From: Acidobacteriota bacterium
Lineage (GTDB): Bacteria; Acidobacteriota; CAIWXX01
Direction: 5' to 3'
Length of the DNA: 38,332 nt
Assembly (NCBI GenBank): GCA_016191015.1
Contig: JACPPM010000261.1
Coordinates: 1-38,332 of the forward strand
Of the stretch, positions 1 to 38,332 are shown in pieces (the first letter of the stretch is position 1; the number at the start of each line of letters is the position of its first letter). Both the position numbers and the translations under genes were made by a program. Below the pieces are notes generated by a model. The model was not told the DNA's origin. It ran no database searches and saw nothing but the letters and a program-made list of their open reading frames with translations.

Positions 1-337
1 CCTCTAAGGAAAGCAGGAGGAGAGGAATGCAGGAACGGAGCAGTCGCCTCGAACTGATCAGAGTGGCTCGGAAGAACGCTCTCACGCTCCACGCTCCAGG
101 CCCGCGAAGCGGGCCGGACGCTCTCACGCGCGGCTGAGACGCAACCTTTTTGGTTGCGGCTCAGCCGCGTTGGGAAGGCAGGAAGGGGGTCTGTTCTATG
201 CCACCTTGGGCCCCGGATGTGAACGCTTCGTTCCTGCATTCCTCCCTTCCTGCTTTCCTGAGAGGGGTACGGAAGGTCTCCCCCGCTCGAGACTTTTGCC
301 ATTGCGCGTCGACACTCAACTTCGTAGACACTAACGG
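1..337. repeat. Dispersed palindromic repeat, copy R1 (truncated by the window edge)
   Basis: GC-rich non-coding repeat with no convincing gene. Its left half matches the plus-strand arrangement of the copy at 35539-35806, and its right half matches the right half of the copy at 34449-34698. It is therefore close to palindromic around a hairpin near 130-175 (arms of the GCGGCTGAG / CTCAGCCGC type around an A/T-rich turn). The right end (about 310-337) carries the family end signature GTCTACGAAGTTGAGTG read on the minus strand, and it abuts the stop codon of the rhomboid gene. Short ORFs inside it are translations of the repeat and are not called as genes. Confidence 0.8.
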
Positions 338-1267
338 CTAGGATGCGAGACTGACAAAGGCGAAGGCATAGAGCGCGGTCATGCCCCACGCGAACACGCG
401 CCAGATCCATTCCATCTGCTGTTTCTGCTCTTCTCGGAACTCCATGATCTGTCCGAGGAGGAGACCAGTCACGAAGCCGCCGGCGTGCGCCAGGTTGTCA
501 GCGCCTATGAAAAACCCGAAGAGGAACCCGTAGATCGCCCACTGGGTCATGAATCTGCGAACGTCGCCGCTCGTAGCCGGGCGCGCGCGCCGAAAGTAGC
601 TGATCGCGAAGCCGATGAGGCCGAAGAGCGCACCGGACGCGCCCGCGGCGGTCACGGGGGTGGACCGCAGGACAAAGGACGCCGCCGAACCTCCGAGACC
701 CGCGAGCAGAAACAGGCTGAGGTAGCGGTGGAAGCCGATCTCCTGTTCGAGGAAGCGCGAGACGGAGAGCAGGGCCATCATGTTGAATGCCAGATGGATG
801 ATCCCGATGTGGAGGAACACGCAGGTGAAGAGCCGCCACCATTCGCCCTGATGAATCGCCGGAGGGTACATGGCGCCCATGCGGAGGAGCAGATCGATGC
901 TCGGGCTGCCGAGCACGGCCGGGCCTCCGCGGGCGAGAACGACGGCAAAGTCGAGGAGGATCAGGCCGGATAGCAGCCCTGTTGCCACCGCTATGCCGGG
1001 CGCGGCCAGGCCGAACACTTTGTAGAGGAACCAGCTTACCTGGGAGGGCAACGGGCGACCACATGATCCGCAGCGAGACTGATCACCCGCCGCGATCGCT
1101 CCGCATCTCCGGCACACCTTCTGTCGCGATCGGAGCCGCCGGAAGATGTTGTGATCCAGAGAGAATGAGGCGCCGGCGCGTCTCTTGAAGCTCATCCAGC
1201 GCCACTGCCACCAGACCCAGCGGATGCCGAGCGCCTCGCACAACTTCTTGAACCCGTCAGTCATCAT
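338..1267 (-). CDS. Rhomboid family intramembrane serine protease with N-terminal zinc ribbon
   Basis: Intramembrane serine protease predicted to cleave membrane substrates within the bilayer. Counting from the chosen start (309 residues), a zinc ribbon (CxxC-x13-CxxC) lies near residues 52-69. Several hydrophobic helices follow, with the conserved histidine/asparagine stretch (HxGxxHLxFNM, about 153-164), the catalytic serine in GASG (Ser211) and the catalytic histidine in the NLAHAGG helix (His261). The ORF is open further upstream, but ATG at 1267 is preceded by GGAGGG at 8 bases, and an earlier start would overlap the upstream gene. It lies 64 bases downstream of the glycosyltransferase gene on the same strand, so co-transcription is likely. 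The stop abuts repeat R1. Family assignment is firm; the substrate and the role of the cytoplasmic zinc ribbon are unknown. Confidence 0.9.
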   Translation of the reverse strand: MMTDGFKKLCEALGIRWVWWQWRWMSFKRRAGASFSLDHNIFRRLRSRQKVCRRCGAIAAGDQSRCGSCGRPLPSQVSWFLYKVFGLAAPGIAVATGLLSGLILLDFAVVLARGGPAVLGSPSIDLLLRMGAMYPPAIHQGEWWRLFTCVFLHIGIIHLAFNMMALLSVSRFLEQEIGFHRYLSLFLLAGLGGSAASFVLRSTPVTAAGASGALFGLIGFAISYFRRARPATSGDVRRFMTQWAIYGFLFGFFIGADNLAHAGGFVTGLLLGQIMEFREEQKQQMEWIWRVFAWGMTALYAFAFVSLAS

Positions 1268-1331
1268 CCGCGCATCCCTCCACGACTCGCCCATGGTAGC
1301 AGAGCCGCGACCCTGATGGGGTGCATGGCAC

Positions 1332-3626
1332 TCATCGCAGCTCGCTGGAGGAGGGCCTGAGCTGGACGAAGACTCCGAGGGACCGGCTGTCGCCGGTGCC
1401 TGCCGGCGTCGCTGCACGACGGGTGCCGATCGTCAGGCAGTAGAGCTGCTTGTCGTGCCAGCGGTATGTCCAGTGGAGTGGTACCGGCACGACGGTCGGG
1501 GCGGAGAATTCGACCGCACTCAGGAGCTCCCGGTTATAGGCGCGGAAGGTCACCCGGTTGGTGGCTAGCGGAGACAGGCTCACCGAGAGCTGACCGATCG
1601 ACTCGTCCGCTTCGATCACGACCTGGGTGGTTCTCCCGCCGCGTGTCCAGAACCCTCCGGCTTCTACGGGGTAGCTGCGCGAGTCGAGGCGATGGATGGC
1701 GCATGGACCGACTCGCTCAGGAGGCCGCCAGAGGACGTAGCCGGGCTCGAGGAAATTGAGGACGGCAATCGACAGTGTGCCCGCGCAGATCAGGACAACT
1801 CCTGAGAGATGTCTGTGGATTGGAGCCGCCTCCTCCGATCGTGGACGGCGAAGAGACGCGAGCGTGATGGAGGCGAATATCGCGAACCAGATCCAGGTGG
1901 CGGCGTAGTTGAAGTCGACCTTCTCGAGAAACTGCGGCACGAAGCGGGTAAGGTTCACATAGGGGTTCGAGAGATACGTCAGAAACAGGCTACGACCCTG
2001 CCAGTCATGATTGCTGATCGTGTCGTAGAGCAGATCGCTGCGTCGCAGGAGGATGAGGGCGAAGAGTGTGGTGACCACAAGAAGTGCGTTGCGGAACGTC
2101 CTCCACCCTCCACGGCAGGATGCGATGAAGGCTGCCACGAAGGTTGCGAGGATCGGAGTGATCGACACCATCGGCCGGCTCGGCGGCGCCTGCCCACCCC
2201 AGGACATGTTGTACGCATAGAACAGCGTGTAGAAGACCGCGATGATCACGAGCACCGATGCCTCTCTGGGTCGCCGGCGCCACAGGAGAACTGCGCCGGG
2301 GAGCGCCATCAGGTAGGCCGGAGCGAAGACCAGGAGCCCGATTCGCTGGTCATAGAAGTAGCCGAGGAGGGCACGCGACCTGTCGAGCAAGAATTGACCG
2401 ATCGATGTGACGACGGGCTCTTCGGGGCGGTTCCACGGCGGATGGTAGATCGCATCGGGGGAGTACTCGCCGTAGTAATGCTTGAGGAAGAGCAGGAGTG
2501 CGGCAGCGGACAGGACAAGGGGGACAAGAAATACTATGTATGTAGAAATTCCGTGCTGTCCTTCGCGCAACCGGAGGATACCGAAAACGATCGTGAATGC
2601 CACGGCGAAGATCGCGTATTTCGTGCCGAACCATGGCATGGCGGCGAGTGCGAGGGAGGCGGGGAGGTAGGCCACAGATGTCCGGCGCTCGATGATGACG
2701 CGCAGCGCCACGATCATGAGAAGACCTGCGAAGACTTCCGGGTAAACGCAGCGGGAGTAGAGGACGAGCGGCGGTGTGAGAGCCAGGAATGCAGATCCAG
2801 CCAGCGCGATCCGGGAGTCCTCGAAGACACGTCGCATCAAGAGGAATGCCTGAGCCACGAGAACGGCTGTATAGAAATTCATTCCGAAGCGGATGAAGAA
2901 CACCATCCATGGGGGCGGCATGTGTGCGGCGGGCCAGTAGAAGGGGACGAGGGCGAACGCGGCGCCGGGCATATGGTTGGAGTAGCTCTGTTGCCTGATC
3001 CGGTCCTTGGCGTGAGTGTGCGCCTCGAGCTCTCCGGGGTAGAACAACTTGTAGTCCTTGTTGACATAGTAGTTGTCATAGAGATTCGTGTCGGCTTCAT
3101 GAACGATAGAATGGGTCAGGATCAGGTAGTGAGGTTCATCGCCGGTGAACGGATAAACGGGGAAGAGCAGGTTCGAGCTGAGGAACAGGTAGATGAGCAA
3201 GCTGGCGATAAACACGACGCGGGCCTGTGGTCCCGGCCCGGCGTTGAGGAAACGATCGAGCAGCCGCCGCGCCCCTTTCATTCCAGGCCAACGACCCGAG
3301 AGATAGCACCGCAAGACCAGGCTGGCGACGACGGCGAAGGGTAGAGTCGGGAGGATCTCGCTGTTTGTCAGGAAGAACCGGGGCTTGAAGGGCTGGAGCA
3401 GGAGGACGAGCAGAGGTAGATTCACGACGGCTTCGAAGGGGACCCCGTAACGGCGCGCCAGGAGCCAGGCAACCACAGCAGAGAGTGATAGGGCGCACCC
3501 TACCCAGAGAGGCGCAAAAAAACTGTCGGGGTGGCTGATGTCCCAGTGCCCGAAGAGCCACCAGCCACGGATTCCCACGCCCAGCGCGATGGTTTCGGCG
3601 GCAAGCACCGCCAAGAAAATGGCCAT
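1332..3626 (-). CDS. Polytopic membrane glycosyltransferase, GT-C/GT39-like
   Basis: Large integral membrane protein with many hydrophobic helices and a soluble-looking C-terminal region of about 130 residues. Just after a hydrophobic helix it carries the acidic motif FTGDEPHYL. This resembles the first extracytoplasmic loop of GT-C enzymes (PMT/ArnT-like), where acidic residues take part in transfer from polyprenyl-phosphate sugars. By family analogy it would add a sugar to a lipid, glycan or protein on the periplasmic side. Start is uncertain: ATG at 3626 is chosen because the hydrophobic region begins there, but GTG 3671 and TTG 3707 are in frame and none has a strong ribosome site. The rhomboid gene follows after 64 bases. 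A 511-codon open frame on the opposite strand is a high-GC shadow. It could also be a hypothetical membrane protein of similar fold without transferase activity. Confidence 0.75.
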   Translation of the reverse strand: MAIFLAVLAAETIALGVGIRGWWLFGHWDISHPDSFFAPLWVGCALSLSAVVAWLLARRYGVPFEAVVNLPLLVLLLQPFKPRFFLTNSEILPTLPFAVVASLVLRCYLSGRWPGMKGARRLLDRFLNAGPGPQARVVFIASLLIYLFLSSNLLFPVYPFTGDEPHYLILTHSIVHEADTNLYDNYYVNKDYKLFYPGELEAHTHAKDRIRQQSYSNHMPGAAFALVPFYWPAAHMPPPWMVFFIRFGMNFYTAVLVAQAFLLMRRVFEDSRIALAGSAFLALTPPLVLYSRCVYPEVFAGLLMIVALRVIIERRTSVAYLPASLALAAMPWFGTKYAIFAVAFTIVFGILRLREGQHGISTYIVFLVPLVLSAAALLLFLKHYYGEYSPDAIYHPPWNRPEEPVVTSIGQFLLDRSRALLGYFYDQRIGLLVFAPAYLMALPGAVLLWRRRPREASVLVIIAVFYTLFYAYNMSWGGQAPPSRPMVSITPILATFVAAFIASCRGGWRTFRNALLVVTTLFALILLRRSDLLYDTISNHDWQGRSLFLTYLSNPYVNLTRFVPQFLEKVDFNYAATWIWFAIFASITLASLRRPRSEEAAPIHRHLSGVVLICAGTLSIAVLNFLEPGYVLWRPPERVGPCAIHRLDSRSYPVEAGGFWTRGGRTTQVVIEADESIGQLSVSLSPLATNRVTFRAYNRELLSAVEFSAPTVVPVPLHWTYRWHDKQLYCLTIGTRRAATPAGTGDSRSLGVFVQLRPSSSELR

Positions 3627-3760
3627 CGGCCCGCGAGAGCGGTCATTCGGTCGAGCCTGAGCCGATGTCACGCGGCGGATTCTAGTGAAGCGTGCGGGGG
3701 AGGTCAATTCCGATCAGACCAGGGGGTAACGCCTTCGCGGAGTGAGGAGCGTCCATAGTG

Positions 3761-3796
3761 AACGTAGACGTAAACGGAGACGTAGACGTAAACGAA
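3761..3796. repeat. Hexanucleotide tandem array, six units of the RACGDA type
   Basis: Six consecutive 6-base units read AACGTA, GACGTA, AACGGA, GACGTA, GACGTA, AACGAA. The array also reads as two copies of an 18-base unit. It lies about 55-135 bases upstream of the possible starts of the minus-strand glycosyltransferase gene. Confidence 0.8.
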
Positions 3797-3864
3797 CAGC
3801 CTTCGATTTCGTCTGCGACTCCGTCCACGTTGTTCCATGGAGGGCCGCCGATCCCACGTGACTG

Positions 3865-3964
3865 AGAAGCTGTGAAAAAATTGCTAGAACCGTAGTGTTC
3901 CACAACACAACGTATTGATTGTGTGAGCCCATCAAACGTGAAATTGCATTTTTTCACAGCTTCT
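3865..3964. repeat. Inverted repeat, 17-base arms, about 66 bases apart
   Basis: Arms 3865-3881 and 3948-3964 are perfect reverse complements (core GAAGCTGTGAAAAAA). The spacer holds a second, smaller inverted repeat built on ACACAA / TTGTGT. The whole could fold as a long hairpin or be a miniature element remnant. No transposase is nearby. Confidence 0.75.
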
Positions 3965-4263
3965 GAGGCCTTACCCAGAAAGCCAGGCTGCGGCAAAGTC
4001 GAGGCGCGGATTCGGGCGAGGCCTTTCCGTACGAAACCGCAGATGGCACAGATTTCCGCGCCGACTGCGCAGATTCTTCCAGCATTCAACCGACGAGCAA
4101 CTTCCTCCTGACTCTCGGCTCGGCGCGAAGCAATCTGCGACATCTGCGAGTCAATCGGTGGAACTGCGGTTTCCGGGACTTTGCCGTAGCCTTGAGCTGC
4201 ACCCTTGTCGTGCTTGGTGACGGCAGTTTTCAGTTACAATACCCAGAGGGACGGAGGTGGTAC

Positions 4264-4965
4264 CTGCAGGGCTTGAAGCGTTTCCAAAATGCGAAGGATC
4301 AGGGGATCGTGGATATTGACTTCGGGGAGAATCCCCCAACCGTGGATCGAGAGAGCATCGTGAATGTCCTTGTCTCCACGCTGAATCGCGCGTTCGAGAA
4401 TGACTTTCACTTCCTCTCCGATCAACTCGGAAGATGGGTTCGGCGCGCGTCTATCAAGTTCCTCGAGTTCGATTCGAAACGGGTGGCCCGTGATGAGGCA
4501 CTTTGCTATTCTCGTGTTCTTTGCCGAATCGAGCTGGTCGACCCGTGGCGTGGGGCGCCGATCTGGGTGTGCCTCATGTCGAGGCTCGGAGAGGATCCTG
4601 CCAGATGGTCGGACAAGTGGGTGGGCTTGAAGAGGGACGCGGGAGTCTTTCTGACCGAGATCGACCTCCCCGTTTTCATCGAGCAGGTCCATTCGATCGT
4701 CAAGTCGAGCTATCCCACCCTGTTCGGCGCGGAACCCAGTATCGTCTCCGACGAGAGGATCACGATAGTCGCAGTGGACCGGCTGGCAGGGGCGAACGAG
4801 TGGAAGCTGCGGATTCGGCACGAGGCTGACATCGAATTCTGGCCGTCTAATCCGCATACCCACGTGAGCCGCATCGATGCCCTGATCTCAGGGGATCTGA
4901 CGAGTCACTCCACGATCCGCGCCGGGCCCGAGAGGGACGACGACAGCGTTGCCGCCAAGGAATGA
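4264..4965 (+). CDS. Unrecognised conserved protein, paralogue of 15800-16489
   Basis: I do not recognise the family. The protein (about 233 residues) has no signal peptide or membrane segment and is probably cytoplasmic. Roughly half of its residues match the product of 15800-16489 by eye. Conservation is strongest near the C-terminus, in the stretches VHSIVKS-YPTLFGAEPS, SDERI, and RHEAD-EFWPSNPHTHV. The start is unusual. GGAGG at 4253-4257 is followed after 6 bases by CTG 4264, exactly where the paralogue has GGAGG, 6 bases and TTG. TTG 4273 and the more upstream TTG 4192 are alternatives, but the latter lacks a ribosome site. It stands alone, about 160 bases before the sigma factor gene. 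Confidence 0.7.
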   Translation: MQGLKRFQNAKDQGIVDIDFGENPPTVDRESIVNVLVSTLNRAFENDFHFLSDQLGRWVRRASIKFLEFDSKRVARDEALCYSRVLCRIELVDPWRGAPIWVCLMSRLGEDPARWSDKWVGLKRDAGVFLTEIDLPVFIEQVHSIVKSSYPTLFGAEPSIVSDERITIVAVDRLAGANEWKLRIRHEADIEFWPSNPHTHVSRIDALISGDLTSHSTIRAGPERDDDSVAAKE

Positions 4966-5128
4966 TGGTCGGTACCTCGCCCTATCCCGAGTGGCGCCTC
5001 GCCGCACGGCCACTCTCTCTCCGCGCCTCAACCATGAACCGCACGAATCGCGCTTTCTACTCCAGCGTTGCTGCGCCGGATGTGCGGATGGTAAGCTGCG
5101 GCATTAACTCCGGGATACCAAGGATCGA

Positions 5129-5719
5129 ATGGCAGTGTCGGCAGACGACATCATTGGCGATGTGACGGCGTGGCTCAGGCGCTGGGGCGGGGGCGAACGC
5201 GAGGCGCTCGCCGAGGTCGTCCCTGCTCTCTATCAGCAACTCCGACGAATGGCCCGCGTTCATCTGCGCGGTGAGGAGCCCCGGAATCGCATGCAGCCGA
5301 CGGAGCTCGTGCATGAATTGTACCTGAAGATGTCGGCCTTGAGCAGGGCCAAGATCAATGACCGCGCCCACTTCCTTGCGGTTGCCGCGATTCTGATGCG
5401 CCGCATTCTGGTCGATCGTGCGCGTCAACGCCGCGCGCAGAGACGGGGTGAAGGCCGCGGGGATGTGACCCTGGACACCGACCTGCTCGGCCCGGGAGGG
5501 CGCACACTGGACGTTCTGGTCGTGGACCAGCTGCTGGAGATGCTCCAGGCGGTTGATGCGCGCCAGGCTCGCACCGTAGAGCTGCGGGTGTTCGCGGGGA
5601 TGAGCTGCGAGGAGATCGCGGATGTTCTGGGTGTCTCGACGAGCACTGTGAAGAACGACTGGCGGTTTGCGAAGGCGTGGCTGAGGCGCGCCTTGAAGGG
5701 ACACGTCGATCCTGAATGA
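5129..5719 (+). CDS. ECF-like RNA polymerase sigma factor (Sig-70_X6 / ECF_SigK type)
   Basis: Extracytoplasmic-function-like sigma factor that would direct RNA polymerase to a dedicated promoter set. The 196-residue length fits the family. Region 2 covers about residues 15-105, with the PTELVHELYLKM and FLAVAA-LMRRILVDRAR blocks typical of the subfamily found beside Ser/Thr kinases. Region 4 (about 130-190) holds the helix-turn-helix MSCEEIADVLGVSTSTVKNDW. ATG 5129 follows an AAGGAT ribosome site. Its stop overlaps the start of the next gene as ATGA (5716-5719), so sigma factor and kinase are translationally coupled. No anti-sigma factor gene is present; in this subfamily control by the linked kinase is often proposed, which here is inference. 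Confidence 0.92.
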   Translation: MAVSADDIIGDVTAWLRRWGGGEREALAEVVPALYQQLRRMARVHLRGEEPRNRMQPTELVHELYLKMSALSRAKINDRAHFLAVAAILMRRILVDRARQRRAQRRGEGRGDVTLDTDLLGPGGRTLDVLVVDQLLEMLQAVDARQARTVELRVFAGMSCEEIADVLGVSTSTVKNDWRFAKAWLRRALKGHVDPE

Positions 5720-8700
5720 CCGCTGATCGTCTGCGCAGAGTCCGGGACCTGTTCGACCGCGCCCACGACGTGCCCAAAGCCGCGCGTTCAAGTTTCGTCA
5801 TCCGCGAAGCGGCCGGCGACCTCACTCTGGCTGAAGAGGTGATCTCCTTGCTGGAGGCGTCGGAGACAGACCCCGCTGGGTTCCAGTCGTCGTCGCCCGT
5901 CCTTGTCCCGCCCACCGACACTGATGAAAGCGCTGGCGGGACCGCCCTCTTCGAGCCGGGTCAAGTAATCGCCGGCCGTTATGAAATCGTGCGCATGATC
6001 GGGCAGGGGGGGATGGGGCAGGTCTACGAGGTGCAGGACCGCGACTTGAGTGCGCGAGTCGCCCTCAAGACATTGCACGCGTCCCGGGCCACAGCGGCGG
6101 GCTTCGTGGAGAGACTCAAGCGAGAGACTCAACTCGCACGCAGAGTTGCTCACCCGAACGTCTGTCGCGTCTTCGATTTCGGCGTTCATCGCTCATCGGA
6201 TGGACCGGAGGGCGATGAGGGTGTCCACTTCATGACGATGGAGCTGCTGCGGGGCGAGAGTTTGGCGGAACGGCTTCGGAACGGCGGGCCGATGTCAGCC
6301 GCCGAGACATTGTCGCTGAGCGAGCAGTTGCTTAGCGGCCTCAGTGCAGCCCACGCGGCCGGGGTTGTCCACCGGGATTTCAAACCATCAAACGTCATAC
6401 TCGTGCCGGCGGAAGGCAATCGCGTCCAGCCGGTCATCACGGACTTCGGTGTGGCTCGCGGGATCGGACCCGCAGACTCCCAACGCACATCTCTGACGGC
6501 GACGGGCGTCATCCTGGGAACACCTGCGTACATGGCGCCTGAGCAGGTGACGGGCGGGGAGGCGACCCCTGCCGGCGATCTTTACTCGTTGGGCCTCGTG
6601 ATGTACGAAGTGCTCTCGGGCGAGCTTCCCTTCGCCGGAGGCAGCCCGATGTCCATCGCCCTCAAGAGAGTCGCGGCCTCGAGACCACCTCGCTTGAGGG
6701 ACAAGATCCCGGATGTCGACAGAAGACTGGAGAGAGTGATCGCTCGCTGCCTCGAACGGAACCCGGAAGACCGCTTTGCTACCGCCGCAGATATGGCTCG
6801 GGCGCTGCATGGGGAACGAGTCAGCCTCCCTCCTCGAGTGCGAGGAACCATCCTGCGACTGGCCGGTGCCTCACTCCTGCTCGTCCTCGCTCTCGCGGCG
6901 GTCGGATACTGGATGGGCCGCGATTCCCGGCATGGCCGAGGGGGAACGCCGCTTCGGCGCCCGTCGCTCACTGTCCTCCGGTTTTCGAGCGCATCCGAGT
7001 CCGCAGGCTGGATTGCGACCGCTGCCCGAGACCTCTTGGTGACCCAGCTGACGGCGAGCGAGGCGTTCCGTGTCGTGCCGGAGGAATCCTTGGGCGCCGT
7101 TCTGGATTCAGCGGGCGGCCCTCCTGGCCGGACGTATGACTCGGGCTTCTTGCGGTCTCTCAGAACCGGCTTCGACATCAACTACGCGCTCATCGGCAAG
7201 TGCGAGGTCTTGACAGAGAACGGCGCTGAGACGATTCGCATGGAGATCAGCTACAACGACCTCGAGAGCGGCCGGACGGTGATGACGCTGAGGGAAGAGG
7301 GGACGTCCGATCAGATGTACGATCTCGTCGCGCGATGCACCATCAGGCTCCTCGAAACCATCGCGACCGGTAGCGCCACGGGAACGGAAACCGCCCAGCT
7401 CCGAGCCGTCTTCACTCTCTCCCCGGAGGCCGCCCGTCTGTATGCTGAGGGCTTGGACGCCCTGCGGGCGTTCGACGCCGAGAAGGCCAGGGCCCTGCTT
7501 TCCGAGGCAACATCCAGGTCGCCCTCCTCCCCTCAGATCCATGCCGCTCTCGCGGATGCATGGGAAGCACTCGGAAACCAGGCAGAATGCTGCGAGGAAG
7601 TGGAGCGATCGTTCCAGTTGTCGGAGAGTCTGCCGCGCGAGATCCGGACGGCCATCGAGGCCCGCCACCGTGCATGCGCCAACGACTGGCATCGCGCAGT
7701 GGATCTACGTCGAGCCCTTTTCACCTTCTTCCCGGATGAAATCGAACGCGGGCTCGAGCTTGCCGAGGTGCAGGCGCGGAGCGGCGACGGCGGCGCAGCG
7801 CTCGCCACCTTGGCCAACGTCCGGTCGTCATTGCCGCATGCTGTTCTCGATCCACGACTCAGCTTGGCCGAGGCGAACGCATACGAGTCCACGGGCGATT
7901 TCCGCAAAGAGCAAGCCGCGGCTGAGGAGTCCGCGGCGCTGGCATCGGGGCTCGGCGCCTCGCTTCTGGAGGCTCAAGCACTGCGCTACAAGGGATGGGC
8001 TTTGTACCAGCAAGGTGAGTACGACCGCGCGCTGAAAGCCCTGGGAGACGCGCGAGAGCGATTTCAGGTGGCCGGCAACCGAGGCGCGGCCATGGCAACA
8101 TTGTCGAGAATGTCGGGGCCGCTGGGAGCATTAGGACGATACGAAGAACTGCGGACCAACTGCACCGAGATCATCGCGTATTGGGACCGCCTCGGTAACA
8201 GGCGCGGCGCGGCCAGAGCTCGAGTGAATCTGGCCAACGCGCTCGACGCGCTCCATCGTCGCCGCGAGGCCATAGAGGTCACCAAGGAGGCGATTGCCTC
8301 TCTTCGGGAGGTCGGGGATTCCGAGGCGGAAGCGTGGGCGACAGCCAACGCGGGGCAGTCGGCGCTTCAAGAGGGCGAGCTGACGGAGGCGCACGGATTC
8401 ATGGAACAGGCCCTGGCGATCGCAAAGCAGATGAAAAACGAATCGATCGAAGGCGACGCCCTCCTGAACCTGTCGTCCGTCGAGATCGAGATGGGAGATG
8501 TCGAAGCAGCGCGGGAGTCGGCGCGAGCAGCGGCCGAGATCTTCGATCGGCTTGGCCTCAGCTGCTGGTACCTGGCTGCCCAGACAAGTCTGGCGGAGGT
8601 CGAGAGAAAGGTGGGGGGCCTCGCCGAGGCCGAGGGTATCGCCAGGCGTGCTCTGGCGAGGGGCGCCGGGGCGGAGTGTTTTCAAGAGGCGGCCCGGCTC

Positions 8701-9084
8701 CAGGTCATCGTGACGCATATTTTGCTTGCCAAGAGAGAGCCGGGGCTCGCGCATGAGGCTCTCGATTCCGCAATGCAGAATTTGCGGAAGGGCGGGTTGG
8801 ACGGCGACGCGTGGACATCCATGGCGAGAGCTCGAGTTGCAGCGGCCGAAGGGAATACGAAGGTCGCGCTGGAGGTGACTCGCCAGCTTCTCAAAGACCT
8901 GGGCCCGGACAACATCGAGGGGCTTGGGGTATCATTCGAAGCGCGTCTGTGCCTCGGCGAGCTGGAGATCCTGGACGGAAGAGTCCGCGACGGCCGGCGA
9001 GACCTGGCGGAGCTGGCGAGGGACGCCCGTGTGAAAGGATTCAAAGTCATTGAGCAAGCCGCTCGCCGGGCCATCGCCGACTAG
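5716..9084 (+). CDS. Membrane Ser/Thr protein kinase with FlgO-like domain and TPR tail (kinase 1)
   Basis: Hanks-type Ser/Thr kinase of 1122 residues. An N-terminal helical segment (about 1-55) is of the type that precedes kinases in sigma/kinase operons. The kinase domain (about 85-365) has the glycine loop GQGGMG (96-101), Lys118 in VALK, Glu137, HRD 219-221 with K and N of HRDFKPSN, DFG 243-245 and APE 274-276, so it should be active. One transmembrane helix (about 378-400) follows. The C-terminal part, predicted outside the membrane, begins with a FlgO/TolB-N-like domain (about 415-560) and continues with many TPR-like helical repeats. It overlaps the sigma factor gene by 4 bases and the next kinase by about 35 bases. 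The likely role is signal transduction coupled to the sigma factor; its ligand is unknown. Confidence 0.92.
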   Translation: MTADRLRRVRDLFDRAHDVPKAARSSFVIREAAGDLTLAEEVISLLEASETDPAGFQSSSPVLVPPTDTDESAGGTALFEPGQVIAGRYEIVRMIGQGGMGQVYEVQDRDLSARVALKTLHASRATAAGFVERLKRETQLARRVAHPNVCRVFDFGVHRSSDGPEGDEGVHFMTMELLRGESLAERLRNGGPMSAAETLSLSEQLLSGLSAAHAAGVVHRDFKPSNVILVPAEGNRVQPVITDFGVARGIGPADSQRTSLTATGVILGTPAYMAPEQVTGGEATPAGDLYSLGLVMYEVLSGELPFAGGSPMSIALKRVAASRPPRLRDKIPDVDRRLERVIARCLERNPEDRFATAADMARALHGERVSLPPRVRGTILRLAGASLLLVLALAAVGYWMGRDSRHGRGGTPLRRPSLTVLRFSSASESAGWIATAARDLLVTQLTASEAFRVVPEESLGAVLDSAGGPPGRTYDSGFLRSLRTGFDINYALIGKCEVLTENGAETIRMEISYNDLESGRTVMTLREEGTSDQMYDLVARCTIRLLETIATGSATGTETAQLRAVFTLSPEAARLYAEGLDALRAFDAEKARALLSEATSRSPSSPQIHAALADAWEALGNQAECCEEVERSFQLSESLPREIRTAIEARHRACANDWHRAVDLRRALFTFFPDEIERGLELAEVQARSGDGGAALATLANVRSSLPHAVLDPRLSLAEANAYESTGDFRKEQAAAEESAALASGLGASLLEAQALRYKGWALYQQGEYDRALKALGDARERFQVAGNRGAAMATLSRMSGPLGALGRYEELRTNCTEIIAYWDRLGNRRGAARARVNLANALDALHRRREAIEVTKEAIASLREVGDSEAEAWATANAGQSALQEGELTEAHGFMEQALAIAKQMKNESIEGDALLNLSSVEIEMGDVEAARESARAAAEIFDRLGLSCWYLAAQTSLAEVERKVGGLAEAEGIARRALARGAGAECFQEAARLQVIVTHILLAKREPGLAHEALDSAMQNLRKGGLDGDAWTSMARARVAAAEGNTKVALEVTRQLLKDLGPDNIEGLGVSFEARLCLGELEILDGRVRDGRRDLAELARDARVKGFKVIEQAARRAIAD

Positions 9085-12000
9085 CGATCCGGATCGCCAG
9101 CGGGTTTTGGGGGAATCCGCTGCGACGCGCGCCTTCAAAGCCGGTGACGTCGTCAGCGACCGGTACCGCATCGTGCGGTTCGTGGCAGAAGGTGGCATGG
9201 GGGAGGTATACGAGGCAGACGACATGGTCCTCCGGGCGCGCGTCGCGCTGAAGACCCTCAGGCTATCGTCGGGTGCCACCTCCGCAAGCATTGAGAGACT
9301 CAGGCGGGAGATCAGCCTCGCCCGCAAGATCGCTCATCCCAATGTCTGTCGCGTTTTCGACATGGGCCGCCACTCGGGGGGGCTTCCCGGAAATGCGAGT
9401 ATCACATATCTGACTATGGAGCTGCTCGAGGGGGAGACCCTCGCCAATCGCATTTCCCGTCAGGGTAGGCTGAGCGCCTCCGACGCGACTCCATTGGTCG
9501 AGCAGATGGTCGAGGGGCTAGCTGCGGCCCATCGCGAAGGAGTCATCCACAGGGATTTCAAGAGCTCCAACGTCATGTTGGTACCGGACGAAAGCGATCC
9601 CGCCAATCCGCGTGCCGTCTTGACCGATTTCGGCTCGGCGCGCAGTGAGCTCCCGATCGAGGGTGTCGCCATGACCGTGACTCAGACGGGCGCATTCATC
9701 GGGACGCCGGCGTATATGGCGCCCGAACAGGTGGCGGGTGCGCCCGTCACCGCTGCGGCCGACCTGTACGCGCTCGGGGTGGTGTTGTACGAAATGATGA
9801 CGGGCCGACTCCCGTACCCCGGCGAGTCGGCGCTGTCGGTTGCGGCGAGGAGGATCTACGAGGCACCCGTGCCGCCCAGGGAGATCGTGCCCGAGATGGA
9901 CCGCGTATGGGAATCGGTCATCCTCAAGTGCCTCGAGAGAGACCCGCGCGATCGATTCCGTACTGCGGGCGAAATCGTCGAGGCACTGAAACGTCATCGA
10001 GTCGTCGGATTGCGGCGAACAAGGAATCGGCGGTGGCGTGTCGCGTCGATCGCGTGCATTGCCATGCTCGCTGTGATCGCAGTCATGCTCGTGATTCGAT
10101 TCCGCGGTTCGCGGCCGGGTTCTCCCAGGGGTGCACCAGCGACCTCTCCCCGCCGCTCGGTCGCGATCCTCCCTTTCAATAACGCTTCCGGCTCGACCGC
10201 CGACGCGTGGCTCTCGACCGCACTTTCCGAGATGTTGGCCACGGAGCTGGCGGCGGGTGGGGAGCTAAGGGTCGTGCCGGGGGACGTGGTGGCGCGGTTG
10301 ATCCCCGACCTTCCATCGAGCCACGAGCTTCTGGACGGGAAATCGTTGGCGCGCATCCGGTCGACGATGGGGGCCGATGTCATCGTGACCGGAACTTATG
10401 CCGTACGGGGTGACCGGATCAGGCTGGACATCCGGGCACAGGACGCCGCCAGCGGTCTTGCGATGGTGCCGCAATCTGGAAATGGGCTCATGAGCGGCGT
10501 GTTCTCCGTCGTCACATCCGCGGGACGGCGGCTCCGGGAAAGCCTCGGAGCTAGCGATGCGTCGAATGAGCGTTCGCATGATGTCGCGTTCGCGCTGCCG
10601 GCGGATCCCTCGGCCGCGAAGCTCTATTCGGAGGGGGTGTCCTTGCTCCGGACGTACGATGCGGTGTCGGCGCGTGACTGTCTGGTGAAGGCGGTGGAGC
10701 TGGAGCCGAGCTTCGCGATGGGCCACGATGCACTGTCCACAGCCTGGGCGGCACTGGGTTGGGATACCATGGCCAGAGATGAAGCTCGGCGGGCCTACGA
10801 TCTGTCGGCGAGCCTACCACGAGAGCTTCAACTCCGCGTCGAAGCGCGCTACCGGGAGTCCAACTACGAGTGGCGAAAGGCATGCGACATCTGGAGAGGA
10901 TTGGCGACGATGTTCCCCGACACACCGGAGTACCAGCTGAGTCTCTCGGCAGATCTGACCAAGGCGGGAAGCGGGAGAGAGGCCCTGGCCGTGATCGAGT
11001 CGCTGAGGCGACTGCCGGCTCCGGGACGCGACGACCCGAGGATCGACCTGGCTGAGGCCCAAGCAGCCGCGAATGTTTCGGACAACAGACGCGCGCTCTC
11101 GGGAGCGCAGGCCGCACTTCGGAAAGCCACCGGCACTGGAGCTCGCATGATCCAGGCCGAAGCTCTCCTTTCAGAAGGATGGGCTCATGTCCTACTGGGA
11201 TCCCCCAGCGATGCAATCGCAGCCTACGAAAGGGCGAAGCAGATAGCGGTTGAGCTCAGAGACCGTGATCGAGTGGGAGTGGCCCTGGTGAATATCGGAA
11301 TGGCCTACGCTCGAACCGGCGATCTCACCAAGGCGAGGCGGGCGGAGGAAGAGGCGATCGAGATTTTTCGAGAGGTCGGGGACAAGAAGGGCCTTGGGAG
11401 GGCCCTGTACTACCTTGGACATGCGCTCTATCTCGGTGACGATCTCCTCGGCGCGAAGCGCGCCTACGAGGAGGAGATAGCCATTTGCACGGAAGCGGGC
11501 CTCCAGGCCCAGCTCCAGACAACCCAGATCGCCCTGGCGACCGTCCTCGACCAACTGGGCGATCTGAGCGAGGCGATGCGAATGTACGCGGAGGGCGCCA
11601 AGGCCGGGCGAAGCATGGGAAACAAGAACCTGCTCGCCTCGTGCCTCATGAACATGGTGATAGTGTCTCTCGACATGGGCGATGTCGCGGCGGCGGAACG
11701 CATCATGCCTGAGGCTCTGCAGGTCAGCCGGGAATCGCAAGACAAGAGCCAATTGGCATCAGCCATCTACGACGCCGCGGAGCTTCTGTTTGCAAAGGGA
11801 CGAACGGCCGAGGCGCGTTCACGCTACGAGGAGTGCTTGTCGATGTGGCACGCCTTGGGCCAGAAGGAGGCGATTGCCGAGACACGCGTGGCTCTCTCTG
11901 TCTTGATGATCGAAGATGGGGATCTCGGAGGCGCTGCTGCCCTCGCCGCCCAGGCCGCGGACGAAGCCCGGACGGCCGGGTTTCATTCCACTGGGTGCGC

Positions 12001-12406
12001 TGCCGAGTCCTGCCTCGCCCGAGCGCTGCTGGCGCAAGGAAATATCGGTGCCGCCAGGGAAGCACTCGATCGTGCTGCTCTCGCCGGTGCCCAGGTCACG
12101 AATCCGCGCTATCGAATCTCCGTAGCGATCACGGCTGCCAGAGCTCTCGCACAGTCACAACAGAAGGCGGAGGCGCTCGCAAGCCTTCAGGCCCTCCGAG
12201 ATGAAGCAACGGCGAAACACCTGATCAGACTCCAGTATGACGCCCGCCTGGCGATGGCGGAGGTACTCATGGAATCACAGGATCACGCTGCTGCCTTGCG
12301 CACCCTTCGGGATCTCGAGAGGGATGCAAGAGCCGGCGGCTTCATCCTCTACGTCAACCGTGTCGCACGCCTGATTCCGCCCGACACCTCGATCCCGAGA
12401 TCTTGA
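9050..12406 (+). CDS. Membrane Ser/Thr protein kinase with FlgO-like domain and TPR tail (kinase 2)
   Basis: Second Hanks-type kinase (1118 residues), a diverged tandem paralogue of kinase 1 but without its N-terminal helical segment. It has Lys68 in VALK, Glu87, HRD 167-169 within HRDFKSSN, DFG 193-195 and APE 224-226. The first glycine of the nucleotide loop is alanine (AEGGMG, 46-51). A transmembrane helix spans about 331-350. Next comes a clear FlgO-like domain (starting VAILPFNNASG, about 371-520), then TPR-like repeats to the end. TTG 9050 is the chosen start: AAAGGA lies 10 bases upstream and the coding region overlaps kinase 1. TTG 9107 is an alternative without a ribosome site. A strong hairpin follows the stop, closing the operon. 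Confidence 0.9.
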   Translation: MSKPLAGPSPTSDPDRQRVLGESAATRAFKAGDVVSDRYRIVRFVAEGGMGEVYEADDMVLRARVALKTLRLSSGATSASIERLRREISLARKIAHPNVCRVFDMGRHSGGLPGNASITYLTMELLEGETLANRISRQGRLSASDATPLVEQMVEGLAAAHREGVIHRDFKSSNVMLVPDESDPANPRAVLTDFGSARSELPIEGVAMTVTQTGAFIGTPAYMAPEQVAGAPVTAAADLYALGVVLYEMMTGRLPYPGESALSVAARRIYEAPVPPREIVPEMDRVWESVILKCLERDPRDRFRTAGEIVEALKRHRVVGLRRTRNRRWRVASIACIAMLAVIAVMLVIRFRGSRPGSPRGAPATSPRRSVAILPFNNASGSTADAWLSTALSEMLATELAAGGELRVVPGDVVARLIPDLPSSHELLDGKSLARIRSTMGADVIVTGTYAVRGDRIRLDIRAQDAASGLAMVPQSGNGLMSGVFSVVTSAGRRLRESLGASDASNERSHDVAFALPADPSAAKLYSEGVSLLRTYDAVSARDCLVKAVELEPSFAMGHDALSTAWAALGWDTMARDEARRAYDLSASLPRELQLRVEARYRESNYEWRKACDIWRGLATMFPDTPEYQLSLSADLTKAGSGREALAVIESLRRLPAPGRDDPRIDLAEAQAAANVSDNRRALSGAQAALRKATGTGARMIQAEALLSEGWAHVLLGSPSDAIAAYERAKQIAVELRDRDRVGVALVNIGMAYARTGDLTKARRAEEEAIEIFREVGDKKGLGRALYYLGHALYLGDDLLGAKRAYEEEIAICTEAGLQAQLQTTQIALATVLDQLGDLSEAMRMYAEGAKAGRSMGNKNLLASCLMNMVIVSLDMGDVAAAERIMPEALQVSRESQDKSQLASAIYDAAELLFAKGRTAEARSRYEECLSMWHALGQKEAIAETRVALSVLMIEDGDLGGAAALAAQAADEARTAGFHSTGCAAESCLARALLAQGNIGAAREALDRAALAGAQVTNPRYRISVAITAARALAQSQQKAEALASLQALRDEATAKHLIRLQYDARLAMAEVLMESQDHAAALRTLRDLERDARAGGFILYVNRVARLIPPDTSIPRS

Positions 12407-12419
12407 TGATCCGATAATC

Positions 12420-12453
12420 ATTCCCCGCACGCTTATATCAGCGTGAGGGGAAT
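12420..12453 (+). terminator. Hairpin terminator after the sigma/kinase operon
   Basis: Arms 12420-12433 and 12440-12453 are 14 bases with one mismatch (ATTCCCCGCACGCT pairs with AGCGTGAGGGGAAT) around a 6-base loop, followed by ATTTC. It lies 14 bases after the kinase 2 stop. The T-tract is short, so the intrinsic terminator call is good but not certain. Confidence 0.7.
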
Positions 12454-12508
12454 ATTTCGCATCTTCCTTCCGAACGGTCTGTCCCGCTGCCCTCACTCCG
12501 AGGAGCAG

Positions 12509-12865
12509 ATGTCGCGAGGCTGCCTCGGATGTGAGTCGAATGATGTGAGGACGTTTGCGCGGGGCGGCGAGTTTCGAGCAGCGCGGTCGGAACCGATGTT
12601 CCTCGCCACCAAGAACGCTGAGTACGTCGTTGTGGACGGAGTCTGCACGGCTGTGAACGAGACCGGGCTCTGTCCGCCGAGCCACAGGCAGCACGCCGTC
12701 GGGATGGCGCTCTACGGGAGTTGCCGTCCTGGCGTTCTTGGACTGACCAAGGACATCGTGCGAGTTGGGTGCTGCGTCGTGTTCACAGATAACTACCGGA
12801 TGGTTTGCACGAGTCCCTTGGTCGCGGTGAGGAGCGCCGATGGCCCCCCGAAGCGGGGTGGGTAG
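12509..12865 (+). CDS. Possible small cysteine-containing hypothetical protein
   Basis: Weakly supported ORF of 118 codons in an otherwise gene-free gap. ATG 12509 has AGGAG only 3 bases upstream; ATG 12596 is an alternative. The predicted protein opens with CLGC and contains a TKNAEYVVVDG stretch and a final TSPLVAV stretch. These resemble, without proof, the small single-domain proteins of some soil bacteria in which a T-R-N-S-x-Y motif is followed by a C-terminal TSPV. An antisense ORF of similar length overlaps its left part and is less protein-like. It could be non-coding. Confidence 0.28.
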   Translation: MSRGCLGCESNDVRTFARGGEFRAARSEPMFLATKNAEYVVVDGVCTAVNETGLCPPSHRQHAVGMALYGSCRPGVLGLTKDIVRVGCCVVFTDNYRMVCTSPLVAVRSADGPPKRGG

Positions 12866-12928
12866 ATAGAACGCAGATCAAGCCGCGCCACCGGTGTTCG
12901 GATGGCCGCCCGTGGATTCACCTACGTA

Positions 12929-13654
12929 TTACTTGACGTGGCACGTTCCGCAGAGCGAGGAATCGGCGTTGCTCTTGCGCAGGAACGGTTTGATCCCCGG
13001 GTCGTGCACGTTGTGACAGGTCGGGCATTCCACCTTCCCGTTGAACAGCGGCAGATCGGCGAATCCCTTTTGTGGGTCCGGAGGTGCGATGAAATCGGGA
13101 TCCTGTGCAGGCGTCGGGTACGTCATCGAGACTGGATGGTCGTTCCTCATGTCGGTTCCCATATATGACATGCGCGCATCGTGACCGTAGTCGAACCCCT
13201 CATGATGACACTCCCATCCGCATGTGCCCGGCCCGTCGGTTGACATCCGATAGTGCCGCCACCCTGGCGTCTTCCCATACCACGGGCCTCCCAGGTTTGG
13301 ACCGGGGCCCGGTGCGTTGATGATGGCGTCCACGGCGATCGTGCCGTCGTGACACGAAAGGCACGCGAGGGAATACCCGCTCAGCTGCCCCACGACAGTG
13401 TCCATCGTGGTGCTCGCATAGAGCTGGAATGGACCCGTCGGAAGCTGCCTGTTCCACAGTGGGGCATCGATGCCGGCTGAGTGAGGCGTGTGACAGTAGA
13501 CGCACACCTCACCGTAATTATTGATGTATCGTGGCATCTCCTCGTAGGCGCCCAGGTCGTGAGTTATGTCGTGGCGTGATCGGACGATCGATGCGGCGAA
13601 AGCACCGGTGGAAACCGCGATTGTCGCCGCGCATGCGATTCCAAGGGCTCTCAT
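12929..13654 (-). CDS. Periplasmic multihaem cytochrome c, five haem-binding motifs
   Basis: Secreted electron-transfer protein of 241 residues. A signal peptide covers about residues 1-20. Haem-attachment motifs are CVYCH (51-55), CLSCH (98-102), CGWECH (145-150, a CX3CH variant), CPTCH (210-214) and CGTCH (235-239), with many other histidines available as distal ligands. The last two motifs resemble the paired motifs of doubled-CXXCH cytochromes. ATG 13654 is preceded by GAGGA; the frame remains open upstream, but only this start gives a signal peptide at the N-terminus. It is divergent from the propeller gene at 13822. Redox partners cannot be deduced from the neighbours. The family (multihaem c) is clear; the exact subfamily is not. 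Confidence 0.9.
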   Translation of the reverse strand: MRALGIACAATIAVSTGAFAASIVRSRHDITHDLGAYEEMPRYINNYGEVCVYCHTPHSAGIDAPLWNRQLPTGPFQLYASTTMDTVVGQLSGYSLACLSCHDGTIAVDAIINAPGPGPNLGGPWYGKTPGWRHYRMSTDGPGTCGWECHHEGFDYGHDARMSYMGTDMRNDHPVSMTYPTPAQDPDFIAPPDPQKGFADLPLFNGKVECPTCHNVHDPGIKPFLRKSNADSSLCGTCHVK

Positions 13655-13821
13655 GCGTTCCTCTCTCTCTCCCATCTTGCAGGAAGCGCGAAAACCCGCT
13701 CGGACGGCCAGCCGTATGCGGCGCGCGGTCTCTGTCGGTTGTCCCGAGAATCCCGCGATCGCGCTTATTGACGAATGAAGATATCCACAGCACACAGATG
13801 CGGTGCTCTGAGGAGAACGGA

Positions 13822-15630
13822 ATGACAATTCGCAGAATGATCCATGAACGGTGCCCGTCCGCCACCCCATCCAAATTCACTGTCGAGGGAAAACACCGCT
13901 CGAGTCGGCGGGCGGTCGCTGAGTGCTGCCAAGTCCGCCTCTGGAGTCTGCTCGTATTCCTGGTGCCAGTTACGCTCTGCCATGCAGCCGATCTCGACTG
14001 GACCGAGTTCATCGTGCCGACTCCGAATTGCGGGGTTCATTCGATCACATTGGGGCCGGACGGCAACATGTGGTTCACTGAGATGTGGGCGGACAAGGTC
14101 GGGTACATAACGCAACAGGGAAAAGTCACCGAATTCCCGGTGACCCGAGATTCTCGACCGCAGGGCATCACCACCGGCCCCGACGGAAACCTGTGGTTCC
14201 ATGAGATCAACCGTGGAGCGATAGGGCGCATAACGCCCCAGGGCCAGGTGACCGAGTTCGTGCTCCCTGGTAATCCAACCCTCGGCGTTGTCCCGGCCTA
14301 TCCGCCGGGTATCTGCGCCGGTCCCGACGGCAATGTCTGGTTCGGAGTATACGGCCTGCGGCAGAAGATCGGACGGATCTCGCCAGGCGGCGCGATCCAG
14401 TATTTCGACCTGCCCGATAATCTCTATGACCCAACCGACCTGAAAGCCGGCCCCGACGGCAATGTCTGGTTTACGGCGGGCAGCGGTCTTCATAACATCA
14501 CCCCATCAGGGAAAGTGAGCTACTATTCCGCCATGGATCTCTTCCCAATGCATCTGACATGGGTGGCATCCGACCAAAGCCTTTGGTTCCTTACCAGCAC
14601 CGGGGAGCTCGGACGCATGATCCTGAACGGACAGACGGATCTCGTGGGAGTCGTCGGGAATGGCGCACGAAACACGTATATCGGCATGGTGGTCGGGCCG
14701 GACGGTGCATTCTGGATTCCTCATTGGGGCAGCACAGTCCCGGACGGGCCCCTCCTCTGGAGAGCGGGCATTGTGGGGGATACTACCAAGTACCCGCTTC
14801 GCGAGACATTTGGGATAGCTGCCGACAACTCCGGCCACCTCTGGTACACGAGCTACGTGGAGAGCACAATTGTCCGCATCACGATCCCGAAGCTGAGGAT
14901 CCCCCGAGATGTCCCGCGATTCTACAAGCTCCCGAAATGGCGCGTCCATCCCCTCTGGTCTGCCGCAGTGGAGTCGACCTTCGAGTTCGGCCCTGACGCG
15001 GGGGACGCTCTTCCCCTTTACGGAGACTGGAACGGCAACGGTGTCGACACTCCGGGCGTCTTTCAACCGGGTGTCGGCACCTTCTCACTTCGAAACAGCA
15101 ACTCCGGTGGAGATGCCGATGTCTCATTTGAATGCGCGGAAGGAGCGGCTGATGCGCTTCCGATCGCCGGGGATTGGAACGGGGACGGAATCGACACGGT
15201 TGGGTACTACGTGCCGGCGACCGGCACATTTGTTCTCAAGGCATACAACGGGAGCAGGACGCTTGGCGACGATCTGACGTTTCATCTTGGCCCGGCAGGG
15301 GGATCGCCCGGCTGGCGCCCCGTGGCAGGTGACTGGGATGGCGATGGAAAGACCACGGTGGGCCTTTGCAACACGTTCACCGGCGAAGTATTGTTGACCA
15401 ACGCGAATACAGAGAACTCCACAAGCGTGACGTTCGAGATGCCCGCAGTCACAGATGGCATCCCGGTGGCGGGCGACTGGGATGGTGACGGAATCGCCAC
15501 GTTGGGATACTACGAGCCGTCGAGCGGTACCTGGCTCTTGCGAGACGTGAACAGCTCGGACTCCAGCAAGGACCAGACCTACCAGCTCGAACCCGGAGGT
15601 CTGCCCAGCGTCGGTGGCTCGTTGGATTGA
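13822..15630 (+). CDS. Secreted streptogramin-lyase-like beta-propeller protein with C-terminal GDWNGDG repeats
   Basis: Secreted protein of 602 residues. A hydrophobic segment ending CHAAD (about 45-62) follows an unusually long basic N-terminus and probably acts as signal sequence. Residues of about 65-390 form a Vgb/NHL-like propeller, seen as recurring GPDGN-WF blocks spaced about 45 residues apart. The last 200 residues contain four repeats built on GDWNGDGxxTxG, each with an aspartate-rich loop suggestive of calcium binding. ATG 13822 has AGGAG six bases upstream. Antibiotic-cleaving lyase activity should not be assumed: this propeller type is widespread in extracellular proteins of unrelated or unknown function. 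It is divergent from the cytochrome c gene. Confidence 0.85.
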   Translation: MTIRRMIHERCPSATPSKFTVEGKHRSSRRAVAECCQVRLWSLLVFLVPVTLCHAADLDWTEFIVPTPNCGVHSITLGPDGNMWFTEMWADKVGYITQQGKVTEFPVTRDSRPQGITTGPDGNLWFHEINRGAIGRITPQGQVTEFVLPGNPTLGVVPAYPPGICAGPDGNVWFGVYGLRQKIGRISPGGAIQYFDLPDNLYDPTDLKAGPDGNVWFTAGSGLHNITPSGKVSYYSAMDLFPMHLTWVASDQSLWFLTSTGELGRMILNGQTDLVGVVGNGARNTYIGMVVGPDGAFWIPHWGSTVPDGPLLWRAGIVGDTTKYPLRETFGIAADNSGHLWYTSYVESTIVRITIPKLRIPRDVPRFYKLPKWRVHPLWSAAVESTFEFGPDAGDALPLYGDWNGNGVDTPGVFQPGVGTFSLRNSNSGGDADVSFECAEGAADALPIAGDWNGDGIDTVGYYVPATGTFVLKAYNGSRTLGDDLTFHLGPAGGSPGWRPVAGDWDGDGKTTVGLCNTFTGEVLLTNANTENSTSVTFEMPAVTDGIPVAGDWDGDGIATLGYYEPSSGTWLLRDVNSSDSSKDQTYQLEPGGLPSVGGSLD

Positions 15631-15799
15631 ACGCTTCCGGCGGCGCCTCGAAGGAGCATGTGCGGTGCATGGACGCACTGACGCGGCGCAAATGCGGTCA
15701 GCGGCCGAGCGCCCGCAGTGTGGAAGCTCGATGAAAGCACGGATCGTGCGGAGTGCCGGCACGCGTCGGCCATACTATCGAAAACGACGGAGGTAATGG

Positions 15800-16489
15800 T
15801 TGCCGCTCCGGAAGCACTTTCAAGATGCCATCGATCAGGGGGTCATCGAGATTGACTTCGGAGAATTCCCCCGGCCTGTGGACCGGGACGGCCTCATCGA
15901 ATGCCTTCTCTCAACACTGAGCAGGCAGTTCGGGGAAGCTCCCGAACAAATGGGAGTTTGGCTGGGGCACGGGTCGATAAGATTCCTCGAGCTCGACCCG
16001 AACCGGTTTGCCCGGGGTGACTCCTTCCCCCACTTCCGCGTTCTCTACCGCATCGATCGGGAGTTCTCGTGGTATGGCGCGCCGATCTGGATGGGTCTCC
16101 TATCGAGGTGCGGAGAGGATCGGTCCACATGGTCGGAAAAATGGGTGGGGTGGGCACGGGACGTGGACGCGCTTGTGAATGGGATCGATCTTCGCGTTTT
16201 CATCGAACGAGTCCATTCGATCGTCAAGTCGAACTATCCCACTCTTTTCGGTGCTGAACCCAGTCTGCTCTCCGACGAGAGGATCGCGATCATCGGGATG
16301 CAGCGTGTGGAAGGGACGAGCGAGTGGAGGCTGAATATCCGGCACGAGGCCGACGTCGAATTCTGGCCGTCAAACCCGCACACCCACGTGAATCGCATCG
16401 AGGCCCTGCTGTCAGCAGACTTGACGAATCACTCGATCCTTTTTGCCGGGCCAGCCGGAGACGATGGCAACTCTTCCGCACGGACCTGA
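15800..16489 (+). CDS. Unrecognised conserved protein, paralogue of 4264-4965
   Basis: About 229 residues, soluble, no recognised domain. It shares roughly half of its residues with the product of 4264-4965, including the IDFGE block near the N-terminus, the GAPIW and EKWVG blocks in the middle, and the HSIVKS-YPTLFGAEPS and RHEAD-EFWPSNPHTHV blocks near the end. The start must lie after the in-frame TAA at 15794. TTG 15800 is the first usable codon and is preceded by GGAGG at 15789-15793 with 6-base spacing. An ATG at 15796 is in another frame that soon stops. The two copies bracket the sigma/kinase, cytochrome and propeller genes. No neighbour suggests its job. Confidence 0.75.
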   Translation: MPLRKHFQDAIDQGVIEIDFGEFPRPVDRDGLIECLLSTLSRQFGEAPEQMGVWLGHGSIRFLELDPNRFARGDSFPHFRVLYRIDREFSWYGAPIWMGLLSRCGEDRSTWSEKWVGWARDVDALVNGIDLRVFIERVHSIVKSNYPTLFGAEPSLLSDERIAIIGMQRVEGTSEWRLNIRHEADVEFWPSNPHTHVNRIEALLSADLTNHSILFAGPAGDDGNSSART

Positions 16490-17234
16490 AGCGGAGAAAA
16501 TCCCGGGGTCCGAAGATCTTCCGGGTGTGCGACGAAAACGTGGGTAGAAGACTAGGAGCCCGTCCAGATACTAGGGAATTTGTCCGCATCGGATCGAGCA
16601 CGGACCCCTCCACAAACACAACGATAGCGTCCGGGCGAGTTGAATCGACGAGCGGCGCGGGTCAAGGTCCTGCTGGAGGACCCTTGAGCTATTCGTGCGG
16701 AATCGACAGGCTCCCATCATGGGTGCTATCCATATGAGAATTGGAATAGCTTCATCACATTGTGGACTAGGAGCCTGTCCAAGAATTCAAGATCTGGACG
16801 GGCTCCTGGCCTTTCGTTGCGTTGTCTGGGCTCGGGCGGACACCGGGAGGGCCACAGCGCCGAGAGAGCAGGATTCACATGAATGCAGCCTTCGGCGCTC
16901 GGCAGAAATGTACCATTATCTTGTGCACAACATAATGGCCCATGTTTCGAGAGCGGCGAAGGCCATACGTCATTTCAGGTCTTCAACTGCGCACGTCTTG
17001 CTCGGCGCGTCCGGGCCCTTCGCATTGGCGTCCCGGCCTAATCCGCCGACCGACAGATGCCTGAGCGCGGGCTGGCGGAGGAACGGACAAGATTTCATTT
17101 ACGCTCTTTCGGCAATCCGCAGGGGGCCAGCGGAAGCCTGGCTGGCTCCGGGGACCCCGACCGGATCTCGGGTCCCCGGACACGCCAAGGCGGTTCGGCT
17201 TCGAGCACCGACAGGCTAATGAGCCGTGCCCCAA
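16490..17234. other. Intergenic region with repeat remnants, no gene supported
   Basis: Holds a pair of inverted repeats (16554-16569 and 16792-16807) and a third related partial copy at about 16767-16781. A 174-codon ORF on plus (16695-17219) has no recognisable domain, signal or good ribosome site and is not called. The cysteine-rich protein gene ends at its right edge on the minus strand; no clear terminator was seen. Confidence 0.5.
16554..16807. repeat. Inverted-repeat-bounded segment, possible MITE or insertion remnant
   Basis: Perfect 16-base inverted repeats (AGGAGCCCGTCCAGAT at 16554-16569 and its reverse complement at 16792-16807) bound about 254 bases. A third imperfect copy (CTAGGAGCCTGTCC, near 16768-16781) pairs with the right arm to form a short hairpin. 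No transposase frame is visible inside. Target-site duplication could not be confirmed by eye. Confidence 0.55.
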
Positions 17235-18665
17235 TCAACGATGGCAGAACCCCCCGTTGTTCTCTGGCTTTCGGGGGTCGCAGCAGTAGTAATTGCTACC
17301 TATGATCTGGGTTATGATGATGGGGTACTCTCCGGGGTGCCAGAGGCCAGGACATGTCAAGCATTTCAGTGTACCGTCTGAACCGAATTCAGTTGGCACA
17401 AGCGGTGGCTGCGCGGGTCCCTTGCCCAGCATCACAATTCCGACGTTGCATTTCTGTGGACACATCTTATCGGCTGGGATGCGGATAGTTTTGTTGACGC
17501 TGGTAGCAGTGCCCCACTTGTCGAAAGTAGTCGTTTCATAACTGCACCAGCCGCAACCCCCATCATCCCCGAATCTGCGTAGCATGACATACTTGCCGCA
17601 CTTCTCAACCTTGCCGGGGCAGCGCTTCTGGGCGTCCTCCTTAATCCGCTTGCACTCCTTCACTTCAATGTCGTAGTTGCAGCCGTAGGCGCTGTATTCG
17701 CACTCCCTATTGATTTTTTCATAACATTTTGCGATCGCGAGGTTGGCTTCACGCCAGCACACCGGCATCTCCTCGTACGCGTACTGCGGGGCCAGAGCAG
17801 TGAGGCCTGACAGATCCGTGCGGTCGATCGCCGCCTGCAGACCCGCCACCTCCGGCAGTGTCATGTCAACCAGCAGGCTTGGGTCGCTGATCGACCCGTT
17901 CCACGAGACGTCCCGGACATCGCCGAAGTACTGTTCCCAGGCCACCGTCGCGAACTCCCGATCGCCCGGGCTCACCCGCGTTGTGAAACGCTCTTTGGAA
18001 ACATTCGCGGTGCCTGTGGACTCCCACTCGACTGTGGTCGAACGGGTGAAGTCCGCCGGGTCCTGCCACTGTGTAGAGATGCCCCCGGGGTAGTACTTGT
18101 ACGTGCCTACCCATTTCTCGCCGAGCGGATACATACAGACGCGAAGCACGGCGCAGGTCGTGTCCGCGGGACAAGCGATGCTCCCGTCGAGCTGCACCGG
18201 GACTGCCTGGGCTTCATAACAACTGTCGTCGTCCTCCACCGCGGACACGAAGTATGCCATTCGCGAATCCGTGATGAACGGATCGCCAAAGTCGGCCAGA
18301 TCCTGCTCGGAGGGCGACAGATTGGGATCACGCAAGCGTTCGACGGCCCAATCGAAGCCCGCGGTCTGCACCACGTCGCCGGCGAGGTTCAGGGCTTCGA
18401 TGTCGAGGCGATGAACACCGTTCTCAAGCCCCGAGTACGTCAGTTCCCCCGAGCTGCAGTCCTCGGCGTAGCCCCCATCCACAGTACACCGGACGCTTTC
18501 GTAGGGTGTCCCGCCGCCGATCTCGAACTGAATCACCCCCCGCGTCTCGTCCGAGAGCGGGGGCGGCCAGGTTACCACGATCATCCCGTCACCGTCCGCC
18601 GCGCGCGCCTGCCCCAGCCCCAATCCGATCAGCCATACGAAATGTAGAAGCCATCGTCCTCTCAT
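17235..18665 (-). CDS. Secreted cysteine-rich protein with Ig-like domain
   Basis: Hypothetical secreted protein of 476 residues. A signal peptide (about 1-22, ending QARAAD) is clear. Residues of about 40-108 resemble a bacterial Ig-like/HYR-like domain: a cysteine pair in CTVDGGYAEDC, the Y-SGLENGVHRLDIEA core and a closing W-V. The middle region is unassigned. The C-terminal 170 residues are cysteine-rich, with 16 cysteines including CGWC, CLTC and a YYCC pair, which suggests disulfides or metal binding. ATG 18665 has AAGGAG at a good distance. It lies 69 bases downstream of the thiol oxidoreductase gene on the same strand, making it a plausible client of that enzyme. No enzymatic function is apparent. 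Confidence 0.8.
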   Translation of the reverse strand: MRGRWLLHFVWLIGLGLGQARAADGDGMIVVTWPPPLSDETRGVIQFEIGGGTPYESVRCTVDGGYAEDCSSGELTYSGLENGVHRLDIEALNLAGDVVQTAGFDWAVERLRDPNLSPSEQDLADFGDPFITDSRMAYFVSAVEDDDSCYEAQAVPVQLDGSIACPADTTCAVLRVCMYPLGEKWVGTYKYYPGGISTQWQDPADFTRSTTVEWESTGTANVSKERFTTRVSPGDREFATVAWEQYFGDVRDVSWNGSISDPSLLVDMTLPEVAGLQAAIDRTDLSGLTALAPQYAYEEMPVCWREANLAIAKCYEKINRECEYSAYGCNYDIEVKECKRIKEDAQKRCPGKVEKCGKYVMLRRFGDDGGCGWCSYETTTFDKWGTATSVNKTIRIPADKMCPQKCNVGIVMLGKGPAQPPLVPTEFGSDGTLKCLTCPGLWHPGEYPIIITQIIGSNYYCCDPRKPENNGGFCHR

Positions 18666-18734
18666 CGCACACTCCTTCCTGTTACTTGTTGTTTCGCGAA
18701 TACCCTCAGCCCCTCGCTGTTCACACCGGGAACC

Positions 18735-20036
18735 TCACCTGTCAATCCCCGCCGATGCGACCGCGGTGGTCTGCTCGACCGCCGGCGGCACACGGACTCC
18801 CTTGAGGTGGAGCTCGTCGTCAATGATCCGCCGATAGTCCTCGGCACGGCCGCCGCCCGCGACCAGGCGGCCGTTGATGTAGACCGTAGGCGTTCCGGCA
18901 ACGCCGAGTCGTCCCGCGTCAGCGATGTCAGCATCAATCTTCGCTTTCATTCCCCCCCCCTCCATGCAGCGCTCGAATTCCACCACATCCAGGCCCAGCT
19001 CTCCGGCGCGGTTCAGCAGGTCGACCGGGGCGATGCGGGAGGTGTCGGCAAACAGGGAATCGCGGTAGTCCGCGTACCGACCCTGCGCATCCGCGCACCG
19101 AGCGGCTTCGGCCGCCTTCCAGGCGTTCGTGTGGAAGGGCAGCGGGAAGTCCCGGAAGCTGACCAGCACAGCATCCCCGTAATGGTTCTTGACCTCCTTG
19201 ATCACGCCCTCGACATTCTTGCAGAACGGGCATTCGAAGTCAGAGAAGATCACGATCTGCACAGGGGCGTGCGCGTCACCCAATGGCGTGGTGCTTCCGC
19301 GCGCCACCTCGTCGCGCGGTGGCGACAGCCGGACCTGCACCGCGGCCGCATCACGCAGCGATGCGCGGTACTGCATTCGTTTCGTGCTCGCCTGCTCCTT
19401 CTGCAGCATAGCCCTAATCGTGGGCCCAGCGGCCTCCCGGGTCTTCCCCCCCATCTGCGTGTGATACTTGGCGTAAAAGCGGTCTACGTCCGTATCCGAG
19501 ATCGGCCCAACCTTCTCCTCGACTTCCGATTTCAGCAGCGCCTCCACGGTGACTCCGCGAGAGCGGGCGGCCTGCTCCTCCAGTGTCCGGCCGATCAGCT
19601 CCTCCAGGGCTGCCCGCTTCAACTCATAGATCGACGACAGCGTCTCGTTGATCTGCGTGCGATACGGCCCAGGGAGATGGTCCCGATTCTCATTCAAGGT
19701 CCACTCGTAAAGTTCCTCCACGCTCAGGCCGAGCCGAGCTGCCTCCTGTTGGGCGTAGCGCCCGGCGAATAGCTGCTGGATGGCCTGCATCTCGATCTCG
19801 GCCGCCTTGCCCGCGGCCGCATCGATGGCATTCCGCGAGGTCGTACGCAAGCTGGACAGAAGCGCGTCATCAGTGATCACCTCCTCGCCGACGACGGCGA
19901 TCACGGCCGCAGGGCGTACCGGCGAAGCGCGACCTGTGGCGCCGGCATGCTCCTCCGCGAGCGCGGCGAGACACGACGGTGCCAGGGCGACGATGCTCAT
20001 CCTGACGGCCCTCGAAAGAACCCGACTTCTAAACAT
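18735..20036 (-). CDS. Periplasmic SurA-like/DsbA-like fusion: thiol-disulfide oxidoreductase
   Basis: Periplasmic protein of 433 residues. After a signal peptide (about 1-28), residues of about 43-200 are helical and resemble the SurA/PpiC N-terminal chaperone region (opening AVIAVVGEEVITDDAL, then a KRAALEELIGRTLEEQA helix). No PPIase domain follows. Residues of about 250-420 form a DsbA/thioredoxin_4 domain with active site CPFC (269-272) and the cis-proline loop GTPTVYING (Pro383). It is expected to make, break or isomerise disulfides in secreted proteins. ATG 20036 has AAGGAG 5 bases upstream. The cysteine-rich secreted protein follows 69 bases downstream, supporting a maturation partnership. 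Direction of catalysis is not decidable from sequence. Confidence 0.9.
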   Translation of the reverse strand: MFRSRVLSRAVRMSIVALAPSCLAALAEEHAGATGRASPVRPAAVIAVVGEEVITDDALLSSLRTTSRNAIDAAAGKAAEIEMQAIQQLFAGRYAQQEAARLGLSVEELYEWTLNENRDHLPGPYRTQINETLSSIYELKRAALEELIGRTLEEQAARSRGVTVEALLKSEVEEKVGPISDTDVDRFYAKYHTQMGGKTREAAGPTIRAMLQKEQASTKRMQYRASLRDAAAVQVRLSPPRDEVARGSTTPLGDAHAPVQIVIFSDFECPFCKNVEGVIKEVKNHYGDAVLVSFRDFPLPFHTNAWKAAEAARCADAQGRYADYRDSLFADTSRIAPVDLLNRAGELGLDVVEFERCMEGGGMKAKIDADIADAGRLGVAGTPTVYINGRLVAGGGRAEDYRRIIDDELHLKGVRVPPAVEQTTAVASAGIDR

Positions 20037-20903
20037 TGTGACTCCTTGTGTGCGCATGATTGCGCTTCCCGCTCACACGGGCCGGCCCGTCGCCGACCCG
20101 GCCGGTTCCGAATTGGGAAAGCGGCTTCCGTCGGGCCGCATCGTGCCGTGGGGTTTGATCAAGGCAGCACCCCCCGACTCGCCCGTACCTCCTCAGTCTC
20201 TCTTGCACCGTCCCCTCCACTGCTACTTGTCTCAGATGAAAGCGCGGAATCCGGCGTGCGGGGACAATCGGGGGCCCCTCGAACCGTGTCGCTCGAATCG
20301 GTGTGCGCGAGATGTCGCCGTGGGAGCAGGGTTCACGGGGTCCGGGGAATGGCTCGATCCGTCCGGGCTGTTCAGAAAGGCGCCATCCAGCAGCAACTCG
20401 ACTTCTCGCGCGGAAGAGAGATTGCGGCAGATCCGGTGCGGGAAGTCGGCATTGAGGCCGCCTCGTCTCAGTCCCCAGATGATCAACTCGTCCGCCTCAG
20501 TCTCTCTCTGGTGATCCGATTCGTTGCCGCCAATACGTGTGCAAGGTCCCGGACCACGTCTCGCACCGGGACGTCTTCGTACCGTACCGTGAGGCCACTA
20601 CATTCTTGTCGTCTTGTTTGTTCGCCTGCGCAGATGGGATTGAGTCGGCGTGTGTCACCCGAATGCGACGCGCGCCGAGTGCTGCGTCGTTCGGAACTTG
20701 ACTCTGCTCGAATGGACCGCTTGACGTATCCGGCGTCGGCGCCCGTCCGACGCTTGTCCCTGCCAGAACGATTCCGCGCTTACTCGAGAGGGAGCGGATG
20801 GAATGAGAGAGCAGGAGGACCCGGTGATGGCGATGAGTGCGAGGTCGTCCTCGCTGTCGGCAAGAAGGTCGATCAGAGAATTCACAATCTTCGGAGGTGT
20901 TCT
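20037..20903. other. Long intergenic region, nothing convincing
   Basis: About 870 bases between divergent genes. Open frames on both strands (for example minus 20232-20486 and 20655-20885) have no domain resemblance or ribosome site I can support. The region presumably contains the promoters of both flanking genes, but I could not identify them with confidence. Confidence 0.4.
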
Positions 20904-21449
20904 ATGTCAAGGCTACTGAAGGGAGTCCTTCCCGGCGCGACGATACTCGCGCTGACGCTGACCACCAGTGTGGCTGCCGAGCCACGGCGTCCCGTTCATT
21001 CGATGGTGCTCAGATCCCTCGCGCCGGAGGAAGCCGCTCAGATTCTCCAGGATCTCGGGAGCGGCGAGAAACAAGCGGCGGGTGCTGCAATCTATGCAGT
21101 CTCGACGGGTTACAAAGGCTTCGCGAAACCCGATAACCCGACGGAGCTCCAGTGTTGGGAGTACTACGTCGACTACTTCACCGGCAGCAAGGGGTGGGCA
21201 GCCTTCATCCTGGCCAACCTCGGTACCAGCGACGCGACCGTCAACCTGACGATTCAGCTCTCAGGCCCGAAGAGCGCAAAGTTCACCGCACGGCCAACGA
21301 TCAAGAAGAACACCATCGTCCTGTATTACGGAGAGACGACGCTCGGCAGCACCACGGGTCTCTACACACTGACGGGGAAGGTCACCGGAGCTGGCGTCCT
21401 GCTCGGTGGGAACGCAACCTCGCGGTTCCTGGTCACCAAGGTGTACTGA
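20904..21449 (+). CDS. Small secreted protein of unknown function
   Basis: Exported protein of 181 residues. A signal peptide (MSRLLKG plus a hydrophobic stretch ending VAAEP, about 1-25) is evident. The mature part is rich in Thr, Ser and Gly with regular beta-like patterning from about residue 95 onward and contains a single cysteine. I do not recognise the family. ATG 20904 is fixed by GGAGG at 20893-20897 with 6-base spacing; the same frame stays open far upstream, but the signal peptide begins exactly here. The kelch/Ig protein gene follows 84 bases downstream on the same strand and may be co-expressed. Confidence 0.75.
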   Translation: MSRLLKGVLPGATILALTLTTSVAAEPRRPVHSMVLRSLAPEEAAQILQDLGSGEKQAAGAAIYAVSTGYKGFAKPDNPTELQCWEYYVDYFTGSKGWAAFILANLGTSDATVNLTIQLSGPKSAKFTARPTIKKNTIVLYYGETTLGSTTGLYTLTGKVTGAGVLLGGNATSRFLVTKVY

Positions 21450-21533
21450 TCGCGAGTGCAACCGGACGCCACGTTGTAGTGCACGATTGAGTGCAGAAAG
21501 AGTAGGCAGAGAATGGGTCGGGGAGAGAGCGGG

Positions 21534-23306
21534 ATGAAAGCGGCGGCGGTTGTCACAGCCGTGATCGTGTCGGGTGTTTTCTTTGTTCCAAGGTCCCGGG
21601 CTGAGTGGACCAGACTGGAGACCGGTCCGGAGGAAAGCAACCCTCGGCGACGCCAGTCACATGCAATGGCGCTCAACCATGCGTCGGGGCGGATTCTGCT
21701 CTTCGGGGGGTGGAACGATCAGGTGGGCCTTCTAGATGACACCTGGGAATGGGACGGTAACGGTTGGCGTCGGATGCTCCCACGGACAGTGCCGCCCGCG
21801 CGATCCATGCACGCGATGGCTTTCGACTCGGCAACGGGGAAGATTCTCATGTTCGGCGGGATGACGAACATCGGCCTTCGCCAGAACGACACCTGGTCGT
21901 GGGATGGCGCCGATTGGACCCGGGTGGCCACCGCCACGCTCCCACCGGAACGGTCCGGTCACGTCATGGCCCTGGACCCGTCCACAAACGCGATCATCAT
22001 GTTTGGGGGGCACGGCAGAGACCCCGGGTCGTTTCTCAACGACACGTGGACATACCGCGATGAGAATTGGCTGGAGCTCAGGCCGGTCCATTCCCCGAGC
22101 GCGCGTGGGAACCCGGCGTTGGCGACCACTCTCTTCAATGCCCTGGCCCTCTTCGGCGGGTACGAGGCGCAGGAGCTCGGAGACACATGGACCTGGAATG
22201 GATCTGATTGGAATCTCGCCCAGTCATCAGGGCCGTCTCCACGCGATAGTCACGTCATGTTCTTCGATCGTCAGACGAATCAACTGGTCTGTCATGGCGG
22301 CTGGGGTGCCAATCCGCCACCGCTCGCCGATACCTGGTTCTGGTACGGCGGTACGGAGGGGTGGACGCGTTTCTCGGACCCGGGGGCACTCGGCGGTCGG
22401 ACAAGCGCCGCTGCCGTAGGGCTCCTGGGCGGCGGTGGCCTGCTCTTCGGGGGCTATGATCCCGCTGTCGACCGGGGAAGCTGGGAGACATGGAAGTGGA
22501 CCTGCGATGTTCCGACGATTACGGCGCAACCGCAATCGGCGGAGGTCCTGAGCGGTCAGAGCGCGCTCCTGGCGGTTGGGGCCGTGGGCACCGGTGTCCT
22601 CAACTACCAATGGTACGAGGGCGACAATTCCGGGTCGTCCATCCTCATCCCGGGTGCCAACGCCGCGACCTATGCCACGCCGCCGCTGACGACAACCCAC
22701 TCCTATCACGTCGAGCTCGAAAACGAGTGTGGGCTGACGAGCAGTCTGCGCGCGACGGTCTCGATCGCGTCGTCCTGCGTCGCACCCTCGATCGTAGAGC
22801 AGCCATCGAGTCTCACCGTCCTCGCCGGAATGACGGCCACTCTCAGTGTGACCGCAAGCGGCAGCAGCATCCGATTTCAGTGGTACGAAGGGATTGACTA
22901 CAATTCTTCCATACTCGTCCCGGGAGCCGTGACGAACGTCTTGGTGACACCCCAGCTCGCGCGGAGCACCTCCTACTGGGTGCGCGCCTCTAATGAATGC
23001 GGCGTCGCCGACAGCACGATCGCCTCGGTGACGGTAGGTGGGGGCTCCGGTGGGCCGGCTATCACCTCGGTCGTTTCCAAGACAGGAAAGCCGGGGTCGA
23101 CCGCCATCATCAACGGGAACGGCTTCGGTCGGGCCCCCAAGCTCAATGTCGCCTATTTCGATCAGAGCAGGGCGAAGGTCACCAAGGCATCATCCACGAA
23201 GTTGAAGGTGAAGATCCCGCGCAAACTGAAGAGCAATATGGTCGTTTCCGTCGTCGTATGGGTCGGCGGAGCTCGCAGCAATGCGCTACTCTTCCAGATT
23301 CGATGA
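21534..23306 (+). CDS. Secreted kelch-propeller protein with two Ig-like domains and an IPT/TIG domain
   Basis: Secreted protein of 590 residues. A signal peptide (about 1-22) leads into about six kelch-type repeats (recurring ILLFGG/IIMFGG, N-DTW-WDG and W-R blocks, residues of about 25-320), predicted to form a beta-propeller. Two similar Ig-like domains follow, each with a QPQS/QPSS opening and a FQWYEG or YQWYEG core, and the C-terminal 85 residues form an IPT/TIG-like domain (PAITSVVSKTGKPGSTAIINGNGFG). Such architectures are typical of cell-surface or extracellular adhesion or binding proteins. ATG 21534 is preferred because GGGGAG precedes it and the signal peptide starts there; ATG 21513 is the alternative. 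A hairpin terminator lies about 60 bases after the stop. Confidence 0.85.
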   Translation: MKAAAVVTAVIVSGVFFVPRSRAEWTRLETGPEESNPRRRQSHAMALNHASGRILLFGGWNDQVGLLDDTWEWDGNGWRRMLPRTVPPARSMHAMAFDSATGKILMFGGMTNIGLRQNDTWSWDGADWTRVATATLPPERSGHVMALDPSTNAIIMFGGHGRDPGSFLNDTWTYRDENWLELRPVHSPSARGNPALATTLFNALALFGGYEAQELGDTWTWNGSDWNLAQSSGPSPRDSHVMFFDRQTNQLVCHGGWGANPPPLADTWFWYGGTEGWTRFSDPGALGGRTSAAAVGLLGGGGLLFGGYDPAVDRGSWETWKWTCDVPTITAQPQSAEVLSGQSALLAVGAVGTGVLNYQWYEGDNSGSSILIPGANAATYATPPLTTTHSYHVELENECGLTSSLRATVSIASSCVAPSIVEQPSSLTVLAGMTATLSVTASGSSIRFQWYEGIDYNSSILVPGAVTNVLVTPQLARSTSYWVRASNECGVADSTIASVTVGGGSGGPAITSVVSKTGKPGSTAIINGNGFGRAPKLNVAYFDQSRAKVTKASSTKLKVKIPRKLKSNMVVSVVVWVGGARSNALLFQIR

Positions 23307-23366
23307 TCGTGATCTCCCGCACGGCAAGGAAGAATGCTTTGGTCTGCCGACGGGAAGAAAAGCGAA

Positions 23367-23398
23367 AGGCCGCGCCTCGTGAGCTCGAGGCGCGGCCT
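23367..23398. terminator. Bidirectional hairpin terminator between convergent genes
   Basis: Perfect 13-base arms 23367-23379 and 23386-23398 (AGGCCGCGCCTCG and its complement) around a 6-base loop. It is followed on plus by GTTTTCT and on minus by TTTCGCTTTTCTTCC. Placed between the stop codons of the kelch protein (plus) and the metalloprotease (minus), it can serve both. Confidence 0.88.
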
Positions 23399-23440
23399 GT
23401 TTTCTACGAATCGACTAGTGGCCGCTGGCCACTGATGTCG

Positions 23441-24829
23441 TTACGGGCAGGTCACCAGGCACGACGCGCTTGCGTATTTCGTGCGGATGACACCGCCGGG
23501 CTGAGGTCCGAAACCGAGCGTGAAATTGGTCCCGACGCTCTGGAGATGACAGTAGCTCATGATCGTTCCGCCCTCGGCTGGAATTCCCGGCCGCGGACAG
23601 GTGCCTTCGACGGAGTAGCAGCCGTCGATGGCCGTGTTGTTGCCGTTCCACACACAGGCATGAGTGTGCCGCGATCCCATCAGGTGACCCATCTCGTGGG
23701 TGAAGACCATGACGGTCCAGGAATAGGTCGGAACATTGTTGTAGGTCGTATCCACCATGCTGAAGCACTGGCGCTGGCTTGTCGTCGGGTTGCAGAACCC
23801 GCTGAAGCCCGCCGCGATTCCGCCACCACCCCTGAGTGCGACCAGATGTCCCAGGTCGCCGTTGAAGGAGGTCCGGTACTTTTGGAACTGCGACAGGAGC
23901 GTGCTGGAAGTCCGGCCCTTGTAAGGACTCCTCGATGTCCAGATATAGAGCTGGGACATCGTGATCGGGATCGACTCGTTCTGGTAGAGGGTGGCGGACT
24001 GATTGAAGAACCCCGTCACGTAGTTCGTGACGTTTTGCACGCTTCCCTTGTTCTTGTAGAGGTCGTAGTCGGCCTCGACGTAGATCCTGACACACGTCGC
24101 CATCGCGGCCATCGGCAGCATGCCTTCATCCTGGAGCGGAATGCTGACCTGATCGTCAGGCGTGCTGCACGAGAAGTTCGAGGGCTTCTTGAGATCCCGC
24201 GCGGCATAGGCGATGTGCGTGTTCTCCTGATTGGCTCCGCCAAGCCGCCCGATGACGACTTCTCCGCTATCGGGCGTGCTGTACAGGCCGATCACCTCAT
24301 GGTCGAAAACGCTGATCGCGGCGATGGATCCCGGGACATTCCGCACGACACCACGATAGTGCACGCCCGGCCGGTACTGGACGGCGTTTCCCTTCGATCC
24401 GCTCGTCACGACGGTGAAATCCGGCGTGAAGAGCTCGACCCGTCCCAGCTCCAACTCGACCCTGCCACCAACCGCCGGCAGAGCGAGTGTCATCGTTTCA
24501 GGAGCATCGGAGATCAATGCGCGAGCTGCGCTGGGATCGAAGGAAAGCAGCACCCCATCGTTCAATGCCTCTCCCAAGACCTGCCGTTGCGCGTGAAGGC
24601 CGCCGGACTTGCCGTCGACCGCGGCGAGCGTGGGACCCTGCTGCTGGAACATTTCCACCGCAGGGAATGAACGGCCGGCCTCCCATAGCGATTCGATCAT
24701 CCCGGCCACGGGCCTGATGGAATCTCCGACGGGTTGGCCGGCGCCGAACGCCGCCGCCGCCCCGAATGCGATGAAGAACGCGGTGAAAGCTGCGAAACGG
24801 GGAACCATGTTCCCACGAACACTTCTCAT
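23441..24829 (-). CDS. Secreted zinc metalloprotease, M12/reprolysin-like metzincin
   Basis: Exported endopeptidase of 462 residues. A signal peptide (about 1-30) is followed by a propeptide-like region (about 35-230), containing a single candidate cysteine at 221, and a catalytic domain (about 243-462). The domain has the full metzincin zinc site HEMGHLMGSRH (His378, Glu379, His382, Gly385, His388) and the Met-turn GTIMSYCH (Met424). Several cysteines probably pair in the catalytic domain, as in ADAM/reprolysin-like enzymes. ATG 24829 gives a clean signal peptide and has GGGAGAG upstream; the ORF is open further upstream into the kinase gene region. It lies about 130 bases downstream of the histidine kinase on the same strand, though functional linkage is doubtful. 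Substrate unknown. Confidence 0.9.
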   Translation of the reverse strand: MRSVRGNMVPRFAAFTAFFIAFGAAAAFGAGQPVGDSIRPVAGMIESLWEAGRSFPAVEMFQQQGPTLAAVDGKSGGLHAQRQVLGEALNDGVLLSFDPSAARALISDAPETMTLALPAVGGRVELELGRVELFTPDFTVVTSGSKGNAVQYRPGVHYRGVVRNVPGSIAAISVFDHEVIGLYSTPDSGEVVIGRLGGANQENTHIAYAARDLKKPSNFSCSTPDDQVSIPLQDEGMLPMAAMATCVRIYVEADYDLYKNKGSVQNVTNYVTGFFNQSATLYQNESIPITMSQLYIWTSRSPYKGRTSSTLLSQFQKYRTSFNGDLGHLVALRGGGGIAAGFSGFCNPTTSQRQCFSMVDTTYNNVPTYSWTVMVFTHEMGHLMGSRHTHACVWNGNNTAIDGCYSVEGTCPRPGIPAEGGTIMSYCHLQSVGTNFTLGFGPQPGGVIRTKYASASCLVTCP

Positions 24830-24962
24830 TCTGTGTCTCTCCCTCTTGTTCGTTGTGTTATGGATGGCTGCCACACGTCTCTCATGGCTTTGCGTCCACG
24901 CAAGAACGGCGGTCTTCACCCACACAAAAGAATAACGGAGTTTCGGTGCGTCGGAATGAAAC

Positions 24963-27900
24963 TCAGCCTGACTTGGTCCTGGAATCAGTGACTTCCGGGA
25001 CGCTGGACTTCTGTGCTGCCTCGTCACGTGGCGCTGCCTCAGTGGCGTTCCGGGTCCCAGATCGACCGCAGACGTTCTGTCGATTCTCCAAAACCTCGCG
25101 CACCTTCCACATCAGGACCTCTGAGCTGAACGGCTTCTCGAGATAGGAGATACCAGCCTCGGCTCGGCCCCGATAGACGGCCGCGTCCTCCGTGTAGCCG
25201 GAGATGTAGAGCACCTTCATGTCCGGGTGGCTGCGGCCGAGCTGCCGGACGAGATCGGGACCGCTCATTCCCGGCATCACGATGTCCGAGATGACCATGT
25301 GCACCGTACCGTCGAATCCGGCGAGGAGATCAATGGCCTCCTGGGGTCCCGCAGCCACCAATACCTTGTGACCCCGTCGCTCGAGCACCTCACGGACCAG
25401 CTTGCGCACCGCCTCCTCATCCTCAACCACCAGGATCGTCTCCGTGCCTCCCCGGGCCGTCTTCATTGCGTGGCCGGGATCCTGAGCCTTCCCGAGTGAC
25501 TCCTCCACGGGAAGGTAGACGATGATAGTCGTGCCAGCTCCCAACTCACTCGACACGCAGATGGTCCCTCGGCACTGCAGGACGATTCCATATACAGTCG
25601 CGAGGCCGAGTCCGGTTCCCTTGCCGGCTTCCTTCGTCGTGAAAAATGGTTCGAACAGATGCGATTTCGTCTCAGCATCCATCCCCACGCCGGTGTCGCT
25701 GACAGAAAAGGACACGTAGCGACCCGCCCCGATCGCACAGCATTCAACGACGTGATCATCGTCGAAATCCGAGTTGCGGGTTTCGATTAGGAGGGTCCCA
25801 CCACCGGGCATCGCATCCCTCGCGTTCACACACAGGTTCATGATCACCTGTTCGAGTTGCGTCGGGTCGGCTTTGATCCGGCGAAGCGTGGGATCGAGAT
25901 TGATCCGCAGTAGGACGTCCTCACCAATCAGGCGGCGCAACATCTTCTCCAGGTTCGTAACAACGCCGTTGAGATCGAGCACCTCCGGCACGGCTTTCTG
26001 TTTGCGGCTGAATGCGAGGAGTTGATGAGTGAGGCCGGCCGCGCGTTCCGCTGCCTTCAGGATCTGGTCGACATCGGCAGCGGATTCGTGGTGTTCCCCG
26101 AGCTGGGTGGCGAGGGCACCTCCGTAACCGAGGATAACCGTGAGCAGATTGTTGAAGTCATGGGCGACACCGCCCGCAAGTCGCCCGATGGCCTCCATCT
26201 TCTGGGCCTGGCGATACTGCTGCTCGAGCTTTTTCCGCTCGGTGATGTCGCGGAACACGACCTGCAAGAGCTCCTTCCCAGCCACGACCACGACATGCGC
26301 CTTGACGTGCACGTCCCTGATCTCACCGTGGCTGGTGCGATGCCTGGTCTCGAACTCATCCGCCCCCTCTCGGACAATCTTCTCGATGTGAGCGCGCGTC
26401 TGACCGCCTTCTTCGACTGCCTCGTAGTCCGAGATCCGTTTGGTCGCGAACTCCTCCCGGGAGTACCCCAGTTGCTCAGGCGCCTTGGCGTTGAATTCGA
26501 CTGCAAGTTGAGTCGCGGGGTCGATGATTAGGATCCCGTCGGGCGACTGCTCGAAGAGCTTTCGATAGCGCTCCTCGGCAATCCTCAGCTTCTGTTCAGC
26601 CACCACGCGTTCAGCCAGCTCGCGGCGCGCTGTGTCATAGAGCTGAGCATTGCGCACCACGCCGCCAAGTTGAGATCCGATCGCCTTCAATAGTGCCATC
26701 TCACTGGATGACAGCATCCTGGCGTGCCGCGTGGCCACGTACAGAACTCCGAGCAGCTCACCTCCGGATAGCAGGGGCGTGGCCGCGAGAGTCGCGTATC
26801 CAGCCGTGCCAAAGACATCCGCGGCGGATCCCGGGGGACAGCCCTTCAAGTCGATGGCAGCGGGCTCCCGCGTTTCAGCGACACGAGCCGCAACCCCTCC
26901 ACCAAGATCAAGCGTCCGCACAGTTTCGAGCACCGCCGGTGGAATGCCACGGTGGACTCGAAGCAGGTGCGTCTTCCGATCATGATCGAGCAACGTGATG
27001 CACCCGGCCTGCATCTCCAATGCCTCGAGCGTCGCGTCGACGGCGTCGTTCAAGATCGTGTCGAGGTCAAGAGAGCGCGCCGCAGCGCGGTCGATGCCGT
27101 AGAGCACCGAGAGCTCGTGAGTCCGGTTGAGGACCTCCTGCTCAGCACGCCGCTTCTCAGTTATGTCCGCCCCGAAGCTGAGTGTGCCCCTAACCTCACC
27201 GTTTTCGAACATAGGGACCGTATCGACGGCCAGGAGCACGCGGTTGCCTGTCTTGTCGAGAAGCCGGAGGTCATGCGAATGGGAAGCTCCCCGCAGCGTT
27301 TTCTGCAGGACTCGCAGTACCGTTGGAAGGTTCTCGGGGTGGATGAGCGGAGTGAAGCTCTTCCCGGACAAATCCGCGGCGCTGCCTCCGAAGACCGAGC
27401 CGGCTTTTGAGTTGAGGAATGTGAAGTTGAGGGCGCGATCGAGAGTCCAGATGAGGTCGTGCGAGGTTTCCACGATCGTCCTGTATCGGGCCTCCGACTG
27501 CCGCACTTTTTCCTCGAGCGACCGTATCCCGCGCCAGTACTCAGCCTCGTTCTGCATCCGGATCTGCCTGCTGTGATTCCTCTGCAGCCACAGGGCTCCC
27601 ATGAGCACGCCGCCGATGCCAAGTGCGATGAGGAGAGCAGCCTGACGGTTGACCCGCGCGACGAACGATGTCACCTCATGCCGCGGCGACGCGACCGTCA
27701 CAATCCAGCGGGCATTCGCGAAAATGGCGCGGACGTAGGCAGCCACCTTCTCTTCGCCGTCGCGGAGGTGATATCGAACCGTCCCTTGTCGAGTGACCAG
27801 CATTTGTTCCACGTAGCCGAATTCGAGATGGCATCGCCCGCACGCCGCTTCGAACGACCGGATGTTTCTCAGTACCATTTCGGGATGGCTGTTGTGGAAG

Positions 27901-28610
27901 AGGAGCGTCCCATCGTCGTCCATCACCCACGCATCCGACGTGCCGCCGGACCGGCCCATCCGATCAAGCTGGCTGGAAACCACTGCCCGTAGCTCGATCG
28001 CAACGGTGACGGCTCCTCCGAACCGCTCCGCCGCCGTGGCCTCCCGAGCGATCGGCCCAGTGAGGATCACCGGCGTCGCCAGGACGAGATGCCCTCCTCT
28101 TGTCGGCAGTTCTTGAGCACCCTCCAGCCCAGGCGATGACAGGAAGACCCGGCCGGTCTTGGCCTCCCTCCTCGCCCACGCGAAGAAATCCGAAGACGCG
28201 CAGCTCTCCCCAATGGCCGCAGGATCGGTGGAGAAGGTCACCAGCCCCTCGTCGTCGCAAACTGATATTTGCGCGACACCGGCTGATTGCAAGTTCTCGA
28301 AATAGTCCGCGATGTGGCTGTGCAGCCCCTCAGGATCGTCGCGCAGCGACGCCGAAAGCCGACCCAATGCCTCGATGGGACGTCGCAAGGACTGGAGATC
28401 CGCTTCGATCTCCATGGCGAGGTGCCTCGCCACAAGCAACTGCTGTTCCTCGAAGCTCGAGACGACCTCATCCTCGGCTTGCTGGTGCAAGTGATACGCG
28501 AGGACCGACACCAAACCGAGATAGGTCGCCAGCACACCAACCGGCAGCAAAGTCTCTCGGCGGACCCCACGGCGGCTCCCGGTAGCTGTGTTACTTGGCA
28601 GGTCGGTCAC
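24963..28610 (-). CDS. Hybrid sensor histidine kinase with periplasmic sensor carrying a CxxCH motif
   Basis: Membrane sensor kinase of 1215 residues. TM1 (about 20-40) and TM2 (about 323-342) enclose a periplasmic Cache-like sensor of 280 residues that contains CGRCH (257-261), a c-type haem attachment motif. The cytoplasmic part has PAS (about 372-487), GAF (about 500-657) and a second PAS (about 680-795). The dimerisation domain holds the phospho-acceptor His817 in GGVAHDFNN. The ATPase domain has the N-box (Asn929), DTGVGM (972-977) and GTGLGLA (998-1004). A C-terminal receiver has Asp1109 in [11 protein letters not shown], Ser1137 and Lys1159. The start is GTG 28610. No DNA-binding response regulator is adjacent. 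The gene is divergent from the hem operon, about 500 bases away, which makes a haem- or redox-sensing role attractive but unproven. Confidence 0.93.
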
Positions 28611-28680
28611 GCGTCCGTCTTCCAGATCCTTTCCGCGATTATGACGCTGAATATCTGAGTCGTCAAGCGCGTCCCTGCTG

Positions 28681-28972
28681 CCTGAATCCGCGCGTAAGGC
28701 CCGCGGATTCAGGAATTAAAAATGCAAAACTAAAAATGCAAAAGCGGGGAAAGCTTGAGTGACGGGCCTCGCGCAGATGCAGGGCTCGTCGTGGCCCCGA
28801 AGGGGTCGAGGTTTCTTTCTGTCAAGAGATGCTTGACCTTGTTGACTCGTGTGTGGGAGGGCTTTCTTAGGCGACCCGAGCACGCCGCGCCCCGCGATTG
28901 ACCGAGCAGTGTCCGGTTTTTTAATTTTGAATTTTGAATTGCCCAAATCCGCGGCTTATCCGCGGATTTGGG
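28681..28972. repeat. Paired-hairpin repeat element with AT-rich tracts
   Basis: The left end is a hairpin with 12-base arms (28681-28692 and 28702-28713, CCTGAATCCGCG), followed by an A-rich tract with two copies of TAAAAATGCAAAA. The right end is the mirror arrangement: a T-rich tract (AATTTTGAATTTTGAATT) followed by a hairpin with 13-base arms (28942-28954 and 28960-28972, CCCAAATCCGCGG). The two ends are therefore inverted, diverged copies bounding about 290 bases. A similar GAATCCGCGCGTAAG hairpin recurs near 35814-35840. Confidence 0.65.
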
Positions 28973-29039
28973 TGCTGGGTGTATGATCGTTCTTGGGTCC
29001 TCTGCCACGATCCGCGTGGCCGACTCGCGGATCCAGGAT

Positions 29040-29083
29040 TCGTGACAATCTCGTGACAACCTCGGGCATACTCGCCCTATAAT
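29040..29083 (+). promoter_or_regulatory. hemE operon promoter with two direct repeats
   Basis: A -10 hexamer TATAAT (29078-29083) lies 22 bases before the hemE start codon. Two 11-base direct repeats, TCGTGACAATC (29040-29050) and TCGTGACAACC (29051-29061), abut each other one helical turn apart. The second supplies a poor -35 (GTGACA 29053-29058, spacing 19). The weak -35 overlapping a repeated site is the arrangement expected of an activator-dependent or repressor-controlled promoter; the regulator is unknown. Confidence 0.6.
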
Positions 29084-29105
29084 CGATGTGGAAGGTGAGG
29101 AGAGG

Positions 29106-30128
29106 ATGAACTCACGAGAGAGATTCCTGGCGGCGTGCTGGAGCAAGCCTCTCGATCGGCCTCCGGTGTGGATGATGCGCCAGGCGGGCCGGTACCTCCC
29201 GGAGTATCGCTCGATCCGGGCCAAACGCAGCTTCCTGGAGATGTGCAAGACGCCTGAGCTGGCTGCGGAAGTGACAATGCAGCCGATCCGGCGCTTCGGG
29301 ATGGATGCGGCGATCATCTTCTCGGATATCCTGATTGTCCCCGAGGCCATGGGGATTTCGATCTCCTACGAAGAGGGTGGGCCGCGACTGGATCCGGTGA
29401 TCTCGACTCGCGCGGATCTCGAGAGGCTCCGGGTGCCCGCCGACGGCGACCTGCAGTTCACCTGTGAGGCCCTGCGACTGGTGCGCAATCAGCTCGGCGG
29501 GACCACCGCGCTCCTCGGCTTCGCCGGCGCCCCCTTCACGCTGGCTTCGTACATGCTCGAATCGGGATCGCCGCGCGAGCTGATAGCCACCAAGAGCCTC
29601 CAGTACTCGAATCCGGATCTTTTGAAAGGGCTCCTCGACCGGCTCGCCGACTCGGTTGCCTGGTTCCTTGAAAAGCAGGTCGCTGCCGGCGCCGACGCCG
29701 TCCAGATCTTCGATACCTGGGCCGGCAACCTGTCTCCTTCCGACTACCGGGAGTTCGCTCTGCCCTCTGCGGCACGAGTCATCGCACGCGTGCGCAAGAC
29801 GGGCGTTCCCGTGATTCTCTATATCAATGGTGTGGCGGGAGTTCTCGAGGCTGCGTCGACCAGCGGCGCCACGGTCATGGGGATCGATTGGCGCATGGAC
29901 CTGACGGCGGCCGATGGGGTCGTCGGCGATCGTGCTGGGCTCCAGGGAAACCTCGACCCGGCCATGCTCTTCGCCCCCGTCTCTCGAATCCGAAATGAAG
30001 TGCGACGCGTGCACTCCGCGCTCTCGCGCCGGTCGGGACACATTTTCAACCTCGGGCACGGCATCCTCCCGAGCACGCCGCTTGAGGGAGCCGCGGCGTT
30101 CATCGATGCGGTCAGGGAGCTCGATTGA
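29106..30128 (+). CDS. hemE: Uroporphyrinogen III decarboxylase
   Basis: Cytoplasmic enzyme of 340 residues that removes four acetate carboxyls from uroporphyrinogen III to give coproporphyrinogen III. Family signatures are present: the N-terminal RPPVWMMRQAGRYLPEYR block (about 18-35), the catalytic aspartate in FSDILIVPEAMG (Asp74), GFAGAPFTLASYMLE, GLQGNLDP and the C-terminal FNLGHGILPSTP. ATG 29106 is preceded by GGAG; an in-frame GTG at 29088 would sit at the probable transcription start and is rejected. It is the first gene of a five-gene hem operon; its stop overlaps the next start as TGATG. Confidence 0.97.
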   Translation: MNSRERFLAACWSKPLDRPPVWMMRQAGRYLPEYRSIRAKRSFLEMCKTPELAAEVTMQPIRRFGMDAAIIFSDILIVPEAMGISISYEEGGPRLDPVISTRADLERLRVPADGDLQFTCEALRLVRNQLGGTTALLGFAGAPFTLASYMLESGSPRELIATKSLQYSNPDLLKGLLDRLADSVAWFLEKQVAAGADAVQIFDTWAGNLSPSDYREFALPSAARVIARVRKTGVPVILYINGVAGVLEAASTSGATVMGIDWRMDLTAADGVVGDRAGLQGNLDPAMLFAPVSRIRNEVRRVHSALSRRSGHIFNLGHGILPSTPLEGAAAFIDAVRELD

Positions 30129-31555
30129 TGGCCACGACGCCGATGGCCGACCGATCCGCATTCCCGGGATTCCCCAATCCCGAGACGATTCCGCACGATC
30201 TCGTCTCGAAGTATGCAACGCGCGGCCCGCGGTACACCAGCTACCCGACGGCCCCGCAGTTCCGGGCTGACATTGAACACGAGTCGATCGCAGATCGATG
30301 GAAAGCGGGTAATGCAGCGGTTCCGTGCCCGGGCCTCTCGCTCTATTTCCACGTCCCATTCTGCCGGGAGCGGTGCTGGTTCTGCGGCTGCCACGTCGTA
30401 ATCGCGCGGAACAAGGATCGGGGGACGCCGTATGTGGAGGCGCTTCTGGCTGAAATGCGCCTCGCCGCAACCCTGGTAGACGCCGGCCGTCCCGTGCGCC
30501 AGATAGCTTTCGGCGGGGGCACGCCGACGTTTCTGACTCCTGCTCAGCTCGACCGCCTCATCACCGCCGTGAAGACGACCTGGAAGATCGAACCCGATGC
30601 GGAGGTCTCGATCGAGGTCGATCCGCGCACGGTGACGATCGAGCATCTGGACCTGCTCCTCGAGAGCGGCTTCAATCGTTTCAGCCTCGGCGTCCAGGAC
30701 TTCAACGAAGATGTGCTGACGATGGTGCACCGTCCTCAGGCACGCGAGGCGACCGATCGCGTGCTGAACCATCTGCGCCGGCGCGGGTGCGACGCCATCA
30801 ACTTCGATCTCATCTACGGACTGCCCGGACAGACGATCGGAAACTCCGGAGAAACCGTGCGCGCCACGATCGAGATGCGGCCATCGCGCATCGCGTTCTA
30901 CAACTACGCCCACGTGCCGTGGCTCAAACCGCACCAGAAACTGCTCGAGCGCCAGGGGCTGCCCGACGCGGACCTGAAGCTCAGGATCTTTGGACAGGCC
31001 TATCGGATGCTCGATGAGGCTGGATACGTTTCGATCGGGATGGATCATTTTGCGCTTCCCGAAGACGAAATGTCGGCGGCTCTGCTTGCCAGAACCCTCC
31101 ACAGAAACTTCATGGGATACACAACGAGACGCGGGCTCGATCTGCTCGCTTTCGGTGTCTCTGGAATCAGTTCTGCGGCCGGAACGTACACGCAAAATAT
31201 CAAAGATCTCACCCCCTATTACGATGCGATCGAGAAGGGCGTGCATCCGTGGGAACGGGCCTTCCTAATGAGCGAGGACGATCTGATCCGCCGCGACCTG
31301 ATCATCGATCTGTTTTGCAACTTCCATCTGGACACAACCGCGTTCGGCGCGAAATGGAAGCTGGACTTCCGGGAACGGTTCGCCTGCGAGCTGGCGGCGC
31401 TCAGGACGTTTGAGGACGACGGACTGATTTCGCTCCAGGATGGCGCCATTGCGGTCACCCCGGTCGGTCGGTACTTCGTTCGCAATATCTGTATGACCTT
31501 CGACAAGTACCTCGAGGCCGAGGCCGGCCAGAGGAAGTATTCGCAAACCCTCTGA
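30128..31555 (+). CDS. hemN: Oxygen-independent coproporphyrinogen III dehydrogenase (radical SAM)
   Basis: Radical SAM enzyme of 475 residues that oxidatively decarboxylates two propionates of coproporphyrinogen III to vinyl groups without oxygen, giving protoporphyrinogen IX. The N-terminal KYATRGPRYTSYPT block (about 29-41) is typical of true HemN. The cluster motif is CRERCWFCGC (Cys79, 83, 86, with Cys88), the CX3CX2CXC form that separates HemN from HemW. FGGGTPTFL and the C-terminal HemN region are also present. The length fits the family. Start ATG 30128 overlaps the hemE stop (TGATG), so translation is coupled. It points to haem synthesis under anoxic or microoxic conditions, and to a protoporphyrin-dependent route. 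Confidence 0.96.
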   Translation: MATTPMADRSAFPGFPNPETIPHDLVSKYATRGPRYTSYPTAPQFRADIEHESIADRWKAGNAAVPCPGLSLYFHVPFCRERCWFCGCHVVIARNKDRGTPYVEALLAEMRLAATLVDAGRPVRQIAFGGGTPTFLTPAQLDRLITAVKTTWKIEPDAEVSIEVDPRTVTIEHLDLLLESGFNRFSLGVQDFNEDVLTMVHRPQAREATDRVLNHLRRRGCDAINFDLIYGLPGQTIGNSGETVRATIEMRPSRIAFYNYAHVPWLKPHQKLLERQGLPDADLKLRIFGQAYRMLDEAGYVSIGMDHFALPEDEMSAALLARTLHRNFMGYTTRRGLDLLAFGVSGISSAAGTYTQNIKDLTPYYDAIEKGVHPWERAFLMSEDDLIRRDLIIDLFCNFHLDTTAFGAKWKLDFRERFACELAALRTFEDDGLISLQDGAIAVTPVGRYFVRNICMTFDKYLEAEAGQRKYSQTL

Positions 31556-31642
31556 ACCATGAGTCTGATTATTTCATGCCGGACATCGCAGTCATGGGCG
31601 TTGCGGCGCGGGCCATGTGCCGTCTACGAAGAGAGGTGAGGG

Positions 31643-32833
31643 ATGCGCGGGCATAAGTCCCCAGTGGCCAAAGAGGCATCCGTTCCGTTCGGCCTGGTAG
31701 GGTGTGACTTCAGGGTGGCATCGAGCCGGTGGCGTTCGGCGGTTGTGCTGGGGCGTGAGGAACGGGCGAGGTTGAGCGAGAAATTGCGGCAGAGCCGTGT
31801 GGTGGAGTCTGTGGTGTTTCTCGACACCTGCAATCGGAACGAATGGATCTACGCCGCGGCGGATCCATGCTGGGCCGGCGAGATCCTCAAGACACAGATG
31901 GTGAAGCGCTGGCAGCAGATGGGGGCACCCGTGCCGCGCCCGTACGTGCTGGTCGCCGATGTCGCCGTGCGGCACGTCTTGCGCGTGGCGGCGGGGCTCG
32001 AGTCCTTCGTCGTCGGAGAGAGGCAGATTACGACGCAATTCAACCGGGCGGTGGAACGGGCGCGGCGGGAGGGCGTTTCGAGCGCCGTGCTGAACAGCCT
32101 CGGCTCGGTGGCCGCGCGCGTGGCGCGCGATGTGCACGAGACCGCCTCACCCGGCTGCGGCCTGCACGGCGTCCACGACGTCGCGGCGCGCTACCTCGGA
32201 CGGGTCCTGAAGGCGCCTGCCACGATCGCGGTCGTCGGATGCGGTGAGATCGGCCGGCGTGTGTCCGAGGCGCTGCAGCAGATTCCCGGTTTCAAGGTTC
32301 TCATGATCAACAGGACGGCCCGCAAGGGGGCGCATCCGCTGAGTGATCTGCCGGGGATCAAGGCCGAGGCGGTCGTCGCGTGCACCGCGGCCTCGTCCCC
32401 CATTGTGACCCCAGCCAACCTACCTGGCGGACCTCTCATCCTCGTAGACCTGGGCATCCCATCTCAGATCGAGCGCGGGTGCGCCGCGCGTCCTGGAACG
32501 CAACGAGTCGACCTGGATGATCTCTTGCGATCGGAAGAGCTGGATCTGGTGGCCCCCGAGAAGCTCCGGGCGGCATCGGACCTCGTCGAGAGCGGCGTCA
32601 GGGACTTCGTTCACATCTGCCTGCGCCGCAGGTTCGTGTCGATTCTGGACCGGACCAGGCAGAACCACGAGGACTTCGTGGCTAAAGTCCTGCCCCGGTT
32701 CATCGACGAATTCGCCTGTCGCTCGGACGCGGCGGCGCGGGGGCAGATGGAGTACCGGTTGCGCGGGATCTTCCGTCAGTACACAAACTCACTTTTCCGC
32801 TCGATCAACGACTCGATAGGTCAGGAAGATTGA
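31643..32833 (+). CDS. hemA: Glutamyl-tRNA reductase
   Basis: NADPH-dependent enzyme (396 residues) that reduces glutamyl-tRNA to glutamate-1-semialdehyde, the committed step of the C5 pathway. Seen are the catalytic cysteine in FLDTCNRNEWIY (Cys63), the GLESFVVGERQI block, a nucleotide-binding VVGCGEIGRR loop (about 195-204), NRTARKG and a C-terminal helical dimerisation domain. The usual N-terminal block before the catalytic cysteine (Ala-Pro-Val-x-x-Arg-Glu region) is poorly conserved here. ATG 31643 follows AGAGG at 6-base spacing; the 87-base gap after hemN is the largest in the operon and holds no gene. It is followed by hemC one base after its stop. Confidence 0.95.
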   Translation: MRGHKSPVAKEASVPFGLVGCDFRVASSRWRSAVVLGREERARLSEKLRQSRVVESVVFLDTCNRNEWIYAAADPCWAGEILKTQMVKRWQQMGAPVPRPYVLVADVAVRHVLRVAAGLESFVVGERQITTQFNRAVERARREGVSSAVLNSLGSVAARVARDVHETASPGCGLHGVHDVAARYLGRVLKAPATIAVVGCGEIGRRVSEALQQIPGFKVLMINRTARKGAHPLSDLPGIKAEAVVACTAASSPIVTPANLPGGPLILVDLGIPSQIERGCAARPGTQRVDLDDLLRSEELDLVAPEKLRAASDLVESGVRDFVHICLRRRFVSILDRTRQNHEDFVAKVLPRFIDEFACRSDAAARGQMEYRLRGIFRQYTNSLFRSINDSIGQED

Positions 32834-32834
32834 C

Positions 32835-33779
32835 ATGGCAGGCAGGGTTTTCAAGATAGGGACGCGCGGGAGCGATCTGGCGCTCTGGCAGGCACGCCAC
32901 GTCGCATCGGTGCTGGCAGCGCCCTCGGAGACGACGATCATCACAACCTCGGGCGATCGCTTCCTGGATGCGTCGCCGACGGGCCGGCTCGAAAAGGGGT
33001 TTTTCACGAAAGAGATCGAGGACGCGCTCCTGGAGAGCCGCATCGACATCGCGGTGCATTCTCTGAAGGACCTGCCGACGGCTCTTGTCGATGGGCTGGC
33101 GGTTGGCGCGGTGAGCGCGAGGGAGGCTGTGAGTGATTGGCTGTTGGTTCGGGCCGAGGCGGTCGATCTTTCGTGTCGCCTGCCGGTGAAGCCCGGGTCG
33201 AGAGTCGGAGCATCGTCCCTGCGACGCCAATCGATGCTGCGCGCATTCGGCGATGGCCTGGAGCCCGTGATGCTCCGCGGAAACGTCCCGACGAGGGTGC
33301 AGAAGTGCCGGAGGGGCGAGTACGACGCGGTGATCGTCGCCGCGGCCGGGCTCAAGCGCCTGCAGCTCGATCTCACGGGGTTGGCCGTCTTCGAGCTCGT
33401 GCCGGAAATCTGGTTGCCGGCTCCCGGTCAGGCAGCGCTGGGGGTGGAGATCAGGGCAGCCGACGGCGAGGCCCGGCAGGCGCTCGCACCAATCGAAAAC
33501 GCCGAGAGCCGCGCGTGCGTCGAGATCGAGAGGTCGCTGCTGCATCGCTTCGAGGGCGGGTGCCACGAGGCATTCGGTGCATGGGTCATATCTGAGAATG
33601 GCGGGCTGGTCGTACGGCTGGGACACGAGAACGCTCGCGACACATGGGTTGCCGTGGCTTTGCGTGGTATGGCGGGGGAGGCGATCGTCGGTGAGGCCTT
33701 CACGGTCCTGAGTGAGGCGATGCAGTCGAATACGGCGGCAGCACCCGAAGGGCCGGTATGGCGCTTCGTGTCGTCCTGA
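32835..33779 (+). CDS. hemC: Hydroxymethylbilane synthase (porphobilinogen deaminase)
   Basis: Condenses four porphobilinogen molecules into hydroxymethylbilane. The protein has 314 residues, as usual for the family. Motifs: TRGSDLALWQA (10-20), DIAVHSLKDLPT with the catalytic Asp79, GASSLRRQ, LRGNVPTR, and PAPGQAALGVE. The dipyrromethane cofactor attaches to Cys243 in GGCHEAFGA. ATG 32835 begins one base after the hemA stop, and the 3' end overlaps hemD by 22 bases, indicating coupled translation. Confidence 0.97.
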   Translation: MAGRVFKIGTRGSDLALWQARHVASVLAAPSETTIITTSGDRFLDASPTGRLEKGFFTKEIEDALLESRIDIAVHSLKDLPTALVDGLAVGAVSAREAVSDWLLVRAEAVDLSCRLPVKPGSRVGASSLRRQSMLRAFGDGLEPVMLRGNVPTRVQKCRRGEYDAVIVAAAGLKRLQLDLTGLAVFELVPEIWLPAPGQAALGVEIRAADGEARQALAPIENAESRACVEIERSLLHRFEGGCHEAFGAWVISENGGLVVRLGHENARDTWVAVALRGMAGEAIVGEAFTVLSEAMQSNTAAAPEGPVWRFVSS

Positions 33780-34444
33780 CCCGGGCGTCGGCCGACAACG
33801 AGCGGCTCGCCGACTTGCTCCGTCTCGAAGGCGTCGAAGTCGTCGACTACCCGTGTATCGGTGTGAGCCTCATCTCGGCCGCGCCGGTCAGCGATCCGGT
33901 CGATGCCGTGGCCTTCACCAGCAGGAACGCGGTCCGGGGCTTCTTCTTCAACCGGCTCCATGAGGGTCTCTCGCCGCGGATTGTCGCCGCAGTGGGAGAG
34001 TCGACGTCTCGCGAGCTGCAGGAGTCAGGCTGGCGCGCGACTCATCTGCCCGCGGATCCGACCGCTGAGTCCCTGGGGATGCTCCTGCGCCGGGACATGC
34101 GTCGTGGCGAGATCCTTCTCTGGCCACGCGGAAACCTGTCGACTGGAGATCTCGAAGAGATTCTCATGGGTGCGGGCATTGTGGTCGTCAGCCGAGTTGT
34201 CTACGACAACACCGAGCCGACGTTGGTCCTGCTCGAAGGCGAATGCACCGCTGTCGTCGTTGCCAGCCCTTCAGCCGTGGATCGCTTTCTCAAGACGAAT
34301 CCGGAGCGGACGGGAGCGCTCTTCGTGGCGATCGGGCCGAAGACGGCCCACGCGGCGCGCGATGCGGGCTGCGCCCGGGTGATCGAGTCGCCTCGCCCGA
34401 CGCCAGAGGACGTCTGCCGCACGGTGCTGTCGGCCGTGCAGTAG
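33758..34444 (+). CDS. hemD: Uroporphyrinogen III synthase
   Basis: Cyclises hydroxymethylbilane with inversion of ring D to uroporphyrinogen III. The family is poorly conserved, but the 228-residue product has the expected two-lobed pattern: the N-terminal LTRASADNERLADLL block, DAVAFTSRNAVRGF, AAVGESTSRELQESG, a second-lobe VVVASPSAVDRFL and FVAIGPKTAHAARDAG. ATG 33758 follows GAAGGG and lies inside the end of hemC. It is the last gene of the operon. Repeat copy R2 begins 4 bases after its stop and may act in 3'-end formation. hemB and hemL do not follow. Confidence 0.93.
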   Translation: MALRVVLTRASADNERLADLLRLEGVEVVDYPCIGVSLISAAPVSDPVDAVAFTSRNAVRGFFFNRLHEGLSPRIVAAVGESTSRELQESGWRATHLPADPTAESLGMLLRRDMRRGEILLWPRGNLSTGDLEEILMGAGIVVVSRVVYDNTEPTLVLLEGECTAVVVASPSAVDRFLKTNPERTGALFVAIGPKTAHAARDAGCARVIESPRPTPEDVCRTVLSAVQ

Positions 34445-34448
34445 ATGC

Positions 34449-34698
34449 CCTAACGCGGCGGAGCCGCAACCAAACAGGCAAGACTCATGCACGCTGCAAG
34501 ACCCTTCCGAGCACCTCTCAGGAAAGCAGGAAGTTAGGAAGGCAGGAAGGGGTCTGTTGGATGCCACCCTGAGCTCCCGAGATGACTGCTCCGTTCCTGC
34601 ATTGCTCCCTTCCTGCTTTCCTGAGAGGGGTTCGGAGGATCTCACCCACTCGAACGTTTTGCCATTCCGTGTGAGCACTCAACTTTTTAGACGCTAAG
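34449..34698. repeat. Dispersed palindromic repeat, copy R2
   Basis: A 250-base element. The left end opens with CCTAACGCGGCGGAGCCGC and the right end carries the family signature ACTCAACTTTTTAGACGCTAAG. Inside is a perfect 20-base inverted repeat (34514-34533 and 34609-34628), with further GGAAGGCAGGAAG words between the arms. The first 141 bases match copy R4 (38192-38332) with about six differences. It starts 4 bases after the hemD stop. ORFs within it are repeat translations. Confidence 0.9.
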
Positions 34699-34736
34699 TA
34701 GCGACCGGTTCGCCGGCAGAAACCCGAATGAGTCAC

Positions 34737-34765
34737 TTGAACATGATCCAAATGTGGTCTATTAT
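34737..34765 (+). promoter_or_regulatory. Promoter of the toxin-antitoxin operon
   Basis: TTGAAC (34737-34742) and TATTAT (34760-34765) with ideal 17-base spacing lie 24 bases before the antitoxin start codon. GATCC (34745-34749) and GGATC (34767-34771) form a short inverted repeat across the -10 region, a candidate operator for the autoregulation usual in this antitoxin family. Confidence 0.75.
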
Positions 34766-34788
34766 CGGATCTGAATTTGGAGGTAACG

Positions 34789-35082
34789 ATGAGGGCACTG
34801 CGCGTCTCGGAAGACATCGTTCCGGTGAGCCAGTTCAAGACGGAAGCGGCCGAGTGGTTGAAGCGCTGCGCTGCAACCGGGCAGGCGGTTGTCATCACTC
34901 AAAACGGGAAGCCCGCCGGCGTCCTGATTTCGCCCCGGGTCTTTGACGAGCTGACGGAGCTCAAGCGGTTTGTCGCCACGATTCAGGAAGGGCTCCAGGA
35001 TGCTGAAGCCGGTCGCCTCACGGATCACGCATCGGTCGTCTCCCAAGTCCGTCAACGGTATCGCCAACACCGGAGCCGATGA
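34789..35082 (+). CDS. Antitoxin of the Phd/YefM family
   Basis: Antitoxin of 97 residues that would bind the downstream toxin and repress its own promoter as a complex. Family signs: the N-terminal DNA-binding fold with VPVSQFKTEAAEWLKRCAATGQAVVITQNGKPAGVLI (about 11-47, cited in part), followed by VFDEL and a charged C-terminal tail for toxin binding. ATG 34789 has GGAGG at 34779-34783 with 5-base spacing; an in-frame TTG upstream is rejected because it would start on top of that site. The stop overlaps the toxin start as ATGA. Confidence 0.92.
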   Translation: MRALRVSEDIVPVSQFKTEAAEWLKRCAATGQAVVITQNGKPAGVLISPRVFDELTELKRFVATIQEGLQDAEAGRLTDHASVVSQVRQRYRQHRSR

Positions 35083-35441
35083 GCGCCCGGCGCCGGGGTC
35101 CAGCCAGAGCTCGATCCGGTGCTCAATCACCTCGCCGGGCACTCACAATCCGCTGGACGGATCGCGCTCGAAACGACCTTGTTGAGATTGGCGATTTCAT
35201 CGCCAGAGACAACCCTGACGCTGCTGCACGCTGGGTAGAGATGTTGATCAAGGCGGTGGAGCTGGCCAGCACCTTTCCGCCGAGCGGCCGCGTCGTTCCA
35301 GAGATCGATCGAGACGACATCCGTGAGATCATTCGCCACTCTTACCGAATCGTCTATCGAGTCAGCGCCGAGGCCATCGACGTCTTGACTGTATTCGAAG
35401 GCCACCGTCTGCTTCCAAAGGGAGCCGTTCCAGAAGATTGA
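35079..35441 (+). CDS. RelE/ParE-family toxin
   Basis: Toxin of 120 residues from the RelE/ParE superfamily; ParE-like members act on gyrase and RelE-like members cut mRNA, and the target is not decidable here. The core (from about residue 22) reads IRWTDRARNDLVEIGDFIA, with GRVVPEI, IREIIRHSYRIVYRV and VLTVFEGHR blocks typical of ParE-like proteins. The first 21 residues form an Arg-rich extension not usual in the family. No alternative start lies between them, so either the extension is real or the start has shifted. It overlaps the antitoxin stop by 4 bases. The module is flanked by inverted repeat copies R2 and R3. Confidence 0.88.
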   Translation: MSARRRGPARARSGAQSPRRALTIRWTDRARNDLVEIGDFIARDNPDAAARWVEMLIKAVELASTFPPSGRVVPEIDRDDIREIIRHSYRIVYRVSAEAIDVLTVFEGHRLLPKGAVPED

Positions 35442-35449
35442 GGAGATCT

Positions 35450-35542
35450 ATGAGCCTGCATCCCATCCTGGCCCCGGACCAAGTCATCGAGGAGCTGCGC
35501 GCCTCGCCCAAGATCACGGGCCTCACCGTCGGGGCCTATTGA
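35450..35542 (+). CDS. 30-residue ORF, probably the 5' remnant of a gene cut by repeat R3
   Basis: A short frame (starting MSLHPILAPDQ, ending TVGAY) with a good ribosome site (AGGAG, 5 bases before ATG 35450), 8 bases downstream of the toxin stop. Its stop codon lies in the first bases of repeat R3, whose end signature starts here. This suggests that the repeat interrupted a longer gene of the toxin-antitoxin operon and supplied the stop. I do not recognise the peptide. It could alternatively be a genuine tiny third gene of the operon. Confidence 0.4.
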   Translation: MSLHPILAPDQVIEELRASPKITGLTVGAY

Positions 35543-35806
35543 TGTCTAAGAAGTTGGGTGCTTCCACGAAATGGCAAGACTTTCGAGAGGGTGAAATCTT
35601 CCGGATTCCTCTCAGGAAAGCAGGAAGGGAGGAATGCAGGAACGGAGCGGTCGCCTCGGACGATCATGGTGGCTCGGAAAAACGCTCTCACCCCTTCGCT
35701 TCGCTCAAGGGCTCTGGCTCCACGCTCAAGGCGCGCGCAGCGCGCCGGACGCGCTCACGCGCGGCGGAGACGCAACCTCTTTGGTTTCGTCTCCGCCGCA
35801 TTGGGG
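35539..35806. repeat. Dispersed palindromic repeat, copy R3 (inverted relative to R2's right half)
   Basis: Opens with TTGATGTCTAAGAAGTTGGG, which matches the reverse complement of the right ends of R1 and R2. It continues with the CTCAGGAAAGCAGGAAGGGAG word and GGAATGCAGGAACGGAG, a GCGCGCAGCGCGC stretch, and a hairpin with perfect 12-base arms (35761-35772 and 35788-35799). ORFs inside (35539-35923) are repeat translations. A GAATCCGCGCGTAAG hairpin like that at 28681 lies just beyond it. Confidence 0.88.
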
Positions 35807-35884
35807 GGTTTGAATCCGCGCGTAAGACGCGCCGATTCTGGCCCCGCTCCCCTCCATAAGGCGCAGCAGGCAAGCCAGCCGTGT

Positions 35885-35890
35885 TACAAT
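35885..35890 (+). promoter_or_regulatory. Possible -10 box directly before the radical SAM gene
   Basis: TACAAT at 35885-35890 lies 8 bases before ATG 35899. With transcription normally starting 6-8 bases after a -10 box, the mRNA would begin at or next to the start codon, making it leaderless. No purine-rich ribosome site precedes the ATG, which agrees. No good -35 was seen. Confidence 0.4.
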
Positions 35891-35898
35891 CACGCCCA

Positions 35899-37521
35899 AT
35901 GCCAAAGGACTGGATCGCGCTGATCGGCCCGGAGGTCGAAGAGAATCTCAGTCTTCGCTATCTGGCCGCCGCGCTGGAGACTGGTGGCATTCCGTGCCGA
36001 ATCATCGCGTTCAACACCTGGGCGGATATCACAGCCGTTCTGGAGAAGATTCTGAAAGCGGATCCGGAGCCGCTCATGGTCGGTCTTTCGCTTTCGTTCC
36101 AGTGGCGTGCAAAGGACTTTCTCGCTCTCGCGGTCGCGCTGCGCGAGCGGGGCTACGAAGGGCACATCACGGCGGGCGGGCACTTCGGGACTTTCGCCTG
36201 CACGGAGATCCTGCGGGATTTCCCAGAAATCGATTCCATCTGCCTGCACGAGGCGGAGGAGACCATCGTCCGTTTGGCAGATTCGCTTCGCTGCGGAACC
36301 CCGGCCGATACGATCTCCGGCTTGGCGCACCGCGACGCGTCTGGCCGGATGCGCCCCTCGGGCCTGCCGAGACCGCCCGACGTGTCGACCCTCGCATGGC
36401 CCGATCGCCGTGGCACACCGGCTTCCTGCCTTGGTCACCGAATCGCGCCGATCATCTCGAGCCGCGGGTGCTATGCGAAATGCGAGTTTTGCTGCATCGC
36501 CGAGTGGCACGAGCAGACGCTGCCCGGGAAGCGCTACCGCCTCCGCCCTGTGACAGACGTGGCGGATGAGATGGCGTGGCTCCACCACAATCGAGGCATC
36601 GACGTTTTCATCTTCCACGACGACAACTTCTTTCTTCCAACGCGCACGAAGAGCCTCGATCGGATTCATGCGCTCTCGACGGAGCTGGGAAAGCGGAATG
36701 TCGGGAGGTTCGCCACGGTCGTTAAGGCGAGGCCGGACGACATTGATGAGGAGGTCTTCACGTTCATGACAGCCCGCCTCGGGTTGACCCGTCTTTACCT
36801 GGGTGTCGAGACCGATTCCAAGCAAGGGCTCATGACACTCCGGCGGGGCGTCACGAGCGACCAGAACCATGCGGCGCTGGCGCTCTTGCGGCGCCTCGGC
36901 ATCTACGTCTGCTTCAACATGCTCATTTTCGATCCGGACTCGACCGTCGAAGATCTCGAGACCAATTTGGAGTTCATCGATCGGCACGGTGAATGTCCTC
37001 TGAATTTCGGGCGGGTCGAGCTCTACGCCGGCACTCCGCTTCTGCGGCGAATGCTAGCGTCGGCGCGCTGCTCCGGCGACTATCTGGGCTGGGACTACCA
37101 TCTGGGCGACCCCGTCATGCAAGCGGTGTTCGAGATAGCCATGCGCTGCTTTTATGATCGCAACTTCGCGCATGGCTCGATCGCCAACCGGCTGATGGGG
37201 ACGCGATTCGACGTGGAAGTGTGCCGGTACTTTCACCCAGGGATCTATCGCGACGAATGGTTAGAAGCCGCCATATGCGCCAGCCGCACGCTTGCTCGAG
37301 ACTCGGTCGCGGGCCTCCGTGAGATTGTGCGGTTCGCTCTGACCGATGCGAGTCGCGAGGAGCGCCATATCTTCGAGGCCGGTCTCCGGCAGCGACTGCG
37401 CCGAGCGAATACGCGGCTGCAGGACGTCGCTGCGCAGCTCGAGGCCGTTGTTCAGAGGGCCGTGGGGGCCCGTTGTCTGCACACATGCCCCGCGCCGGAG
37501 CCGATTGCGATGAGTTTGTGA
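35899..37521 (+). CDS. B12-binding-domain-type radical SAM protein
   Basis: Radical SAM enzyme of 540 residues. Residues of about 5-180 resemble a cobalamin-binding (Rossmann-like) domain: IGPEVEENLSLRYLAAALE, MVGLSLSF, ITAGGHFGTF and HEAEETIVRL. The DxHxxG cobalamin motif is not seen, so B12 binding is doubtful. The radical SAM core carries CYAKCEFC (Cys191, 195, 198). A C-terminal region of about 200 residues is unassigned and ends with two cysteines near CLHTC. ATG 35899 is chosen because it follows a TACAAT box by 8 bases and opens the B12-like domain. A small exported protein gene follows about 20 bases downstream. The product could methylate or rearrange a lipid, a natural product or a peptide; the reaction cannot be told. 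Confidence 0.85.
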   Translation: MPKDWIALIGPEVEENLSLRYLAAALETGGIPCRIIAFNTWADITAVLEKILKADPEPLMVGLSLSFQWRAKDFLALAVALRERGYEGHITAGGHFGTFACTEILRDFPEIDSICLHEAEETIVRLADSLRCGTPADTISGLAHRDASGRMRPSGLPRPPDVSTLAWPDRRGTPASCLGHRIAPIISSRGCYAKCEFCCIAEWHEQTLPGKRYRLRPVTDVADEMAWLHHNRGIDVFIFHDDNFFLPTRTKSLDRIHALSTELGKRNVGRFATVVKARPDDIDEEVFTFMTARLGLTRLYLGVETDSKQGLMTLRRGVTSDQNHAALALLRRLGIYVCFNMLIFDPDSTVEDLETNLEFIDRHGECPLNFGRVELYAGTPLLRRMLASARCSGDYLGWDYHLGDPVMQAVFEIAMRCFYDRNFAHGSIANRLMGTRFDVEVCRYFHPGIYRDEWLEAAICASRTLARDSVAGLREIVRFALTDASREERHIFEAGLRQRLRRANTRLQDVAAQLEAVVQRAVGARCLHTCPAPEPIAMSL

Positions 37522-37540
37522 ACGACAAGGAGTGAATGCG

Positions 37541-38149
37541 TTGAGAAAAACGGAAGACCCACGTGGACGGGGGAAGAACGAGGAGAACGCGTCTGTGGAC
37601 CAAAGACCCGCTCGCGACAAGGTCCTGAAGCATCTGCGCACCGCTGTAGCAGCAGGAACCGGTCTCGCGCTGGCCTGCTCGGGCCCGCACAAAGGCGGCG
37701 CTCAACAGACGCAGGGCGGGGGATCGGACGAGGGACCGCCGATCGTCTGCGACCCGCTCCCACCGCCGATGAACTGCGATATGGAGCTCACGACCGATCG
37801 TCTCGACAGCATGCTGGACACAGACGCGCGGTGCGTCAAGACCGACCGGGGTTTCGGGATCGAGCTCTCACTGGTCGTGCGACAGTTCTTCCGGCCGCCC
37901 CGTCTCGAGATCGCGGGTGAACCGACGATCGAGGGCGCAAAGCTGCTGAACAAGAAAGGCCACCAGGAGTCGCTGATTCTGACGTGCCTGCCCGAGGAGG
38001 GGAAGAAGGCGTTTCACGTCACCGTTCGCTTCGCCTGTGACACGAAGTCGTTCATTTCCGCGATCGAAGTGCCCGTTCCGGTCACAATGACGGAGGGGCT
38101 TTCGGTCGAGCCCGTCGTCACCGCGGTTCGGCAGAATGAGAAGAAATAA
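37541..38149 (+). CDS. Small exported or lipoprotein-like protein of unknown function
   Basis: Protein of 202 residues with a long charged N-terminus, a short hydrophobic stretch (about residues 35-45) ending in GLALAC-SG, and Cys46 as a possible but non-canonical lipidation site. A Gly/Gln-rich linker follows, then a soluble domain with five further cysteines (CDP, NC, RC, TC, FAC). TTG 37541 is preferred because AAGGAG lies 8 bases before it; GTG 37532 would overlap that site. It is about 20 bases downstream of the radical SAM gene, so co-transcription is likely. I do not recognise the family. Confidence 0.6.
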   Translation: MRKTEDPRGRGKNEENASVDQRPARDKVLKHLRTAVAAGTGLALACSGPHKGGAQQTQGGGSDEGPPIVCDPLPPPMNCDMELTTDRLDSMLDTDARCVKTDRGFGIELSLVVRQFFRPPRLEIAGEPTIEGAKLLNKKGHQESLILTCLPEEGKKAFHVTVRFACDTKSFISAIEVPVPVTMTEGLSVEPVVTAVRQNEKK

Positions 38150-38191
38150 CGCCGGCTCAACCGGGCCATGTCCTCAGAGCGCCGTTGAAGA

Positions 38192-38332
38192 CCTAACGCG
38201 GCGGAGCCGCAACCAAACAGGCAAGACCCAGGCACGCTGCAAGACCTTTCCGAGCACCTCTCAGGAAGGCAGGAAGTTAGGAAGGCAGGAAGGGGTCTGT
38301 TCGATGCCACCCTGAGCTCCGGAGATGACTGC
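38192..38332. repeat. Dispersed palindromic repeat, copy R4 (runs off the window)
   Basis: Starts with the CCTAACGCGGCGGAGCCGC end and matches the first 141 bases of R2 (34449-34589), in the same orientation, with about six differences. It begins 42 bases after the stop of the small exported protein gene. The remaining part lies outside the window. Confidence 0.9.

Follow-up and report, generated by a model that had tools for sequence, protein, structure and literature searches.

The window analysed here, by which we mean the whole stretch of 38,332 nucleotides, carries hemN-hemA-hemC-hemD and, beyond hemD, a toxin-antitoxin (TA) gene pair lying between two repeats, R2 and R3 (Table 1). Both Pfam matches of the pair, PF02604 and PF05016, exceed their gathering scores. 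The antitoxin gene comes first, and the toxin gene overlaps its stop codon by 4 nt. Judged by its domains and gene order, the pair is a type II operon of the Phd/YefM and ParE/RelE families; set against known operons of this kind it has the same layout, the same short overlap and the expected Pfam matches, with nothing unusual about it. The short open reading frame that runs from behind the toxin gene into R3 is probably the start of a gene truncated by the insertion of R3, and no relative of it was found among the loci examined. On the other side, R2 starts 4 bp downstream of the hemD stop codon. Comparison of hemC/hemD synteny with G001, a sister-genus genome and the closest relative among the genomes compared, was uninformative because G001 has no hemC match despite being 98% complete.

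Table 1. Features of the TA locus and of the repeat copies in the window.
Feature	Position	Strand	Description
R1	1-334	.	R3-type piece 1-174 (-) abutting R2-type right half 175-334 (+)
R2	34449-34697	+	complete non-autonomous copy; nhmmer 34448-34697, E 1.5e-91
R2 left end	34449-34476	+	CCTAAC + hairpin GCGGC-GGA-GCCGC + AACCAAACA
R2 right end	34657-34697	+	TTTTGCC...ACTCAACTTTTTAGACGCTAA
Phd/YefM-family antitoxin	34789-35082	+	PF02604 E 2.4e-15; TIGR01552
ParE/RelE-family toxin	35079-35441	+	120 aa; PF05016 E 5.3e-19
30-codon ORF	35450-35542	+	after toxin gene; stop TGA supplied by R3 end
R3	35540-35805	-	complete copy, second subfamily; nhmmer 35805-35539, E 6.9e-38
R4	38192-38332	+	R2-type, cut by contig end; 93% identical to R2; nhmmer E 2.5e-49

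The original prediction described inverted copies of a repeat end facing each other across the TA segment. This arrangement is real, as indicated by facing arms at 34563-34692 and 35544-35673 (130 nt each, 84% complementary, 851 nt apart) and by profile search. The similarity had been placed in the ends only and is more extensive than that, since the entire element of ~250 bp matches. R2 and R3 are separated by 844 bp, both have intact ends, and R3 lies in the opposite orientation with its right end pointing toward the TA module. They belong to separate subfamilies whose left halves differ and whose right halves are ~84% alike; the R3-type subfamily also occurs at other sites of the same genome (for example L143, L127 and L136). 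R1 and R4, at the two extremities of the window, are members of the same family as R2 and R3, and the composite R1 appears to have arisen when one element landed inside another.

To place these copies in context, we searched the genome from which the window comes (G000; 6.43 Mb in 349 contigs). A first search with R2 returned 86 matching stretches, and among 447 first-look candidates 40 places scored 88–96% identity to R2; because of these, the similarity of R2 and R3 is far above chance. The exact left end was matched 112 times in this genome and 36 times in the sister genus, while the reversed pattern used as a control gave 0. In a 693-kb sample, made up of the window and of contigs mostly chosen regardless of the repeat, 58 copies were counted, a density of ~1 per 12 kb. 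The family comprises several hundred copies scattered in the genome, and it is dispersed in the sister genus as well. Searched against Rfam, the window gave no match above threshold, and only chance matches appeared up to E 1. Many contigs of this genome start or stop inside an element (e.g. C335, C37, C333, C322, C323 and C349); therefore, the repeat is probably one of the main reasons why the assembly is so fragmented, and its copies are undercounted.

The geometry of the locus had been taken to suggest a mobile or recombination-prone TA cassette, in which the module and its flanking inverted repeats move or recombine together like a composite transposon, e.g. TIME-COMP. Tn3-derived miniature elements (TIME) are reported to make such composites (TIME-COMP; PMC13367494), and the two inverted copies of the window, with intact ends and a short distance between them, resemble these in that two miniature elements surround unrelated genes. 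Our locus differs in that nothing ties the enclosed module to the repeats and in that the ends are not Tn3-like inverted repeats. The TA operon has a paralogue in its own genome (G000:C235; 85% nt identity) and two in the sister genus (G001:C8; ~76% nt identity, one with a truncated toxin). No element copy is present in the 20-kb stretch around the C235 paralogue or in G001:C8:1-20000; the closest G001 copy lies ~3 kb past the truncated module. Thus, modules free of the repeat, which had been named in advance as evidence against a cassette, exist in the same genome and in the sister genus, and the repeat itself occurs at hundreds of places without a TA module. Other close pairs of elements enclose unrelated open reading frames. 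The spacing is also ordinary at the observed density (Poisson 7%): 7 of 24 gaps between neighbouring copies are ≤1 kb, which makes the 844-bp gap unremarkable. Because of the repeat-free paralogues and this ordinary spacing, we rejected the TA operon as cargo of the element, and with R2 and R3 coming from different subfamilies as well, a cassette is very unlikely. If R2 and R3 recombined with each other, the TA segment could be inverted, but it would not be excised.

The other possibility raised in the original prediction, two independent insertions beside a module, is supported by the two subfamilies and by the intact ends of each copy. We consider it very probable that R2 and R3 are independent insertions of non-coding elements resembling miniature inverted-repeat transposable elements (MITEs), that the TA operon is a bystander, and that the elements depend on a putative transposase of ~510 aa described below.

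In copies from the window's genome, the left boundary reads CC(T/C)AAC and is followed by a small hairpin and then AACCAAA. The right end has the consensus TTTTGCC...TTAGACACTAA, and the right boundary reads ...GACACTA, after which no base is conserved. The CTA at this boundary is fixed in 28 copies selected by regular expression and in most of 42 complete copies, and none of the 42 showed conserved or duplicated flanking sequence. Terminal inverted repeats are lacking, as the left CCTAAC.. and the right ..CACTAA are not inverted copies of each other. Between these ends the bodies vary by subfamily, with lengths of 165, 173, 200–215, 240–249 and 262 bp; in the sister genus the ends are unchanged and the hairpin sequences differ.

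The left-end stem shows compensatory changes across 15 left ends, with 93% of cells paired. None of 500 shuffles scored as high for paired cells or for covariation, and sliding the partners abolished the signal, although these ends were picked for looking like left ends, so that the covariation supports the structure and does not alone prove it. Folded as single-stranded DNA, R2 is very stable (z -5.3). Among ~75 stretches of the window's genome we found no longer left-to-right unit with other cargo, and complete pairs of ends were all 165–262 bp apart. We also searched with the joined flanks of the 42 copies for empty sites; only noisy or nested cases appeared, and because no clean empty site was recovered, transposition was not directly sighted.

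Integron attC sites were rejected as an identity for the element. CTAA has the same orientation at both ends, so the R'' (RYYYAAC) and R' (GTTRRRY) boxes do not fit; additionally, right ends do not conserve the G of GTTRRRY, and the copies are dispersed and not arrayed.

The same left and right ends were also found to bound units of 1.6–1.7 kb containing one gene for a protein of ~510 residues. An exact scan of species genomes with the 25-base left end gave hits, among the matches listed, in Acidobacteria, Elusimicrobia, Planctomycetota, Thermodesulfobacteriota, Opitutae and Ignavibacteria; viral contigs held no exact left end. In both Elusimicrobia and Ignavibacteria the left end lies ~100 bp upstream of an open reading frame of ~505–515 aa, and these two proteins share ~32% identity. 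The 14 main-family genes we compared span Acidobacteriota, Elusimicrobia, Ignavibacteria and a Paraburkholderia plasmid. The left end is found upstream of 11 of them (10 by rule, and the variant L236 by eye) and is absent from the remaining 3 and from 6 of 6 distant members. By comparison, the motif appeared in 1 of 348 control windows and in 0 of 266 wrong-strand windows. A right end like those of the window follows the gene at L235, L247 and L202, matching the consensus of the window's genome at 26, 25 and 26 of 41 positions, respectively. Only 0–1 of 20,000 shuffles did as well, and the maximum among 468 control windows was 21/41. L183 and L236 have a seemingly different right end, GGTTAGTAGTAC.

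The strongest link between repeat and gene comes from a single genome, G073, which holds a gene-bearing unit of 1,677 bp (L235) and gene-less units of 148–152 bp (L254, L263 and L265, at 151–152 bp, and L268). The left ends of the gene-bearing and gene-less units match. When their 41-base right ends are compared with that of L254, the other gene-less units differ at 2, 4 and 9 positions and the gene-bearing L235 at 3. These units appear, from their shared ends, to be an autonomous/non-autonomous pair. A degraded copy of the gene in the sister genus (G001 L209) passes directly into a standard element body and right end.

The gene and the left-end motif tend to share genomes. The ~510-aa family is sporadic, occurring in 20 of 297 Acidobacteriota genomes, and the gene is present in 5 of 8 motif-positive genomes against 15 of 289 motif-negative ones (Fisher p 4e-5). 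In a sixth motif-positive genome (G007), a contig ends in an apparent start of the gene. The window's own genome has the main-family gene only as fragments (C18/C11 and C159), together with a distant family member, L210 (G000:C288:8402-9256), which is an open frame of 578 codons and has no left end. On plasmid pOLGA1 of Paraburkholderia phytofirmans OLGA172, the gene carries the annotation of an ArsR regulator; CCTAAGCCGGACGAGCCGGAACCAAACAGG lies 74 bp upstream of it and ACTTAACTCCTTAGCGACTAA lies downstream, the latter matching the consensus of the window's genome at 17 of 21 positions. Similarity to relatives of this plasmid ends at the neighbouring cytochrome gene, and no empty site was found among them. 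Distant relatives of the protein, mostly hypothetical proteins, occur on Rhodococcus, Mycobacterium and Caballeronia plasmids. No relative was found in phages, and viral contigs yielded two partial relatives.

These units bear on whether the elements might instead be structured repeats with a regulatory or terminator function, spread by recombination, with the ~510-aa gene as a frequent neighbour or passenger. The very stable fold of R2 would suit such a role, as would the other hairpins that adjoin many copies. The same ends, however, surround wholly different bodies, enclose gene-bearing and gene-less units in one genome (G073), and recur across several phyla as well as on a plasmid, all of which indicates end-specific mobility. 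Regulatory repeats are therefore a highly improbable account of the family. Most likely, R1–R4 are MITE-like elements carried along by a transposon family that is absent from the libraries searched (Pfam, NCBIfam, PHROG and PDB). Like MITEs, the elements are short, non-coding, present in high copy number and share ends with a gene-bearing element (G073). They differ from MITEs in having no terminal inverted repeats or evident target-site duplication, and from MITEs of known transposons in that the parental protein falls in no family of those libraries.

The search for a transposase acting on the repeat, as originally proposed, led to a strong candidate in the ~510-aa protein, which we infer to be a transposase from its place between the ends. 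Apart from a weak C-terminal winged helix, searches of Pfam, NCBIfam, PHROG and PDB returned no match for it. Its conserved residues include K308/H309 and Y319/D320 (L202 numbering). Ten proteins of the family contain no conserved H-x-H (the HUH motif), and comparison with the Y1 transposase profile revealed no similarity (hhalign probability 0.1%). An AlphaFold2 model built from four sequences had a mean pLDDT of 43, a quality that does not allow a catalytic class to be assigned. Nothing relevant to the family or to its end sequence was found in searches of the literature.

Hairpins at the ends would also be expected of REP- or BIME-like repeats that move by means of a Y1 (HUH) transposase such as those of IS200/IS605 or RAYT, and Y1 transposase genes are present both in the window's genome (n=5) and in the sister-genus genome (n=16). 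The Y1 genes on C187 and C137, however, have no element in the 15–20-kb stretches that surround them, and no Y1 gene examined is framed by copies or bounded by these ends. Most REPs are defined by GTAG or CGTC tags (PMC3733652), whereas our ends carry CTAAC/AACC. The elements are also 150–270 bp long with two different ends, rather than 20–40 bp, and the protein associated with the ends lacks both the motif and the profile similarity of Y1 enzymes. We regard mobilisation by Y1 transposases as very unlikely. Our elements share with IS200/IS605 and REP/RAYT systems an end hairpin, the lack of terminal inverted repeats and a short tag (CTA/CTAA here) at both element ends; the differences lie in the ~510-aa protein, with no HUH motif, and in the tag, which is neither GTAG nor CGTC.

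With a hairpin at one end, no terminal inverted repeats and no evident target duplication, the elements suggest a single-strand mechanism resembling that of IS200/IS605 with a different enzyme. The proposed recognition sites of the ~510-aa protein are the left-end hairpin and the TTAG-nnn-CTA right end; it would cut after CYYA/CTA at each end and would mobilise gene-less copies in trans. To the fuller proposal, that it is a transposase of a new enzymatic class that acts on these ends, probably via single-stranded DNA, that drives a multi-phylum family and that made hundreds of miniature elements in this acidobacterial family, we give an even chance.

While the TA module itself is ordinary, the repeat beside it leads to an apparent insertion-sequence family absent from the searched libraries, with defined ends and a gene-less set, that reaches several phyla including one Paraburkholderia plasmid. 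It also gives a likely origin for hairpin repeats that are common between genes and interrupt metagenome assemblies, and the ~510-aa protein, with no recognised fold or catalytic motif, is directly testable for transposition.

Lastly, a further dispersed hairpin, TGCTCATTCGA...TCGAATGAG or TGCTCGTCGCAGG..., often comes directly after a right end, as in the right flanks of L050, L056, L120, L147, L048, L145 and L173. This hairpin also occurs in the sister genus; it may be a target that the elements favour, or it may represent a second family of repeats.
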